Source: Thalassospira sp. (GTDB lineage: Bacteria; Pseudomonadota; Alphaproteobacteria; Rhodospirillales; Thalassospiraceae). Taken from it: 64,000 nt of DNA. The stretch lies in NCBI RefSeq assembly GCF_002709775.1, contig NZ_PAQR01000007.1, positions 149,207 to 213,206 on the forward strand, given 5' to 3'. Below, piece by piece: positions 1 through 64,000 of the stretch (position 1 is its first letter; the number at the start of each line of letters is the position of its first letter). The notes under the pieces were generated by a model. The model ran no database searches. It had not been told where the DNA came from and saw only the letters and a program-made list of their open reading frames with translations. The position numbers were made by a program, and so were the translations under genes.

Positions 1-756
1 AGCAAAGCCGATATATCCGTGTGCAAGGTGCTCACTGACCTCGAAGAAAGCGTCGACCGGGCAGCTGATTAGTTCCTTGTCCTCTGGATTGCGGGGGCGT
101 TGGAGTGACGTCGGATGACCTTTGCGGTGAATGATATAGCGCTGCATATCGCCATAGCAGACCGCATGACCGATCACCTGAAAGCCCGCGCCCAAATGAT
201 TGCCCAGACTGTATGGGTTCAGCGGGGATACAGTGCCCATCAGGTGATGATAACCAGCCAGCAGCGCATAATGGCCGCGAATTTGGTTCATCGTCTGATG
301 CAAATGATTGCCGCGAAAATCCGGATGGACGGCCGCGCCATCAAAATGCGCAACCCGCAACGCTTCATCTGCAGGCAAATCGGTAAAGCGCGCCAGATTG
401 TCCGGATCCTGATAGGGAAAGGACACAACCGCATACCCAATTAGCCGTCCTTCTTTGAAGGCGCCAACGGTTGCACCGCGCCGCTCGATATGATCGGCGA
501 GGAAATCGGGTTGGTCTGAACGAAAAATGTGACGGTCTGGAAGGTTTGCGACGACCGCTTGATGAAGTTCGACAAGATCGTTCAGATCAGCAGTTTCCAG
601 AAACCGTAACGTGACCCCATATGAAGTTTCAGCAGGGTCGTCACGTCTAAGGATGTTGCTTTGCCATTCTGACTGGTGAAACGCCAAAAGGGCCGTCTGA
701 TCAGACGGCCATGGCGGGGGGATCCGCGCTTCTGTGTCGGCTTCGACTGGGGGCAT
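1..756 (-). CDS. GNAT-family N-acetyltransferase, 3' end cut by window edge
   Basis: Reading the minus strand from ATG at 756 gives an open frame of 252 codons that runs off the window start with no stop. The protein has a GNAT-like core: a strand with GRLIGYAVVSF, then AAVHPDFRGNHLHQ resembling the acetyl-CoA binding motif A, then SPLNPYSLGNHLGAGF resembling motif B. GNAT enzymes transfer an acetyl group from acetyl-CoA to an amine; the substrate here is unknown. It lies just downstream of a T3SS chaperone gene on the same strand. An in-frame GTG at 780 lies one base past the chaperone stop, so the gene may start there by translational coupling; neither start has a strong ribosome binding site. 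The family call is good, the link to secretion is only positional. Confidence 0.75.
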   Translation of the reverse strand, partial: MPPVEADTEARIPPPWPSDQTALLAFHQSEWQSNILRRDDPAETSYGVTLRFLETADLNDLVELHQAVVANLPDRHIFRSDQPDFLADHIERRGATVGAFKEGRLIGYAVVSFPYQDPDNLARFTDLPADEALRVAHFDGAAVHPDFRGNHLHQTMNQIRGHYALLAGYHHLMGTVSPLNPYSLGNHLGAGFQVIGHAVCYGDMQRYIIHRKGHPTSLQRPRNPEDKELISCPVDAFFEVSEHLAHGYIGFA

Positions 757-781
757 ATATTTGGGCAACGAACTAGTCACG

Positions 782-1243
782 TCAGGCCGTCTGGAAATGA
801 TTGGGGAAGGGCGAAGCGGTTTTGGATGCAGAGCTCTGAGGCTTCGTGGCCGTCGCTTTGTCGAGTTTTTCGATCCATTGGTCTGCGGACTGAGCCAGTT
901 TCTCGATAATTTTGGTCAGCGTGGCGACGTCTGGGATGTCAAAGTCCAGATAACGGCACAGAACGATTTCCCGCTGATTGTCATCCAGCGCAAGTGTGGC
1001 GCCGCCGGTGTCATGTCCAAACAGGTTGCCGCAAAGCATCATGCGCATTTTTTCTGCTGACAGGGATTGTTCGGCATTTGCCAGAACAACGTAAAGGTGC
1101 GTGACGTCTTTCACTGCATCTCGTTCGATGTTCAGCGTGATACGGTCGTCAAACCGGATTGCGCAGGTGCCATCCTCGGTGACGGTCAATTGATCAAGGC
1201 CCGCACTTTTACCGAACTCGGTGATAAGGTTTTTGAAATCCAT
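782..1243 (-). CDS. CesT/Tir-type T3SS effector chaperone
   Basis: A 153-residue acidic protein with the class I secretion chaperone pattern: N-terminal helix FKNLITEFGKSAGL, strand CAIRFDDRITLNI, a central LCGNLFGHDTGGATLALDD strand pair and a C-terminal amphipathic helix. These chaperones dimerise and wrap the chaperone-binding segment of an effector, keeping it unfolded in the cytoplasm for delivery to the SctN ATPase. The gene follows the 679-residue candidate effector by 19 bases on the same strand, the usual effector-chaperone pairing, and would be transcribed from the hrp-box-like promoter at 3344-3372. The C-terminal 20 or so residues are a low-complexity Ser/Ala/Pro tail. It resembles the chaperone at 23160-23621 in overall layout. 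The partner assignment is inference. Confidence 0.78.
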   Translation of the reverse strand: MDFKNLITEFGKSAGLDQLTVTEDGTCAIRFDDRITLNIERDAVKDVTHLYVVLANAEQSLSAEKMRMMLCGNLFGHDTGGATLALDDNQREIVLCRYLDFDIPDVATLTKIIEKLAQSADQWIEKLDKATATKPQSSASKTASPFPNHFQTA

Positions 1244-1262
1244 AACGCTACTTCCCTGACGC

Positions 1263-3302
1263 TTAGTTTACTTCGACCAACTTCTGAGTGATTTCCAAAG
1301 GACGGGTGATGGAGATGTCCGTTCCCGAAACGGATACAGAGAATGTCACGCCATACTCGGACGCATTGGGGTCCAGATTTTTAATCGCCAGGTTCCCGTC
1401 AGAACCTAGCAATTGAACGGAGTTTTGCTCTTCGGTAAATCTCCGGAAGACGCTGACATCTGCCGAAACCGTGCCGTCTTCTGCGAACCGAATATTGATG
1501 TTCTGGCTGAATGCACCGCCGCCGAGCATCAGGCTGCCTTCATCGAACTTTTCGAATGGCAGTCCGTAGTCATCGACATTGAGGATATCCATCAACATGC
1601 CCTGATGAACCACACTGGTCAGAGTTTTCAGAGCCGTGCTGTCTGCCTGACCCATACCGGAAAGCTGGTTGTGGACGCGTTCGGCCATGTCAGTGGTGGT
1701 TTCGTCGTCGCGCGCGATGTTGACCTGAAGTCCTTCGATCTGGACGGTGCCGCGCTGTATGAAGTCCTTGGAAAACTGTTCACCAACGGCGACGTCGCCA
1801 AGGTTCTGGGGATCAAACTGGAAGGCCTTTTCGAGCAAGATGTGCTCTGAGCCTTCCTGTGTCAGGCGGATATGGGTTGCGGCGTTGTCCTTGCCGAAGG
1901 CAAAGCCACAGGCCCGCTGAAGGGCGGCTTTTTCGGCATCGCTGACGGAGGTATCGGCATCCTCGGGGATGGCGATTTCGTTTTCTTTTACGATGTCATT
2001 AAGCGACGTTGCTATCTTCAGGAAAACGTTGCTGCCGATCAATTGGGAGTTGGCGGCGGGCCCCTGATACGGATCGACCATCGTCACACCCGAAGAATTA
2101 ACCTCACTGAGCATCGAATACTGACCTGTCAGGTCGAAAGCTTCGATCCCCAGATTTTCCCATTTCGTCGGTGGGAACTGTTCGATGAAGCTGGTCTGTT
2201 GTTCGCGTGTCATTCCGGCGAAAAGATTATCGATCATGTCTGATGACACGGTTGCCATGTCATCAGCACCGGCATTGGTCGCAAGCGCGTATTCACCAAA
2301 CTTGCGTGACGCATCAATGAACTTGCCAAACGCGTCCGAAATGTCGCCATTCTCGGCGGTAATGCTGTCCATTGCTGTATCGAGCAAAGTCTTGGCAGAA
2401 TCGATTGCGGCGTCGGCGAATGTTTTTGCGTGGTCCTTGATCGGCTGACGTTGCTCGGACGACATGCCGATCTCGCCAGAAAAGGCGCGCAGCATGGCGG
2501 TGGCCGGCATATCCAGGCCATCAAGGTCGTTTTCCATCCGGGCAACCAGTTGTTCAATCATCTGCCCTTTGGCACCGTCCACCATGTCCAGATAGGCTTG
2601 GTCTGCACCGTTTGCATTTTCCGGTACGTCCCGAAGCAATTTGGCTGCTTCCATCATGGACGGCAGGATATCGGCAAGCGGTTTGTTCGCGGCAAGGTCG
2701 CGGGTCACGTTTTGCATCGACCGGGTAGCAGATTCAGCCGTGACCATGGTCGATGCGGTTTGGGCATTGGATGCCAACAGCGCGAGAACATCCTTGGCGC
2801 CCGCCTTTGCCAGGTCTGTGTCCTGTGCGTCAGAGATCCGGTCCTGGCTGGAGACCAGTGCAAGCTTTTGCGAAAGATGCTGCACGCCATCGCGCGATAG
2901 CTCTTCCATGCTGTTGATCATGGCGTTCTGCAGTATGTTCTGAAGCGGCTGTCCTGATTTCAGAAGGCTATCCACCGACTTGGCGATTGCCGACATGTTT
3001 GGCGGTGTCTTGTTGTCGGGGTTTGCCAGCTCCTTGACCAATGCGCCGATATTGTTGCGCAGCTCAGTTGTGTTTTTCTGAACAAGATACTGGGCGCGGA
3101 CCTTGGTGCCGGGAATATGTTTGAGAATGCGATCTGCAAGGCTGGTCGGTGCGCCTGCCTGGCCTGCATTTGCGGCACGGCCCTGCGGCGGAGGAGCGAC
3201 TTCGAGTTTCATGCCCGCCAGGCTGACATTGTGCCGTGCCTCGACATTCTCCATGCCGCCGAGTTGATGCGCGACCGGGTTCTGAATACCGATATTTGGC
3301 AT
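1263..3302 (-). CDS. candidate T3SS effector, 679 residues, unknown fold
   Basis: The protein has no signal peptide or clear membrane segment. The first 60 residues are Ala/Pro/Gln/Gly-rich and disordered-looking, as in many T3SS substrates. The rest is mostly helical to about residue 360, followed by a more mixed C-terminal part ending in strand-rich sequence from about 560. I do not recognise an enzymatic motif. The call as an effector rests on context: the gene has its own promoter matching the hrp box (GGAACC-N16-CCACTTA, 3372 to 3344), it is followed by a CesT-type chaperone, and it sits at the end of the apparatus operon. ATG at 3302 is preceded by AGGAAGGAG about 6 bases upstream, a strong ribosome binding site. 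A translocon accessory or regulator of secretion remains possible. Confidence 0.6.
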   Translation of the reverse strand: MPNIGIQNPVAHQLGGMENVEARHNVSLAGMKLEVAPPPQGRAANAGQAGAPTSLADRILKHIPGTKVRAQYLVQKNTTELRNNIGALVKELANPDNKTPPNMSAIAKSVDSLLKSGQPLQNILQNAMINSMEELSRDGVQHLSQKLALVSSQDRISDAQDTDLAKAGAKDVLALLASNAQTASTMVTAESATRSMQNVTRDLAANKPLADILPSMMEAAKLLRDVPENANGADQAYLDMVDGAKGQMIEQLVARMENDLDGLDMPATAMLRAFSGEIGMSSEQRQPIKDHAKTFADAAIDSAKTLLDTAMDSITAENGDISDAFGKFIDASRKFGEYALATNAGADDMATVSSDMIDNLFAGMTREQQTSFIEQFPPTKWENLGIEAFDLTGQYSMLSEVNSSGVTMVDPYQGPAANSQLIGSNVFLKIATSLNDIVKENEIAIPEDADTSVSDAEKAALQRACGFAFGKDNAATHIRLTQEGSEHILLEKAFQFDPQNLGDVAVGEQFSKDFIQRGTVQIEGLQVNIARDDETTTDMAERVHNQLSGMGQADSTALKTLTSVVHQGMLMDILNVDDYGLPFEKFDEGSLMLGGGAFSQNINIRFAEDGTVSADVSVFRRFTEEQNSVQLLGSDGNLAIKNLDPNASEYGVTFSVSVSGTDISITRPLEITQKLVEVN

Positions 3303-3343
3303 GACCTGACTCCTTCCTGCGAACAGATGAATTATCTGGATAG

Positions 3344-3372
3344 TAAGTGGCAGGAAGGGCCATGTTGGTTCC
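3344..3372 (-). promoter_or_regulatory. hrp-box-like ECF promoter for the 679-residue effector
   Basis: On the minus strand GGAACC (3372-3367) is separated by 16 bases from CCACTTA (3350-3344). This matches the HrpL consensus GGAACC-N15/16-CCACNNA. The -10 element ends about 40 bases before the effector ATG at 3302. Confidence 0.75.
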
Positions 3373-3439
3373 CTGAAATATCAGGTTATTGCGCAAATTT
3401 GCTGGAAGTCACGGGATAGGTCGTGTCGGTTGGCAAAGA

Positions 3440-4483
3440 CTAGTAGGGCGTTGCCTCACTTTCGAGCCAGCGCAGGATTTCCGCGACCGGTTCGATCAGG
3501 TCGCCGGGAATGAACTGATCGACGGTTGCTGTCTCGTACAGTGATCGGGCAAGCGGGACGTTGCGCATGATTGGAATGCCTTCCTGCTCCGCAACTTCCA
3601 TCATGCGTTTGGCAACTGCACCTTCGCCGGCAGAAATCACAACCGGCAGCGGCGTTTCATCGGCCTCGTAATAGAGGGCGATGGCAATGTGTGTCGGGTT
3701 TGTCACAAGAACCTTTGCCTTTCGTGTGCGTTCGATTGTGGAGTTCTGCATCATTTCCTGATGAAGTTGCTTACGCTTTCCTTTAATCAGCGGGTCGCCT
3801 TCGGACTCCTTGTATTCGCGTTTGACCTCGTCCTTGGTCATTTTCAGCTGTTTTTTGTGCTGGAAGCGTTGATAGGCAATGTCAAAGAAGCCGACGATGA
3901 GGTAAGCCGCCGACGTATAGATCATCACCTGCGTGACAGTCTGGGCGAGGATGGCTGTGACACCGGACAGGCCGCTGGGCGGCACCAGCATCAGATCCCC
4001 AAGTGCGCCATAGACGACCAGATAAATCAGGATCGACAGAAACACGACTTTGAGGATGTTTTTGAGAAACTCTACCATGTTCTTGGCCGAAACCATGTTC
4101 TTGGCATTGGCCCCGACATTGAGTTTCTTCGCACTTGGTTTGAGGGATTCGAAGGCAAACAGAACCCCGGTTTGAACCATCTCGGCAAAGACACCAAGGA
4201 TCAGCGCGATCAGTATTGGCGGCACAATAATCCCGATCGAACGGTTCATGATTTCGGTGCTGATGGGCGCGATCATTGATGAAACGGGATGGCCATACAT
4301 CTCGGCGGGCAGGACCATAAGCGCCATCATGTCTTCGAGGATGTTAGCACCATTACCGATGAAATAGCCAATCAGCGCGATCAGCAACACGGTCTGTGTG
4401 AAATCCTTTGATTTCGCGACCTGACCCTTGTTTCGGGCGTCGCGTAATTTCTTGGGAGTTGGATCTTCGGTCTTTTCATTCAT
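3440..4483 (-). CDS. sctU: T3SS export switch protein SctU (YscU/HrcU)
   Basis: Inner-membrane export apparatus component and substrate-specificity switch. The 347-residue length is typical. The N-terminus MNEKTEDPTPKKLRDARNKG is the family signature, followed by four membrane segments (about 30-55, 82-108, 143-165 and 180-202) and a cytoplasmic domain. The autocleavage motif NPTH is intact at residues 262-265; cleavage between Asn and Pro is needed for the switch from early to translocator/effector substrates. It is the last gene of the apparatus operon, four bases after sctT. NPTH plus gene order separates it from the flagellar paralogue FlhB, as no flagellar gene is present. Confidence 0.97.
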   Translation of the reverse strand: MNEKTEDPTPKKLRDARNKGQVAKSKDFTQTVLLIALIGYFIGNGANILEDMMALMVLPAEMYGHPVSSMIAPISTEIMNRSIGIIVPPILIALILGVFAEMVQTGVLFAFESLKPSAKKLNVGANAKNMVSAKNMVEFLKNILKVVFLSILIYLVVYGALGDLMLVPPSGLSGVTAILAQTVTQVMIYTSAAYLIVGFFDIAYQRFQHKKQLKMTKDEVKREYKESEGDPLIKGKRKQLHQEMMQNSTIERTRKAKVLVTNPTHIAIALYYEADETPLPVVISAGEGAVAKRMMEVAEQEGIPIMRNVPLARSLYETATVDQFIPGDLIEPVAEILRWLESEATPY

Positions 4484-4487
4484 GCCG

Positions 4488-5297
4488 CTACTCCATCACA
4501 CCACGTAGTTCATACAAGTGATCGGTAATGGCGCGCAGCTCTGGCCCCAGATATTCAAATAGGAAGCCGGCATAAATGATCAGAACAAACAGGCCGACCG
4601 CACTTTTGATCGGCATAGACAGGAAGAACACCTGCAATTGCGGGGCGAACCGGCTGATCATGGCGAGGCCAAGTTCTGACAGGAACATTGCGATCAGGAC
4701 GGGTGCTGCCATGATCATGGCGACATACATAAAACGATCAAGTTGCTGCAGGAAGAACAGCCCGCCGTCATTTCCAACAAACTTTGGCCAGAAGGAGCCG
4801 ATCGGCCAAAAGATGAAGCTTTCATAGACGGCGCGCAAAAGAACCAGCAAGCCGCCGCTGATCAGAAAGAACACGCTTGCCGCCTGGTTAAGCAAAATCG
4901 CCAGGGGCGATGTCGTCACACCTGTCAGCGGGCTCATGGTGCTCGACATGGTTGCGCCGCGCTGGTTATCGATGATGAAGCCGATGGCCTCAATCGCCCA
5001 GAACAGCATCGCGACAAGAAATCCCATCACAAAACCGATAAAGGCTTCTTTGCCGATGATCGCCATGACCAGAAGCGGGCTGTCCTTGGTTTCAATAACC
5101 GCTGGCATCGCAAGCGGAATGACGGCAAGGGCAAACACCGCCGCAACGCTGTTACGGATCAGTCCGGGCAGGATGGATTTGCCAAACATGGGCAAAACGA
5201 TGAACAGGCCAAGGAAGCGCGCGACAGCAAAGGACAGGGCGACTGCAATGGTATGCAGATCGTAAACACCCCAGTCCTGAAGCTGCTCAATGACCAT
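4488..5297 (-). CDS. sctT: T3SS export apparatus protein SctT (YscT)
   Basis: A 269-residue polytopic protein of the SctT/FliR family, which with SctR and SctS forms the helical export gate at the base of the needle. Several hydrophobic segments are visible, and the conserved stretch with PMFGKSILPGLIRNS near residue 40 and IDNQRGATMSSTMSPLTG near residue 115 matches the family signature (DxQxGxxM-type loop). It lies 10 bases after sctS and 4 before sctU on the same strand, in the universal R-S-T-U order. Confidence 0.96.
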   Translation of the reverse strand: MVIEQLQDWGVYDLHTIAVALSFAVARFLGLFIVLPMFGKSILPGLIRNSVAAVFALAVIPLAMPAVIETKDSPLLVMAIIGKEAFIGFVMGFLVAMLFWAIEAIGFIIDNQRGATMSSTMSPLTGVTTSPLAILLNQAASVFFLISGGLLVLLRAVYESFIFWPIGSFWPKFVGNDGGLFFLQQLDRFMYVAMIMAAPVLIAMFLSELGLAMISRFAPQLQVFFLSMPIKSAVGLFVLIIYAGFLFEYLGPELRAITDHLYELRGVME

Positions 5298-5307
5298 AAC
5301 CCGCGCC

Positions 5308-5577
5308 TTAGCTTGTCAGTTGCGGAAAGTCGGTGAATACCGCCAGTGCAAAACGGTAAAGCTCGCCACCGATCCATGAGGCGGTCATGAACAGGACAAT
5401 GCCCACGGCGGCAAGTTTGAAACCGAATGACAGGGTTTGTTCCTGCACCTGTGTGAGGGCCTGAAGAAGACTGACCAGCGTGCCGACAACGGCGGCCGCA
5501 ATGATCGGGGGTAATGACAGCATCAATGTCAGAACCAGTGCCCGGGTCAGGAAGCTTATGATATCGCCTTCGAACAT
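5308..5577 (-). CDS. sctS: T3SS export apparatus protein SctS (YscS)
   Basis: An 89-residue protein with two hydrophobic helices (about 12-38 and 49-72) flanking a short polar loop containing ALTQVQEQTLSFGFK, a well conserved FliQ/SctS signature. Four to five copies join SctR and SctT in the export gate in the inner membrane. Spacing of 15 bases from sctR and 10 bases to sctT indicates one operon. Confidence 0.96.
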   Translation of the reverse strand: MFEGDIISFLTRALVLTLMLSLPPIIAAAVVGTLVSLLQALTQVQEQTLSFGFKLAAVGIVLFMTASWIGGELYRFALAVFTDFPQLTS

Positions 5578-5592
5578 TTCCGCATCCTTTCC

Positions 5593-6246
5593 CTAGTTCA
5601 CGTAGCTCAGAACAAGTCCGTGAATCAGGCGAGACCAGCCATCAACCATCACGAACAGGAACAGTTTTAGCGGAAGTGAGATCGTCATCGGTGAAACCAT
5701 CATCATACCCATTGCAAGCAGGATGTTGGAAACGATCAGATCGATCACGACAAACGGCAGATACAGAAGAAAACCGACTTCGAATGCTGATGTCAGTTCG
5801 GCGACCGTGAAGGCCGGGGCCAGAACGAGAAAACTGTCCGGGCCAAGCTGAGCCGCAAGATCGGCAGGCCAGATCTGGGCGATTGTCTGAACGAAGAATT
5901 CCCGCTGGGTTTCGTCCGTATGCTGCATCAGAAAATAGCGGAATGGCTCGAACGCCTGCGCCAGCACATCAAACAGGTTCGCCGTGTCATTAAACGACAC
6001 ATTACCTTCCTGCAGGATGTCAAAAACGGAAGCCCCGACCGGCGCCATGATGTAAACCGTCAGGATCAATGCCAGCCCGTAAAGCGCCATGTTTGGCGGA
6101 ATTTGCTGAACGCCCAGTGCGTTACGCACCAGAGATAACACAACCGCAATTTTTACAAACGATGTCGTGATAACGATAACGAACGGGATCAACGCCAGCA
6201 GCGCCAGCAACAGGGCAAGTGTTAATGGATCAGGAATATTGATCAT
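5593..6246 (-). CDS. sctR: T3SS export apparatus protein SctR (YscR)
   Basis: A 217-residue FliP/SctR-family membrane protein. Visible signatures are TSFVKIAVVLSLVRNALGVQQIPPNMALYGLALILT near residues 28-65 (conserved core SFVKI...RNALG.QQ.PPN) and a second conserved region with EVGFLLYLPFVVIDLIVSNILLAMGM-type sequence near residue 155. It forms the pentameric core of the export gate. It follows sctQ by 9 bases. Confidence 0.97.
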   Translation of the reverse strand: MINIPDPLTLALLLALLALIPFVIVITTSFVKIAVVLSLVRNALGVQQIPPNMALYGLALILTVYIMAPVGASVFDILQEGNVSFNDTANLFDVLAQAFEPFRYFLMQHTDETQREFFVQTIAQIWPADLAAQLGPDSFLVLAPAFTVAELTSAFEVGFLLYLPFVVIDLIVSNILLAMGMMMVSPMTISLPLKLFLFVMVDGWSRLIHGLVLSYVN

Positions 6247-6255
6247 CGTCCGCTT

Positions 6256-7368
6256 CTAGTCCTTGTCGGGGGTGGACGGGATATTCCATCTGGTAATGCG
6301 AAGCCCCGTGCGGCCATCAAGGTCAACCAGTTCACCACGCCCCACGGCAGCACCATTTGCGCGTATCGTGACCATATTTTCCGGCGTGCGGCCGGTTTCA
6401 AACACACTGCCGACCCCGGTTTTGTTGAGCTCCGCAAGTGATAGTTGGTGCACGCCAAGGTCAAAGCTGAGTTGCACCGGCAAATCGGCGAGGCTGCTGA
6501 TGTCGACCGGTTCGGAAACGGCGCTTTCTTCAGTTTCGTTTTCCGGGATGTCGCTGTCCTCGTCGACGATTTCAGGCGCATCGGAAGGGGGCATATTCAC
6601 GGTAATGACCTCTTGAATAGTGATTTGGGTGCCTGTCCAAACACCGCGCAAACCAAGTCTTTGGGAAACCCGCAACAGTATCGACCCGGTGTCATCGGGG
6701 ATGCTGATGGTATCGGGGAAAATGACGTCACCAGTGGTGAGGTTCGTGAAATCTGTGAACGAGAGGGAGCTCTCACCGATTTCGAGGCGGACCTTTGTCG
6801 GAATGTCAGGTGCCTTGAGCGTCTCATCCATCGGGACCTGCTGACAAAGGGACGCCAGCACTGGCAGTGCACCGTTAGAAGCAAAGAGCATTATTGTGCA
6901 GGTCGATGCATCACCGTCTGGCATGCCGTTCAAGGTTGCCGACATGATGTTGTTATATTCAGTAACGGCGTCGCTCTGCTCCAGTCCCAGCAATTCAAAG
7001 GTCAGTCCTTGTGTTGCCAGGCTTGCCACCAATTCGCCAATGGCCACTTCAATTAGCGCCAAAGACAGGGATTCCGGAACGTGGCTGATTGGTGTTCCGG
7101 CAGGTAAAGTCGCGCTCAGAATATCGCCAAGGAAGTCGACCGGTACTTTGACGGCGATGGGGTGGCTGGCAAGTGTTGCCCGAAGGGTAAAGGCCGATCC
7201 CGGTGCAGCGCGTTGGACTTCGTGGCGTGCGAGCATGCTTCCCTGCACCTGCCAGTCACGACCTGCGAAGGTGACGGATGCTGGAAGGCGTGGCATTGCC
7301 AGAATGTTCAAGGCCTGACGTGTCTCGCGGTCAATTTTCGGAGAAGCCAGCGGGCGCATATTACTCAT
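6256..7368 (-). CDS. sctQ: T3SS cytoplasmic ring (sorting platform) protein SctQ
   Basis: A 370-residue protein with a SpoA/FliN-like C-terminal domain at about residues 290-360 (LPVQLSFDLGVHQLSLAELN and VTIRANGAAVGRGELVDLDG), the hallmark of SctQ, which forms the six-pod sorting platform with SctK and SctL. The N-terminal two thirds are divergent, as usual. An acidic linker lies around 270-285. ATG at 7368 overlaps the sctP stop by four bases, suggesting translational coupling. Many SctQ genes also make a short C-terminal product from an internal start; I did not see a convincing internal ribosome binding site. Confidence 0.9.
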   Translation of the reverse strand: MSNMRPLASPKIDRETRQALNILAMPRLPASVTFAGRDWQVQGSMLARHEVQRAAPGSAFTLRATLASHPIAVKVPVDFLGDILSATLPAGTPISHVPESLSLALIEVAIGELVASLATQGLTFELLGLEQSDAVTEYNNIMSATLNGMPDGDASTCTIMLFASNGALPVLASLCQQVPMDETLKAPDIPTKVRLEIGESSLSFTDFTNLTTGDVIFPDTISIPDDTGSILLRVSQRLGLRGVWTGTQITIQEVITVNMPPSDAPEIVDEDSDIPENETEESAVSEPVDISSLADLPVQLSFDLGVHQLSLAELNKTGVGSVFETGRTPENMVTIRANGAAVGRGELVDLDGRTGLRITRWNIPSTPDKD

Positions 7369-8081
7369 AGGCCATCATCCTCGCCGTCTTCATCTTCTTC
7401 ATCGTCGCCTTGATATTCCTGACTGGATCGGCGGTTGCTATCACCCTCGTTGGTTCCGGCACCGCTGTCCTGCACGGTGATAACGTCGACATCCTTCTGC
7501 AATACCTTGGACAGGCGCGACGCAAGGTCGTCTTGCCGCTGATTAAGGAAGTTGGAACTGTCGGCATTGCTGATGACAAATTCCGCCACAAGCCTGCCAT
7601 CGCGTTCTGAAATGCGAACTTCGGTTCCGGGCAGAACAGCCTCGTTGAGCTGAATGCGGACTTCGGTTGAACCACTGGTTTCGCCGACCATAATGCGCGA
7701 TGTAAGGTTCTGCGCGAGCTCATTCAGGCGGTTGTCGCTTGCCATAGGTGACAGTGGCTGAGCAGGTTTGACCGGCTGGGATTGATTGGTGTTCATCTTG
7801 CCAAAAAGCTGCATTGGCGACTGGGGTTCGGATTGACTGTTACCCTGGCCTTTGTCATCGCGCCGGGAGCCCGAGCCATCCTGACCGCCGTCTTTGTCAC
7901 CCGATTGTTGGTCACCTTTGCCCTGTTGATCGCGTTCGCGTCGCTCAAGGGACTCATTGAACCGTTTCACATCATCCTGCGCCGGGGGACTTTGATCCAT
8001 TTTGGGCCCGCTGTTCGAAGACGTGCTTTCGGTGTTGACCGTGCTGTTGCTTGGGGCTGACGTGCCGCTGGTACCTACCAT
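7365..8081 (-). CDS. sctP: T3SS needle-length/substrate switch protein SctP-like
   Basis: A 238-residue protein with a long, very hydrophilic N-terminal half (Ser, Gln, Asp, Gly, Lys-rich; residues 1-115) and a compact C-terminal domain at about 120-205 with SRIMVGETSGSTEVRIQLNE and PGTEVRISERDGRLVAEFV, resembling the T3S4/FliK-HpaP type domain. It ends in an acidic tail (DDEEDEDGEDD). SctP is secreted, measures needle length and triggers the SctU switch. The gene lies between sctO and sctQ, the canonical position. The sequence is weakly conserved, so the call relies on layout and position. Confidence 0.8.
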   Translation of the reverse strand: MVGTSGTSAPSNSTVNTESTSSNSGPKMDQSPPAQDDVKRFNESLERRERDQQGKGDQQSGDKDGGQDGSGSRRDDKGQGNSQSEPQSPMQLFGKMNTNQSQPVKPAQPLSPMASDNRLNELAQNLTSRIMVGETSGSTEVRIQLNEAVLPGTEVRISERDGRLVAEFVISNADSSNFLNQRQDDLASRLSKVLQKDVDVITVQDSGAGTNEGDSNRRSSQEYQGDDEEDEDGEDDGL

Positions 8082-8575
8082 CCGTGCTGCTCCTCTTCCC
8101 AGCTTTCAATCATGACCGGCGAGGTGAACTCTTCCATCTCCATCTCTTCCTTGTAGGCCAGCGCCTCGCGCAATTCTGCGTCGTAGCTTTCAGCCAGATC
8201 TTCGAATTTCTCACGCTGACGGCTGGCTTCACTCAGCCGCTGTTCCGCAAGATGAACCGCCTCAAGAGCCTGCTGATGGGCCTTGTTTGCATCATCGATT
8301 GAAGTCTGAATTGCCTGTTCTTCATCACGCAGCATCAGGATGCGGGTGCGCAATTCTTCGATTTCACGCACCTTGACTGTCTTCTGGCAGATCTCGGTGA
8401 ATAACTGATCCTGATGCTCGACCATCCAGACACGGTATTCTTTAAGCTTGTTCTCAAGCTCGATAACCTTGTCGGCCGCTTTTCGCGCCTCAAGCCGTGC
8501 CAAAGACAGACGACGTTCGGCACCTTGTTCGCGACGGATCTTGAGCTCAAGGAGTTCGGCGAAGATGTTCGACAT
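8075..8575 (-). CDS. sctO: T3SS central stalk protein SctO (YscO)
   Basis: A 166-residue protein that is almost entirely heptad-patterned coiled coil, rich in Glu, Lys, Arg and Gln, as expected for the YscO/FliJ family stalk that enters the SctN ATPase ring and couples it to the SctV export gate. The gene follows sctN with a one-base overlap (TGATG-type junction at 8575) and overlaps sctP by seven bases, the invariable N-O-P order. Confidence 0.88.
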   Translation of the reverse strand: MSNIFAELLELKIRREQGAERRLSLARLEARKAADKVIELENKLKEYRVWMVEHQDQLFTEICQKTVKVREIEELRTRILMLRDEEQAIQTSIDDANKAHQQALEAVHLAEQRLSEASRQREKFEDLAESYDAELREALAYKEEMEMEEFTSPVMIESWEEEQHGW

Positions 8576-9900
8576 TAACCGACGACCTCCTGCAATTGCC
8601 GCAGGGTTTCGTCGAACGGAACGAGTTCATCGGTCTGTTGCTGCAGGAAGGCACGGATCGCACCAATCTTGTCGAGTGCCTCGTCAGACGCGGCATCTGT
8701 ACCGCGTTGATATTCGCCGACTTTCACCAGCAGCTCAATCTCGTAGTATTTCGCCATCAGTTCCCGCAGGCGCCCGGCGGCGGCCTTGTGTTCGGGGGTG
8801 ATCACGGCGTTCATCACACGGCTGGCAGAGGCCATGACATCAACGGCGGGGTAATGGTTCGCCGATGCCAGTTTGCGAGACAGAATGATATGACCATCAA
8901 GGATCGAGCGGGTTTCATCGGCAATCGGTTCATTCATATCGTCCCCTTCAACAAGGACGGTATAGAGTGCTGTGATTGATCCCTTGTCATTCATGCCAAC
9001 CCGCTCCATCAGTTTGGGAAGGGTGGCAAAGACAGAAGGCGGATAGCCGCGACGGGTTGGCGGTTCGCCGGCAGCAAGGCCGATTTCGCGCTGTGCCCTG
9101 CCAAATCGGGTGACAGAGTCCATCAGGAACAGGACTTTCTTGCCCTGATCGCGGAAGTACTCGGCGATTGCCGTTGCGACATAGGCCGCCTTGGCGCGTT
9201 CCATTGACGATTTATCAGATGTGGCGACAACCAAGACAGATTTTCGTCGGCCTTCCTCGCCCAGTTCATGTTCGATGAATTCGCGGACTTCGCGGCCACG
9301 TTCACCAATCAGCGCGATGACAGTGACGTCGACATCGGCCCCTTTGACCAGCATGCCAAGCAATGTACTTTTACCGCCGCCGGCTGCTGCAAACACACCA
9401 ACCCTTTGGCCTTCGCCACATGTCAGAACGCCATCCAGAACGCGAACACCAAGGGACAGTGGGGATGAAATGATGCGGCGCGTAAGCGGGTCCGGGGCTT
9501 CCTGATAGACCGGATAATGTTGCTCGACGGTAAGGGGGCCACGTTCGGCGACATCAAGCGGACGACCAAGCCCGTCAAGCGTCCGGCCAAGAAGGGCAGG
9601 TCCGACCGGCACCATATGTGCGCGACCGGTCGGAATGACTTCCGTCGCAGTCGAGATACCATACATATCCCCGATCGGGGTCAGAAGGGCGGCATCCTTG
9701 GCAAAACCCACGACTTCGGCCTGAAGTTCAAATTTTTCGCCGGGCGTGCGCAGAATGCAGATCTCTCCGATCCGGACCGATGGCACAACCGCGCGAATGA
9801 TCGTTCCGACGACCTGTGCAACCCGACCCTTGATGGTCAGGGGCTGCACTTCGTTCAGCGCAAGTGCCATCATATCCGTGATGTAGGAAAAATCACGCAT
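8575..9900 (-). CDS. sctN: T3SS ATPase SctN (YscN)
   Basis: A 441-residue hexameric ATPase of the FliI/YscN family that releases chaperones and unfolds substrates at the cytoplasmic face. A Walker A stretch lies at about residues 168-178 ([11 protein letters not shown]) and Walker [19 protein letters not shown] at 256-273. The family signature [14 protein letters not shown] follows directly. The Walker A has AAAGGGKS where most homologues have GAAGGGKS-like sequence, so the P-loop is intact. Length equals Yersinia YscN within a few residues. Confidence 0.97.
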
Positions 9901-10559
9901 CAGTTATCTCCGGCAACCATGGGCTTGGTGACGGTTGTGCCTTGACTGCCAAGAACGCGCTCGAACGAGTTGTGAATGGCTTCCAGCTGGGTATCGAGAC
10001 TTGCCTCGACCGAGCCGATCTCTGTTTCAAGAATGCATGCACCCGGCGCGAGCCGCACATCCGGTTCGACCGACAGATAGGAAATGGCCGGGTAGGCACT
10101 CAGCAGGTCGTTGATTTTATCTTTGACGGCCTCACTTTCGGCCGGGTTCAGGCGAACGGTCACCTGATTTTGGGTGCGAACGGCTGCAAGCCCGGTACGC
10201 ACGATCCGGAAAATAAGGTCCTGGCTGTCGAGTTCTCCGATGACCTTGGTTACGGCAGTGGAAACAAGGCCAACTACATCATGCTCGATCTTCTCAAAGT
10301 AGTTTACGGTGCGCGATACGTTGTCGAGCATCCGTTCAGCTTCTTCCAATCGTGCTTCGGCAATACCTTCTTCAAAGCCACGCTTCTTTTCGGCTTCGAA
10401 GGCGTCGAGCGCATCTTTACGGATTTGTTCGGCTTCCTGTTTGGCCTGTTCGATTATATCCTTGGCCTGGGCAATCGTATCGACGGTTTCGCCCTTGAGG
10501 ACGCGCGCGGATGGATCGACCGAGATGGTGCTGTTGGCGTTTCTTATGCGGAATGCCAT
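9900..10559 (-). CDS. sctL: T3SS stator protein SctL (YscL)
   Basis: A 219-residue HrpE/YscL/FliH-family protein that links the SctN ATPase to the SctQ sorting platform. A central charged coiled coil (about residues 30-85, [19 protein letters not shown]) and the C-terminal globular domain with [13 protein letters not shown] and [25 protein letters not shown], the typical FliH/YscL signature, are visible. Its start overlaps the end of sctK by 16 bases and its stop overlaps the sctN start, so the three are probably translationally coupled. Confidence 0.93.
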
Positions 10560-11230
10560 TGCGGGGCGACCTCCCTGATAACACGTTTGACGAGCCCGCT
10601 TGCGACAGGCCCGGACAACGTGATGCCGTCAGCATCAAGCGTGATGTCCTTGGGTAATTTAAGGGCAAGGCGACTTTTCAGGGCATTTGGCTCAGACGTC
10701 ATCGCGCAGCCAACAATCGCGGCACCGCTTGCCATCAGGTTGTCATTCGTCAGATCGACAATTGATATGCCGGTATCAGGCAAGATTTTTTGTGGTGCGA
10801 TGAGCGGGCTCTTGTTCAGGACAAAGTCAAACTCTCTGGTGCCGATCCTGTCCTTGCATTGGCGAATATCATTCGGGGTCATCAGGTTGCGGATGCTTTG
10901 CCCCGCACTGCAAAGACCAAGAAAACGTACGATCTCGACAAATATTGATGAGGGCATCAAGGCAAGTGCGCGCGAAACGGCATCGTCAAAAGCCGTGACC
11001 CATTTTCCGATCAGATCAAATTCTTCGAGCAGATATTTATTGAGATGCCCGGCAACGGAGCGCGACGTTGCCGCAGCTTCAATTGTTGCCGTTTGCAAGG
11101 TTGATGGCAGTCGGGTCTGATCGACATAGCCCAACGGCAGAAAATTGAAGGCATATGTTCGCGCCCAGTCTTCCCGGCGCGCCATTGCTGCGGTGAAATC
11201 CGCTTGAGTTTGCGAACCATCACTCAGCAT
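10544..11230 (-). CDS. sctK: T3SS sorting-platform protein SctK (YscK)
   Basis: A 228-residue cytoplasmic protein in the sctJ-sctL interval, where SctK is always found in Ysc-type systems. Family-like features are an N-terminal aromatic-rich stretch (WARTYAFNFLPLGYVD), a middle helical region with RNLMTPNDIRQCKDRIG and a C-terminal strand-helix part. SctK caps the pods of the sorting platform and contacts SctD. Sequence conservation in this family is low, so the assignment is mostly by order, size and the aromatic N-terminus. It overlaps sctJ by 11 bases. Confidence 0.82.
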   Translation of the reverse strand: MLSDGSQTQADFTAAMARREDWARTYAFNFLPLGYVDQTRLPSTLQTATIEAAATSRSVAGHLNKYLLEEFDLIGKWVTAFDDAVSRALALMPSSIFVEIVRFLGLCSAGQSIRNLMTPNDIRQCKDRIGTREFDFVLNKSPLIAPQKILPDTGISIVDLTNDNLMASGAAIVGCAMTSEPNALKSRLALKLPKDITLDADGITLSGPVASGLVKRVIREVAPQWHSA

Positions 11231-12023
11231 TGGCTGGCTCGCTTGCCGTTGATGACCGGAAATTCAGAAGGTCCGGCTTCTTCCAGAGAACAGCCAGAAC
11301 CCCGACCCCGATCAGGCTGAGACACAGCGCAACAATCAGTCCAATCAGCGTGACGGAGAAATCACTTGCGGACGAGACGGCGACATCAAACCCCATGACG
11401 CGGGTGACAGGGCGCATGTCCGAAGTAGAGCTTGCAGCGATCACTGCAGAAGGAACCAGGATCACAGACACATTGTCATAGGCTAGTTGCGAGATGCTGT
11501 TCACGACAAGCCGTTTGATCTGGGGAACGACGTTTTCAACAACTGAGTCCGGTTCATGTTTGATGAAAACAGACGCAGAGGCCGGGTCGCTTGCTGCAGA
11601 CAGGCCCGTGCTTTCGCTGGGCAAGACAACATGCACGCGCGCCGTGACAACGCCGTCAATTTGGGTGATGGTCTCAGAAAGTTCCTGTGACAGCGCGTAG
11701 ATGTAGCGGACCTTTTCTTCAAGCGGTGAGGAAATCAATCCTTCCTTTTTGAAGACATCGCCCATCTTGACGAATTGCTGTTGGGGCAATCCTTTCGCAC
11801 GCATGATGCCAAGCGCTTCGGCGACATTTTCGGATCCGACGGAAATCACCAGACCTTCTGCGCCAGGCGATTTCTGTGCATCAATGCCGGTATTGAGCAG
11901 CACAGACAGGATCTGGTTTGCCTCATCTTCCTGCAAACCCGACACCAGTTCGACTTGTTCGCTACACGCCGTTAACGCAAGGCTGACGAACAGCGAGATG
12001 AGCAACTTTCTGAGCATGTTCAA
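11220..12023 (-). CDS. sctJ: T3SS inner-membrane ring lipoprotein SctJ (YscJ)
   Basis: A 267-residue YscJ/PrgK family protein. It starts with a lipoprotein signal peptide ending in LTAC (lipobox, Cys about residue 20), then the characteristic VELVSGLQEDEANQILSVLL, two ring-building motifs, and PSESTGLSAASDPASASVFIKH, a conserved YscJ segment. A C-terminal membrane helix lies at about residues 222-250. It forms the 24-mer ring with SctD. It starts two bases after the end of sctI. Confidence 0.97.
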   Translation of the reverse strand: MNMLRKLLISLFVSLALTACSEQVELVSGLQEDEANQILSVLLNTGIDAQKSPGAEGLVISVGSENVAEALGIMRAKGLPQQQFVKMGDVFKKEGLISSPLEEKVRYIYALSQELSETITQIDGVVTARVHVVLPSESTGLSAASDPASASVFIKHEPDSVVENVVPQIKRLVVNSISQLAYDNVSVILVPSAVIAASSTSDMRPVTRVMGFDVAVSSASDFSVTLIGLIVALCLSLIGVGVLAVLWKKPDLLNFRSSTASEPANAE

Positions 12024-12024
12024 T

Positions 12025-12492
12025 TTATTGGGCCTTCATCAACTGATCGACGGTTTGGGTTGATTTGGACACAACCTTGCTGACCAATTCCTGCTGGATC
12101 GCCCAGCCGGTCACTTGCATCTGAAGTTCAACCATGCCTTTGACGTCCATCGCACCGGAAGACGAGGAATTGTGGAGCGTATTCAGGATGTTATTTTCTT
12201 GGCCGCCCATCTCGGTGCGCATTTTTTCAAGGCCGCCAAGGATATGATCACCAATTGAACTGACCTTGCCTGTTACCTCTTCGCTCAACCCGGTAGGTGG
12301 AAGGGCAGCTGGTGTAATCACAGCGGCATGTTCGTCCGCGCCCGAGACTGCGGGCGACATGGTCGCGTTGAACTTTTCAACATCGGCCTCTGCTGCGGGA
12401 ATGCGTGCCTGGGGGATCTGGGTTGCTGCATCTGCGACAGCAGTCGGACCTGCGCCAGGAATGGCGGCTGCTAAGCCATTGATTAATGCCAT
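12025..12492 (-). CDS. sctI: T3SS inner rod protein SctI (YscI)
   Basis: A 155-residue secreted early substrate that anchors the needle to the export gate. The N-terminal half is Ala/Pro-rich and likely flexible. The C-terminal 60 residues form helices ending in ELQMQVTGWAIQQELVSKVVSKSTQTVDQLMK, a pattern shared by YscI/PrgJ proteins. It lies between the SctG-like gene and sctJ, the Yersinia G-H-I-J neighbourhood. It begins 12 bases after the preceding gene. Confidence 0.88.
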   Translation of the reverse strand: MALINGLAAAIPGAGPTAVADAATQIPQARIPAAEADVEKFNATMSPAVSGADEHAAVITPAALPPTGLSEEVTGKVSSIGDHILGGLEKMRTEMGGQENNILNTLHNSSSSGAMDVKGMVELQMQVTGWAIQQELVSKVVSKSTQTVDQLMKAQ

Positions 12493-12504
12493 GGTGACCT
12501 CCGT

Positions 12505-12882
12505 CTAGACCGTTTCAGATTTGATGGATTGTGCCAGTGCGACAGCCTGCATGTCGGCGTTGCGCGAGATGACGCGATCAAGCGGAATTTCGCTTTCTGC
12601 GGCGCGTCCAGCCATTTTCATGCTCATGCCAAGGAAGGCCAGAGCCATGTCATTGTCCGGGTCCTTATCGAGAACGCGTTTCTGCAGCGTTGAAATTGCC
12701 TGATCGAATTTCTTGTCTGTTAAATCAGCAATAGCGAGGCCGATAACGGCCCCGCTTTCGCTGGGATTTGCTTCCAGTAATGCTTCAAGGATGTTTCTGG
12801 CAACGCTTGGCAAACCACGTCCGGCTGCCAGAAATCCTATTTCAGCAAGTAATTTGCTTTCCGGTACATTTACGGGAGTCAT
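12505..12882 (-). CDS. sctG: TPR-type needle chaperone SctG (YscG-like)
   Basis: A 125-residue all-helical protein with a tetratricopeptide-like pattern (AEIGFLAAGRGLPSVARNILEALLEANPSESGAVIGLA, then KKFDQAISTLQKRVLDKDPDNDMALAFLG). In Ysc systems YscG and YscE together sequester the needle subunit in the cytoplasm so that it does not polymerise early. A YscE-like gene sits next to the needle gene at 27476, completing the pair, although here the two chaperone genes are 15 kb apart. HrpB1/HrpK-type proteins have a similar fold, so the exact class is inferred from position before sctI. Confidence 0.78.
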   Translation of the reverse strand: MTPVNVPESKLLAEIGFLAAGRGLPSVARNILEALLEANPSESGAVIGLAIADLTDKKFDQAISTLQKRVLDKDPDNDMALAFLGMSMKMAGRAAESEIPLDRVISRNADMQAVALAQSIKSETV

Positions 12883-12901
12883 CCCTTACCCCTTGTTGTG
12901 A

Positions 12902-13771
12902 TCAGATTTGCAGGATGTTGCGCCGTGTCTGGCTGTCCTGTTGGATCTGTTGTTCGAGCTGCGAGCGAATGTCTTTCATCATGTCGCGCCAGGCTTGCTC
13001 TGCCTCACGCAGGTTGTCCATTTGCTGGCGACTGACATCCGAATGCCCCTGATCTGCTTCGGCATCAGCTTTGGCCATTTCGGACTCGCGTGTCGAACCA
13101 GCTGCTGCGATTTGACCGATACCGCCAGCAACATTTCCAAGAGCGCTACCAGCTTGGTTTATACTTTGGGCTTTGGTTGATGCCGCGGTTGCCGCTTTCG
13201 AGAAGAACTCGGCCGTTTTTGTCATGCCGTTTTTGGTGGCTGCCGTCGCTTGGTCGGCGTACGACGCACTTGTATTTGACGCCTTCATCGCCATTCCGGC
13301 AGCGCCCATCTGGATCAGGCCCGACCCAATCTGAACTGCGCCCTGAATTGCTGCTGCTTCAAATGCCTTGTTGGCCGCTTTGCGCAGGTTTTCGACCTTG
13401 CTTTCCATTGCTGTAACCATCTCGTCCATCCGGTTCAGACGGTCTTCACGGTCAGCTTTGCGGTTTTCGGTCGACATTTTGTGCATGAGTGACATGACGG
13501 CAAACATGTCGACGGCTGCATTATCGCCATCCCCGGGCAACTTATTCAAAAGTCCTGAGATGTCCTTTGCTACCGTGTTGCTTGGGGCTGCAAGGGTCGG
13601 GCTGTTCCCGTCCTTTGAAATTCCAAGGTCGTTGATATCGGCCGCATTGCCCTGACGTGCGGCTTGCGTGGCTTTCTTGCTGCCGGTGGCGTTCGTGCTT
13701 TCTGCCTCGTTGAGCTGGTCAATATGCTGCAACGGGTTCGGCGAATTGGTATTCGAGATTGTATTGCTCAT
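12902..13771 (-). CDS. sctB: minor translocator SctB (YopD/PopD-like)
   Basis: The protein has a polar N-terminus of about 100 residues, one weakly hydrophobic Ala/Gly-rich segment around 115-145 (AAIQGAVQIGSGLIQMGAAGMAM), a Ser/Ala/Thr-rich stretch, and a C-terminal amphipathic coiled coil. This is the layout of YopD/IpaC-type translocators that insert with SctE into the host membrane. Two ATGs are close: AAGGAA abuts the one at 13777, giving no spacing, but lies six bases from the one at 13771, so 13771 is chosen. The order LcrG, tip, SycD, SctE, SctB matches the lcrGVH-yopBD operon. Confidence 0.8.
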   Translation of the reverse strand: MSNTISNTNSPNPLQHIDQLNEAESTNATGSKKATQAARQGNAADINDLGISKDGNSPTLAAPSNTVAKDISGLLNKLPGDGDNAAVDMFAVMSLMHKMSTENRKADREDRLNRMDEMVTAMESKVENLRKAANKAFEAAAIQGAVQIGSGLIQMGAAGMAMKASNTSASYADQATAATKNGMTKTAEFFSKAATAASTKAQSINQAGSALGNVAGGIGQIAAAGSTRESEMAKADAEADQGHSDVSRQQMDNLREAEQAWRDMMKDIRSQLEQQIQQDSQTRRNILQI

Positions 13772-13801
13772 AACCATTTCCTTTTGGGCCGTTGGCCACG
13801 T

Positions 13802-14809
13802 TTAGATCATACGGCGCGTAATCTGCATTTTTGTTTCCGCAGTCGAAGACACCATCTCCGCGACCTTTTGCATGCAGTCTTGTGCTTGCTCGACAATTTC
13901 CTGCAGACGATCTGAATCCTCGTCCATCAAGGCCTGCAGCTTTGCGAGGAACTTTTTGATGTCGACCTGATCTGCTGCTAGTTCGTCCGCATCCCGCTGA
14001 TCAGCGGCAGCCGCGATGTTGACTCCGCCAGAGGTCACGTTTGCGGCACCACCAATCACACCAGCAGCAACAGAGACCTTGGCAAACAGGGCAGGGGCTT
14101 GGGAGACCGCGTTTGCTGCACCAACCCCGGCAGCCAAACCGGCGACCGCAATGGCAACCGTAAAGGTGATCCCCATGATCATCCCGGCTTTTTGCGCCAT
14201 TTCTTCATCGTTGGGATACATGGCCTTTCCAAGCGCCATGGCACCCGCCTGCAACGAGAAGTCGGGTCCACCCGCCTCCACTGAAATTGTCGAGGCCAGA
14301 TCAACCACCGAAATGGCAGCAACAGCAATCAGAACACCGGCAACCAGCGGCGACGCAGCTCCTGCTGTCACTACAGCCAGGGCGACGGAGGCAACGACTG
14401 CGGCGATCTTGCCGATGATGCCAAATATTTTGCCGATCTTGGCTTTGGCCTTGGCATCCGCAATCTTGTCCCACTGCTCCTCCATCTTTTTCTGGAGCTT
14501 TTCATTCTGTTCTTTTTTGATTTCGCCGTTATTACGCACTTCCTCTGCCGTAGCCTTGGACATCTGGTCGCTCAGCTTCGATTTTGCTTGCTGCAACAAC
14601 ATGACCAGGCTTTCGAAATCTTCGTTCGCCGGTGGCGCAAGTGTCGGTGCGTTAGACGGACCGGTCAGCTCCGGCGGCAGGTTCTGAGCCGCACCATATT
14701 TTGCGCCAGCCTTGCCAGCTTGAGCTGCCTGTATGTTCTGTGCGTTTTCAACATCGGTATTTCCGGGCAGCGGTGTCGCGCTGCTATTGTTTACGCCAAT
14801 GGTACTCAT
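13802..14809 (-). CDS. sctE: major translocator SctE (YopB/PopB-like)
   Basis: A 335-residue protein with two strongly hydrophobic regions, about 145-195 (IGKIAAVVASVALAVVTAG) and 220-270 (MIMGITFTVAIAVAGLAAG), separated by a polar loop, and coiled-coil segments before and after. This is the YopB/IpaB/PopB plan: a pore-forming translocator inserted into the target cell membrane. It lies between the SycD-like chaperone and SctB, and ATG at 14809 is preceded by GGGAGGAATAAA, a strong ribosome binding site. Sequence beyond the hydrophobic hairpin is divergent. Confidence 0.85.
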   Translation of the reverse strand: MSTIGVNNSSATPLPGNTDVENAQNIQAAQAGKAGAKYGAAQNLPPELTGPSNAPTLAPPANEDFESLVMLLQQAKSKLSDQMSKATAEEVRNNGEIKKEQNEKLQKKMEEQWDKIADAKAKAKIGKIFGIIGKIAAVVASVALAVVTAGAASPLVAGVLIAVAAISVVDLASTISVEAGGPDFSLQAGAMALGKAMYPNDEEMAQKAGMIMGITFTVAIAVAGLAAGVGAANAVSQAPALFAKVSVAAGVIGGAANVTSGGVNIAAAADQRDADELAADQVDIKKFLAKLQALMDEDSDRLQEIVEQAQDCMQKVAEMVSSTAETKMQITRRMI

Positions 14810-14914
14810 TTTATTCCTCCCTTCGCGGGACTGAACAGGCGCGACCGATCATGATCCATCCAGATGGGCACAATCGTCGTGCGACCTAATAGGTGCCGTG
14901 TCTTTTGCGAGGGC

Positions 14915-15397
14915 CTAGTTGCTGGCCAATGCATCAAGCAGCACATTTGCACGGTCGCGTATTGCGCTTGCTTCTTCGCCTTCGACTTCTTCCAGGACAT
15001 AGCCAAGCATTTCTTTGGCATCGTCAATTTCGCCGATGGCGATCAGACATTCCGCGATATGGAGCTTCGGCTCGACATCAAGGGGGGCAATTGCCAAAGC
15101 AGCGCCATAGGCCTGAATGGCTTCGGGGAACATCTGCATCATCTGGCAGGATGCCGCCAAACCCTTGTGGTATTTCGGCTCGAAGTGATTATAGACGCTG
15201 AGCATCGAGAAGGTCTGTGCCGCATCGTGGTATTTTCCTTGGCGATAGGCATTGAAACCAAGCGCATAGATCGCCTCTAGTTCGTCCTCGCCAAGGCCGC
15301 GAAGGGCGGCAATCGTGCTTTTGTTTTCAAAGAGCTCTGTTGCCATCGTTTCGATAACTTCAGGGTTGATGCTGTCACTGGTTTGCTCGGTGGTCAT
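14915..15397 (-). CDS. class II translocator chaperone SycD/LcrH-like
   Basis: A 160-residue protein with three tetratricopeptide repeats between about residues 35 and 140, including YALGFNAYRQGKYHDAAQTF and GLAASCQMMQMFPEAIQAYG, the SycD/PcrH/SicA signature. These chaperones hold SctE and SctB in the cytoplasm through their concave TPR groove. The open frame extends upstream to 15439, but ATG at 15397 has AAGGAA about 8 bases before it and fits homologue length. It directly precedes the two translocator genes. Confidence 0.92.
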   Translation of the reverse strand: MTTEQTSDSINPEVIETMATELFENKSTIAALRGLGEDELEAIYALGFNAYRQGKYHDAAQTFSMLSVYNHFEPKYHKGLAASCQMMQMFPEAIQAYGAALAIAPLDVEPKLHIAECLIAIGEIDDAKEMLGYVLEEVEGEEASAIRDRANVLLDALASN

Positions 15398-15419
15398 CAG
15401 CTTGTTCCTTTTCTCAGGC

Positions 15420-16034
15420 TCAGCGCATGTTGCCGACAATAGCGTCGAGGGATTTCTGAATTTTCTGCAGGGTATTGGACAGGGTGTCGAAGGCCTGATT
15501 GCGTTTGTTCATCAGACTTTGCATCCGGATCATGTCGAGCTGTCCTGTAGAGTTCAGGCCATCGATCTTGCCTTTGATGTCGTTGATCCAGGTGTCGATG
15601 GTCTTCTGCTGGGCGTCGAATTTTCCGGTACCCGGTTCGTTGATGCGGCCATCAGCAGAAGAGGTTACGTTGACATTCGGAAGGCCACGCAGGTCGTCCA
15701 TTGAGCCGTCGCCCGGGAGCTGCAGGTCAATTTTGACGCCCTGTTCTGCCAACTGGCGGACGATTTCGCGGGCCTGCGACTTGTTCGCACCAAGGTCGGC
15801 CCACTTATCGGGGTTATCACCAGAGGGACGGACCGCGCGAAGCGAACTGAGCAAGTCATTAAGCTGGCGAACCTGCTCGTTGCGCGACTGGATTTCCTTG
15901 ATCTGATCAGCCATCTGGCTTTCAAGGTTGCTGGCGCGTTCGGCCTGAACCAGCATCATCATTTCTTCCATGCCCATGCCGGGCTTGATGCCCTCAACGC
16001 CGTTGACGTTATTACCAGAAACTCCGGTCACCAT
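15420..16034 (-). CDS. needle-tip-like protein, second tandem copy
   Basis: A 204-residue protein nearly identical over its first about 80 and last about 65 residues to the one encoded just upstream (16067-16684), but with a divergent middle of about 50 residues (about 85-137). The N-terminal QMADQIKEIQSRNEQVRQLNDLLSSL and C-terminal RMQSLMNKRNQAFDTLSNTL segments look like the two long coiled-coil helices of needle-tip proteins (LcrV, PcrV, EspA type). Position between an LcrG-like gene and a SycD-like gene is that of lcrV/pcrV. I infer a tip (SctA) role; the sequence alone does not prove it. Two different tip subunits would be unusual. Confidence 0.68.
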   Translation of the reverse strand: MVTGVSGNNVNGVEGIKPGMGMEEMMMLVQAERASNLESQMADQIKEIQSRNEQVRQLNDLLSSLRAVRPSGDNPDKWADLGANKSQAREIVRQLAEQGVKIDLQLPGDGSMDDLRGLPNVNVTSSADGRINEPGTGKFDAQQKTIDTWINDIKGKIDGLNSTGQLDMIRMQSLMNKRNQAFDTLSNTLQKIQKSLDAIVGNMR

Positions 16035-16066
16035 GGTTTCGTCCTCCGTAGGTGGATTAAGCGCCG

Positions 16067-16684
16067 TTAGCGCATGTTGCCAACGATGGCATCGAGGGAT
16101 TTCTGAATTTTCTGCAAGGTGTTCGACAGGGTGTCGAAGGCCTGATTGCGTTTGTTCATCAGGCTTTGCATCCGGATCATGTCGAGCTGGCCGGTTGAGT
16201 TCAGGCCGTCGATCTTGCCCTTGATGTCATTGATCCAGGTGTCGATGGTTTTCTGCTGGGCGTCATAGCCATTGCTGCCATACTCATCAGAAATCCCGTC
16301 TCCATGGGTCGTCTTGACCGTGACGTTCGGCAGGCCTTTCAGATCATCCAAGGAACCGTCATCAAGGAGCTGAATGGTTACCGGGACCCCTGCTTCGGCC
16401 AGAGCGCGAATGGTTTCGCGTGATTCCTGACGATTGCTACCAAGGACGGCCCACTTATCGGGGTTATCACCAGAGGGACGAACCGCGCGAAGCGAACTGA
16501 GCAAGTCATTAAGCTGGCGAACCTGTTCGTTGCGCGACTGAATTTCCTTGATCTGGTCTGCCATCTGGCTTTCAAGGTTGCTGGCACGCTCGGCCTGGAC
16601 GAGCATCATCATCTCTTCCATACCCATACCGGGCTGAATACCCTGCACACCAGATGTTGCGCCTGCACCGCTTACACTGCTCAT
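16067..16684 (-). CDS. needle-tip-like protein, first tandem copy
   Basis: A 205-residue paralogue of the next gene. The shared N-terminal part carries GMGMEEMMMLVQAERASNLE and the shared C-terminus ends DAIVGNMR. Its own middle segment includes SLDDLKGLPNVTVKTTHGDGISDEYG, comparable in framework (LPNV) to the other copy but different in the exposed-looking residues. It has no signal peptide, as expected for a T3SS substrate. It lies 62 bases after the LcrG-like gene and its start is preceded by CAGGAGTTGAGGAT. Tip-protein identity is inferred from operon order and coiled-coil layout; a filament protein of EspA type is an alternative. Confidence 0.68.
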   Translation of the reverse strand: MSSVSGAGATSGVQGIQPGMGMEEMMMLVQAERASNLESQMADQIKEIQSRNEQVRQLNDLLSSLRAVRPSGDNPDKWAVLGSNRQESRETIRALAEAGVPVTIQLLDDGSLDDLKGLPNVTVKTTHGDGISDEYGSNGYDAQQKTIDTWINDIKGKIDGLNSTGQLDMIRMQSLMNKRNQAFDTLSNTLQKIQKSLDAIVGNMR

Positions 16685-16746
16685 ATCCTCAACTCCTGCT
16701 TGTCGTCGTTTCCGAGTATTGGTCTGCCTGGATGTCTTTAGATTGG

Positions 16747-17046
16747 TCAGATCATCCGGCGCATGCGCTTCATCGAGGCGCTGGTCTTTGTCTGCACCTG
16801 TGTCAGGCTTTGACGGGCTGCGTTGACTTCCTGCTCGATTTCTTCGAGGTCGGCAGAAAGCTGCGCACGGCCTTTTGACTTTTCGCTTTCCGGCAACGCG
16901 CCAAAGGCCTGGTCCATTGCCTCACGGCTGACACCACCTTTGGAAAACAGCGCATCCGTTTCCTTGATCGCGCTTTCAGCCTGATTGCACAGCGCTTCGA
17001 GCTGTTTGACGATTTCAAGTGCCTGAACTTCTGGTTCGACTGTCAT
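16747..17046 (-). CDS. LcrG/PcrG-like tip chaperone
   Basis: A 99-residue helical, charged protein, first gene of the long minus-strand operon. LcrG in Yersinia is about 95 residues, lies directly upstream of lcrV, binds the tip protein and helps keep secretion closed before contact. The protein has an N-terminal helix VQALEIVKQLEALCNQAES, a short Gly break, and a C-terminal coiled coil ending KRMRRMI. Sequence similarity is too weak to be decisive; the call rests on size, helical content and position. It is transcribed from the hrp-box-like site at 17132-17160, with its ATG about 85 bases downstream. Confidence 0.6.
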   Translation of the reverse strand: MTVEPEVQALEIVKQLEALCNQAESAIKETDALFSKGGVSREAMDQAFGALPESEKSKGRAQLSADLEEIEQEVNAARQSLTQVQTKTSASMKRMRRMI

Positions 17047-17131
17047 TTTTCGTCCTTCGGTTTGCTTGGTTAAAACCCTGCGTCGTTGCCTGATCCAGCA
17101 ATTTGGAAAGCGTTGCGACCCTTTCTGCAGA

Positions 17132-17160
17132 TTAAGTAACAGGCGATCAGGATCAGTTCC
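17132..17160 (-). promoter_or_regulatory. hrp-box-like promoter, apparatus/translocator operon
   Basis: Minus strand: GGAACT (17160-17155), 15-base spacer, TTACTTAA (17139-17132). Its -35 region and the next bases (GGAACTGATC) are identical to the divergent site at 17204, so the two face away from each other across 43 bases. It would drive the operon 17046 to 3440. Confidence 0.75.
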
Positions 17161-17203
17161 CTGAGCCGTGCATTTTTTCGTGCAAACAAGTTGGAAAATT
17201 CAG

Positions 17204-17232
17204 GGAACTGATCGGGGGATTTTGCCACTTAA
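17204..17232 (+). promoter_or_regulatory. hrp-box-like promoter, sctW-sctV operon
   Basis: Plus strand: GGAACT (17204-17209), 15-base spacer, CCACTTAA (17225-17232). It matches the HrpL consensus apart from the last base of the -35 element. It lies 47 bases before the sctW ATG. Confidence 0.8.
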
Positions 17233-17279
17233 TATTCAGCACGCGTGTGTGCGATCACGAATAAAGGGAGTTGGCGTAA

Positions 17280-18386
17280 ATGGTGGGGCTTGAAGGTGTT
17301 CAGTCTGCCAACATTCAGAATCAGAATTCCGGTCCTCAATCCGATATCGGTCAGCGCACCGGATCGTGGCAGGGCCAGAATGTTTCTGTGCGTCAAAACC
17401 CGACATCAATGATTGCTGATGCCGCAGAAGAAATGACTTTTGCTGCTTCTGAAAAAGAAGAAGCAAAAGGCATTCAGGAACGCACGGTCAAACAGGCGGC
17501 ATCTCGGCAAATTCCGACGGTCGAGAAGATCAATGAGTATATTCAGACTGCAAACGAAGCGTTTGATCAGGGCAAGCTTGAGCAACTTATCGCCAAGCTG
17601 AGATCCGGGACGAACCCGTTTGAAGCCGCGTCTGCATTCGGCGATATTACCGATCAGTATGCCGCCTTGTCTTCGGCCTACCATGAGCTGGAAGCCGAAG
17701 GTGGTTTTGATGACATTCTGGAACAGCTTCAGGACGCGATTGAGGAGCTCGATGACGACTTTGGGCCAGACATTCGTGCCGGGTTTAACATCGCATCAAC
17801 CGCCTCGCTGTTTGGTGCAGGCAATAGCGAACGAACCCAGTCATTCCGGGACTGCTATCGTGGTCTGATCGAAGAGGGGCAGACACTTGCGCAGTCCTTC
17901 TCGGGGATTTGTGAAAGGTTTGGACGCGACGAGCTGCCCAATGCCGTGGAAAAGCTCCTGCGTGCGGTTGGCGATGATTTGAGTGCACAAGGACCGTCAA
18001 GCGAGCCGGTTCTGCTCAAATCGTTGATTGACGAATTGTATGCGGTGGAAGTGATCGGTACAGGGCTTGAGCAGTGCGACATGCTCTCGGAAAACATGGA
18101 ACGCCGTTTCGGGTGCGATAGCGTGGAACCGGTCGCCGTCATGCAGGGCTTGCTTGATATTGCAGCGGCTGGTTGGACCACCAAGGATTCCTTTAACCGG
18201 CTTTTGAACGACAGCGGTGTCGCCGAGACCGAAGCCCAAATCGGCTTCCTTCAGGAAATCAAAACAGTCGTAAGAGAGATGCCGTTACGGGCATTTGCGG
18301 ACCAGGAAGCCAAGGACAAAGTCATGATGGCCCTGCAGGAAAGTCTGGATGACGTGATCGAACGCGAAGAGGATGAATTGTTGTGA
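17280..18386 (+). CDS. sctW: T3SS gatekeeper SctW (YopN-TyeA-like)
   Basis: A 368-residue protein that prevents premature effector export and orders translocators before effectors. It has a polar secretion-like N-terminus (1-60), an HrpJ/YopN domain (about 65-270, with YAALSSAYHELEAEGG and RDCYRGLIEEGQTLAQSF), and a C-terminal part (about 280-365, MQGLLDIAAAGWTTKDSFNRLL and FLQEIKTVVREMPLRAF) that corresponds to TyeA. In Yersinia YopN and TyeA are separate; here they are one chain, as in InvE/MxiC and in frameshift-fused YopN-TyeA. It is followed by its likely chaperone with an ATGA overlap. Confidence 0.9.
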   Translation: MVGLEGVQSANIQNQNSGPQSDIGQRTGSWQGQNVSVRQNPTSMIADAAEEMTFAASEKEEAKGIQERTVKQAASRQIPTVEKINEYIQTANEAFDQGKLEQLIAKLRSGTNPFEAASAFGDITDQYAALSSAYHELEAEGGFDDILEQLQDAIEELDDDFGPDIRAGFNIASTASLFGAGNSERTQSFRDCYRGLIEEGQTLAQSFSGICERFGRDELPNAVEKLLRAVGDDLSAQGPSSEPVLLKSLIDELYAVEVIGTGLEQCDMLSENMERRFGCDSVEPVAVMQGLLDIAAAGWTTKDSFNRLLNDSGVAETEAQIGFLQEIKTVVREMPLRAFADQEAKDKVMMALQESLDDVIEREEDELL

Positions 18387-18769
18387 ACTGGATCGAAGAA
18401 ACCCTCAAACGGTTCGGTGAGGAGATCGGCATCGAGAATCTTGGTTTGTCCGAACTGGCAGATGGTCGAAACGGCCTTGTTCTGGATTTTGATGATGGTG
18501 AGCGATCGGTCTGTTTCGAACAGGCGGGGGATGATCTTCTGGTGTATCTGTCGCGTCATATACAGCATGTTGATGATGCGAAGCTGGCAGAAGCCCTGTC
18601 TTTCGGGAACTACAAAAATACGCGGACCGCGGGCATACAGGCGGCCCTGCGCGGCGAAAACACCTTGGTGTTTTTGACAAGAATATCTGCGGCACAAGTA
18701 TCCCACATCAAACTTGAACAGTCGTTGGAGCTGCTTCAGTCGGCCCATGAGGCACTGGATGGCCGTTAG
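18383..18769 (+). CDS. SycN-like chaperone for SctW
   Basis: A 128-residue protein with the class I chaperone fold pattern (helix WIEETLKRFGEEIGIENL, strands NGLVLDFDDGERSVCFE and DDLLVYLSR, C-terminal helix SHIKLEQSLELLQSAHEAL). Its start overlaps the sctW stop. In Yersinia the order is yopN-tyeA-sycN-yscX-yscY-lcrD, the same as here with a fused TyeA. SycN acts as a heterodimer with YscB; a YscB-like gene is present at 25379, so both halves of the SctW chaperone are accounted for. Confidence 0.83.
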   Translation: MNWIEETLKRFGEEIGIENLGLSELADGRNGLVLDFDDGERSVCFEQAGDDLLVYLSRHIQHVDDAKLAEALSFGNYKNTRTAGIQAALRGENTLVFLTRISAAQVSHIKLEQSLELLQSAHEALDGR

Positions 18770-18813
18770 GCCTTCCGGTGATTTTGGAAACGCAAAGGTC
18801 AGGTACAGAAACG

Positions 18814-19206
18814 ATGGTCGATATCAGAATTGGCGGTTTCAATTTCAATCAGGGAATTGATCGCATCATCAATCAGTCCGACGAGGTAAGTAAGCAATTG
18901 CCACAGGCAACATCGTTGCCGCCGTCGCAGGATGTTGGTGTCGACAGGCTTGCTGCTGTTTTGGACAAGCCGGGTATCAAGGATGTGCTTGAAGCGGAAC
19001 TCAAGCCGGTGATCGAAGATCGCGGGCTCCTTGCGCCGGGCGCATTCAAGCAGGCTCTTGGCGATGCCATAACCGAGCTTGAGCGCCTTCGGACGGAAGA
19101 CAGCCAGAATGACAAGGCCTACAAGGCAGCCATTCGTGTGTTGAACGAAAACCGTGAAATCGAAGGCATGCTGCAAAACTATGTGCGCGCGCTTTTCAAG
19201 GGGTAG
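18814..19206 (+). CDS. sctX: T3SS early export protein SctX (YscX)
   Basis: A 130-residue protein from ATG at 18814; an in-frame GTG at 18778 would add 12 residues but lacks a better ribosome binding site. YscX is found only in Ysc-type systems, binds YscY and the SctV export gate, and is itself secreted early. Sequence visible: N-terminal GGFNFNQGIDRIINQ, a central LPPS-containing linker, and helical C-terminus ending EGMLQNYVRALFKG, similar in plan to YscX (conserved LPP motif and C-terminal helix). Position between the SycN-like gene and sctY is diagnostic. Confidence 0.85.
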   Translation: MVDIRIGGFNFNQGIDRIINQSDEVSKQLPQATSLPPSQDVGVDRLAAVLDKPGIKDVLEAELKPVIEDRGLLAPGAFKQALGDAITELERLRTEDSQNDKAYKAAIRVLNENREIEGMLQNYVRALFKG

Positions 19207-19214
19207 GAGACAGG

Positions 19215-19727
19215 TTGTTGAGTGACGTTTCAGTCGAGCCTCGTGAGGATGATAATCGGGTGAATTCGGGTCCGGAAACTGGCGGAGAAACATCATCCGG
19301 GCTGCCGGATGCAGCGATTAGCACCGAAGCCCGAAAAGCATCCGCGATCGTTGATGCAAAGGCAAGCGGCTGGAATGTTGTCGACGCACTTGCCTTTTTC
19401 TATGCGCAGTATGGCAAATTCCGCCATTCCCGGGCGCTTTATGCTGCCCTTTATGCGCAGTTCCCCGAAAATCAGAGATACGGACTTGGTCTCGCCAGTG
19501 CCCGGTTGGCCTGCGAGGACTATGAAGGCTGCCTGAAACTCGCGAATTATTTGGCAACGCGGCCAAACCCGCCGGCGAGTGTTTTCTTCCTGATGGCGCG
19601 ATCTCATCATGCACTTGGGCATACCAAAGAGGCGCAGGAGGCCGTTCAGGCCTTTCTCAATAAAAATGAACAGCAATCAAAGGTGCCAGCTTCAGCGCCA
19701 GCTAAGAACAGAGTGAAACAGAACTGA
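19215..19727 (+). CDS. sctY: T3SS SctX chaperone SctY (YscY)
   Basis: A 170-residue protein with a tetratricopeptide-type middle (about 55-150: [73 protein letters not shown]). YscY forms a complex with YscX that docks on SctV. The start is uncertain: TTG at 19215 or 19218 follows GGAGACAGG, while a GTG at 19260 is also in frame and would remove a poorly structured 15-residue N-terminus. The stop overlaps the sctV ATG. Confidence 0.85.
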
Positions 19728-21832
19728 TGGAAAAACTGCAGAAACTCCTGCTTCTTGCGACCAACCGTACAGATATCGTTCTTGCGATCTTGCTTGTGGC
19801 TATCATCTTCATGATGATCCTGCCGCTGCCAACGCAGCTTGTTGATGCCCTGATTGCAACGAATATGGGGCTGGCTGCCATCCTTTTGATGGTTGCTATG
19901 TATCTGCCAAATCCACTGGCGTTCGCGGCGTTTCCGGCTGTTCTGCTGGTGACAACTCTGTTCCGGCTGGCTTTGTCGATCTCGACAACGCGACTGATCC
20001 TGCTGCAGGCTGATGCGGGTAGTATCGTTAAAACATTTGGCAACTTCGTGGTCGGCGGCAACCTGGTTGTTGGTTTGGTGGTCTTTCTGATCCTGACAAT
20101 TGTCCAGTTTGTTGTGATCACCAAGGGTGCTGAACGTGTGGCCGAAGTCGGCGCACGTTTTTCACTTGATGCAATGCCTGGCAAACAGATGTCGATCGAT
20201 GGCGATATGCGCGCCGGTGTGATCGATATGGATGAAGCACGCCGACGTCGCGGTCTGGTCGAAAAGGAAAGTCAGCTTTATGGCGCCATGGATGGCGCGA
20301 TGAAGTTCGTCAAGGGTGATGCGATTGCCGGCCTGATCATTGTTGCTGTCAACTTGATCGGTGGTATGGCGATTGGCGTGATGCAGCGTGACTTGGCTGC
20401 TGGCGAAGCGGTCAATATCTATTCCATCCTTACAATTGGCGATGGCCTGATCGGGCAGATCCCTGCACTGTTTATCGCCATTACGGCCGGTATCATTGTG
20501 ACCCGCGTTTCGGTCGAGGAAGATGGTGCCGGACCAAGTAACGTTGGTAAGGATATTGGTGGACAGGTCCTTGCACAGCCACGTGCCCTGATGATTGGCG
20601 CTTGTATCATGCTCGGGTTTGGTTTGATCCCGGGGATGCCAACGGGCACGTTCATTGTTCTCGCGCTTATCATTGGTGGGGTCGGGACTGTTCTTTTCAG
20701 GGCGCAGAATGCTGTCGATGCCAAAAGCAAGGGCTCCGATGCCACACATCTTAAGTCCCTTGCTCCTGCCGGGCAGTCATATTCCGAACGCGAAGAAGAC
20801 GACACAGGCGATGAAGTCGTTCTGACCGTGCCGCTGCTGTTGGATGTGTCGGCAAACATCAAGGAGTTCCTGAGTGCGGAAAGCCTGAACAAGGAACTGA
20901 TGAAAGTCCGACGCGCGCTTTACTATGACCTTGGCGTTCCGTTCCCGGGGATTCATTTGCGTTTCAATGAAAATCTTCCAGCAGACTCCTATCGCATATT
21001 GCTTCATGAAGTGCCCGTATCCCAGGGCCGTTTGAAGCCAGACATGCTGTTTGTTCGTGAACCTGCTGCGAACCTCCAAACATTGAACCTTGCCTATGAA
21101 GAGGGTGAAAAGTTCCTGCCGGGATTGAATACGCTTTGGGTCGATAAAAAACACCGGACCATGCTTGATAAAAGCAAGCTGTCCTACCTGAGCCTTGATA
21201 GTATTCTGACCTATCATCTGGCCTTTGTTCTTAAGAAATATGCGGCCGACTTTGTCGGCATTCAGGAAACACGATATCTGTTGGCCAGTGTCGAAGACCA
21301 TTTCTCGGAGCTGGTAAAAGAAGTTCAGCGCGTGTTGCCGCTTCAGCGCATCGCAGAGATTTTCCAGCGGCTGGTTTCCGAGGAAGTTTCCATCCGAAAT
21401 CTGCGCGCGATCCTCGAAGCCCTGATTGTTTGGGGCCAGAAGGAAAAAGACACAGTGCTGCTTTCGGAGTATGTAAGGACGTCGCTAAGCCGCTATATCA
21501 GCTACAAATATAGCGGTGGCAACAACATCCTTCCGGCTTATCTGTTTACCCCGGATGTTGAGGATACAATCCGCAATGCGATCCGACAGACTTCTGCCGG
21601 CAGCTATCTTGCGCTTGAGCCGGACGTATCGGCGAGGTTGCTTGAAAACATCAAGAAGACTGTCTCGGATATATCAAGCTCTGCGCACAAACCGGTCCTT
21701 TTGACGTCGATGGATATTCGACGCTATGTGCGGAAATTGATCGAGGGTGATTTGTATGAATTGCCGGTCCTGTCATTCCAGGAATTAACGTCCGAGATCA
21801 ATACTCAGCCACTCGGTCGCGTGACGCTCTAG
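19727..21832 (+). CDS. sctV: T3SS major export gate protein SctV (LcrD/YscV)
   Basis: A 701-residue FHIPEP-family protein: eight membrane helices in residues 1-330 and a cytoplasmic nonamer-forming domain from about 355. The family signature is present near residues 130-180 ([29 protein letters not shown] with [11 protein letters not shown]), and the cytoplasmic FHIPEP-like part includes [26 protein letters not shown]. It binds chaperone-substrate complexes and uses the proton gradient. It is the last gene of this operon. Confidence 0.97.
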
Positions 21833-21850
21833 GGGACGATGCGACCGAGT
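21811..21850 (+). other. 10-bp inverted repeat at sctV 3' end, possible terminator
   Basis: ACTCGGTCGC (21811-21820) and GCGACCGAGT (21841-21850) form a perfect 10-bp stem with a 20-base loop that contains the sctV stop codon. No T-run follows, so it is either a weak terminator between the convergent operons or an mRNA 3'-end protecting hairpin. Confidence 0.5.
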
Positions 21851-21887
21851 TTGAATTCGAGCCGTATCTGACCCCAGTGCTTCTACT

Positions 21888-22475
21888 TCAGACGTCTGCT
21901 GAGAGGTTTTTGATCGTCTCTGCGAGCAAGTGATACGACGTTGCATGGTCGATCATCGGGCCATTCTCAGCACAGTAGTTACTGAGTGCTTTGTCGAGCA
22001 ACATATCAACCGTCTCGGCGGGCAGGTCGCTTGGCTGAATGCCCAGCTCCTTACAGCATGCGACAAATTGCGGTGTTTTACGGACCGCTGAAAACTCCAG
22101 TCGGGTGGGGAGCATGATGCCCTCGTAAAGGGACTGGATTTCCTTTGCGCGCAAGACAGCAGCCTTGATTTCGTCGGAGCTCAGAACTTGTTTGTTGTCC
22201 GAAACACCAAGGCTCACTTTATCCATTGCCATCGCGCTGATTTTTTCGCCAAATGCCGTCTGCATTTCGGCTGTGAAAACGCTATGGGCATTCAGTTCCG
22301 CGACGGACACATCACCGGAATCAACGGCACGTACCCACTTCACGCGCCGGCCACTGTCGGGAAGTTCGCCGACGGATTCTACCTTCAGGCTTCCATTGTT
22401 GCCGTTTAGCAGGACGTATTTGTCCTCCTGGGCAGCATTCAGAATCTGGGTCAGCGTGGCGGAATTATTGATCAT
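21888..22475 (-). CDS. unknown T3SS-locus protein, candidate substrate (195 residues)
   Basis: I do not recognise the family. The protein has no signal peptide or membrane segment. The first 60 residues are strand-like (KYVLLNGNNGSLKVESVGELP and RVKWVRAVDSG), the rest is helical, with two Cys in VACCKELGIQPSDLP. It is the last gene of the yscB-sctC block and follows another small protein (22530-23102) and a CesT-like chaperone. That grouping suggests a secreted protein or a regulator of secretion, but no motif confirms either. The start at 22475 has no strong ribosome binding site (GACCGACGA upstream). Confidence 0.6.
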   Translation of the reverse strand: MINNSATLTQILNAAQEDKYVLLNGNNGSLKVESVGELPDSGRRVKWVRAVDSGDVSVAELNAHSVFTAEMQTAFGEKISAMAMDKVSLGVSDNKQVLSSDEIKAAVLRAKEIQSLYEGIMLPTRLEFSAVRKTPQFVACCKELGIQPSDLPAETVDMLLDKALSNYCAENGPMIDHATSYHLLAETIKNLSADV

Positions 22476-22529
22476 TCGTCGGTCCGTATGACAGTGTGCC
22501 TGTTTAAGTGGTTAAGGTGTCATTGAAAA

Positions 22530-23102
22530 CTAGCCGGGTCGCTGTGGCAGCGCTATCTGGCGAATAACTTCAACCGACTTCTCGAGCAGCACAGATACAT
22601 CACTCAAGTCCGGTGTTGCAGCACTTTTTTTACTGGAAAACAGGTCTGATAGCTGTTCATCTACTTGTTCACGTTTGTGGTCGTCGAGGTTGTTCGGGTC
22701 TATTTTTGCAAGATTACAAGCAGTTACAAACCCATCGCCGTTTCTCGTCGCGCTCATAAAATTTTCGATCACAAAAGAGTTATGCGTGGCCTGTTTTTGA
22801 TCGTTCTGCGCCAGTGCAATTTTCCGATCCAAAAGTGAAGCACTGCTCTCTGACGGCGGGGCAATGTTTTGCTCGGCAAAGGTGGAATGGGCCCGCGATA
22901 TTTGTGCTTTCTCAAACGTACCAAACTTCGCAAGCGCGCCGCTGTCGCCTTCAAGCATTTCCTTGGTCAGGGCACGGACAGCTCTTTCGCCAATTTTGCC
23001 CGGTCCGGTTTGCGCACTGTCATCCTGCGGTCGCGCGACACCATTGGTCTCATGCGTCGAGACATTCTGGGATGGCAGATTGTCGTTTCTAATACCGGTC
23101 AT
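22530..23102 (-). CDS. unknown T3SS-locus protein, candidate substrate (190 residues)
   Basis: Unrecognised protein. The first 40 residues are Asn/Gln/Ser/Pro-rich and disordered-looking (NLPSQNVSTHETNGVARPQ), typical of T3SS export signals; the rest is helical and charged. It lies 57 bases downstream of a CesT-type chaperone gene (23160-23621) on the same strand, the usual layout of a chaperone and its effector. A helical domain with DPNNLDDHKREQVDEQLSDLF and SVLLEKSVEVIRQIAL ends the chain. An effector or secreted regulator is the best guess from context. Confidence 0.6.
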   Translation of the reverse strand: MTGIRNDNLPSQNVSTHETNGVARPQDDSAQTGPGKIGERAVRALTKEMLEGDSGALAKFGTFEKAQISRAHSTFAEQNIAPPSESSASLLDRKIALAQNDQKQATHNSFVIENFMSATRNGDGFVTACNLAKIDPNNLDDHKREQVDEQLSDLFSSKKSAATPDLSDVSVLLEKSVEVIRQIALPQRPG

Positions 23103-23159
23103 GGTTTCAAGGCAGGTGCCTGATCTCCTGAAGCGTAAATGTATGCCGCTTTGATTTTG

Positions 23160-23621
23160 TTACACAAAGGTCCCGATTGGTTCCTTATCTTGTGGTGCCG
23201 TTTCCTGTGAGTCTTGCCCTTCTTTCGACCAATCCCGCCATTTTTCAACGGTTGAAATAAATTTCTCCAGCTCGGCGGTCAGTTCCTGTGGGGTCAAGTC
23301 TTCCTCACCAAACGGCTTGGTCAGGCAAATGGCCCCATCATCCTGATCAAGCGATAACGTAGCCCCGCCTGTGGCCCGCCAGTAGAAATTTGCCTTCAAC
23401 AAAGTTCTATATGGGGTGACGGCGGCAACAACACTGCCGACATAGGCAAAAAACAGGATACGCTGATTGGCTTTTTCTTGGGCGATATTGATGATGATGT
23501 CGTCATCGAATGCCAGCATGCAGCAACCGAACTCGTCAAATGCAAGGCTTTCGATGCCGATGCTTTTGCCGAAATCGGAGATCAGCCTTTCAGCTTTTGT
23601 TTGTGCGGAGTGATCTGTCAT
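23160..23621 (-). CDS. CesT-type T3SS chaperone
   Basis: A 153-residue class I chaperone. Pattern: helix AERLISDFGKSIGIESL, strands CCMLAFDDDIIINIAQE, RILFFAYVGSV, then LLKANFYWRATGGATLSLDQDDGAICLTKPF, which is the conserved CesT core, and a C-terminal helix VEKWRDW. It resembles the chaperone at 782-1243 in the FGKS-IGIESL/FGKSAGLDQL and TGGATLSLD/TGGATLALD segments, so the two are probably paralogues serving different substrates. It sits between sctC (2 bases away) and two small unknown proteins. Confidence 0.85.
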   Translation of the reverse strand: MTDHSAQTKAERLISDFGKSIGIESLAFDEFGCCMLAFDDDIIINIAQEKANQRILFFAYVGSVVAAVTPYRTLLKANFYWRATGGATLSLDQDDGAICLTKPFGEEDLTPQELTAELEKFISTVEKWRDWSKEGQDSQETAPQDKEPIGTFV

Positions 23622-23623
23622 TG

Positions 23624-25378
23624 CTAAGACGCCGCAGGAAGATTGACGATTTTCGGGGTGATCATGAAGAAGCGTTCGCGCCGCTCGTTGCTTTGCTCTG
23701 TCGAACGGAACAAGATACCAAGCCCCGGAATGTCGCCAAGCAGGGGAACCTTCGATTCATTGTCAACTTGCGTTTCATAGACATATCCCCCGATCAGGAG
23801 GCTCTCGTCCCGGCCAACGACGGCTTGTGTGCTAATCGTGCTGCGTTGAACTGACGGGATTTCATCGACCGTTGTCTGGTCATCAATCGTGCCATCTTCG
23901 ATATCGACATCAAGCTGCACGGAATGCTGGTTGCTTTGCGAGATCAGGCGCGGTGTCACGCGAAGCATGATGCCCGCCGTGACAGGGAACAGGTTCGCCA
24001 CCCGTTCACCAGAAACGCGGACATAAATCGTGCGGCTCAGATCAAGTACCGCTTCAAGATTGTCGACCGTCAGGACAGACGGTCGCGAAGAAATTCGTGC
24101 ATCGCCGCTGCTTTCAAGTGCACGGATCTTGGTCAGGAAGTAACTGCCTGCTGACGTCAGGATCGTATTGAGATTGGCATCCGGACCAACAGCGACCGAG
24201 AGTTCGTTCTCGCCGGGTGTTGCCGTTTCAATGTTGCCAAATCCGCCAGATACATTGCCGTTCTGACCGCGCCAGTCGACCCCAAGTTCTTCCAGTTTGG
24301 ACACGTTAACGTCGACAACTGCCGCTTCGATTTCGATCAAGGCGACCGGAATGTCGATCGTTGACAGCAGGGCTTCGTACTGGCTTATCCGATCCTTGGT
24401 GTCGCGAATAATGACGGCGTTCAGGCGGGGATCGGATTGTATCCGAATTTGAGCAGGGCCGGACGGAGCATCATTCTGATAGTTCTGGTTGCGGTTGCCG
24501 GCAGCAGAAACACGCTCCTTACCGTTCAGGCCTTCCCCTTCCAGTCCTTCGAGCGCCACGGCACTTTCAGGCGATCCGGGCGTCTCGCGCACCTTGATGG
24601 CCGCCCCGGCATTTCCGGACTGCATCAGATTGCGCAGAATGGTGGTGACACCAGGAATGGTAACTTCCTTGTCACGATAAAAGAACGTTCTGTCTTCGGC
24701 TGATGCGTGTTTGAGCCGATAGACATAGATTGATGTCTCGGCTGACTCTGCGTCTTCGGGCAGCATGCTGAGTACTTCACGCACCAGTCCGACATAAGGT
24801 GGCGGCCCGGAAACAATGACAGCATCGTTTTCCGGAAATGCAGTGACACCAAATTGTGGAAAGACGAGGCCAAGTTCTTCTAGCGCGCTGCGGGCATTGC
24901 GGGCGGCACCGCGCGGCAAATCAATGCGGCTGCGTGTGATTTCGCTGCGCGGATTTACGTAAAGCGTGCCACCGTAATAGAACCATACAAGACCGTTAGT
25001 TTGCGCCAGATCATCCAGAAATTGTTGTGGGGTGGGCGCAAACAGCCGCCCGTTTGCAACACCGGTCACATTGCGGCCGGTAACCAGATGAATGCCATAG
25101 GCTGCGGCAAATGATTGCAGGATATCGCGAATAGGTTCGTTACGTGCATAGACCGAAAAGCTGGTTTGCGGCCAGTCCGGGGTCGGTGCAGCAGTCTCAC
25201 CGAACTGCAGTGTCTCCTGCGCCTGCGCTGTGGCAGGGTGGAATGCGAAGGCGGCGACAGTTGTCGACCCGGCAACAAACAATGCACGTGCAAAATGGCG
25301 CAGTGGTGATGATACGCGCTTCTGAGAATGTGCGGCACGCGTGATCGAGAGAAAATTCAAAGTGGCAGCAAAATGCAT
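23624..25378 (-). CDS. sctC: T3SS outer-membrane secretin SctC (YscC)
   Basis: A 584-residue secretin that forms the outer-membrane ring. A long N-terminal region ends in a signal-peptide-like stretch (ALFVAGSTTVAAFAFHPATAQAQ), followed by N-domains (SFSVYARNEPIRDILQSFAAAYG, VNPRSEITRSRIDLPRGAA) and the secretin core: RIQSDPRLNAVIIRDTKDRI, VDNLEAVLDLSRTIYVRVSG and RVTPRLISQ near residue 470, and VGRDESLLIGGYVYE about 530. The C-terminus ends near NLPAAS, shorter than secretins that carry a pilotin-binding tail; no pilotin gene was recognised. The gene starts directly at the end of the YscB-like gene. Confidence 0.96.
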   Translation of the reverse strand: MHFAATLNFLSITRAAHSQKRVSSPLRHFARALFVAGSTTVAAFAFHPATAQAQETLQFGETAAPTPDWPQTSFSVYARNEPIRDILQSFAAAYGIHLVTGRNVTGVANGRLFAPTPQQFLDDLAQTNGLVWFYYGGTLYVNPRSEITRSRIDLPRGAARNARSALEELGLVFPQFGVTAFPENDAVIVSGPPPYVGLVREVLSMLPEDAESAETSIYVYRLKHASAEDRTFFYRDKEVTIPGVTTILRNLMQSGNAGAAIKVRETPGSPESAVALEGLEGEGLNGKERVSAAGNRNQNYQNDAPSGPAQIRIQSDPRLNAVIIRDTKDRISQYEALLSTIDIPVALIEIEAAVVDVNVSKLEELGVDWRGQNGNVSGGFGNIETATPGENELSVAVGPDANLNTILTSAGSYFLTKIRALESSGDARISSRPSVLTVDNLEAVLDLSRTIYVRVSGERVANLFPVTAGIMLRVTPRLISQSNQHSVQLDVDIEDGTIDDQTTVDEIPSVQRSTISTQAVVGRDESLLIGGYVYETQVDNESKVPLLGDIPGLGILFRSTEQSNERRERFFMITPKIVNLPAAS

Positions 25379-25858
25379 TTATCTGACCAGCAAGTTTGGT
25401 TGGATGAATTGGGGCTGTGCCGTCACGTTGGCCTGCTTCCGCGCGGAAGGTGCCGAAGGGGCAGCTGCCAGATTGTCTTTCCACCAGAAAAGGTCATTGA
25501 CGAAATCACCAACGATTTCCTCAAAATCCATCGGACGGGTGTTTCCCTCGATGAGCTGGTGGATGAACAGGGTGTCCGTTTGCTTGTCGAGTGAAAGGCA
25601 GGACTGACTGCTTGCTGCCCGACCAAGTGCAAACTGCATGCTGTTTCGTAACATCGACGTTTTTGTATCGGTATCTGCCGGCAAGCGTCGCAGGCGACTG
25701 GAAAGAAGAATTTGTCCGCCCGGAACATTCGAAAGCGTCACGTTATGCCGCCCGTCGAACCGAAGACGGTATGATCCATCCCGTCGCTTCGCAGGTGTTT
25801 CGATCCGAAGGGAACGGGCAAGTTCAGAAACAAGTGAGGTGAGTTCTTTTTCAGACAT
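25379..25858 (-). CDS. YscB-like T3SS chaperone
   Basis: A 159-residue CesT/YscB-type chaperone (helix ELTSLVSELARSLRIETP, strands YRLRFDGRHNVTLSNVPGGQILLSSRL, then FALGRAASSQSCLSLDKQTDTLFI, C-terminal helix). YscB is encoded immediately upstream of yscC in Yersinia and pairs with SycN to chaperone YopN. Position and size agree. The last 30 residues are Ala/Pro/Gln-rich and probably disordered. It is the first gene of a minus-strand block served by the hrp-box-like site at 25937-25965. Confidence 0.8.
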   Translation of the reverse strand: MSEKELTSLVSELARSLRIETPAKRRDGSYRLRFDGRHNVTLSNVPGGQILLSSRLRRLPADTDTKTSMLRNSMQFALGRAASSQSCLSLDKQTDTLFIHQLIEGNTRPMDFEEIVGDFVNDLFWWKDNLAAAPSAPSARKQANVTAQPQFIQPNLLVR

Positions 25859-25936
25859 GGAACTTCCCGATTTGCGGCGAATTCGACGTTATGGCGCACC
25901 CGTTTTTCATTCGGGCAGATGCACCATTTCCACACC

Positions 25937-25965
25937 TTTAGTGACAAGCAGACCAATAGAGTTCC
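25937..25965 (-). promoter_or_regulatory. hrp-box-like promoter, yscB-sctC block
   Basis: Minus strand: GGAACT (25965-25960), 15-base spacer, TCACTAAA (25944-25937). The -10 element departs from CCACTTA at two positions but keeps CACTNA. It lies about 80 bases before the ATG at 25858. Confidence 0.65.
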
Positions 25966-26033
25966 ACACTTTTTTTGCTTGGTAGCCAAGGCCTTGTTTG
26001 CGAATATTTGACCAAGGATTCTTGATTTAACCG

Positions 26034-27479
26034 GTGAGATTTCAGGTGCAATTTGTCGTTCTTTTCGGCCCTCAGGCCGGTGCGCATGTTACCCTTCACT
26101 CAGGCGACTATGTTGTCGGCTGTGGTGAAGAAGACGATGTTGTGGTCATGGGGCGTGGTGTTGCAAATGCGCATTTCAGATTTGCGATTGATGAGGCCGC
26201 TGGGCGACTGAAAGTCCTGAAATGTGAAAAGACTGTCTTTTCAGAAGGTGCACATGCGCTTTCTGAGAATGACGAGATTGCCCTGCCTCAGAAATTCTGG
26301 ATCGGTGATGTTGTTATCGGGATTGGTGGTCTCGAAACCCGTTGGGACGAACCGAAGTTTGAAGAGTCCCCGCATGCGGTTGATCGATCTGTTGTTTCTG
26401 ATGACGCAAACAAGCCGTCTGATAACGGAGCAGAGGCGCTCGAAGGTGGGGCAGGGGATAAAACGTCGCTACTAGGTCAGGGCGGTCTGACGGATGATGC
26501 GACAGGCGCTACAGGGGAAGCCGACGCTGCCACAGACGAGGCAGTCGCTATTTCGGACGATGGCAGGAAACGAAAGTCGTCCCGGTCTGTGATGCTGATC
26601 CCGATTGTGGTGACAACGGTTGCGGTCATCGGTGGTTTGCTGATGGTCTTTATTGCCGGTGATGATGAAAGCATTGCCACGCCTGCTCCTGGCCAGGTGA
26701 TGGTTCCAGGGCAGGAAGAGTTCAGTGAAATTACAACACTTCTTGCCGGTATCTCCGAGGTTAGTGACCTTAAGGCGACATTGATCGACGGCATTCCCCA
26801 TGTTGCCGGTTACGCACCTACGACCCAGACGGTAGAGATGATATCGACCGCTGTATACGGCATTGCGCCCGAGGCCCGGATTGATGTGATTGCAGACAGT
26901 GAACTTGAAAAGCGTGCGGCATCGGTGCTTTCGGGCAGGGGTGTAAAGGTCGACAAGGTCGAAGATGGTGTCGTTTATGTCAGCAGTGTTGTCTCCGATC
27001 CGGGCGCAAAAGAGCAGCTCGTTGCCTTCGTTCAGGAAGAGGTTGTTGGTGCCGCAGGTGTCGATGCAGAAAAAATTTATGAGATCAGGGAACTGATTGA
27101 CGTCTTTGGTGACCAATTAAAACGTCAGGGAATTTCCCAGATTTCGCTTCGAAACTTGCGTGACGAGATCATCGTATCGGGTCGTCTGGAATGGTCGAAG
27201 CTGAATGACTGGGAAGATCTTCTGGCGCAGTGGACTGATGAATATGGGTTGAACTTCCGTGATGCCCGTCCAGTGGTTTTGGACGGCGACAATATGCCTT
27301 TTGAATTGGTTGCCGCCGTGGGCGGGGACAACGGGTTCTTGCTGCTTTCCGGGCAGGAAAAGGTGCATATCGGCGGCGAAGTTGCCCCGGGGTTCACCCT
27401 GAAGTCGGTTACAGATGGTGCGCTGGTGCTTCAGCGTCATGACAGCGAATACATGATTGATATCAGAGAGACAGAATGA
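26034..27479 (+). CDS. sctD: T3SS inner-membrane ring protein SctD (YscD)
   Basis: A 481-residue protein: N-terminal cytoplasmic FHA-like domain (about 5-105, VVLFGPQAGAHVTLHSGDYVVG), acidic linker, one membrane helix at about 186-208 (VMLIPIVVTTVAVIGGLLMVF) and a periplasmic part with ring-building repeats (about 235-470). It forms the outer part of the inner-membrane ring and connects to SctC and SctK. The start is GTG at 26034; another GTG at 26046 is in frame and neither has a strong ribosome binding site. No hrp box was found directly upstream. It overlaps the next gene by four bases. Confidence 0.92.
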   Translation: MRFQVQFVVLFGPQAGAHVTLHSGDYVVGCGEEDDVVVMGRGVANAHFRFAIDEAAGRLKVLKCEKTVFSEGAHALSENDEIALPQKFWIGDVVIGIGGLETRWDEPKFEESPHAVDRSVVSDDANKPSDNGAEALEGGAGDKTSLLGQGGLTDDATGATGEADAATDEAVAISDDGRKRKSSRSVMLIPIVVTTVAVIGGLLMVFIAGDDESIATPAPGQVMVPGQEEFSEITTLLAGISEVSDLKATLIDGIPHVAGYAPTTQTVEMISTAVYGIAPEARIDVIADSELEKRAASVLSGRGVKVDKVEDGVVYVSSVVSDPGAKEQLVAFVQEEVVGAAGVDAEKIYEIRELIDVFGDQLKRQGISQISLRNLRDEIIVSGRLEWSKLNDWEDLLAQWTDEYGLNFRDARPVVLDGDNMPFELVAAVGGDNGFLLLSGQEKVHIGGEVAPGFTLKSVTDGALVLQRHDSEYMIDIRETE

Positions 27480-27715
27480 ACGAGCAAACTGCGACACATA
27501 TTCTGGATATCGAAGAAAAACTGGCCGGCGAAGATCGGGCTGATCACGCAGATCAATATTGCGACCGTCTTGAAGCTGCCGCGATGCAAGTGAAGCGTCA
27601 ACTTGATCAGGGCGTAGCCCCGGACCAGTACCGCGTTTTGTCAGGCTTGCTTGAATCGTACGAGGCCGCGCAAAAAGTCGTTCGGATGGTATCGGGCACA
27701 GCCCAGAAGAGCTAA
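27476..27715 (+). CDS. YscE-like needle co-chaperone
   Basis: A 79-residue helical protein (two helices, HILDIEEKLAGEDRADHADQYCDRLEAAAMQVKRQLDQG and PDQYRVLSGLLESYEAAQKVVRMV). YscE is a 66-residue helical-hairpin protein encoded between yscD and yscF and, with YscG, keeps the needle subunit monomeric. Size, hairpin layout and the D-E-F order fit; the sequence is not otherwise diagnostic. Start overlaps the sctD stop (ATGA). Confidence 0.78.
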   Translation: MNEQTATHILDIEEKLAGEDRADHADQYCDRLEAAAMQVKRQLDQGVAPDQYRVLSGLLESYEAAQKVVRMVSGTAQKS

Positions 27716-27716
27716 C

Positions 27717-27732
27717 CCGAAATCTTTCGGGA
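27717..27732 (+). other. hairpin between yscE-like gene and sctF
   Basis: CCCGAAA and TTTCGGG pair around a 2-base TC centre, 3 bases after the yscE-like stop. No T-run follows. A second, weaker CCCC/GGGT pair lies at about 27764-27777. They could attenuate or process the operon mRNA and set needle subunit dosage. Confidence 0.4.
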
Positions 27733-27801
27733 TGTGAATGAAACTGCCAATTCGTCATACATACCCCTTGCGGGTGTGCGTTTCTGAAAGGAACTTCTGA
27801 A

Positions 27802-28026
27802 ATGTCGTTGAACTTCAACTCCGTTGGCCAGTCGCTTGGCAATAACATGAAGGCCAATGAAGCAGATTTCGAAAGCTTCATGCAGAACATGGATTCATCT
27901 GATCCGAGCCAGATGATCGAAATGCAACGCAAGATGCAGGAATGGACCTTGTCTGTTCAGATGCAGACGTCAACGATCAAGGCGCTTGGCGACGCATTGC
28001 GCGGTGTCATCCAGAAAATGAACTGA
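27802..28026 (+). CDS. sctF: T3SS needle protein SctF (YscF)
   Basis: A 74-residue needle subunit. The C-terminal half has the helical needle signature QMIEMQRKMQEWTLSVQMQTSTIKALGDALRGVIQKM, with the conserved WTLSVQMQT-S-IKAL pattern and the family's C-terminal hydrophobics; the N-terminus is NFNSVGQSLGNNMK. Hundreds of copies polymerise into the needle. ATG at 27802 follows AAGGAACTTCTGAA. It lies between a YscE-like gene and the unusual TssL/TssM-like pair. Confidence 0.94.
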   Translation: MSLNFNSVGQSLGNNMKANEADFESFMQNMDSSDPSQMIEMQRKMQEWTLSVQMQTSTIKALGDALRGVIQKMN

Positions 28027-28046
28027 TTTGTCAGCGGTGCCAGACA

Positions 28047-28892
28047 ATGAGCGCAGGAAGACAATCTGTTGCCTTGGTAGAAGAATTGCGCCCTTCGCAG
28101 TCTTCTGCCGAGCTTTTGGATGGTGCCGACGACAACAGAATTCTATCCGTCTTGATGGCGGCCATTGCTGATCTAGTTCAAGCTGCAGATCAGAATGCAC
28201 CAATGAGGCCCGACGCACTGGCTGAGCGCGTTGACCTGGTCATTGCGCGCTACTTCGGCAAGCATCTCGACGAGATTGCTTCACCGCCGGAAATGTTCGG
28301 GCAATACGAGCAATTTTCGGCAAAAGACTCTCGCACCTGCCACGAAGAGAAGACCTGTTCGGTCTGGCTTGCGCTTGTTGTGCTTGATGGCGAAGCAGCC
28401 CGGATTGCGATGAGCAACGGTGTGCGCTGGGCTTCCGGGATGCTGGCGGATCGCTACTGTCCAAATCCACCGACCGTGCAACAGGTTTTGGCTTGTCGGC
28501 AACTGCCGCTGACAGATGAACTGGCGAAGCTGTATGGTTTGGCGCAGCAGGTTTATGGCGGTCTTGAACGACACACAAGATCAACGTCTTCGGGGCGTGA
28601 TATTGTCCCGGTGACCACTGATGCCAAACTGTCGGCCTGTTTTCCTTCCTATATCCGTGACTTTAACTGTGTGGTTTCCCTTCCATTGTCAGTGACGGGG
28701 CGGAAGCAATCCGTACGTCTCCTGGAAACACCAGAAACGCGACCTTCGAAAACAGCTGTGTTTCGTCGGTCACTGTTGATTGGTGCAATGATATTGCTCT
28801 GCCTGTTTGCTGGCTTTGTTCTTGGGTGGGTGTATCAGGGGCAAATCACGGCACACGCCGGTGCGATCGATAGCATTCAGGAGCCCGTATGA
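28047..28892 (+). CDS. DotU/TssL-like membrane protein in the T3SS operon
   Basis: A 281-residue protein from ATG at 28047, 20 bases after sctF. The cytoplasmic part is helical: ILSVLMAAIADLVQAADQ... resembles the first helix of DotU/TssL, CSVWLALVVLDGEAARI its YALC-LDE helix, and ELAKLYGLAQQVYGGLERH its LLELLYLCL-GFEGRYR helix. A single membrane helix lies near the C-terminus (about 242-264, LLIGAMILLCLFAGFVLGW), as in TssL. The following gene is TssM-like and overlaps by four bases; tssL-tssM is the conserved order in type VI secretion. The similarity was judged by eye and is weak, so a profile search is needed. It is not a known Sct component. Confidence 0.55.
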   Translation: MSAGRQSVALVEELRPSQSSAELLDGADDNRILSVLMAAIADLVQAADQNAPMRPDALAERVDLVIARYFGKHLDEIASPPEMFGQYEQFSAKDSRTCHEEKTCSVWLALVVLDGEAARIAMSNGVRWASGMLADRYCPNPPTVQQVLACRQLPLTDELAKLYGLAQQVYGGLERHTRSTSSGRDIVPVTTDAKLSACFPSYIRDFNCVVSLPLSVTGRKQSVRLLETPETRPSKTAVFRRSLLIGAMILLCLFAGFVLGWVYQGQITAHAGAIDSIQEPV

Positions 28893-31300
28893 AACAGTGG
28901 TTCTGCCATGTTTGTCCGGGTGTCGATCGCAAAACGCTGTTTCGTGATCTTGCCGATAACGCAGTCCCGCACTGGTTTAAGGCTGATGGTGTCTGGGGAA
29001 GATCGAAACGCAATGTGAACGCCGGGAAGTATCGGGGATTGGTCATTGCAATTCCAACCAGTGGTTTGCGACAGTCTGAGCACGTCGCCCGTATCGGATC
29101 CTATGTTCATCGACTTGCGGCCACGTTCCAATCCTTGGGGCGGCCGATTGTTTTGCTGTTGTGTGGTACTGGTGATCACGATGTTTCATCGGGGCTGACC
29201 AAGGCCGGTGTTTTGCCGTCCGGCAAGGCTGTTATCGGATGGCTTGGCGAGAATGTGGACACCGGAATCAGAGCGTTGGCGCTTTCAACCAACTATCAGG
29301 CAGCAATCTCCCGTTCAGACAGGCTGATTTCCGATCAATCAGATACGCGATATTCTGCAAACCTTCCGGTGCAAAATGCTGTCCTGGGGTGGCATTCCGT
29401 TTTGCAGGCTCTCGATACTTTTATTGAAACATCACGGCCGGCTTGGAAACCGTCGGGTGTTTTCCTGACCGGCGATGTGGTGCAAGGCGACGTGGCCCGG
29501 AGCCGGCAGGTCAGTCTTTATCACGAGCTCGAACGGTTTGCAGGGGCAGAAGATCTTTATGCTTGGGTCAATAGCAAACAATCTGGTCGCAAAGGTTTGT
29601 TGGCCGTGGCGGCGCTTCTGGCGCTGATGGTTGGTGGTGGGGTTGCCTGGCAACACGGGGCGGCTTTGCGTAATGCGTTGTCACCGCATTCGCAAATTGA
29701 TGCGGCGTCGCGTTTGTGGCATTTGGGGGAAACCCTGCAACAGACACAGGGTGCGGATCTGATTGCAGTTGTGCCGGGGACACAGTTTGAAGCCTTGCGG
29801 TCCGAAATCATCGCTCTGAGCAAGACGGTGCTTCAGGATCCAGCGCGCAGGGCGTTCGAGTTGCGCCTCGACGGCATCGAGCAAACGGCATTGACCGCCA
29901 ACACTGAAACGGTCGTGAACCGTTCTGTCCAGTTCCTGTCAGAGCTGACGACTTATTTGAGTGGGCCGGTTCAATCAACCGATCCGGGGGCAGGTACGGC
30001 GGCCGGTAAAGTTACCCAAGAACCGATAATCGATCCATGGTGGACGCTTTTGGCTGAAAACGGGGTGATTGATCGGGCTCGTGCCGATGGCGTGCCGCCC
30101 GTCCTGTCTGACATTGTCGGAAGCAGGTGGGGTGTTTCGCCCGATTGGCAGCACGAAATCACCAATCGTGTTCAGTCCCTTCTGGAGACAGTCGTTGGCT
30201 ATCAGTGGGGTGTCGGGCGCGGCCCCGAGATCGTCGCAGCAGGTAATGCTTGGTTCGCCCTGAATGATCAGATTGCATCTCGGCCTGAAACGGTGAGTGA
30301 AAAGACTATTGGTGATCTTTTGGCAGCCTACGGGACGGTCGCTGACAGTCAAAAGCAGCTTGGTCTGTTATCGGATGATGCCAGCGGGCAAGACCCATTG
30401 TTTGCGGAACTGAATGCTACGCCTCTGCTGGACAAGAGCTGGCTGTTCAGGTTGCGCCTCAAGGCAAGTTTGGAGCTTGAGGCTGCCCTTAATCAGGTTG
30501 AACTGTCTTCGTCTCATCGTGACGAAAGAACCAACGTTGTACGTTTCGATGGGTATAATTCACGGGCTGTAGCGCAACTGCTGTCGCTAAATGAGGACCA
30601 GATGGGGCGTGAAATACTGGGCCGTGTCGGGCAAGAAATTGTGCGACCGAGTGCGGATGGTCTCCCGTCCAGTGAGGATATCTCGCGTGCGCTTGAGTTG
30701 GGCGAATATTATCGTAATGTCCGCAATCTTGCTGGAAGCGCCCAAGGGGCCGTGTCTGAGATTCTTGATCAATCGGCAATCACGACGATGAGTGATCTGC
30801 TGTTTGGGCAGGGGGCCGGGCCGCGTCACTTGATGGCTCCGGACTATGTCGCGTATTTTAGTACTGCATTCAGGATGCATGCCATGGCGGGTTCTTATTC
30901 CTCGGAATTCGGCGATGATTTTCGCTGGGCCTTTACCGTCACAGCAGTGCGGGAACTGGAACGTATCGACGGCGCTGGACGAAATCTGATCTCGACATTG
31001 GAAGGTGGCCTGGATCAGGTAAAGGTTCTTGAAACAAGCGCGGAGCTTCAGGCGCTGGTAGATACAGCGCAGGATATCTTACCGGTTATTGCCGAACTTG
31101 ATGCCGATGGTGTTCTTGGATTGTCACCTGTCGTTCAGCGCTGGAAAAATATCGCGAGCACCGAAAGCCTTCAACCTTCTGGCCGTTCTGTTGACGGGTT
31201 TGGGGGGAGTGCATGCCGCGCCTTTGGCGTGAACTTGCCCTTGGCAACGGCTTTGGCAAACGAAAAAGTAAAGACAATGATGATCGAGAGTGGGTGTTAA
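28889..31300 (+). CDS. truncated IcmF/TssM-like protein in the T3SS operon
   Basis: An 803-residue protein that matches IcmF/TssM by eye from just after the P-loop. HWFKADGVW (about 28-36) corresponds to the WWFTDEAVL region; KYRGLVIAIPTSGLRQ (47-62) to the INGVIVAVSLADLL strand; FQSLGRPIVLLLCGTGD (80-96) to LGVRFPVYVLLTKCD; PSGVFLTGDVVQG (188-200) to the conserved LRGVYFTSGTQEG. One membrane helix (about 236-254) is followed by a 550-residue, mainly helical periplasmic part, as in TssM. The N-terminal membrane helices and Walker A are absent, and the final NKxD equivalent is GTGD, so it probably does not hydrolyse nucleotide. It overlaps the TssL-like gene and precedes a STAS gene. Confidence 0.62.
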   Translation: MKQWFCHVCPGVDRKTLFRDLADNAVPHWFKADGVWGRSKRNVNAGKYRGLVIAIPTSGLRQSEHVARIGSYVHRLAATFQSLGRPIVLLLCGTGDHDVSSGLTKAGVLPSGKAVIGWLGENVDTGIRALALSTNYQAAISRSDRLISDQSDTRYSANLPVQNAVLGWHSVLQALDTFIETSRPAWKPSGVFLTGDVVQGDVARSRQVSLYHELERFAGAEDLYAWVNSKQSGRKGLLAVAALLALMVGGGVAWQHGAALRNALSPHSQIDAASRLWHLGETLQQTQGADLIAVVPGTQFEALRSEIIALSKTVLQDPARRAFELRLDGIEQTALTANTETVVNRSVQFLSELTTYLSGPVQSTDPGAGTAAGKVTQEPIIDPWWTLLAENGVIDRARADGVPPVLSDIVGSRWGVSPDWQHEITNRVQSLLETVVGYQWGVGRGPEIVAAGNAWFALNDQIASRPETVSEKTIGDLLAAYGTVADSQKQLGLLSDDASGQDPLFAELNATPLLDKSWLFRLRLKASLELEAALNQVELSSSHRDERTNVVRFDGYNSRAVAQLLSLNEDQMGREILGRVGQEIVRPSADGLPSSEDISRALELGEYYRNVRNLAGSAQGAVSEILDQSAITTMSDLLFGQGAGPRHLMAPDYVAYFSTAFRMHAMAGSYSSEFGDDFRWAFTVTAVRELERIDGAGRNLISTLEGGLDQVKVLETSAELQALVDTAQDILPVIAELDADGVLGLSPVVQRWKNIASTESLQPSGRSVDGFGGSACRAFGVNLPLATALANEKVKTMMIESGC

Positions 31301-31358
31301 TCCTCATTGCGATGCGTTGTCCTATTGGAAACAAGCGCCCGTCAAAGGAGAATTTGGG

Positions 31359-31697
31359 ATGGCTTTGGAAGTAAAGATCGACGGTTCGGTGCATATCATA
31401 TTGATGGTTGGCCGTCTTGACAGCTCTTCGGCTGGCGAGGCTGAGACGACCGTCAAAGCCGTGATTGATCAAGGTGCAACCCGTCTTTTGATCGATATGT
31501 CCGGGCTTGATTACATATCGAGTGCTGGTTTGCGGGTTGTCCTGGTTGCGGCAAAAAACATGCAAAAATCGGGTGGCGCGATGGCAATTTGCGGCATGTC
31601 ACCGTCGGTTCGCGAAGTATTTGAAATGACAGGATTCCTTAAAATCCTAAAGGTCTATGATCGCGAAAGCGAAGCAAAGGAAGCGTTGGAAGGATAG
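31359..31697 (+). CDS. STAS-domain anti-sigma factor antagonist
   Basis: A 112-residue single STAS domain (SpoIIAA/RsbV type). The conserved loop LLIDMSGLDYISSAGLRVVL contains the Ser that is phosphorylated in partner-switching systems. ATG at 31359 with AAGGAG eight bases upstream is chosen over the upstream GTG-type extension to 31290, which would overlap the TssM-like gene. Bordetella uses the comparable BtrV, with BtrU and BtrW, to control T3SS. No anti-sigma kinase or PP2C phosphatase is in this window, so the partners are unknown. It is the last gene of the sctD operon and converges with the ECF sigma gene. Confidence 0.9.
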   Translation: MALEVKIDGSVHIILMVGRLDSSSAGEAETTVKAVIDQGATRLLIDMSGLDYISSAGLRVVLVAAKNMQKSGGAMAICGMSPSVREVFEMTGFLKILKVYDRESEAKEALEG

Positions 31698-31727
31698 CCG
31701 GGAAATGGGTCCGGAACGGATAGGCGA

Positions 31728-32306
31728 TTACGACAGCAAATCGTCTATTTCCGGCATCTTTTCTTTTAATGTAGCCCGAACACGCGATAGGCGGGAACGG
31801 ACAGTTCCGATTGGTACGGACAACATCGTGGCAACTTCGTCGTATGTCAGGCCGTCTACCGCGACCATCATGATCATGTTGCGCAATTCATCAGGCAGAT
31901 TTTTGAGTTCTGCATCAAGATCGCGCATCACTTTTTCAAAGGCGATTTGCTCATCTTGTCCCACGGACTCGTGTGGGTGATATGTCAGGGCATCTTCGCT
32001 GACGAAATTGTACTTCTTGTGGGGGCTTCGTTGAATAAAGTTGCGCACGATATTCATCGCGATCCCAAACAGCCACGTCGCGAGTTCTGACTCACCCTTG
32101 AATTTGGCAAGTGAACGATAGGCTTCCGTCAGCGCCTGCTGGGTCAAGTCCTGGGCATCGGTGGGATTCCCAATGTGCTTTAGTACAAAGTGATAAAGAC
32201 TCGCACGGCAATCCTGTACGCAGGAAATAAACGTTTCCTCCGACACAACTTCAACGCGGTCGCGCGCCGAGTCCTCGGCAACGTCTAAGTGTTGCTCAGC
32301 CTTCAT
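31728..32306 (-). CDS. HrpL-like ECF sigma factor, probable T3SS master regulator
   Basis: A 192-residue ECF sigma factor. Region 2 (about 30-95) includes HIGNPTDAQDLTQQALTEAYR and FKGESELATWLFGIAMNIVRN; region 4 (about 130-185) includes the helix-turn-helix YDEVATMLSVPIGTVRSRLSRVR. HrpL of Pseudomonas syringae has NPDDVDDILQCVFLEALRN, TWLCGIALNLIRN and VPIGTVRSRLSRAR at the same places, a strong likeness. HrpL recognises GGAACC-N15/16-CCACNNA; six such sites lie upstream of T3SS transcription units here. No anti-sigma factor gene adjoins it, as with HrpL, and no hrp box was found upstream of its own gene. Confidence 0.9.
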   Translation of the reverse strand: MKAEQHLDVAEDSARDRVEVVSEETFISCVQDCRASLYHFVLKHIGNPTDAQDLTQQALTEAYRSLAKFKGESELATWLFGIAMNIVRNFIQRSPHKKYNFVSEDALTYHPHESVGQDEQIAFEKVMRDLDAELKNLPDELRNMIMMVAVDGLTYDEVATMLSVPIGTVRSRLSRVRATLKEKMPEIDDLLS

Positions 32307-32540
32307 TGAAACACCAGTGTCTGCCCGAATGCCAGTATCGCCCCAAGAGGGCTATGGCTACCCCAACCAATACGCACCGTATTTTTACGTGTGCTTATTT
32401 TTTGATCATTTTAATTTGAACAGGGAAGAGGCTATCACCAGAAGTCACTGTAAGTGAATGTTTAAGTTTTATCATTTTTGGAGAATTTATCATTTTCGTA
32501 CGGGATGGGAGTACGGCGCCTTCAACTTGAAAGTGCGATT

Positions 32541-33179
32541 TCAGGCCGGATTGTGGTGGAAAACAGCTCTTTTGGGCGGAAGAAATTCGGTGATTTTCCG
32601 AGAGCTGTTGAAGACAGGTTTATCACTCGGGCTTTCGAGACTGTCGTTGAATATCCCATCATATGACAATAAGAGATGATCAATTCTATCGCCTGGGGCG
32701 TAAGCAACAACAATGTGCGGTGACGATTCTGTCTGTCCACTTTCTGCATAATCGAGAAGTTGGCTGAGCTTTTCTTCAAGTCGGAGAAATGTCTGGTTCA
32801 CAGCCAGTCGTTCGGCTTCGATGTCATTGTTGATGTTCCCGAACTCAAGGCGCAGCCACATATGAACTTGCCCGACAGATAATTGATAAATCAGTCGGTT
32901 GGACGCAAACCCCCCCGATTGCAAAGCGAAACATACACCATCGCGGTGTGACGATGATCCGACCTTGTTCAGGAATGTCGGAAGATCTGATGCTGGATCG
33001 TAGTCAAGGCTGCAAAAGCCGAACTTTCCAACGCTTCTGAGCTTGTCGACAAACGCGTGTGGTACGGCCGGGCACCGAAGGCCTATGGCGCGGCATTCAA
33101 TAAAAGCCTCCTCCAGCGCGGTGAGCATTGAGTCGTTTCCAAGGGCCTCTGGCGGGGTGGTGTTCTGTGAGTTTATCAT
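32541..33179 (-). CDS. unknown protein paired with kinase-like effector (212 residues)
   Basis: Unrecognised protein whose start overlaps the end of the kinase-like effector gene by four bases. It is mixed alpha/beta: helix ALEEAFIECRAIGLRC, strands GVCFALQSGGFASNRLIYQLSVGQVHMWLRLEFG, a helix NQTFLRLEEKLSQLLDYAE. Size is above the usual 120-160 residues of class I chaperones, and the sequence lacks their hallmark, but the position is that of a cognate chaperone. It could equally be a second effector or a regulator of the kinase. The start is chosen at 33179 because of the overlap. Confidence 0.6.
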   Translation of the reverse strand: MINSQNTTPPEALGNDSMLTALEEAFIECRAIGLRCPAVPHAFVDKLRSVGKFGFCSLDYDPASDLPTFLNKVGSSSHRDGVCFALQSGGFASNRLIYQLSVGQVHMWLRLEFGNINNDIEAERLAVNQTFLRLEEKLSQLLDYAESGQTESSPHIVVAYAPGDRIDHLLLSYDGIFNDSLESPSDKPVFNSSRKITEFLPPKRAVFHHNPA

Positions 33180-34873
33180 GCTGAACGCGCCTGCTCATCA
33201 AGTGCATTTGCTTCGTCTCGCGCACTTGCAATGTCCCGCGCCCAATAGGAGGCGTCTTCACCGCGTGCCTCAAGATACGCGCCTGCTGTTTCGCCATTCG
33301 GGCTACGCCATTGCGCCCAATCCTCGACAATAAAATCAGGGTCAAGGTTACCGATACGCTCAAGAACCGTTTCGAAACGAGCGCGCGTGGCGTCTATTTG
33401 CTGCGCGTCAAGCCGGCCGCCCAGTCCAGGCGCAATATCCCGGTTGAAATCGATACCGCTGAGAGTGTCGAACGTTTGTTTGTCAAGGAGTACGGGCTCA
33501 CCGCGGCTGTGCTGCCGTCTCAGGCTGCGGGCTCCAAGCAGGGCATCGCTGTTATGTCCGAACGCCGCGTCGTTATCAATGCCAACAAGTTTTACCCCGT
33601 CGTCTTTCAGGCTCACCATGTAGTTGCCAGCGTGGCGATCAAGTTGCCCGGCAATGCAGTCCAGAAGCTGCAAATCACAGAGCTGACGTTGAAGATCGGC
33701 CTGCTGATTGTTCGTCATGGGGGCGTCAAACGCGTCAATGACATTGTTCGAAAGCTTTTTCACGACAAATGGCTTGTCGTTTTCATTAAGCGCAACGTTG
33801 CCGTTTTCGTCGAATGTAAAGCCCTGTGATTCCAGAATCATCTTCCAGTCGTCGGCTTCCATCAATGCCTTTTGGCCGAGTAACCGGTTCCAGTCTTCGT
33901 CATCGACTTCCTGCTTTTCGGTTTTCATGGCATGCACGCCAGTGGCTTCTTCCATCATCAGGCCCACTTGGCCGTTATGTGTGCCAACCTCAACTTTGCA
34001 CAGCACGTTCAGCCCCAACGCCTGATCAATTGCGGAGGCTGCGAGATTACGTGCGGCAAAGCGCGGTAGCTCGAAACGGGCATGAACCGAACTGGCGAGC
34101 CCTTCCTCAACTTCGGGGACAGTCGACAACGCTTTGAATATGCGTGTTTCACCATCATTGTAGGTCAGTTTGGCAACGGTGTTCATCGCACCCTTGCCAA
34201 ATTCTTCGTTTACGCCGGACGGATCAATGTTGTTGTCGTTCAGTGCCGTGAAGTTGCAGTCTGCAAGGGAAAGACCAAATCGCTTTGCTTGAAGCATGTC
34301 ATTGATCTCAACACCTTGCTGGGTGTTATCACCGACGCGATTAAGGTCATTCTCGATGGATTGCAGTAGCCCGAATTCACTGGCGATCTGGTTGACGATT
34401 TCACGCATCGCAGAAACATTTTCCTGCTTTGACGTGTTCTTTTCGTGCTTGGCGATATAGGCGTCTGCACTTTCACGAATGTCGGCAAGCTGGTTGCGCA
34501 GGCTCATAAACTGCTCTTGACGATTGTCGCTGGGCGCATTTCTGAGTGCTACGTGATATTGCTGCAGGGCACTGGACATCGCCTTGAATTCACTGCTTCG
34601 GCGGTAGAGTGTCAGCCCGCCAATTTTGATGTCTTCTTTAGGCTGATAGTTTCCTAGCTTTTCCGACAGCGTTTCAAACGTCATCAAACGTTGTGAGATA
34701 TCGTTCTGTGCGACGCCGCGCGGGCGTTGTGCAATAACTGGACCCCCGGCATTTTGTGGCCGGTCATTCTGTACAGATGGATCTTCCTGATGAACGTTGG
34801 GGGCGACATTGTCCTGCGGGATCGTCCGGGCGGCATTAATCGCGGAGTTGTTGGATATCGGTGTCGGATTCAT
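33176..34873 (-). CDS. candidate T3SS effector with PI-kinase/HipA-like motifs
   Basis: A 565-residue protein starting at ATG 34873; the open frame extends 20 codons further but the added segment crosses an unlikely leader. The first about 60 residues are Asn/Pro/Gln-rich and disordered-looking, then a coiled-coil part to about 190. A kinase-like domain follows: GKGAMNTVAKLTYNDGETRIFKAL with a candidate ATP-binding Lys247, LLDCIAGQLDRHAGNYMV with catalytic-loop D412-R-H-x-x-N417, and VGIDNDAAFG with metal-binding D433/D435. This DRHxxN...DND arrangement is that of PI3/4-kinase-like and HipA-like enzymes. A hrp-box-like promoter lies 74 bases upstream. An effector kinase acting on host lipid or protein is inferred. 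Confidence 0.72.
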   Translation of the reverse strand: MNPTPISNNSAINAARTIPQDNVAPNVHQEDPSVQNDRPQNAGGPVIAQRPRGVAQNDISQRLMTFETLSEKLGNYQPKEDIKIGGLTLYRRSSEFKAMSSALQQYHVALRNAPSDNRQEQFMSLRNQLADIRESADAYIAKHEKNTSKQENVSAMREIVNQIASEFGLLQSIENDLNRVGDNTQQGVEINDMLQAKRFGLSLADCNFTALNDNNIDPSGVNEEFGKGAMNTVAKLTYNDGETRIFKALSTVPEVEEGLASSVHARFELPRFAARNLAASAIDQALGLNVLCKVEVGTHNGQVGLMMEEATGVHAMKTEKQEVDDEDWNRLLGQKALMEADDWKMILESQGFTFDENGNVALNENDKPFVVKKLSNNVIDAFDAPMTNNQQADLQRQLCDLQLLDCIAGQLDRHAGNYMVSLKDDGVKLVGIDNDAAFGHNSDALLGARSLRRQHSRGEPVLLDKQTFDTLSGIDFNRDIAPGLGGRLDAQQIDATRARFETVLERIGNLDPDFIVEDWAQWRSPNGETAGAYLEARGEDASYWARDIASARDEANALDEQARSA

Positions 34874-34946
34874 CGGATAGCCACTCTCTTTCTGATTAAC
34901 CTTCAACAGCACACCTGGACTAGCTCCGGGCAACTTGCGCTTATTG

Positions 34947-34975
34947 ATAAGTAACCAAAGGGGGCTTTGGGTTCC
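34947..34975 (-). promoter_or_regulatory. hrp-box-like promoter, kinase-like effector
   Basis: Minus strand: GGAACC (34975-34970), 15-base spacer, TTACTTAT (34954-34947). The -10 sequence TTACTTA is the same as at 17132. It lies 73 bases before the effector ATG at 34873. Confidence 0.72.
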
Positions 34976-35005
34976 CGAAAAGTCATCAAAAACTAATGTA
35001 ATACC

Positions 35006-35938
35006 TTATGAACGTGAACGCTGTACGGCGCGGGAAGGGATTTCACCGTAACGTTTACGGTACGCACGGCTGAAGTTGCTGAGGTGATTGTAGCCGACAC
35101 TTTGCGCGATTTGGCTGACCGACATCGTTGTATCTTTTAATGCCAGATGTGCGGCTTCCATCCGTTTTTCACGCACATAATCGCCGTAGCTCTGGTCTGT
35201 GTGTTTCACAAACAGCCGGTTCAGGTTGCTTTCGGAAATATCAAACTTTGTGGCCAGAAGTGCCCGGGACAACGGGCTTCCAAGGTTGCAATCAATAAAC
35301 GCCTTTAGATCAGCGAAAACATGTGTTTCCCATTCACGTTCTGCGTCAGGCTTTGTCTGATCTTTCCCGTACAGAATTGCAAAAATTTCGGCGATAAAAA
35401 GCGACGCCAAACCATTCGCTAGCAGGTTCTGGGCAGGGTTGGTCGTCTTCGCTGTGAAAAGCTGCATCGCAAGATTGTGAATTTTCCGGTTTGAGGGCGC
35501 TACATGCACATGACAAATGTTGTGCCGTGTTGAAACAAGCGGATCCAGAAACGACGGAACATTTTGACCAATTTGTTCGGCCAAAAAACGGGCAGGGAGC
35601 ATCACCGCCGCATAGCGGATGGTTTCACCCTTTTGCAGGCTGTAGGTTGTTTTGATCTGATCAACACGCTTTATCAGAGCGATGTCCGGATTTTGAGACA
35701 TTTCTTGCTGTTGCGGTATGTTCAGAACCGCTTCGCCAACAAGACACTTGCTGAAAACAACGCTTGGTTCATCGTGCGGGGGGCAGACGGTGATGTGGCA
35801 GTCTTCAAGCGCTTTGAGTTCAGCACGGTAAATCGTCAAGGCGTTGGCCAAGGCTGAACGACTGACATAGCCGCGCGTTCCGGGTACTTTGAAAACCAGA
35901 TGCTCGCTGTCGTGGGAAATTCGCGTGTGATTTTTCAT
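35006..35938 (-). CDS. AraC-family transcription regulator of the T3SS locus
   Basis: A 310-residue regulator with a C-terminal AraC DNA-binding domain (about 205-305): first helix-turn-helix SRALLATKFDISESNLNRLFVKHTDQSYGDYV and second SVSQIAQSVGYNHLSNFSRAYRKRYGEIPS. The N-terminal 200 residues are a ligand or partner-binding type domain without clear family. ExsA/LcrF are AraC-type activators of Ysc systems, so a role in T3SS control is plausible. A hrp-box-like site at 36148-36175 lies 210 bases upstream, placing it in the HrpL-like regulon. ATG at 35938 has only a weak purine-rich leader. Confidence 0.88.
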   Translation of the reverse strand: MKNHTRISHDSEHLVFKVPGTRGYVSRSALANALTIYRAELKALEDCHITVCPPHDEPSVVFSKCLVGEAVLNIPQQQEMSQNPDIALIKRVDQIKTTYSLQKGETIRYAAVMLPARFLAEQIGQNVPSFLDPLVSTRHNICHVHVAPSNRKIHNLAMQLFTAKTTNPAQNLLANGLASLFIAEIFAILYGKDQTKPDAEREWETHVFADLKAFIDCNLGSPLSRALLATKFDISESNLNRLFVKHTDQSYGDYVREKRMEAAHLALKDTTMSVSQIAQSVGYNHLSNFSRAYRKRYGEIPSRAVQRSRS

Positions 35939-36380
35939 TCCATGCCGAATTTTCTTTATTCTTCAATTTCTTGCAGGAGCCGTATCAAGGCGATTTCCTT
36001 TTTGGGCGAGGCAAAGCCGTACAGGTTTGTTCTGGGATTGATGTCATGAGCGCTCCGACGTGACTTCCGTCGCACTCAAGCGTTGCGCCACATATCCCAA
36101 TCTGTTGCATATGAGGCGACCAAGCCCGAATGCGGCCGTACTCACAGTAAGTGACAGGAACGCGCAAACAGTTCCCACAAAAGGCAAAAATAGCAAAATG
36201 GACATGCGATAGAGGAGCGTTCGTTTGCGTCCGCGGGGAAAGTCAGGGAAAAAGGAGGGCGGAACGGTTCCTGCGGAAATGTCTGACTTTAATGTCTTTT
36301 GATGGCCTTTTTGCCGCGCCCCGGTTGCCTTTGGCGGTTTATCATCTAGACTGCCCAAAAATATCAAGGTTCGGGGACGT
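35939..36380 (+). other. 442-base gene-poor interval, AraC gene to TPR/OGT gene
   Basis: The interval holds the hrp-box-like site on the minus strand at 36148-36175 and a GGAAC/GTTCC palindrome (about 36255-36265) between the divergent genes. The open frames within it (up to about 116 codons) lack ribosome binding sites or family resemblance, so I assign no gene. The leader before the AraC gene would be about 200 bases. Confidence 0.6.
36148..36175 (-). promoter_or_regulatory. hrp-box-like promoter upstream of AraC-type regulator
   Basis: Minus strand: GGAACT (36175-36170), 15-base spacer, TCACTTA (36154-36148). The nearest downstream gene on this strand is the AraC-family regulator starting at 35938, leaving an unusually long 210-base leader. 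Confidence 0.65.
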
Positions 36381-38561
36381 ATGGCGAAGCTCAAAGTTGA
36401 TCAGGCAATGAAGCGCGCGAAGGCGCATATGCGCAAAGGTGAAATGGCCGAGGCACGTGCACTTTACGAAGCCATCCTTGCCGATTACCCCAAAAATGAA
36501 CGCGTCAAAACCGCCATGGCTGAGCTCAGTGGTCCGGTCAAACCCGTAGCGGGGGCGAAGGTCGGCGCTGCTGCCGCTGGCGAGCCGCCAGCCGAGGTGT
36601 TTGCCAAGCTTTCGCAAGCCTATCAGGCCGGTCGCCTGCAAGACGTGCATGCCATGACCGGGCAGCTTTTGGGCCAATATGGCAATTCCGCCAAGCTGTG
36701 GAACTTCCGCGCGGCTGTGAGCAGCAACCTCAACCTGCTTAACGATGCCGAGCAGGCCTTGCGTCAGGTTGTGCGTCTGCAGCCCAACATGGTTGCAGCC
36801 AGAAGCAACCTTGGTGTCATTCTCGAACGTCTGGGCAAGCTGGCTGAGGCAGAAGAATGCTATCGCGCGGTAATTGCCGCTTCGCCTGAATTCCCGGAGG
36901 CGCACAACAATCTTGGCAATATCGTTAAAGCTGCAGGCAAGCTTGAAGAAGCCCAAGGCTGCTATCTGAACGCGATTGCGCGCAAGGCAGACTATGTCGA
37001 TGCGCACTATAATCTTGCCAATACGTTGCGTGAGCGCGAATTGCTTGAGGATGCCAAACAGCAATATTTCAAGACGCTCAAGCTGCAGCCAAAATTGGCG
37101 GAGGCCTGGTACGGCCTTGGCCAAACCATGGCAGCACTTAAATCCGCGCCCGAAGCGATTGAGGCTTACCAACGGGCCTTGGCGGCCAAGCCCGGCTACG
37201 TCCCGGCAATTGTCGAGCAACTGCGTCAACAAAGCCAACTATGCGACTGGCGGGCGTGTGAGCTGTTTGATCAATACGCTGATCAGCTTGGCGTGACGGG
37301 GGAGGCGGCGGTGCCATTCCCGCTGCTGCCGTTTGAAGATCATCCGGCGCACCAGCTTGAGCGCGCGCGCAACTGGGCACAAAACCAATTCTCGCCAGCC
37401 GCCCCGATTTCGACGATTGCACCAATCCCTGCCGACGGGCGCAAAATCCGGCTTGGCTATTTCTCGGCCGATTTTCATGATCATGCGACCATGTTCCTGA
37501 TGGCGGGCATCTTGCGCCATCATGACCGGTCAAAGTTCGAAATCTTCGTGTTCAGCTATGGCAAAAGCAAAACCGATGCGAACCGTGATCAGGTGCTTGA
37601 AAATGTTGATCAGTTCTTTGATGTGCAGGACATGTCCGATGGCGATCTGACGCAGTTTGCCCGCGAGCAAAACCTTGATATCGCGATTGATCTCAAGGGC
37701 TATACCCGCGATGCCCGGCTGGAGCCATTTACCGGGCGCATGGCGCCGCTTCAGATCAGCTATCTTGGCTATCCCGGCACACTGGGGGCAGATTTCATCG
37801 ATTATATCGTTGCCGACCCGGTGGTTGTTCCGTCCGAACAGCGTGGCGGTTATCATGAGAAGATCATTTATCTTCCCGATTGCTATCAGCCCAACGACAA
37901 CACGCGCGAAATTTCGACCAGATCGATGACGCGTGCCGAACTGGACCTGCCCGAAGACGGTTTTGTTTTCTGTTGTCTGAACAACAATTACAAAATGATG
38001 CCGCAGGAATTCGCCATCTGGATGCGCGTGATGGCAAAGGTCGAAGGCAGTGTGCTCTGGCTTTGGTGCAATGATGATGGGGCCAAGGCCAATCTGCGCG
38101 CGGCTGCAGAAAAGCACGGTATTTCGGGTGATCGCCTGATCTTTGCCGGTTACATGCCGCAATCCGAACATCTCGCGCGCCTGCGCCACGCCGATCTGTT
38201 TATCGATACCTTCAATGTCAACGCCCACACGACCGCAAGCGACGCGCTTTGGGCCGGATTGCCGGTGGTCACGCTGGCGGGTAAACAGTTCGCTGCGCGC
38301 GTTGCCGCCAGCCTGCTATCGGCTATCGGTCTGCCGGAGCTGATCACCGAAACGCCAGAGGCCTATGAAGAACTCATCCTCAAACTCGCGCAAACCCCCG
38401 ACATGCTGGCAGACCTTCGCACCAAGCTTGCCGCCAATCGCGAGACCAAGCCGCTCTTTGATACCGAGGGCTACACGCGCGGATTTGAACAGGGGCTGGA
38501 GCGTGCCTTTGCGCAAAGACTGGCCGGTGAAGAACTCTCGGATATTGCAGTGAGTGTTTAG
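36381..38561 (+). CDS. TPR protein with O-GlcNAc-transferase-like domain
   Basis: A 726-residue cytoplasmic protein. Residues 1-290 contain six or more tetratricopeptide repeats (for example RSNLGVILERLGKLAEAEECYR, HNNLGNIVKAAGKLEEAQGCYL). From about 355 there is a GT41/SPINDLY-type glycosyltransferase: IRLGYFSADFHDHATMFLMAG, DIAIDLKGYTRDARLEPF, APLQISYLGYPGTLGADFIDY, and near 640 FIDTFNVNAHTTASDALWAGLPVV (the nucleotide-sugar binding segment). Such enzymes transfer GlcNAc or a related sugar to protein Ser/Thr, in bacteria often flagellin. Substrate is not indicated. GyrA-like ordinary chromosome sequence follows; the gene may lie just outside the T3SS island. Confidence 0.9.
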   Translation: MAKLKVDQAMKRAKAHMRKGEMAEARALYEAILADYPKNERVKTAMAELSGPVKPVAGAKVGAAAAGEPPAEVFAKLSQAYQAGRLQDVHAMTGQLLGQYGNSAKLWNFRAAVSSNLNLLNDAEQALRQVVRLQPNMVAARSNLGVILERLGKLAEAEECYRAVIAASPEFPEAHNNLGNIVKAAGKLEEAQGCYLNAIARKADYVDAHYNLANTLRERELLEDAKQQYFKTLKLQPKLAEAWYGLGQTMAALKSAPEAIEAYQRALAAKPGYVPAIVEQLRQQSQLCDWRACELFDQYADQLGVTGEAAVPFPLLPFEDHPAHQLERARNWAQNQFSPAAPISTIAPIPADGRKIRLGYFSADFHDHATMFLMAGILRHHDRSKFEIFVFSYGKSKTDANRDQVLENVDQFFDVQDMSDGDLTQFAREQNLDIAIDLKGYTRDARLEPFTGRMAPLQISYLGYPGTLGADFIDYIVADPVVVPSEQRGGYHEKIIYLPDCYQPNDNTREISTRSMTRAELDLPEDGFVFCCLNNNYKMMPQEFAIWMRVMAKVEGSVLWLWCNDDGAKANLRAAAEKHGISGDRLIFAGYMPQSEHLARLRHADLFIDTFNVNAHTTASDALWAGLPVVTLAGKQFAARVAASLLSAIGLPELITETPEAYEELILKLAQTPDMLADLRTKLAANRETKPLFDTEGYTRGFEQGLERAFAQRLAGEELSDIAVSV

Positions 38562-38724
38562 GGGCAGGATCTATTGTGATCTGATGTCACATTCCTGACG
38601 AATTACTTCCAGATAAGGGATTGATCTTCCGGCACGATGGGCCGGAACGTTATGCGTTGCAGCCCGTTGTTATAGGGACTGCAAATAGATTGAGCACGCA
38701 GATGATCCCGACTTTGAAAGATTG

Positions 38725-39741
38725 ATGGATATGCCCAGCGACAGACCCGTTACGATGCTGACCCGCCGTGCCTTCTCAGCGACCCTTTTGGGCGCTGCAG
38801 CTGTTCCCTTTGCGGGTCGGGCCTTTGCGCAAACACCAAGCGACATCCGGTCGAAAATTGCCGACATGTCCCAGCTTCATGCAATCATGGTTCAGCGCGG
38901 TGATGAGGTCATTGTGGCTGAGGCACCGCGCGGGCCGGGGCTGGATCGGGTTGCGAACATCAAGTCCTGCTCTAAAAGCATCATCGGTCTGCTGACGGGC
39001 AACGCGATCGCAGAAGGTGCGATCCCCTCGGTCAAAGCCACCATCGGCGAAATCGCGCCGTCCATCATTCCGTCGAACGCCACCCCCGGTGTCGAAGATC
39101 TGACCATCGAAGATCTGGTAACGCTCAGGGCGGGGCTTGAGGGTACATCAGGGCGTAACTACGGCGCTTGGGTCAATTCCGATAACTGGGTTTCCTTTGC
39201 GCTGCGCCGACCGATGGTCGCAAGCCCCGGCGGGCGTATGATCTATTCCACCGGCACCACGCATATCCTTGGTGCGGTGCTGACGGTTGCGACGGGGAAA
39301 AGCCTGCTGGAACAGGCGCGCGCTGCCCTTGGTGAGCCGCTTGGTATTCAAATTCCGGCTTGGACACAGGATCCGCAGGGCTATTATTTCGGCGGGAACG
39401 AGATGGCGCTGACCCCGCGCGGAATGTTGCGCATCGGGGCGCTCATGCGCGACCAGGGCCGGTTCGATGGTGATCAGATCATCCAGGCCGACTGGATCGA
39501 CCAATCAACCCAGGCCCACACCCGATCCCCTTATTCGGGGCTTGCTTATGGCTATGGCTGGTTCCTGAGCCGCAGCGGCTTTATTATCGCCCGCGGCTAT
39601 GGCGGCCAGATCATCGCGGCACACCCGGAAAAGAATCTGGCGGTGGCCATCACCTCCGACCCAACCTCGCCCGCACGATCAGGCGGGTATTTTGGGCAAC
39701 TGATGAACCTGCTTGAGGGGCCGGTGCTTTCGCTGGCCTGA
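38725..39741 (+). CDS. Tat-exported serine hydrolase (class C beta-lactamase family)
   Basis: A 338-residue protein with an N-terminal twin-arginine signal (LTRRAFSATLLGAAAVPFAGRAFAQ), so it is probably folded before export to the periplasm. The catalytic SxxK motif is SCSK in NIKSCSKSIIGLLTG (about residue 90). A later YSTG and the C-terminal RGYGGQ, in place of the KTG/HxG triad, fit the beta-lactamase-related esterase/peptidase families rather than true AmpC. The substrate is unknown; antibiotic resistance should not be assumed. ATG at 38725 is used; ATG at 38731 is equally possible. Confidence 0.85.
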   Translation: MDMPSDRPVTMLTRRAFSATLLGAAAVPFAGRAFAQTPSDIRSKIADMSQLHAIMVQRGDEVIVAEAPRGPGLDRVANIKSCSKSIIGLLTGNAIAEGAIPSVKATIGEIAPSIIPSNATPGVEDLTIEDLVTLRAGLEGTSGRNYGAWVNSDNWVSFALRRPMVASPGGRMIYSTGTTHILGAVLTVATGKSLLEQARAALGEPLGIQIPAWTQDPQGYYFGGNEMALTPRGMLRIGALMRDQGRFDGDQIIQADWIDQSTQAHTRSPYSGLAYGYGWFLSRSGFIIARGYGGQIIAAHPEKNLAVAITSDPTSPARSGGYFGQLMNLLEGPVLSLA

Positions 39742-39879
39742 GGCTGGCGACAAAGAGCATGTAAAAACAAGGTTGTGCGCAGGTTGGGTCTGGAAACGAG
39801 TCTGTCCCCTTTCTCTGAAGTTGGTTTGTTGTTGTAGGAAAACTCGCTTAACTTGTTAGCTAGCGAAGCCGTTTATGGG

Positions 39880-40515
39880 CTAAGAATTACTTGTTCGGTC
39901 GCTTGTGTCTGTTTCGACCAATTCAAACTCCTCAGGGGCAAACAAATTGATAAATCGTCGACTGGCCTGTTCGGCGACACGTATTTTCCGAAGAAATCTC
40001 TCTGTTTCTTTTGCTCGCAGTACATCCGAGAGGGCATAAGTTACTACTTCACGATTCATCTCTGCTTTGTCGCTGTAAATATCAGTGTCTAAGTCCAGTT
40101 TTTGCATATGCCCAAGCAAATTTTGGATGTTCTTTATCGTATGTTCTTTTGTTTTTTTGAGAGCAAATTCGACCTCTTCTGGGTTCGGATTATTCCTTAT
40201 GAGACTGATGTAAAAACCAAAAGCATCGTAGTGCTTGGACAATGTTTGCATTGCTAGCTTGTTCGATTTTTGTCTCTGGCGATGCTTTAACGGTAGCATT
40301 GTGGAGCGATAAGCAAGATATCCACCGACGAGTGCTGCAAAGCCAGCAAGAAGTGTTTCCCATTGCAGGCGTTCAGACGGTGAGAATGGAAAGCCTGTAG
40401 GCATGTAGTCACCAAACTCCAAAACAATAGTGGTTCCTAGGACTGTGCCCGTTACAAATCCTGTTAAGATAAGAGCTGCTGCGTTTAAATTTGTGTCTGC
40501 CAACGTTTGCTCCAT
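39880..40515 (-). CDS. hypothetical membrane-anchored protein
   Basis: A 211-residue protein, family not recognised. Two hydrophobic segments near the N-terminus (about 13-33, AALILTGFVTGTVLGTTIVLE, and 53-68, LLAGFAALVGGYLAYRS) are followed by a charged, helical cytoplasmic part with many Lys, Glu and Arg. It is more AT-rich than its neighbours. It is transcribed away from pyrC and stands alone. Confidence 0.6.
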   Translation of the reverse strand: MEQTLADTNLNAAALILTGFVTGTVLGTTIVLEFGDYMPTGFPFSPSERLQWETLLAGFAALVGGYLAYRSTMLPLKHRQRQKSNKLAMQTLSKHYDAFGFYISLIRNNPNPEEVEFALKKTKEHTIKNIQNLLGHMQKLDLDTDIYSDKAEMNREVVTYALSDVLRAKETERFLRKIRVAEQASRRFINLFAPEEFELVETDTSDRTSNS

Positions 40516-40672
40516 TCAGTCAGGAAATAAGGCACTAGATTAAATGACATAGTCTAGAATGGACAGCGGAAGGCGATAATTCTAAGAGTTTACATTCCCA
40601 ATTCCACGCCAATCTGCTAGGTAACGCTCCATATTTCCCAAACGGGTTCATTGCTTGCCAGGAGATCGCCGC

Positions 40673-41716
40673 ATGTCGACCAACCGCATTACTCTTCGCC
40701 GTCCCGATGACTGGCATTTGCATCTGCGTGACGGCGAGATGTTGAAAGGTGTGATTGGCGAGACATCCGAGCATTTTGCCCGTGCGATCATCATGCCCAA
40801 TCTGGTGCCGCCAGTGGTCAAGACGGCTGATGCCGTGGCCTATCGCGACCGGATTACGGCCGCCATCCCGTCGGGCCATGATTTTACGCCGCTGATGACG
40901 CTCTATCTGACCGAGGGCAGCAATCCCGATGATATCGAGGAAGGCTACAAGGCCGGGGTGATCACAGCATTGAAGCTTTATCCGGCAGGGGCCACCACGA
41001 ACTCTGATAGTGGCGTGCGCAATTTCGATAATGCGATGCCGGCGCTTGAGCGTATGGCAGAGCTTGGCATTCCGCTTTGTGTGCATGGCGAAGTGACCGA
41101 TGCGGACATTGATATCTTTGATCGTGAGGCGGTGTTTATCGACCGGGTTCTTGATCCGTTGCGCAAGCGTCTGCCGGAACTGCGGGTGGTGATGGAGCAC
41201 ATCACGACCGAAGACGGCGTGGAATATGTCAAAGCCAATGACAAGAATTTGGGTGCGACGATCACGACGCACCATCTGATCATTAACCGTAATGCCATTC
41301 TGGTTGGCGGCATTCATCCGCATATGTATTGCCTGCCGGTCGCCAAGCGTGAAAAGCATCGTTTGGCGCTGCGTGCGGCGGCAACATCCGGTGATGCGCG
41401 CTTCTTCCTGGGTACCGATTCAGCGCCGCACACTGACGAGCGCAAGGAAAGCCCGTGCGGTTGTGCCGGTATCTTTACCGCCAATAACACTGTGCAGCTT
41501 CTGGCCCACGTGTTTGAGGAAGAAGGGGCGCTTGATAAGCTTGAAGGCTTCGCCTCCTTGCATGGGCCGCAATATTACGGCCTGCCGCTTAATGGTGATC
41601 AGATCACGTTGGAAAAGCGCAGCGAGCCGGCGAAATTCGCCGAAAAAATCGAAACCGGCGAAGGGCCTGTGACGGTGTTTAATCCGGGCTTTGATGTGTT
41701 CTGGCATTACGCGTAA
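40673..41716 (+). CDS. pyrC: dihydroorotase PyrC
   Basis: A 347-residue zinc dihydroorotase that interconverts carbamoyl-aspartate and dihydroorotate in pyrimidine synthesis. Metal and catalytic motifs: [10 protein letters not shown] (HxH), [18 protein letters not shown] with the carboxylated Lys, [25 protein letters not shown] and FLGTDSAPH (catalytic Asp). Length equals E. coli PyrC (348). ATG at 40673 has AGGAGA eight bases upstream, better than the upstream extension to 40655. A terminator follows the gene. Confidence 0.97.
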
Positions 41717-41738
41717 GCGGATATTCGAAGACAAAGCA

Positions 41739-41767
41739 AAAGCGGCTCCATCGGGGCCGCTTTTTTC
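41739..41767 (+). terminator. rho-independent terminator after pyrC
   Basis: AGCGGCTCC / GGGGCCGCT stem with a 3-4 base loop followed by TTTTTT. It ends the pyrC transcript. Confidence 0.85.
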
Positions 41768-41777
41768 GTGGGTGTTC

Positions 41778-41858
41778 GTCATTCCGGACGGCGCATGGTG
41801 TTGGGCCGGAATCTTTATGCCGTGGCCGATAATGGATTTCCGCCTGCGCGGGAATGAC
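41778..41858. repeat. inverted-repeat intergenic element
   Basis: GTCATTCC (41778-41785) and GGAATGAC (41851-41858) face each other around about 65 bases with further short complementary parts. It looks like the short palindromic intergenic repeats found in many alphaproteobacteria. Only one copy was seen in this window, so its repeat nature is inferred. Confidence 0.5.
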
Positions 41859-41872
41859 GGGGTGGGATCTGC

Positions 41873-42769
41873 CTAGCCGCTCAGATCGACAGTGCCGGGT
41901 GCTGCATTAAGGCCCAGCGTCATGCGGTAGCTTTCTGCGGCTGCGTAAGCTTGTGCTGAAATCATGGCCGAGATGTTCATCGATGCGCCCTTGGCGACAT
42001 TGTAATCAGCGGCCGAACTTCCGGGCACGGAAGCCGCGCGGGAAATGGCGGCCTGATTGGCGATGGCGGCTACACCATCAAGGCCCTGAATGGGGCGGAT
42101 GCTGACTTTGCCGCCGGTGGCATAAAGTCGTCCGTCCGGGCCTGCGGTGTAGCTATAGCTGATCATGCCGGCATTGGCACCGGCAAGGGCCTGATGGCTT
42201 TCTTCCTCTGTTCGGACAGTGGCGTCACGGGCGCGCAGTTCCTGGACGATTTCGCGTTCGGTTGCGGTCAGAAGGGCCGGGTTGGATGTCGGCTGACGCG
42301 CGCTTTCAGGGGTGGCTTCGCGTTCTTGCTGCTGACGCTGTGTCGGGCTTTGGGTTTCCGGTTCTTCCGGCGCGCCGCCATTGATGTCGCGCGGATCAAG
42401 CTGCTGGATGATGGTGACCACAGATGCCGCACTGTTGATCGGTGCGGTTTGTGCCGGTTGTGGTGGCGGTTGTGGTGGCGCTTGTTCACCCGCACCTGTG
42501 CTGCCCGCTGTTTGCGGTGACGTCGCAGGTTCACTTCGCGAACTGGGCGGGTTTGCGGGGGCTTGTTGAGCGGAAAGCGTGCTTGAAAGCGGAACCAGCG
42601 CCACGGCGGCCGGCAATGTTTGCGGCGCAGACGCAGCCATTCCGCCCGACCCGTTGGTCGGCGGTTGGCTCCCGGAGCCGGGCAGGGCGCGTGTGGCTAT
42701 AATCTGGCCAAGTTGCCCACCACTTCCGGGGATAACCTGTATTGCACCTGCCTGTATCATGGCGGTCAT
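41873..42769 (-). CDS. SprA-related protein with altered HExxH motif
   Basis: A 298-residue protein. Residues 1-170 are low-complexity Pro/Ala/Gln/Ser-rich; residues 175-285 match the SprA-related putative metalloprotease family (LTATEREIVQELRARDATVR..., AGANAGMISYSYTAGPDGRLYATGGKVSI). Where relatives have VRAHEQAH, giving the zinc motif HExxH, this protein reads VRTEEESH. The first His is replaced by Glu, so zinc proteolysis is doubtful. Location is unclear, as no signal peptide is visible. It is transcribed divergently from the DUF547 gene. Confidence 0.82.
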   Translation of the reverse strand: MTAMIQAGAIQVIPGSGGQLGQIIATRALPGSGSQPPTNGSGGMAASAPQTLPAAVALVPLSSTLSAQQAPANPPSSRSEPATSPQTAGSTGAGEQAPPQPPPQPAQTAPINSAASVVTIIQQLDPRDINGGAPEEPETQSPTQRQQQEREATPESARQPTSNPALLTATEREIVQELRARDATVRTEEESHQALAGANAGMISYSYTAGPDGRLYATGGKVSIRPIQGLDGVAAIANQAAISRAASVPGSSAADYNVAKGASMNISAMISAQAYAAAESYRMTLGLNAAPGTVDLSG

Positions 42770-42912
42770 TATAGCCCAACTCTGGGTTAAATGTACATAA
42801 GCAGATCAAGGGGATGGCAGGGCGTTCACAGGCCTGATCACGGCGGTTTGATGCGGTGGTTTGGCGCATGGCGGGTAAGGTGGGCGCAAATGTTTTAGAT
42901 GGTTTGTTAATC

Positions 42913-43758
42913 ATGCGTGCGCCGATTGTTGTTTTATCCCTTTTTCTGATGGCTGTGGGGACGCTTGTGCCGCGGCACCCAGCACTGGCAGCGCCGGAGG
43001 CCGACTTATGGCCAGACTGGCAGGCGCATGATCCGCAAAGTACGCTTGAGATTGATCATGATGCCTGGCAAGTGCTGCTGGATCGTTACGTGACGGTACA
43101 AGAACCCGGTGTGACCAGCTTTGACTATGCGTCGGCAAGTCAGGATGGTGGGGCTGCCAAGGTGAACGCGTATGTTGAGGCCATGACCAAGGTCACGGTC
43201 GATCAGCTTAACCGCGATCAGCAGTTTGCCTATTGGGTGAATCTATATAATGCGCTGACCGTCAAAGTGGTTCTGGATCATTATCCGGTGGATAGCATCC
43301 GCGATATCGATATCTCGCCCGGGCTGTTTTCATCCGGCCCATGGGGCAAGAAGCTGATCATGGTCGAGGGCAGAACACTTAGCCTTGATGATATCGAGCA
43401 CCGCATCCTGCGCCCGATCTGGCGTGATGCGCGCATTCATTATGCGGTGAACTGCGCGTCGATCGGTTGTCCGGCGCTGGCGCTCAAGGCGTATGAAGCA
43501 AGCAAGCTTGATGACCAGCTTGATCAGGCAGCAAAAGGCTTTATCAACCATTCGCGTGCGGTGCGCGTGGGCGCAGATGGCGGGCTTGTGCTTTCAAGCC
43601 TCTATGACTGGTATCGGGATGATTTCAGGAAAAGTGATGCGGATTTTATCGCGCATCTGAGGGCGTTTGCCGGGCCGAAACTGGCGGCCATTCTGGGCGA
43701 TACCACGGAACTTGATATCGCCGATTATGAGTATGACTGGGCGCTGAACGCGCGGTAA
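42913..43758 (+). CDS. exported DUF547 protein
   Basis: A 281-residue protein from ATG at 42913; the open frame extends to 42856 but the ATG gives a signal peptide (VVLSLFLMAVGTLVPRHPALA) and better length. The DUF547 core is visible: QFAYWVNLYNALTVKVVLDHYP, DDIEHRILRPIWRDARIHYAVNCASIGCPAL and FDWYRDDF-like sequence. DUF547 proteins are of uncertain function, possibly thioesterase- or protease-like with a conserved Cys; the CASIGCPAL Cys residues would be candidates. It lies in the periplasm. Confidence 0.82.
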   Translation: MRAPIVVLSLFLMAVGTLVPRHPALAAPEADLWPDWQAHDPQSTLEIDHDAWQVLLDRYVTVQEPGVTSFDYASASQDGGAAKVNAYVEAMTKVTVDQLNRDQQFAYWVNLYNALTVKVVLDHYPVDSIRDIDISPGLFSSGPWGKKLIMVEGRTLSLDDIEHRILRPIWRDARIHYAVNCASIGCPALALKAYEASKLDDQLDQAAKGFINHSRAVRVGADGGLVLSSLYDWYRDDFRKSDADFIAHLRAFAGPKLAAILGDTTELDIADYEYDWALNAR

Positions 43759-43782
43759 CACCCAAACAAGCAGGTGCTGCGT

Positions 43783-44031
43783 TCAGGCAGCTGTATCGTG
43801 CAGGCGGGGGTGAACTGCGACCTGTGTGGTCGGTGCTGCCGCGTCAGGGCTGGTTGCCCAAGTGGTGCTCACCAGATCATCAACCGCATTTTCCGGGCGA
43901 TTCTGATTTACCTGGTCAATGGTGTGACGGACGTCACTGGCAGAAACGCCATCATAGCGCATTAATGTCTGAACGATCGGGTCGGCAAGCATGTCTTCGA
44001 CCGTCAATTCCTGATCAACATAACTCATCAT
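43783..44031 (-). CDS. small hypothetical protein (82 residues)
   Basis: Minus-strand frame from ATG at 44031, preceded by GGGATATGAG; the ORF extends 20 codons further upstream but without a good ribosome binding site. The protein (VDQELTVEDMLADPIVQTLMRYDGVSASDVRHTIDQVNQ) is acidic with no hydrophobic segment and no recognised family. It converges on the DUF547 gene. The coding call is moderately supported by a clean start and the ordinary codon pattern. Confidence 0.5.
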   Translation of the reverse strand: MMSYVDQELTVEDMLADPIVQTLMRYDGVSASDVRHTIDQVNQNRPENAVDDLVSTTWATSPDAAAPTTQVAVHPRLHDTAA

Positions 44032-44338
44032 CTCATATCCCGGTTTTTTTGTTGTACGCAATGTAATGCAATTGACATTCATTCGCAACAACTATTCTAT
44101 GTCGATGGTGACTTTTTTCATTTTCCACCCTGTAACGCTTTGATCTGCCTTAAGACAGGGGCATTTGTGCGAGATTTTCGCAAACTGCGATACATGGCAA
44201 TTTCCGTTCGGGGTGTCCGGATAAAACGGCGTAAACTCTATTTGCTTGCATAAAAACCTTCTGGGTTTTAACGCAGAGAACTGGTCTTTTCGTACAGACG
44301 ATGAGGCCCAACAAGTATGGCAAAAATAGGCTGACAAA

Positions 44339-45310
44339 ATGAAACGTCCGGGAATACGCGAATATGTGCTGCTTGTGCTGCTGGCGCTGATGTGGGGGAG
44401 TTCGTTCACCTTCATCAAGATTGGTGTGCATGCCTATTCGCCGCTGGTGGTCGCAAGCGGGCGTCTGGCCTTTGCCGCACTTGTGCTGTGGTGCCTTGCG
44501 GCTATTCGCAAATCCGAACTGCCCAAGGGGAAGCGCGCCTGGATATCGACCTTTATGATCGCGCTGATCGGCAATGCCATTCCGTTCTTTTTGATCAGCT
44601 TTGGCGAGACCAAGGTCGATGCCGGTCTGGCTGCGATCCTGATGTCGACCGTGCCGCTCACCACCGTCGTGCTCGCACACTTCTTTACCCATGATGAAAA
44701 GCTTTCGACCGGAAAGGTTATCGGGATTGTTCTGGGCACGATCGGGGTGGTTGTTCTGGTCGGGCCGGAAACGCTTTCGGGGCTCGGGGGCGAATTCCTG
44801 TTCCAGTTGGCCATTCTGGTTGCCGCCATTGGCTATGCGATCTCATCCCTTGTTGCGCGTAATCTGCGTGATCAGCCGCGCATCGGATCAACCGCTGTCA
44901 TCCTGACATTTGCAACATTGATGCTGATGCCCTTTACCCTGATCATTGATCAGCCCTGGACGATGGACTGGGATCTCGAAGGGGCACTTTCGATCATGTA
45001 TCTCGGCATGTTCCCGACCGGTATTGCCATGTTCCTGATCCTGCAGATTATTGCGATGGCAGGCGCCAGCTTCCTTGTGTTTAACAACTATCTGGTGCCT
45101 GCCGTCGGCGTTTTGATCAGCTTCTTTGTCCTGGGCGAGGTGCCCCAGCCAAATGCATTGCTTGCACTTGCGATTATTTTGGGCGGGATTGCCGCATCGC
45201 AGATGCGTTTCGGGCGCAAATCGGCAAGTACCGAGGCGGCAGCAACAAAGGCCGACCCGATAGCGCCGGTGATGGAAGTTTCCGAAAGCGAAAAATCAGC
45301 ACAAAAATGA
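44339..45310 (+). CDS. EamA-family drug/metabolite exporter
   Basis: A 323-residue DMT-superfamily protein with ten hydrophobic segments in two EamA halves (LLVLLALMWGSSFTFIKIGV near the start, and LVFNNYLVPAVGVLISFFVLGEVPQPN in the second half). The C-terminal 30 residues are charged and cytoplasmic. EamA proteins export amino acids, metabolites or drugs; the substrate cannot be read. It stands alone; 28 bases separate it from the gyrA leader. Confidence 0.9.
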   Translation: MKRPGIREYVLLVLLALMWGSSFTFIKIGVHAYSPLVVASGRLAFAALVLWCLAAIRKSELPKGKRAWISTFMIALIGNAIPFFLISFGETKVDAGLAAILMSTVPLTTVVLAHFFTHDEKLSTGKVIGIVLGTIGVVVLVGPETLSGLGGEFLFQLAILVAAIGYAISSLVARNLRDQPRIGSTAVILTFATLMLMPFTLIIDQPWTMDWDLEGALSIMYLGMFPTGIAMFLILQIIAMAGASFLVFNNYLVPAVGVLISFFVLGEVPQPNALLALAIILGGIAASQMRFGRKSASTEAAATKADPIAPVMEVSESEKSAQK

Positions 45311-45513
45311 CGGTTTTCGGGGCTCGGAAATCCCTGAATTCGCGATAAATTTCGAACTTTCTCGCCCAACCGTGAAGGATAGGATTTGTCAATATTGTTT
45401 GTGCGCGACAAACCTGATACTTTCCGGCTTTCTGGTCCGGCATGTGCCTGAAAACAGGGGCATGTCACGCCGATTGAATCATTTCTGATCAAGCGTTTAA
45501 GAGGTCACGGCCT

Positions 45514-48324
45514 TTGTCTACCGAAGAGACCAATCCTGAGAACCGCGATATCTTCCCGGTTTCCATCGAACAAGAAATGCGTCGGAGCTACCTTGATTAC
45601 GCGATGAGCGTGATCGTGAGCCGCGCACTGCCTGACGTCCGAGACGGCTTGAAACCGGTACATCGTCGTATCCTGTACGCCATGCACGAGAACGGGTTTG
45701 AATATAACAAACCGTTCCGCAAATCGGCCCGTGTGGTCGGGGATGTGATGGGTAAATATCACCCGCACGGCGACAGCGCGATTTACGACGCAATGGTCCG
45801 TATGGCGCAGAACTTCTCCATGCGCCTGCCGCTGATTGACGGGCAGGGGAACTTCGGGTCCATGGATGGCGATAAAGCCGCCGCCATGCGTTACACCGAA
45901 GCACGCATGGCGAAATCCGCGCACTTCCTGCTTGATGATATCGACAAGGATACGATTGATTTTCGCGATAACTATGACGAGACCACCAAGGAACCGTCTG
46001 TTATCCCGGCGCGTTTCCCGAACATGCTGGTCAATGGTGCCGGTGGTATTGCGGTCGGTATGGCGACCAACATTCCGCCGCATAACCTTGGCGAAGTCAT
46101 TGATGGCTGCATGGCCTATGTCGATGATCCCAATATTTCCGTCGAAGGCCTGATGGAATACGTTCACGGTCCGGACTTCCCGACCGGTGCGCTTATTCTC
46201 GGCCGTTCCGGCATCCATTCGGCCTTCAAGACCGGTCGTGGTTCTGTCGTCATGCGGGCACGCACCCATGTCGAGGAAATCCGTGCCAACCGCGAAGCCA
46301 TCATTGTGACCGAAGTTCCCTATCAGGTGAACAAGGCCACCCTGATGGAAAAGATCGCCGAACTGGTCCGTGACAAGAAGCTTGAAGGCATTTCCGATCT
46401 GCGTGACGAGTCCGACCGTTCGGGTGTCCGCATGGTGATCGAGCTCAAGCGTGATGCCAATTCCGACGTTGTCCTGAACCAGCTGTTCCGTTTCACAGCG
46501 CTTCAGACCTCGTTTGGTGTCAACATGCTGGCCCTTAACCGCGGCAAGCCGGAACTGATGAACCTGAAAGACATCATTCAGGCTTTTGTCGAGTTCCGCG
46601 AAGAAGTCATTACCCGCCGTACCATCCACCTTTTGAAAAAGGCACGTGATCGTGCCCATGTCGTGGTTGGTCTGGGTATTGCGGTTTCCAACATCGACGA
46701 AGTCATCAAGCTGATCCGCAACGCAGCCGATCCGACCGTTGCACGTGAACAGCTGATGGAACGCGATTGGGCGGCGGGCGATATCGTTCCGCTGATCGAA
46801 CTGATTGCGGATCCGAACCAGGTTGGTTCATCTGATGGCATGTATCGCCTGTCCGAAGCGCAGGCGCGTGCGATCCTTGAACTCCGCCTGCATCGCCTGA
46901 CCGGTCTGGAACGTGACAAGATCGCGGCCGAATTGACCGAGTTGGGTGAGAAGATCAAGGACTTCCTTGATATCCTTGCCTCGCGAGAGCGCAAGCTTAC
47001 GATTCTGAAGGACGAACTGAGCGAAATGCGCAATGAATTCGCCGACCCGCGTCGCAGCGAAATTCAGGAAGCAGAATTCGAGCATGACATCGAAGATCTG
47101 ATTGCCCGCGAAGACATGGTCGTGACCGTGTCGCACAGCGGCTATATCCAGCGTGTTCCGTTGTCGACCTATCGCGCACAGCGTCGCGGTGGCAAGGGCC
47201 GTTCGGGCATGGCAACCCGCGAGGAAGATTTCGTTTCCAAGCTGTTTGTTGCCAACACCCACACCCCGGTTCTGTTCTTCAGCTCCGAAGGTATGGTCTA
47301 CAAAATGAAGGTCTGGCGTCTGCCGATGGGCACGCCGCAATCACGCGGCAAGGCGCTTGTGAACCTGTTGCCGCTGTCTGAAGGTGAATATATCACAACC
47401 GTGCTGCCGCTTCCCGATGAGGAAGAATGGCCGAACCTGCATGTGATGTTTGCCACCTCGACCGGTAACGTGCGTCGTAACAGCCTTGCTGATTTCGTGA
47501 ATGTGAAATCAAACGGCAAGATTGCCATGAAGCTTGAAGAAGAGCGTGGCGACAAGCTGATTGCGGTTCAGACCTGTACCGATGATGACGACATTCTTCT
47601 GACAACCCGTCAGGGCAAGTGCATTCGTTTCCGTGTCAGTGACGTGCGCGTCTTTACCGGCCGTAACTCGGTCGGTGTGCGTGGTATCCGTCTGGCCGAT
47701 AAGGACGACGTCATTGCGATGTCGGTACTGTTTGGCAACCATGTCACCATGGAAGAGCGTGACGAATACCTCTCGATCGCAGGCAAACTGCGCCGCGAGG
47801 AAGTCACCGAAGACAGCCTGCCGCTCGAAATTCTGACCTCTGAGCGTTATCAGGAAATCTATGATGGTGATCAGTTGATCCTCTCGGTCACTGAAAACGG
47901 TTATGGCAAGCGTACGTCTGCCTATGAATATCGTGTGACGGGGCGTGGCGGTCAGGGCTTTGCCAATATCGAGATGTCTGAACGTAATGGTCAGGTTGCC
48001 GCATCGTTTGTCATCGAAGAAGGCGACGAGCTGATGATGGTCACCAATGGTGGCAAGGTCATCCGTATGCCGACCCATGACATCCGTATTGCCGGGCGCA
48101 AGACGCAGGGTGTGACGCTGTTCCGTACGGCCGAGGACGAACAGGTCGTCGCAGTCGAACGTCTGTCAAACCTTGGCGATGAAGATGATGAGATCATCGA
48201 TGGCGAGGAAGGTGTGATCGAGGGTGCCGAAGGTGCCGTTGAAAACGCCGACCCGGCCGCAGAGGCATCTGATGAAGATGTTGCTGAGGCATCGGCATCT
48301 GATGAAGCGGACCGCGACGAATAA
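45514..48324 (+). CDS. gyrA: DNA gyrase subunit A
   Basis: A 936-residue GyrA that cuts and rejoins DNA in ATP-dependent supercoiling. The N-terminal start is TTG, following GAGGTCACGGCC. Active-site Tyr lies in [13 protein letters not shown] (about residue 128). The quinolone-resistance region [19 protein letters not shown] keeps Ser and Asp at the positions equal to E. coli 83 and 87, predicting a susceptible enzyme at this locus. The C-terminal beta-pinwheel contains several GRxxxGV-type blades ([18 protein letters not shown]). An acidic tail of about 50 residues ends the chain. coaD follows 11 bases later. Confidence 0.98.
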
Positions 48325-48335
48325 CGGAAAGTCTG

Positions 48336-48863
48336 ATGACTGAAACGTCTTCTACCGTATCGCGTATCGGGATTTATCCGGGCACCTTTGACCCGGTAAC
48401 CCAGGGGCATATGGACATTATTCGTCGGGCGACCCGGATCGTCGATCAGCTGATTGTCGGTGTTGCGATCAATGCCGGCAAAGGCCCGATGTTCGGGGTC
48501 GAGGAACGCTGCGCACTGGTTGAAGGTGCGCTCAAGGCTGCGGGCGGTGAAGTTGCCGCCCGTACCTCAGTAAAGCCATTTTCTTCGCTTCTGATGCAGT
48601 TTGCGCAGGAAAACGGATCAAGCACCATTATCCGTGGCCTGCGCGCCGTATCGGACTTTGAATATGAATTCCAGATGGCCGGGATGAACGCCCGGCTGTC
48701 GCCGGAAGTTGAAACCGTGTTTTTGATGGCGTCTGACAAACAGCAGTTTGTTTCTTCGCGCTTTGTGAAGGAAATCGCCCGTCTGGGCGGGGATGTCACT
48801 GAATTTGTGCCCGCGAACGTGCTTAAACGCCTGCACGAAAAGCTGGCAGAAGAAAAGGAATAA
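48336..48863 (+). CDS. coaD: phosphopantetheine adenylyltransferase CoaD
   Basis: A 175-residue nucleotidyltransferase that adds AMP to 4'-phosphopantetheine in coenzyme A synthesis. Nucleotide-binding motif IYPGTFDPVTQGHMDII contains the T/HxGH signature as TQGH, and the KMSKS-like region is seen in QFVSSRFVKEIARLGGDV. It follows gyrA by 11 bases and precedes the cyclophilin gene, an arrangement common in Rhodospirillales. Confidence 0.96.
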   Translation: MTETSSTVSRIGIYPGTFDPVTQGHMDIIRRATRIVDQLIVGVAINAGKGPMFGVEERCALVEGALKAAGGEVAARTSVKPFSSLLMQFAQENGSSTIIRGLRAVSDFEYEFQMAGMNARLSPEVETVFLMASDKQQFVSSRFVKEIARLGGDVTEFVPANVLKRLHEKLAEEKE

Positions 48864-48871
48864 CGCAGGCC

Positions 48872-49429
48872 ATGCGTCTTTTTCGTCTATTTTCAATTAT
48901 CGCACTCGTACTAGGATTTATCACCATGTCCACTGGAAACGACGCCGTCGCACAGGATCTGGAGAACACGCTTTATCTTGACCTGAAAGATGGCCGCGTT
49001 GTGATCCAGCTTCGCCCGGATCTGGCACCGAACCATGTTGCCCGGATCAAGGAACTCACCCGTGAAGGCTTTTACGATGGGCTGAAGTTCCATCGTGTGA
49101 TCGAAGGCTTCATGGCCCAGACGGGTGATCCCAAGGGTAATGGTACCGGCGGTTCGGGCCAGAAACTCGATGCCGAGTTCTCCAGCGAACGTCACGTGCG
49201 TGGCACCGTTTCCATGGCGCGCTCGGCCAATCCGAACAGCGCGGATTCCCAGTTCTTCATCGTCTTTGCCGATGCACCGCATCTTGATGGCCAGTACACC
49301 ATCTGGGGCGAAGTGACCGAGGGCATGGAATATGTCGACATGATCAAAAAGGGTGCACCTTGGGCCAATGGCAGCGTTGCCGACCCGGATCAGATCGTCA
49401 AAATGCAGGTTGCTGCTGACGCGCAATAA
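48872..49429 (+). CDS. periplasmic cyclophilin-type peptidyl-prolyl isomerase
   Basis: A 185-residue cyclophilin. A signal peptide (LFSIIALVLGFITMSTGNDAVAQ) predicts export. Catalytic residues of the family are visible in GLKFHRVIEGFMAQTGDP (Arg, Phe), DSQFFIVFAD and the YTIWGEV Trp-containing loop; the beta-sandwich is complete. Cyclophilins speed prolyl isomerisation in protein folding. A GC-rich terminator follows. Confidence 0.93.
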   Translation: MRLFRLFSIIALVLGFITMSTGNDAVAQDLENTLYLDLKDGRVVIQLRPDLAPNHVARIKELTREGFYDGLKFHRVIEGFMAQTGDPKGNGTGGSGQKLDAEFSSERHVRGTVSMARSANPNSADSQFFIVFADAPHLDGQYTIWGEVTEGMEYVDMIKKGAPWANGSVADPDQIVKMQVAADAQ

Positions 49430-49452
49430 TCGCAGCTATCAAATCATTGCAA

Positions 49453-49491
49453 CCGAAAGCCGTCCCTTTGTGGGGCGGCTTTCGCGTTTTT
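49453..49491 (+). terminator. rho-independent terminator after cyclophilin gene
   Basis: CGAAAGCCGTCCC / GGGGCGGCTTTCG stem with a small loop, followed by TTTTT. Confidence 0.85.
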
Positions 49492-49534
49492 GGGGCTGAA
49501 TGCGCAAAAAGAGCCAAAATATGGAAAACAGGTG

Positions 49535-49563
49535 TTGACCGATGCCGCCTGTGCCATTAAAAC
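49535..49563 (+). promoter_or_regulatory. promoter of first tRNA-Lys gene
   Basis: TTGACC, 17-base spacer, TAAAAC, ending 18 bases before the tRNA. The same elements precede the second tRNA-Lys. Confidence 0.6.
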
Positions 49564-49581
49564 GCGCTTCACCAACCTTGA

Positions 49582-49657
49582 GGGCCCGTAGCTCAGTTGG
49601 TAGAGCAACTGACTTTTAATCAGTTGGCCACAGGTTCGAATCCTGTCGGGCTCACCA
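49582..49657 (+). tRNA. tRNA-Lys (anticodon UUU), copy 1
   Basis: A 76-base cloverleaf with acceptor stem GGGCCCG/CGGGCTC, D-arm GCTCAGTTGGTAGAGC, anticodon loop CTTTTAA (UUU), T-arm CAGGTTCGAATCCTG and a genomically encoded CCA. Terminator-like hairpin follows. Confidence 0.97.
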
Positions 49658-49660
49658 ATA

Positions 49661-49696
49661 AGCCCCTGAAACCTAACCGGTTTCGGGGGCTTTTTA
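49661..49696 (+). terminator. terminator after first tRNA-Lys
   Basis: GCCCCTGAAACC / GGTTTCGGGGGC stem with a short loop, followed by TTTTTA. Confidence 0.8.
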
Positions 49697-49866
49697 TTTG
49701 TTCAAAATTCCCTTCCCGAATTTTCCGATCCTGATGGCCCGGCGCTGTTTTCGCCGTGGTGATATCACGATCCTCGTCATGGCATTTCAGGATGTTTTTT
49801 GAGGGTGATTTTTCGGCATTTTCGATCTTTTCATGGCTGATGTGCATCTTCGCATAAAAAGGGGGG

Positions 49867-49895
49867 TTGACCGATGCCGCCCAGCCCATTAAAAC
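49867..49895 (+). promoter_or_regulatory. promoter of second tRNA-Lys gene
   Basis: TTGACC, 17-base spacer, TAAAAC, an almost exact copy of the element at 49535, again 18 bases before the tRNA. Confidence 0.6.
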
Positions 49896-49913
49896 GCCGC
49901 TCACCAACGTTGA

Positions 49914-49989
49914 GGGCCCGTAGCTCAGTTGGTAGAGCAACTGACTTTTAATCAGTTGGCCACAGGTTCGAATCCTGTCGGGCTCACCA
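49914..49989 (+). tRNA. tRNA-Lys (anticodon UUU), copy 2
   Basis: Identical 76-base sequence to copy 1, with encoded CCA. It lies 332 bases downstream of copy 1 and has its own promoter and terminator, so it arose by tandem duplication of the unit. Confidence 0.97.
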
Positions 49990-49994
49990 ATTCA

Positions 49995-50026
49995 AAACCC
50001 CTGGAACCCAGAAGTTCCGGGGGTTT
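49995..50026 (+). terminator. terminator after second tRNA-Lys
   Basis: AAAACCCCTGGAAC / GTTCCGGGGGTTTT stem. The T-run is part of the stem. Confidence 0.7.
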
Positions 50027-50259
50027 TGCATATCCGGCTTTTGCCACCCTGTTTCCTCGTCCGATAACGCCATTCTCGCCTTGTCCGGTACGTCCCTGCA
50101 TGATCCGTTTGGGGCAGGGAGCAATGACATGAAAATCTTGTCCGGCTTGCTGGTTGCGATTGCATCGCAATGCCGTTTACTGTAAAGAATGCAAATCAGT
50201 TTCAAATGCACCAGAGCAGGACTTCTGGTGATGATCAATTTTGTGATCGGGAAAGTTAC

Positions 50260-51141
50260 ATGTCTGACCCTGTAAATTCATCGGCCGCATCCACGGATGC
50301 GCAAACCCCGCTTTCTTCCGATGGCGCACTGGCCCCGGTGGGCGCTGACACTGCGACCGGAAACCTGAATGCGGACGGCTCTGTCATGGTGGACCCGAAT
50401 ACCGGGCTTGCCATTGATGCAAGTGCAACGACCCAGTCAAATGGCATGCTTGACGGCTTTGTCGGTCTGCCGGTGATCGAACAGGTCGACCGGGCCGGTG
50501 TTGTCGGCTGGGTGCTGGCGGCCATGGCCCTGATCGGCCTGGTGGTTTTCTTTTACAAGCTGGTGGGTTTCCTGCGGCGCGGTGTTTTTGCCGATGGCTT
50601 TGTAAAGGACGTCGAACGTCACCTGAGCTCAGGTGACGAAGAACAGGCTGCCGAGGTTCTGGCACGTCGTCGCCATCCGGCGGCCCGTATCGGTCTTTCG
50701 GGCATGACGCTGCCGGTAAATTCTGCTGATGACCGTGAAGCAGCATCGGATCTGATTGCAGCACGTGCACGCAAGGAAATCGATGGGCTGAATGGTGGAC
50801 TGCGCATTATGTCTGCTATTGCGGTGCTCAGCCCGCTTCTGGGCCTGCTGGGGACGGTTATGGGCATGATCGAGGCGTTCCAGCGCATGGAGGGGGCCGG
50901 AAGCCGTATTGACCCGTCTGTGCTGTCTGGTGGTATCTGGTTGGCACTTCTGACGACGGCCATTGGCCTTGTGGTCGCGATCCCGGCAACCGCGTTCCAT
51001 ATGTGGATGCAGGGTGTGATTAGCCGTGCAGCGGCCACCATGGAAGATGTCTGCACGCTGGTGGTCAATCGTGGTGAACTGGCCCAGAAGGCACTGCACC
51101 GCGTTTCCAACGTTTCCGAACTGCGCCACGCCGCCGAATAA
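50260..51141 (+). CDS. exbB: MotA/TolQ/ExbB proton-channel protein
   Basis: A 293-residue ExbB-like inner-membrane protein from ATG at 50260; upstream in-frame starts to 50170 are rejected because no ribosome binding site precedes them. An unusually long, Ser/Thr/Asp-rich N-terminal region (about 75 residues) precedes the first membrane helix (about 87-110, VVGWVLAAMALIGLVVFFYKLVG). The conserved second and third helices AVLSPLLGLLGTVMGMIEAF and LLTTAIGLVVAIPATAFHMWM are the MotA/ExbB signature. With ExbD it uses the proton gradient to power TonB. First gene of the exbB-exbD-exbD-tonB operon. Confidence 0.93.
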   Translation: MSDPVNSSAASTDAQTPLSSDGALAPVGADTATGNLNADGSVMVDPNTGLAIDASATTQSNGMLDGFVGLPVIEQVDRAGVVGWVLAAMALIGLVVFFYKLVGFLRRGVFADGFVKDVERHLSSGDEEQAAEVLARRRHPAARIGLSGMTLPVNSADDREAASDLIAARARKEIDGLNGGLRIMSAIAVLSPLLGLLGTVMGMIEAFQRMEGAGSRIDPSVLSGGIWLALLTTAIGLVVAIPATAFHMWMQGVISRAAATMEDVCTLVVNRGELAQKALHRVSNVSELRHAAE

Positions 51142-51164
51142 CCCCCGTTTCCGGAAGTCGCCCC

Positions 51165-51554
51165 ATGCAGCTGCGCGAACGCAACAGCGGTTCATCACCG
51201 ATGATCGGTCTGACCCCGCTGATTGATGTTGTCTTTATCCTGCTGATCTTTTTCATGCTGGCCTCAAGCTTCCTTGATTGGAAGGGGTTTGAGATGTCGG
51301 TCAGTATCACCGATGGCAGATCCACCAGCCAAAGCGATACCCGCCCGGTCACGGTCGAGGTCGATGTGAATGGCGGCCTGTCGATCAATGGCAATGCGAT
51401 TGCGCTATCCAACCTGGCACCGACACTTCTGCGCAATCATGACGGCGCACCGGTTCGCCTGCGCCCGGTCAATGGCGCCAATCTGCAGCGACTGGTCGAA
51501 GTGATGGATACGCTGGGGCGTGGTGGTGTGACGGATGTGGAGTTCATCGAATGA
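51165..51554 (+). CDS. exbD: ExbD/TolR-family protein, first copy
   Basis: A 129-residue protein with the N-terminal signature MIGLTPLIDVVFILLIFFMLASSFL, including the membrane Asp that carries protons (LIDVVF). The periplasmic part is strand-helix as in ExbD. It starts 23 bases after exbB and overlaps the next gene by four bases. It forms the ExbB-ExbD motor with the neighbouring copy. Confidence 0.93.
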   Translation: MQLRERNSGSSPMIGLTPLIDVVFILLIFFMLASSFLDWKGFEMSVSITDGRSTSQSDTRPVTVEVDVNGGLSINGNAIALSNLAPTLLRNHDGAPVRLRPVNGANLQRLVEVMDTLGRGGVTDVEFIE

Positions 51555-51958
51555 AGCGCCGCATCCAGATTGCCGAAGACGGACCGGTTCAGGAACCGAT
51601 GTTGCCTTTGATCAACATCGTCTTTCTGCTTTTGATCTTTTTCATGATTGCCGGAAGTTTGCAAAAGCTTGGCCCCTTTGAAGTCGACCCACCGGCCAGC
51701 CAGACCGCTGAAGGCCAACCCGAAGACACGATTGTTCTTTGGTTTGGCAGCAATGGCGAGATCGGGATTGATGATCTGACCGGCGGGCTTGATCGCCTGT
51801 CGTCGATGTTGCCCGCTGATTATATCGGCCGTCCGGTTGAAATCCGTGCCGACCGTGAGGTCGAAGGGGCAAAGGTCGTGACCCTTCTGGCACGCCTTCA
51901 GGAACTTGGCATCGAGAAGGTCCAGTTGATGACTGCAATGCAGCCGGGTCAGGAATAG
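51551..51958 (+). CDS. ExbD/TolR-family protein, second copy
   Basis: A 135-residue paralogue with [21 protein letters not shown], in which the proton-carrying Asp position reads Asn (LINIVF), unlike the first copy (LIDVVF). It has the usual ExbD periplasmic domain. If the alignment is right it cannot take protons at this position and may play a structural role in a heteromeric motor. It overlaps the first copy and is followed by tonB after one base. Confidence 0.9.
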
Positions 51959-51959
51959 C

Positions 51960-52925
51960 ATGTCCAAACGCGTTGACCTTTTGATTGCAACCGGTTTGAC
52001 CGGCCTTGTCCTGACGGGTGGCATCGTCCTTGCCATGCCAGACCCGCAGCCATCGGGTTGGGGCGGGGCAGGGGCCGTGCAAAGCATCAGCATTTCGCTT
52101 GGTGCCGGGCAGTCCGAAACGGGCGAGGCCCAAACCGATGCCGAAAGTGCCGAGGCGGTGGACAGCACCGCGGCCGAGGTGCCCGAGGAAATCGTCGAAC
52201 CCGATCCCGAGCAAGAGACAGAACCTGAACCGGTCCCCGAAGAAGTGGTCGAGCCCGAGCCTGAACCGGAACCCGAGCCGGAAGTGATCCCGGAGCCTGA
52301 GCCGGAGCCGGAACCCGAAATCGTCGAAGAACAGCCCGAGCCGATCCCTGAACCCGAACCGGTTGTCAAAGAGGTCGTCGAGCCGGAGCCTGAGCCCGAG
52401 CCGGTTGTCGAACAGGAGCTGGCCGAAGTCCTGCCGGTGCGGATGAAGCCGAAACCGCCTGTGGAACAGCCCGAAGCCCCCAAGCTGCCCGAGCCGGTCG
52501 AACAGGCCGCCCAGCCAACGCCACAGCCCTCCGGGCTGACGAACTCGGTCAAGTCTGAGGGGACGGTTGGCGAGACATCGGAAAGCCAGGCAGCAAGCTC
52601 ATCGACCGGTAGTGGTGGCGGTGCCGCAAGTCAGGCGATGATGGTCGATTATCAGTCATCGGTGCTTGAGACACTGGCGCGCTTCCGCGAATATCCCGAA
52701 CGCGCCATGCGCCGCCGGATCGAAGGCGAGAACCGCATTCGTCTTGTCATTGCGCGTGACGGCACGGTGCTTGAAGCAACCATGGTGACGTCGAGCGGAT
52801 CAAGCATCCTTGATCGCGAAACCGAACGGCTAATCGAACGGGTACGGAAATTCCCGCCATTCCCCGATGAGATGACCGAGCAACAGGTCACCTGGACCGT
52901 GCCGGTGGCCTATCAGCTGCACTAG
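51960..52925 (+). CDS. tonB: TonB-like energy transducer
   Basis: A 321-residue protein: one N-terminal membrane helix (about 8-26, [19 protein letters not shown]), a very long Pro-Glu-rich spacer (about 55-195, repeated PEPEPE), a Ser/Gly linker and a C-terminal TonB domain (about 225-321, [26 protein letters not shown] and [11 protein letters not shown]). It carries energy from ExbB/ExbD to outer-membrane receptors. No TonB-dependent receptor gene lies in the window. Confidence 0.92.
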
Positions 52926-52930
52926 AACCA

Positions 52931-52963
52931 AAAAACGCCAGCCTTTCGGGGCTGGCGTTTTTG
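52931..52963 (+). terminator. terminator after tonB, bidirectional
   Basis: AACGCCAGCC / GGCTGGCGTT stem with a 4-6 base loop between an A-run and a T-run, so it can also stop the converging chemoreceptor transcript. Confidence 0.85.
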
Positions 52964-53026
52964 TTTGGCATTACCCCGTCCGAGGCGCGCGACCGCTAGG
53001 GTCGCAAACCTCGGAACAGGGGAGGT

Positions 53027-54346
53027 TTAAGATGTCAGTTTGGTGATGAAGGCATCGACATCTCTACGCAGTTGCTCGGAATTCTGTTTTAGTGTCTGCG
53101 ATACTTCTGAAACGTTCAAGGCGACCGAACTGGTTCGGGTTGCTGTGCCATTGACGGTCTCAAGGCTGCTGTTGACCTCGCGGTTGGCCGACGATACCGC
53201 GTTGATGTTGCCACTGATTTCCGTGGTTGCTGCAGCCTGTTGTTCGACGGCGGCCGAGATCGCCGTAACAGAATCAACAATACTGCTGATCTGACCGGCA
53301 ACGCCATGGATGGCATTAACCGCCGCCACCGTGCTTTGCTGCACATTGTTGATTTGTTCGGTAATGTCGCCAGTGGCCTTGGCTGTCTGGTTGGCAAGGT
53401 TTTTGACCTCGCTTGCGACAACGGCAAAACCTTTACCGGCTTCGCCTGCACGCGCGGCCTCAATTGTCGCGTTAAGGGCAAGCAGGTTGGTCTGACTTGC
53501 GATCTTGTCGATCAGGTCCACCACAGTTCCGATTTGCTCTGCGGCGGTATTAAGGGCCTCAATCGTATCCGAGGTCTGACGCACAGAATCTTCGACATCA
53601 CTGGAAATGGTCGATGCGCGCGAGACCTGGCTTGAGATTTCTCGAATGGAACTATCAAGTTCCTCCGCCGCACCGGCAACCGTGGTCGCGTTGTCGGCGG
53701 AAATCTCTGCAGCACCGCGGGCTTTTTCAACTTCGCCCTGGGTTTCCTGCATGCTGGTCATCAGGGTTTCAGATGCCTGTGACATATCCGAGGCCGAGCT
53801 GGAAACGGCAGAAACAACTGTCCCGATGATCTTTTCGAACTCATCGGACATTTCCTGCAGCTTCTTGTAATAGGTTTTTTCGGTCTCTTCGTAATAGACC
53901 GTGATGGCCATTTCGACATCGACCAACAGGGCATTGGTGCAAGCGATGACCATAGTGGGGAGTTGGGCATCGCGGTGGAAGTTTTTGCACAGGACGAGTG
54001 TGATTTCGCCCAACATGAAATTATAGGCCGACACATAGGATTCCGGCGTCAATCCGATGCGTTCATGGGCCTTGCCGATGCGGCGGACCTCTTCATAGAA
54101 CTCCTCGTCAAAAGTGCCGTCAAAGAGTTTTGCCCAGTGCTTGCGCTGGGCGTTCTTGAGGCCGTCGATATTGGACGGATCGCCAACGATTTTGGCCAGC
54201 TCGGCGTTACCCATCACTTTTCGATAGAATTCATCAAGCATGGCGGGCAGGTTTTTCTCGATCACTGGCCATGCCCGAATGAGCTGTTTGATCTTCGGTT
54301 CGTCCAGTCCAATGAAGTCAAGACGGCGTTTTAGCTCTGGATGCAT
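53027..54346 (-). CDS. globin-coupled methyl-accepting chemotaxis protein
   Basis: A 439-residue soluble chemoreceptor. The N-terminal 170 residues are a protoglobin domain (HemAT type: [42 protein letters not shown] with the candidate proximal His) and the rest an MCP signalling domain with the highly conserved hairpin tip [40 protein letters not shown]. No membrane helix is present. ATG at 54346, with GGGGGACC about 9 bases upstream, is preferred over the extension to 54445. It probably senses oxygen and controls a CheA complex. Confidence 0.94.
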
Positions 54347-54594
54347 CACTTTTGGTCCCCCACAAACGGCGAATAGCTTGGAACACTTCAAAACGGGGCG
54401 ATCTAACTTTAGGTTGGTCTGAAGATGAATAGTTCGACTATACATAAGGTTATATTTTTATGTTTTTAAGGGGGGCTGGATGCGGTTTTTTCGATAAATT
54501 TGCCCGGATAGCGCGAAAATCTGGAAAAAATTTCTCATTTCCAACGCTGCGACGTCATAGGGGTGTGTATACCTTTGGTTGATCGGAGGCCCCT

Positions 54595-55095
54595 ATGCCT
54601 ATCAATGCCACGCAGCTGCGTACCCTTGTTGTCAAACCGGTTCTGGCCGCTCTTGGATTGCCTGCACCTGATGTCGCGGAAAACCTGATCATGGGGACGG
54701 CTGCCCATGAGAGCCATCTTGGCGATTACATCGAACAGGTCGGCGGAGGTCCGGCCCTTGGAATTTTTCAGATGGAGCCGGCAACCCTTCATGATTGCTA
54801 TGAAAATTACCTTGATTACCGTGCTGACCTGAAAGCCAAGGTCGATGGTTTTTTGGCTCCTCAACCGGCACAGTCGGATGGCACACCGAACAAGGATGCC
54901 CAACTGGCGACCAATCTGGCTTACGCGACCGCCCTGTGCCGCATTCGTTATTACCGCGCACCGACCGCGATGCCGACCGATCCGAATGACGTCAACGGGC
55001 TGGCTGCCTATTGGAAGCAGTACTACAACACCCCCCAAGGCGCCGGGACGGTTGAACAGTTTGTCGCCGATTACAATCGCTACCTTGGGTCGTAA
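54595..55095 (+). CDS. lysozyme/transglycosylase-like protein
   Basis: A 166-residue protein without visible signal peptide. GTAAHESHLGDYIEQVGGGPALGIFQMEP has the catalytic-Glu and GxxQ arrangement seen in phage lysozyme-like and lytic transglycosylase folds, and the C-terminus ends in an aromatic segment (VADYNRYLG). ATG at 54595 follows GGAGGCCCCT. It stands alone, with no phage genes around it. Peptidoglycan cleavage is inferred; a structural phage protein is a possible alternative. Confidence 0.65.
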   Translation: MPINATQLRTLVVKPVLAALGLPAPDVAENLIMGTAAHESHLGDYIEQVGGGPALGIFQMEPATLHDCYENYLDYRADLKAKVDGFLAPQPAQSDGTPNKDAQLATNLAYATALCRIRYYRAPTAMPTDPNDVNGLAAYWKQYYNTPQGAGTVEQFVADYNRYLGS

Positions 55096-55262
55096 AAGTA
55101 CCAAGACGGCCCGAAAGCCTTAATTCCGTAGCGTCACGGAAAAATATTTCCCATTTTCCGCAAAAATAGTGGAAAACGGCGACCGTTTTAGCCAAAATCC
55201 CCCTCCGCAGGCCGGTGGTTGCGCAAAAAACCACCAAAACACAAGAATCTAAGGGGATCGAA

Positions 55263-56354
55263 ATGAAACGTCGTCAGTTCCTTAAAGGGGCGGGATTGGG
55301 TGCAGGTGCGGTTGCTGCTTCTGTTGCAGCACCGGCTGTCGTATCCGCGCAGGAAACGCTGAATTGGCGCATGGTTATGCCATGGCCGAAAGGCACGCCG
55401 GGGCTTGGCACCAATGCCGAAAAATTCGCCGCCATGGTCAAGGAGATGTCGGGTGGTCGCCTGAACATCACCATTTATGGTGCTGGCGAACTGGTGCCGC
55501 CGTTCGAATGCATGGATGCGGTCGAACAGGGCGTGGTCGAAATGGCGCACGGTACCCCTTATTACTGGCAGGGTAAAAACCCGGCTCTCAACTTCTTCTC
55601 GACCATTCCGTTCGGTCTGACCGCGTGGGAGCTTTCAAGCTGGATCCGCTTTGGCGATGGCCAGAAGCTTTGGGAAGAAGCCTACAACGAATTCAATGTC
55701 GTTCCGTTCTACGCCGGTAACTCCGGCATGCAGGCCGGTGGCTGGTTCAACAAGGAAATCAATTCCCTTGATGACCTGCAGGGCCTGAAAATGCGCTATG
55801 CCGGTCTTGGCGGCGAAGCAATGCGCCGTGCCGGCGCCAACGCCACCATGATCCCGCCGGGTGAAATCCTGCCGGCGATGCAGTCGGGCGCAATTGACGC
55901 GGCCGAGTGGGTTGGCCCGTGGAACGATATGGCCTTTGGCCTCTATCAGGTTGCTAAATACTACTACACCCCGGCCTTCCATGAGCCTGGCCCGGGTCTT
56001 GAGATCTTCGTTGGCAAGGACAAGTTCAACGAACTTGGCGCTGATCTGCAGGCGATCATTCGCTTTGCCGCACAGGCGATTGCCGAAAACACCTTTGCCG
56101 ACTTCACCTTCAACAACATCCAGTCCTATCAGCCGCTGATCGACAAGGGCGTTGAAGTGCGTCAGTTCCCTGATGAAGTCATCATGACGCTGGCCGAACA
56201 TTCCAAGGCTGCTGTTGATGAAATCGCTGCCCAAAACGATCTGTCGGGTCGGATTGCAGCCAGCTACCTTGATTTCACCAAGAAAGCTGCACGTTATGGC
56301 AAGGAGTTCGAAGCTACCGGACTTCTGCACCGTGCAAAGGTCTGGGGCTACTAA
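55263..56354 (+). CDS. TRAP transporter solute-binding protein (DctP family), copy 1
   Basis: A 363-residue periplasmic binding protein. The N-terminus is a twin-arginine signal (KRRQFLKGAGLGAGAVAASVAAPAVVSAQ). Mature part: LNWRMVMPWPKGTPGLGTNAEKFA, then the ligand-binding centre and AIDAAEWVGPWNDMAFGLYQVAKYYYTP, typical of the TakP/alpha-keto-acid type. ATG at 55263 follows AAGGGGATCGAA. No DctQ or DctM permease genes follow; a second similar gene lies 260 bases downstream. The ligand is not determinable. Confidence 0.92.
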   Translation: MKRRQFLKGAGLGAGAVAASVAAPAVVSAQETLNWRMVMPWPKGTPGLGTNAEKFAAMVKEMSGGRLNITIYGAGELVPPFECMDAVEQGVVEMAHGTPYYWQGKNPALNFFSTIPFGLTAWELSSWIRFGDGQKLWEEAYNEFNVVPFYAGNSGMQAGGWFNKEINSLDDLQGLKMRYAGLGGEAMRRAGANATMIPPGEILPAMQSGAIDAAEWVGPWNDMAFGLYQVAKYYYTPAFHEPGPGLEIFVGKDKFNELGADLQAIIRFAAQAIAENTFADFTFNNIQSYQPLIDKGVEVRQFPDEVIMTLAEHSKAAVDEIAAQNDLSGRIAASYLDFTKKAARYGKEFEATGLLHRAKVWGY

Positions 56355-56402
56355 GACCAGACTTTAAATCTTTGTCGGACCTAACGGTTCGACCCCCGAT
56401 CA

Positions 56403-56430
56403 GGGACTGCCAGCTTGGCAGTCCCTTTTT
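56403..56430 (+). terminator. terminator after first TRAP binding protein
   Basis: GGGACTGCCA / TGGCAGTCCC perfect 10-bp stem, 3-base loop, then TTTTT. Confidence 0.9.
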
Positions 56431-56614
56431 GTTTGGTCTTATGGTTGAAGATTTGTCGATGAAATGTCGATGTCATGCGCTCAGTGCGATGCAGCATCCC
56501 GCAATCGTTAATTGTTGCCTGCGCCAAAAACCGTAACTTTGGCCGCAAACAAGGTTACGAAATTAGCTTCGTGAACTTTTTACGCAAAATTTTACCAATA
56601 TTGGGAGCCCCACA

Positions 56615-57715
56615 ATGAAACGTCGCGCGTTTCTGGGCGGCGCTGGCGTTGCCGCAGGCGCATTTGCCGCCACTGCCGCCGCACCATCGATCGTCAAAGC
56701 CAATGACACCATCAACTGGCGTATGGTTATGCCCTGGCCAAAAGGGACCCCGGGTCTTGGTGCGAACGGCGAACTGTTTGCCGAGCGTGTCAACAAGATG
56801 TCCGGCGGTCGCCTGAACATCACCGTTTACGGTGCGGGCGAACTGGTTCCGGCTCTTGAATGCATGGATGCGGTCGAGCAGGGCGTTGCCGATCTGGCAC
56901 ATGCCACCCCGTATTACTGGTTTGGCAAGGACCCGGCTGTTTCGTTCTTCACCACCATTCCGTTTGGTCTGATGGCGTGGGAGCTTTCCGGCTGGCTGCG
57001 TTTTGGCGGTGGTCAGGCGCTTTGGGATGAACTGTATGCCCAGTTCAACGTCAAGCCGTTCCTGGCTGGTAACACGGGCCTTCAGGCCGGTGGCTGGTTC
57101 AATAAGGAAATCAACTCGGTCGAAGACCTGCAAGGTCTCAAAGTCCGTTATGCCGGTATCGGTGGCGAAGCCATGCGCCGTCTGGGTGCGCCCCCGTCGC
57201 TGCTTCCGGCTGCAGACATCCTGCCAAGCCTGCAGTCTGGTGCGATTGACGCGGCCGAGTGGGTTGGCCCCTGGAACGATTATGCCTTTGGCCTCGCATC
57301 GGTTGCCAAATACTACTACACCCCGGCATTCGCCGAACCGGGTTCGGGCATCGAAGTCTTCATCAACAAGGACAAGTTCGCAGAACTGCCCGAAGACCTG
57401 CAGGAAATCGTTGCTGTTGCCGCGCAGGCCAATGTTGAGCAGACCCTGTCGGACTTCACGTTTAACAACGTTCAGTCCTATCAGGCGATCCTTGATAAAG
57501 GTACCGAGATCCGTCACTTCAATGACGATCTGATCAATGCCTTTGCCGGTGCTGCCAAAGAAGCGGTTGAAGAAATTGCCGGCAAGAATGACCTCAATGG
57601 CCGCATCTATGCGTCGCTGATGGACTTCGCCAAGAAAGCCGCCCCGTACGGCAAGGAATTCGAGGCAACCGCGCTTAACCAGCGCGCCAACGTCTTTGCC
57701 AACGGCAACTACTAA
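56615..57715 (+). CDS. TRAP transporter solute-binding protein (DctP family), copy 2
   Basis: A 366-residue paralogue of the previous gene, with a Tat-type signal (KRRAFLGGAGVAAGAFAATAAAPSIVKAN) and INWRMVMPWPKGTPGLGANGELF. Its binding-site framework (AIDAAEWVGPWNDYAFGLASVAKYYYTP) is highly similar, differing at scattered pocket-adjacent positions. It has its own promoter region and terminator, so the two are separate transcription units. The permease subunits must be encoded elsewhere if either is functional. Confidence 0.92.
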   Translation: MKRRAFLGGAGVAAGAFAATAAAPSIVKANDTINWRMVMPWPKGTPGLGANGELFAERVNKMSGGRLNITVYGAGELVPALECMDAVEQGVADLAHATPYYWFGKDPAVSFFTTIPFGLMAWELSGWLRFGGGQALWDELYAQFNVKPFLAGNTGLQAGGWFNKEINSVEDLQGLKVRYAGIGGEAMRRLGAPPSLLPAADILPSLQSGAIDAAEWVGPWNDYAFGLASVAKYYYTPAFAEPGSGIEVFINKDKFAELPEDLQEIVAVAAQANVEQTLSDFTFNNVQSYQAILDKGTEIRHFNDDLINAFAGAAKEAVEEIAGKNDLNGRIYASLMDFAKKAAPYGKEFEATALNQRANVFANGNY

Positions 57716-57738
57716 GCTTTACGCACATCCAAATGAGA

Positions 57739-57770
57739 AAGGCCGGCACCTTCGGATGTCGGCCTTTTTT
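57739..57770 (+). terminator. terminator after second TRAP binding protein
   Basis: AAGGCCGGCA / TGTCGGCCT stem with an 8-base loop, then TTTTTT. Confidence 0.88.
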
Positions 57771-57791
57771 GTTTTCGCGATTTAATCGGGC

Positions 57792-58241
57792 TTAGTGAAC
57801 TGTCGGCGCGTTCGGGGCGGCGGGCAGGTCAAAGGTGAACCTGTCCTGATCCTTGAGATCTTCGTTCGCAGCACGTTTGACCAGTTCGGCGGCCAGCACC
57901 AGCGATGTTTCAATCGCCCATTTAAGCTGTTCGACAGCGCCTTCATTCCCGGCATTAAGCGCCTCTGGCAGGATGCGTTCCTGCAGGAACTTGGCGACAC
58001 CGGCAAAGGCGCGTGCGGCACTTTCGCAATTGTTGCGCTCAACCATGAAGCGGCCGGTCTGTTCAATCGCATCGGAAATCCCGGCCAGATGGCCCATCAT
58101 GATACGGATTTCCGCGTCATCGGTTTCGGTTTTCTTGGCAACGAACCGCAGGATACCGGCGTAAAAGCCATAATCAGAAGCCATCTGAACCACGCTTTCC
58201 TTGATCTTTGGTCTCAAATCGATTTGCGCCGTTTTAGACAA
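57792..58241 (-). CDS. hypothetical helical protein (149 residues)
   Basis: Unrecognised cytoplasmic protein, mostly helical with Ala-rich helices (ESAARAFAGVAKFLQERIL and TSLVLAAELVKRA). No membrane or catalytic motif. It is divergent from the hybrid kinase gene by about 100 bases, and may or may not be functionally linked. Confidence 0.6.
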   Translation of the reverse strand: MSKTAQIDLRPKIKESVVQMASDYGFYAGILRFVAKKTETDDAEIRIMMGHLAGISDAIEQTGRFMVERNNCESAARAFAGVAKFLQERILPEALNAGNEGAVEQLKWAIETSLVLAAELVKRAANEDLKDQDRFTFDLPAAPNAPTVH

Positions 58242-58345
58242 TAACGCCCCCGTGGTATAGTCCCCGATCAGAGTTTATCCTAACCGCCTGAATTGGCGGC
58301 CGGAATAGAAGCCGGTTACAGAATGACACACAGGGCTACGCGCGG

Positions 58346-61300
58346 ATGATCCAGGGCGGACTGATCTTTATTGTTGCCATGACCTATATCGGGTTGTTGT
58401 TTGCCATTGCCCATTATGGCGACAAATACGCCGACAAGTGGCGCTCATCCAAGCTCAAACCATCGATCTATGCCCTGTCGATGGCGGTCTATTGCACAAG
58501 CTGGACGTTTTTTGGTTCGGTGGGGTCGGCTGCGACAGACGGTTGGGCGTTCCTGCCGATCTATATCGGCCCGATTGTGGTGATGATTGTCGGCTTTGGC
58601 ATCATGACCAAGATCGCCCGCGTCTGTCATAAGCAAAACATCACCTCCATCGCCGATTTCCTCGGCTCGCGCTATGGCAAAAGCCAAAGCCTCGCCGCCC
58701 TGGTGGCCCTCATCGCGGTGGTGGGTGTGCTTGCCTATATTTCGCTGCAGCTCAAAGCCGTTTCGATGTCCTTTGATGTGCTGATCGGCGATCTTGGCGA
58801 ACAGGTTGTCCGCCATTCCGAAGGCCATTTTTCCAAGGATACCGCATTTTATGTCACCATCCTGATGGCGGTTTTCGCGATCCTGTTTGGTGTACGTTAT
58901 ATCCACGCATCCGAACATCACGACGGACTTATTCTGGCGGTGGCGTTTGAAAGCCTGGTCAAGCTGGCTGCGCTTTTGATGGTCGGCTTCTTTGTTGTCT
59001 ACGGGATGTTTGATGGCTTTGCCGATATCAATAAACGGGCGTTGGCTGATCCAACGGTACGGCAACTTTTCCTGCCTGATACCTGGCTGACATCGAACTT
59101 CTTTATCGCCACCATGCTGGCGGGCTTTGCCATTTTCTGTCTGCCGCGTCAGTTCCACGTCACCTTTGTTGAAAATGATGACAGCCGCAACCTGACCAGC
59201 GCGCGCTGGCTGTTCCCGGCCTATCTGATTGCGATCAACATCTTTGTCGTGCCGATTGCGATTGCCGGTCTGTTCATGTTTGGCCATAACCCGGCGGTCA
59301 ATCCCGATACCTTTGTTCTGACCTTACCCTTGCTGGGCGGGCAGAACTGGCTGGCGGTATTTGCCTTTATCGGCGGGCTTTCGGCCAGCACCGGCATGGG
59401 GATTGTGTCCTGTGTCGCGGTGTCGACCATGGTCTGTAACGATCTGGTCATGCCGCTTTTGCTGCGTTCCGAGCGCCTTCAGAAACGCATGTCTGGCGAT
59501 GTCAGTCAGGTGCTTTTGAAAATCCGCCGTGCGGCCATCATTGTCATCTTGTTTCTGGCCTATGGCTTCTATCGCTTCTTGGCGGAAAACTATGCACTGG
59601 CCGATATCGGCATCCTGTCCTTTGCCGCCATGGCGCAGTTCGGCCCGGCGGTTCTGGCGGCGATCTATCTTAAAAACATCAACCGGACCGGGGTGCGGTT
59701 GGGGCTTCTGTCCGGTTTCGGCCTTTGGGCCTATACGCTTCTGATGCCGACCTTTGTGCAGGGGGGCTTGCTGCCATCCTCGATCCTGACAGACGGACCG
59801 TTTGGCATTGGCATTTTGAACCCGCAGGCGCTTTTGGGGGTTGGGATTGAAGATCATTTGACCCACGGGGTTGTCTGGTCGCTTGGGGTCAACTTCGTTT
59901 TGATGTTTGTTGGCTCTGCCGTTGGGGTGCAGGGTGTTACCCAACGCCGTCAGGCACAGGTCTTTGTCGATGTCTGGCGCAAGGATACGCGGGCACGCAA
60001 TGATACCTGGCCGGGCCGGGTGACGCTGGGCGATCTTGAAGACTTGGCTGCGCGTTTCCTGGGTAAACACTGGGCACAGCGCGCCTTTCGCAATTACCTG
60101 CAAGCACGTGACGGTGAAACCAAGCGTTCCGATATTGCCGACGTCGATGCCGCGAACTTTACCGAACATTTGCTGTCGGGTGCTGTGGGGGCTGCATCCT
60201 CGCGCGTGGTGATGGCGTTGTTGTTGCCGGATAAGGCTGTTTCACGCCGTGATGCGATGGAGCTGCTTGATGAAGCGTCCGAGGCCATCAAGTTCAACCG
60301 CGACCTTCTGCTCAACACGCTTGAAAACATCTCGCAAGGGGTAGGGGTGTTTGATCAGAACTTGCGCCTTGCGACATGGAACCATCGTTTCATTGATCTG
60401 CTGGGCATTTCGACCAGCGATATTCAGGTAACACTACCGCTCTCCGAACTTGTTCATATCTGCCGCGATAACGGCAACCGGGCGGTCGACATTGATATCC
60501 TGCTTGGCCGGAATGCCGCCCCGCAGATGCGCCGTTTGCCCCACACCTATGAGCGCAAGCGTGCCGATGGCATGGTGCTTGAAGTCCGCACCAACCCGAT
60601 GCCTGATGGCGGCTTTGTCGCCACCATTGCCGATATCACTGCGCGCGTGCGCACCGAAGAAGCGCTCCGTGATAGTGAACGCAACATCCGGATCTATACC
60701 GACAACATCCCGGTGATGATTGCCTATGCCGATAAAAATCAGCGCCTGCGCTTTACCAACCGCCCTTATGAGCGGATGTTTGGCCTGAGAAGGGTTGAGG
60801 CACACGGCATGTCGGTCCGCGAAGCGGTGGGCGAGGAGCGCTATGTCCATCTCGCACCCATGATCGAGCTGGTGCTGCAGGGCTATCGCCAAAGTTTCGA
60901 GATCGAATTCCCCGCCATCACGCGCAACCGCAATGACGAACGCGCCACCCTTGGCGTGCGCGAAGGCCGCTATGCCGAGGGCACCTATATCCCGCACTTT
61001 GATGAAACCGGCGAAGTGCTGGGCTATTTCTGCATCTATCATGACATCACCGAGCGCAAGACGGCAGAACAGGCACTCAAGGAAGCCAACGAGGGCCTCG
61101 AAGCCCGCGTGACCGAACGAACGCACGCGTTGGAAGTCCTGAACTCCGAACTCTCGGATGCCAAGGAGCAGGCCGAAACCGCCAACGACACCAAAACCCG
61201 CTTCTTTGCCGCCGCCAGCCACGATCTTTTGCAGCCGCTGAATGCCGCGCGCCTGTTTACGGTAGCACTTGGCGGCAAGCAGGGCTTGGCCGAAGACGTG

Positions 61301-62314
61301 CTGGATCTGGTCGGCAAGGTCGACCTATCGCTTAAGGGCGTTGAGGAGTTGCTCAATGAACTCCTTGATATCTGCAAGCTCGATGCAGGTGCGATGCAGC
61401 CGACCGTGCGGGACTTTGCCATTAATGATGTGTTGGGCGCGCTTGAAACCGAATTCGGCCCGATTGCCGAAAATGCGGGGCTCAGCTTCAAGGTCCATAA
61501 ACGCGATCTTTGGGTGCGCAGTGACAGTCGACTGCTTAGGCGTATCCTGCAGAACTTCATTTCCAACGCCATGCGCTATACCCGCACTGGTGGGGCGGTG
61601 GTCGGCTGCCGTGTCCGTGGGGATAAGCTGAAACTGGAAGTCTGGGATAGCGGGCCGGGCATCCCCGAAGACAAACTGAAAATCATCTTCCGCGAATTCC
61701 ATCGCCTTGAAGGCCCGGAAACCGCGGATGTGAAGGGACTTGGCCTTGGCCTTGCCATTGTGGACCGTCTTGGCAAGTCGCTGGGTCACCCGGTTTCGGT
61801 GCGCTCCCGCCCCGGTCGTGGCACGGTCTTCTCGGTCGAAGTGCCGCTTGGTGTTGCCGACACAACCGCCACTCCAAAACCCAAACGTCGCATGGCGGGC
61901 GAGTTGGGCGGCTTACGCGTGCTGTGCCTTGATAACGAACCCGATATCCTTGATGGCATGCGCGCCATGCTGGAAAACTGGGATTGCGTCGTTGTCACCG
62001 CCCAATCCGGCAAGCTGGCCGAAGATGCCCTGACCAAGGCCGAGGACGGTAAACAACCCTTTGCACCGGATATTATCCTTGCCGATTACCATCTTGATTC
62101 CGGCCAAACCGGCCTAGATGTCTTAATGCGGCTGCGTGATGTTCACGGTGTTAACGTTCCTGGCGTCATCATCACCGCCGACCGCTCAACCGAAACCGCC
62201 GACTTGATCGCCGAGCAAGGATTCTCCCTGCTTAACAAACCCCTCCGTCCGGCCAAGCTGCGCGCCCTGATGACACGGGCGCTTAACCGGTTGGAGAGTG
62301 ATGCGGTGGCATGA
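58346..62314 (+). CDS. hybrid histidine kinase with sodium/solute-symporter-like sensor
   Basis: A 1322-residue sensor. Residues 1 to about 500 form a 13-helix SSS-like membrane domain (IYIGPIVVMIVGFGIMTKIARVC and others), as in CbrA and NahK relatives. Two PAS domains (about 650-760 and 775-900) and a coiled coil follow. The dimerisation His is in FFAAASHDLLQPLNAARLF (about 955), with ATP-binding boxes VWDSGPGIPEDKLKIIF and GLGLGLAIVDRLGKSLGHPV. The C-terminal receiver (about 1190-1310) keeps the acidic DNE near the start and phosphoacceptor Asp in IILADYHLDSGQTGLD. The ligand is unknown; transporter and kinase may be coupled. Confidence 0.95.
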   Translation: MIQGGLIFIVAMTYIGLLFAIAHYGDKYADKWRSSKLKPSIYALSMAVYCTSWTFFGSVGSAATDGWAFLPIYIGPIVVMIVGFGIMTKIARVCHKQNITSIADFLGSRYGKSQSLAALVALIAVVGVLAYISLQLKAVSMSFDVLIGDLGEQVVRHSEGHFSKDTAFYVTILMAVFAILFGVRYIHASEHHDGLILAVAFESLVKLAALLMVGFFVVYGMFDGFADINKRALADPTVRQLFLPDTWLTSNFFIATMLAGFAIFCLPRQFHVTFVENDDSRNLTSARWLFPAYLIAINIFVVPIAIAGLFMFGHNPAVNPDTFVLTLPLLGGQNWLAVFAFIGGLSASTGMGIVSCVAVSTMVCNDLVMPLLLRSERLQKRMSGDVSQVLLKIRRAAIIVILFLAYGFYRFLAENYALADIGILSFAAMAQFGPAVLAAIYLKNINRTGVRLGLLSGFGLWAYTLLMPTFVQGGLLPSSILTDGPFGIGILNPQALLGVGIEDHLTHGVVWSLGVNFVLMFVGSAVGVQGVTQRRQAQVFVDVWRKDTRARNDTWPGRVTLGDLEDLAARFLGKHWAQRAFRNYLQARDGETKRSDIADVDAANFTEHLLSGAVGAASSRVVMALLLPDKAVSRRDAMELLDEASEAIKFNRDLLLNTLENISQGVGVFDQNLRLATWNHRFIDLLGISTSDIQVTLPLSELVHICRDNGNRAVDIDILLGRNAAPQMRRLPHTYERKRADGMVLEVRTNPMPDGGFVATIADITARVRTEEALRDSERNIRIYTDNIPVMIAYADKNQRLRFTNRPYERMFGLRRVEAHGMSVREAVGEERYVHLAPMIELVLQGYRQSFEIEFPAITRNRNDERATLGVREGRYAEGTYIPHFDETGEVLGYFCIYHDITERKTAEQALKEANEGLEARVTERTHALEVLNSELSDAKEQAETANDTKTRFFAAASHDLLQPLNAARLFTVALGGKQGLAEDVLDLVGKVDLSLKGVEELLNELLDICKLDAGAMQPTVRDFAINDVLGALETEFGPIAENAGLSFKVHKRDLWVRSDSRLLRRILQNFISNAMRYTRTGGAVVGCRVRGDKLKLEVWDSGPGIPEDKLKIIFREFHRLEGPETADVKGLGLGLAIVDRLGKSLGHPVSVRSRPGRGTVFSVEVPLGVADTTATPKPKRRMAGELGGLRVLCLDNEPDILDGMRAMLENWDCVVVTAQSGKLAEDALTKAEDGKQPFAPDIILADYHLDSGQTGLDVLMRLRDVHGVNVPGVIITADRSTETADLIAEQGFSLLNKPLRPAKLRALMTRALNRLESDAVA

Positions 62315-62419
62315 CCACCCTAACGAGTGGGCGCTATGCTCTGGACATGTATTGGTTGATCCGACTAGTCTCAAGAAAAGCGTGTATGTCAATTTTCAAT
62401 AGCTAGTCCGGGGTGAGAG

Positions 62420-64000
62420 ATGTCTTTTGATCTGAAATTAGGGTTCGTCTCCGATGCAATCGGAAGGTTTTCAGATGAAACGGGTCTTAATGATGATGAT
62501 GCCTTCATGTATTGGTTTTATTGTCTGATCTACGATGTTGAGTATGACGATGTCCCCTTGGATGAAATAGTAGACGGTTCTGGTGAACGGCAAACGGACA
62601 TCTTTCATATTGGTGTCGATGAATCTACGCAAAAAGTAGTTGTCGATATTATACAAGTAAAAAATACTTCGGGGTTTTCTGCCAATACAGTGTCTTTAAT
62701 GAAGGCAGCATTGGACTTTATATTTAAAGTAAAGAGAGCAGAATACCAAAAAATTTCCAATAAATTGTTTGTTGAAAAAATCAGCAATGTAAGGGAAGTC
62801 ATTGCTGAGTATGGTAATACAAGCGTTTCTGTCCGTTGTATGTTCGTAACGTTAGGTGATGAAGAGGGGATTTCAGAAGAAGCGTTGCAAAATGCCGATA
62901 ACATCCGCCGCGAGTTCGCAGAATCTCAAGTTTTCGGTGATTTTAGCTTTGATTTTGTGGGGGCGCATGAACTCAATAGGCTGATGAATTTGCGTCGAAA
63001 CCAGAAGAGAACCATCAACTACAATTTGCCCATTGTATATGATGCAAACCGTGCGTCTGTAGTCGAGTTTGATGCTGCCGGGGTCAAAAGTCTTCTATGT
63101 ACGGTTAGTGGTATCGAGTTGGCTAAACTTGCTCAATCCGAGCCTAGGGATGCGGTGTTCGATGCCAACGTAAGGGGAAACCTTGGGCTTGGTGGTCAAG
63201 TGAACAAAAATATTCATGAGTCTTCAACAGTGGAGGACAAGTCAAAGCTTTTCTGGTTCATGAATAATGGGATAACAATGGTATGCGACCATTTTGATAT
63301 TGTTAGAGATCCAGATAGCCCGAGCGTTAAAATAAAAAACCTTCAGATAATCAACGGGTGTCAAACTACGTCTTCCATTCGATCGGCTTACGAAGATGGC
63401 GTTTTGCGTGGAGAGGTTAAACTTCAGGTCAAAATATACTCTTCAAACGACGAGTCGTTTGTTAATAATGTTGTGATTGCAACAAATAATCAAAATTCCA
63501 TTAATACACGAGATCTTCATGCGAACGACGAAATACAGCAGCTTATACAGCAAAAAATTCACGAAGAATTTGGTTTGTTTTATGAGCGAAAGCGTGGCGA
63601 ATCTAAAAGCGCTAGGGTTTCTCCAAGTGACGTAATTAAGTTGGAGAAGGCAGGTCAAGCGTACCTTGCCGTATTCTTGAGGCAGCCAACCGTAAGCCGT
63701 GCTCAGAAATACAAAGTGTATTCTAACGAGCTATACAGTGACATCTTTGGGAAAGCTAAGCCTTCTCAATTAGTATTGGCGCATGAGTTGTACAAGTTTT
63801 GCGATGTTCGTGGTCGTAGGGCATATCGTGAATTGGCGGACTCGGATCCGACAAGAAGTATTCTCAACTACGGCGTATTTCACATAACTAGGGTTCTCTG
63901 GTGGTTTATTGAGCAAGATGACGAAATGTCCGCATTACCAATTTTGGACTTGGTCAATTTAATTAGATCAGATGACGAGAAAATTGAAAAAGCATACGAA
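62420..64000 (+). CDS. AIPR (abortive phage infection) protein, 3' end off window
   Basis: An open frame of 527 codons from ATG at 62420 (GGGGTGAGAG just upstream), with no stop before the window end. The AIPR family core is seen at about residues 278-290 (FWFMNNGITMVCD), 307-317 (NLQIINGCQTT) and in VNNVVIATNNQNSINTRDLHAND near 355. AIPR proteins are associated with phage-abortive infection in Lactococcus and often flank restriction genes. Codon use and base composition are clearly more AT-rich than the adjacent kinase gene, a sign of acquisition. An N-terminal about 270-residue region precedes the recognised core. Confidence 0.86.
   Translation, partial: MSFDLKLGFVSDAIGRFSDETGLNDDDAFMYWFYCLIYDVEYDDVPLDEIVDGSGERQTDIFHIGVDESTQKVVVDIIQVKNTSGFSANTVSLMKAALDFIFKVKRAEYQKISNKLFVEKISNVREVIAEYGNTSVSVRCMFVTLGDEEGISEEALQNADNIRREFAESQVFGDFSFDFVGAHELNRLMNLRRNQKRTINYNLPIVYDANRASVVEFDAAGVKSLLCTVSGIELAKLAQSEPRDAVFDANVRGNLGLGGQVNKNIHESSTVEDKSKLFWFMNNGITMVCDHFDIVRDPDSPSVKIKNLQIINGCQTTSSIRSAYEDGVLRGEVKLQVKIYSSNDESFVNNVVIATNNQNSINTRDLHANDEIQQLIQQKIHEEFGLFYERKRGESKSARVSPSDVIKLEKAGQAYLAVFLRQPTVSRAQKYKVYSNELYSDIFGKAKPSQLVLAHELYKFCDVRGRRAYRELADSDPTRSILNYGVFHITRVLWWFIEQDDEMSALPILDLVNLIRSDDEKIEKAYE

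What the first reader, a model, noticed from the sequence alone, without database searches (positions are those of the whole stretch)
28047..31300. DotU/TssL-like and truncated IcmF/TssM-like pair inside a T3SS needle operon
Directly after needle gene sctF, two overlapping genes show the layout of a TssL-TssM pair: a C-terminally anchored helical protein, then an 803-residue protein whose GLVIAIPTSGL, LGRPIVLLLCGTGD and PSGVFLTGDVVQG segments line up by eye with the IcmF/TssM core after its P-loop. The N-terminal helices and Walker A are missing. These proteins build the envelope complex of type VI and IVB secretion. No Sct component is replaced, as the full set is present, so an added envelope-stabilising or peptidoglycan-spanning module on the injectisome is possible. 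I know of no described example, but could not search.
Basis: partly seen in the sequence, partly recalled or inferred. Interest (0 to 1): 0.92.

Follow-up and report, generated by a model that had tools for sequence, protein, structure and literature searches.

The report
DotU/IcmF-like pair in a type-III operon
A marine bacterium's type III 'injection needle' gene cluster carries, right after the needle gene, two membrane proteins that look like very distant relatives of a pair known from two other secretion machines, suggesting that bacteria may reuse this envelope part between unrelated machines.

Summary
The two genes are real, intact and conserved: sctD-sctE-sctF-P0001-P0002 is kept in 4 of 4 type III loci of this kind found among 297 genomes of the order. 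Relatives rescue it. A positional counterpart of P0001 has DotU as its only Pfam hit (E 0.024, below cut-off). In another genome of the class the gene directly after sctF hits only IcmF_helical and IcmF_C and aligns with TssM at E 2.7e-7. Four-locus profiles score above all 145 background profiles against DotU and the TssM NTPase region. The P0001 model's best solved matches are two DotU structures; P0002 begins with a GTPase-like fold without Walker A. I read this as a remote DotU/IcmF-derived inner-membrane module fixed to one injectisome lineage, probably helping assembly or placement; function is untested. P0002 lacks the two N-terminal helices, Walker A and, as far as seen, IcmF_C, so I do not file it as IcmF.

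The parts
26034..27479 (+). sctD, inner-membrane ring protein with FHA-like cytoplasmic domain
   Evidence: PF16697 (cytoplasmic domain of YscD) E 5.7e-8; TIGR02500 E 2.9e-17, below its cut-off; 'FHA-like' is recalled
27476..27715 (+). sctE, YscE-type needle co-chaperone
   Evidence: PF08988 E 1.4e-7
27802..28026 (+). sctF, needle subunit
   Evidence: PF09392 E 3.7e-18
28047..28892 (+). P0001, DotU/TssL-like C-tail-anchored protein, 281 aa
28776..28832 (+). C-terminal transmembrane helix of P0001 (residues 244-262)
   Evidence: hydropathy, K+R 4 before and 0 after
28889..31300 (+). P0002, IcmF/TssM-like inner-membrane protein, 803 aa, without TM1-2, Walker A and recognisable IcmF_C
   Evidence: no own Pfam/NCBIfam hit; four-locus profile against TssM NTPase region above 145 of 145 background profiles; fold
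28889..29326 (+). degenerate P-loop GTPase-like domain of P0002 (residues 1-146)
29594..29650 (+). transmembrane helix of P0002 (residues 236-254)
   Evidence: hydropathy
29657..31297 (+). predicted periplasmic, all-helical part of P0002 (547 residues)
   Evidence: topology and low-confidence model; no sequence link to TssM found
31359..31697 (+). STAS anti-sigma-factor antagonist (BtrV-like by recall), next gene but not always beside the pair in relatives
   Evidence: PF01740 E 8.2e-21; elsewhere in G964 and G991

Best explanation
P0001 and P0002 are a very diverged DotU/IcmF-derived pair that is a fixed part of one lineage of Bordetella-like (Bsc/Ysc-type) injectisomes. P0001 sits in the cytoplasm on a C-terminal anchor. 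P0002 has a GTPase-like cytoplasmic domain without a Walker A motif, one membrane helix and a roughly 550-residue helical periplasmic part without a recognisable TssJ-binding C-terminal domain. Shown here: the genes, their conserved place after sctF, predicted topology, and remote sequence and fold likeness. Inferred: the two proteins bind each other and the SctD/SctC basal body, and help assemble, stabilise or place the injectisome in the envelope, as DotU and IcmF do for the Dot/Icm machine of Legionella, with no ATP or GTP use.
For: Synteny sctD-sctE-sctF-P0001-P0002 in 4 of 4 loci with SctC E<=1e-45 among 297 genomes of the order, although the pairs of the two families share only about 16-22% identity. 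P0002 relatives are absent from 27 of 28 congeners, present only in G267 beside the window genome; G267 was also the only congener with the SctC match in the order sample. The only Pfam hit at E<=10 of the G964 P0001 counterpart is DotU, E 0.024. In G130 the gene after sctE-sctF has only two Pfam hits at E<=10, IcmF_helical 0.026 and IcmF_C 0.077, in the right order, and aligns with TssM over 185 columns at E 2.7e-7; 0 of 179 background proteins score as high. Against a DotU profile of 17 checked TssL, the four-locus P0001 profile (P 8e-4), the G964/G991 profile (P 2.6e-4), G964 alone and G991 alone each score above all 145 background profiles. Four-locus P0002 profile against the TssM NTPase region: 0 of 145 at or above. 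Models: P0001 top two PDB rows are DotU, EAEC TssL rank 9; P0002 residues 1-146 GTPase-like. C-tail anchoring is uncommon: 6 of 343 background ORFs. DotU/IcmF in polar targeting and stability in Legionella: PMC7029142, passages read.
Confidence: 0.6

Rival explanations
1. An unrelated lineage-specific inner-membrane pair of this injectisome that resembles DotU/IcmF only in architecture: a tail-anchored helical protein followed by a single-pass protein with a Rossmann-like domain.
Against: Relatives' only Pfam hits are DotU (G964) and IcmF_helical with IcmF_C (G130); E 2.7e-7 for the G130 gene in the same place; G964 and G991 counterparts each above all 145 background profiles for DotU; top PDB rows DotU. 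Against this: G991 counterparts have no DotU or IcmF Pfam hit.
Confidence: 0.22
2. A membrane sensor or relay that feeds the partner-switching circuit (STAS, HATPase, SpoIIE phosphatase, ECF sigma factor) controlling the T3SS, not a part of the machine.
For: The STAS gene is the next gene in both Thalassospira loci; SpoIIE and HATPase genes lie at the other end of the locus.
Against: In G964 and G991 the STAS gene lies elsewhere while the pair stays after sctF; neither protein has a signalling-domain match.
Confidence: 0.12
3. Leftover, decaying genes of a lost type VI or IVB system.
For: No TM1-2, Walker A or recognisable IcmF_C in P0002; low identity between species compared with SctN 95% and SctV 90%.
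Against: Frames intact in all four loci, most change at third codon positions between the two Thalassospira, the place in the needle operon kept across two families.
Confidence: 0.03

Closest known systems
DotU/TssL (PF09850)
   Same: Length and anchor position: two diverged TssL of 276 and 284 aa have the TM at 233-251 and 247-265, P0001 (281 aa) at 244-262; all-helical model with DotU as top PDB rows; upstream of an IcmF-like gene.
   Different: No Pfam hit for P0001 itself; sits in a T3SS operon; four diverged TssL left out one at a time still give hhalign E 4.6e-12 to 4.3e-54, the Thalassospira P0001 pair only 0.076.
IcmF/TssM (PF14331, PF21070, PF06744)
   Same: Order of cytoplasmic P-loop-like domain, TM, long helical periplasmic part.
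   Different: No N-terminal TM hairpin, no Walker A, no IcmF_C hit, no sequence-detectable periplasmic likeness.
Bordetella-like (Bsc/Ysc-type) injectisomes
   Same: Nearly full Sct set, BspR-like protein, ECF sigma factor, STAS/HATPase/SpoIIE partner switching, SseC-like translocator.
   Different: Bears the extra pair after sctF, which the related loci on the Nitratidesulfovibrio plasmid and in G765 lack. The Bordetella locus itself was not inspected; its likeness is recalled apart from the BspR match.
DotU/IcmF of the Legionella Dot/Icm T4BSS
   Same: Proposed role: inner-membrane determinants that stabilise the machine and guide its assembly (PMC7029142, passages).
   Different: Different machine; here the NTPase-like domain is degenerate and the protein truncated.

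Membership tests
DotU/TssL (PF09850) | Match to the family profile above its cut-off | tested here: not met
   P0001 no hit at E<=10; best relative G964 E 0.024, 14.7 bits against cut-off 27
DotU/TssL (PF09850) | C-tail-anchored topology, bulk in the cytoplasm | tested here: met
   One TM within 242-265 in 3 of 4 members; the fourth, G964, fell below the hydropathy threshold; prediction only
DotU/TssL (PF09850) | Helical hook-like cytoplasmic fold | tested here: inconclusive
IcmF/TssM | Match to PF14331, PF21070 or PF06744 above cut-off | tested here: not met
   P0002 no hit at E<=10; G130 relative hits PF21070 and PF06744 below cut-off
IcmF/TssM | Cytoplasmic P-loop NTPase-like fold before the last TM | tested here: inconclusive
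IcmF/TssM | Walker A motif | tested here: not met
   Pattern absent in 4 of 4 P0002-family proteins; 10 of the 20 ORFs first extracted as TssM also lack the strict pattern, one of them (L053) a wrong-frame ORF
IcmF/TssM | Two N-terminal transmembrane helices | tested here: not met
   No hairpin in 4 of 4; one hydrophobic stretch at 13-31 in G991 coincides with the expected first strand
IcmF/TssM | C-terminal IcmF_C beta domain that binds TssJ | tested here: not met
   No hit, no strands in the C-terminal part of the model (low confidence); weak hit in the G130 protein only
IcmF/TssM | Physical complex with DotU/TssL | not testable with these tools
   Needs experiment or complex prediction
Type VI secretion system | Conventional IcmF and DotU genes elsewhere in the genome | tested here: not met
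   Window genome (93% complete): PF06744 0, PF14331 0 matches, PF09850 one at E 0.08 below cut-off
Ysc/Bsc-type T3SS injectisome | Core Sct genes present | tested here: met
   SctC, J, L, N, Q, R, S, T, U, V, W above NCBIfam cut-offs; SctE-type and SctF above Pfam cut-offs, SctD just above; SctP below cut-off; SctK, SctI and SctO by position or weak hits only

The most novel reading that the evidence does not exclude
The DotU/IcmF pair is a portable envelope-assembly landmark, not a part proper to type IVB and VI systems: one injectisome lineage has taken it over, lost its nucleotide-binding site and outer-membrane reach, and uses it to place or brace the T3SS basal body, perhaps through the FHA-like domain of SctD.
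Probability: 0.45. Interest if true: 0.85.

Novelty: new variant of a known kind. Interest (0 to 1): 0.74.

Why it matters
DotU/IcmF were known to me only from type IVB and VI systems. A third, unrelated machine carrying a reduced form would point to a general job, such as marking or bracing an assembly site in the envelope, that does not need ATP or an outer-membrane lipoprotein. A reduced pair in a marine bacterium would make that job testable apart from a contractile sheath or a type IV channel.

Tried and rejected
Direct family searches of the window's own proteins against Pfam, NCBIfam, PADLOC and PHROGs gave nothing useful, nor did PDB sequence searches, plasmids by tblastn or viral contigs. 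The single genome-contig scan found only L003; its peptide patterns came from the N-terminus, so distant members could be missed. A first background test failed for 14 of 181 proteins because of a template-format fault; tests with alignments as template followed. A leave-one-out control failed for the same fault and was repeated. In my note I called the one higher-scoring background ORF a true TssL; one search shows it is OprF with an OmpA domain. While checking this report I found that 3 of the 20 sequences in my TssL profile (L062, L064, L067) were other ORFs upstream of tssM, since one search places the DotU gene of those loci elsewhere; searches used the mixed profile. One search repeats the DotU tests with the 17 checked TssL; the result became somewhat stronger and only those numbers are used for DotU.

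Decay remnant and pure signalling readings were considered and ranked low (see rivals). Loci G054 and G176 told nothing: no sctF was recognised in the stretches fetched. Foldseek never ran because the queue was full; only the VIA second look was obtained, so no Foldseek E-values are given; a fold that Foldseek ranks low cannot appear there. Print: searches (15 of 187 listed; 10 of 180 listed), judged from listings only, showed no IcmF or DotU described in a T3SS operon; PMC3459982 holds neither word in its main text (term search). One search found no paper; two searches were for background. Passages of PMC7029142, PMC3213119 and PMC3426401 were read.

Full report
What is there. It holds a large T3SS locus. 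sctD, sctE, sctF, P0001 and P0002 read in one direction, overlapping by 4 bases or with gaps of up to 86 bases. P0001 and P0002 have no match in Pfam or NCBIfam at E<=10.

Distribution. P0002 was found in 2 of 385 genomes of the class, in 2 of 100 relatives, where 27 of 28 congeners lack it, and as strong matches in 2 of 398 genomes of the phylum (22 further matches there at E 0.03-0.9 are chance level); the two are always G000 and G267. Between these two, identities are SctN 95%, SctV 90%, SctF 85%, SctD 58%, P0002 45%, P0001 43%, so the pair is among the fastest changing parts of the locus; of the genes matched only a BspR-like protein is lower (35%).

Finding relatives by place. A search of 297 genomes of the order with the window's SctC gave 4 genomes at E<=1e-45: G000, G267, G964 and G991. 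In G964 and G991, sctE and sctF are again followed by a gene of 274 or 281 aa with a hydrophobic C-terminus and an overlapping gene of 873 or 858 aa. Identity to the Thalassospira proteins is 16-22% in a forced alignment, and profile comparison of the two groups with each other is not significant (P 0.03 and 0.12), so place and architecture, not similarity, found them. A family search with the G964/G991 profile found no further member in 55 genomes.

Sequence evidence. The Thalassospira pair alone is not significant. The other sets do better. Background: 145 ortholog-pair profiles from the same loci (149 made, 4 dropped as the pair itself). For DotU, with 17 checked TssL, the four-locus P0001 profile (P 8e-4), the G964/G991 profile (P 2.6e-4, probability 42), G964 alone and G991 alone each score above all 145; the Thalassospira pair is equalled or passed by 13. 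For the TssM NTPase region, the four-locus P0002 profile scores above all 145 (P 0.0019); the G964/G991 profile is equalled or passed by 3, which are SctN proteins matching only 13 residues in the Walker A region; the Thalassospira pair by 4. True but diverged members, four left out one at a time, give E 7.9e-29 to 3.6e-95 for TssM and 4.6e-12 to 4.3e-54 for TssL, so this pair lies well outside the diversity I sampled.

The strongest single result. A class search gave three more T3SS loci at E<=1e-60 among 215 genomes. In G130 (SctC 40% identical), sctE and sctF are followed by one 991-aa gene with a TM at 41-59. Its only two Pfam hits at E<=10 are IcmF_helical (0.026) and IcmF_C (0.077), both below cut-off but in the right order. 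It aligns with the TssM profile over 185 columns at E 2.7e-7, probability 93.3; 0 of 179 background proteins reach its score. Thus an IcmF-type gene does sit after sctF in a related injectisome operon. G130 shows no DotU-like gene there, and its sequence cannot be linked to P0002: it keeps the periplasmic end and lacks the NTPase domain, whereas P0002 keeps an NTPase-like domain and shows no IcmF_C. That the two descend from one insertion is inference from place.

How it most likely works. In Legionella, DotU and IcmF are inner-membrane determinants that sit at the pole, stabilise Dot/Icm and enhance its assembly there (PMC7029142, passages). C-tail anchors are rare in E. coli, as told in PMC3426401 (passages), and 6 of 343 background ORFs here have one. 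I therefore propose that P0001 and P0002 form an inner-membrane complex that binds the basal body, most simply through SctD, and helps to assemble, hold or place it, without nucleotide use. Every functional step is inferred. A signalling role with the neighbouring STAS gene is less likely because that gene is elsewhere in G964 and G991 while the pair stays with sctF.

Loci without the pair. Where sctF was recognised, 4 loci have the pair, G130 has the IcmF-like gene alone, and 3 have neither: G765, the Nitratidesulfovibrio plasmid pDEVAL01 and G782 contig 28. In the other T3SS-type loci fetched sctF was not recognised by phmmer, so they do not bear on the question. Conventional IcmF_N genes: none in G000, none over cut-off in G267 and G991, one elsewhere in G964.

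Verdict. Homology to DotU/IcmF: likely (about 0.8). The whole explanation with an assembly role: 0.6. P0002 fails several defining features of IcmF, so it is IcmF-like, not filed as IcmF; P0001 fails the family cut-off, so it is DotU-like.

Noticed in passing
L159:5283-5714, L159:5788-7878 (upstream of the window): HATPase (PF13581 E 3.6e-21) and SpoIIE phosphatase (E 3.4e-47) genes at the far end of the T3SS locus, a partner-switching set with the STAS gene and ECF sigma factor near 31.3-32.3 kb.
   Followed up: partly
L159:3268-5097: Patatin-like phospholipase protein (E 1.8e-19) next to the T3SS locus, preceded by a small gene; looks like a possible secreted protein with chaperone.
   Followed up: no
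window 15420-16034 and 16067-16684: Two similar neighbouring genes that begin alike, probably a duplicated filament or tip protein; by blastp each matches the same G267 gene best, at 74% and 69%.
   Followed up: no
window 1263-3302, 32541-33179, 33176-34933: Genes within or beside the T3SS locus without a blastp counterpart in the G267 stretches fetched (a fourth, the chaperone at 14915-15439, may only have fallen on a stretch border); the last has a below-cut-off PI3/PI4-kinase match, E 1.7e-4.
   Followed up: no
window 22530-23102: BspR-family match (E 4.7e-8, below cut-off); the least conserved of the matched proteins of the locus between the two Thalassospira (35%).
   Followed up: no
L180:6336-9311: In G130 the IcmF-type gene after sctF lacks the cytoplasmic NTPase part but keeps the C-terminal domain, the reverse of P0002.
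   Followed up: partly
L158 (NC_017311.1 125965-163539): A Nitratidesulfovibrio plasmid bears a similar T3SS layout with STAS, ATP-binding and SpoIIE genes and a transglycosylase, but no pair after the needle gene.
   Followed up: partly
window 62001-64000: GC drops to 0.441 against 0.50-0.59 in the other 2-kb blocks.
   Followed up: no
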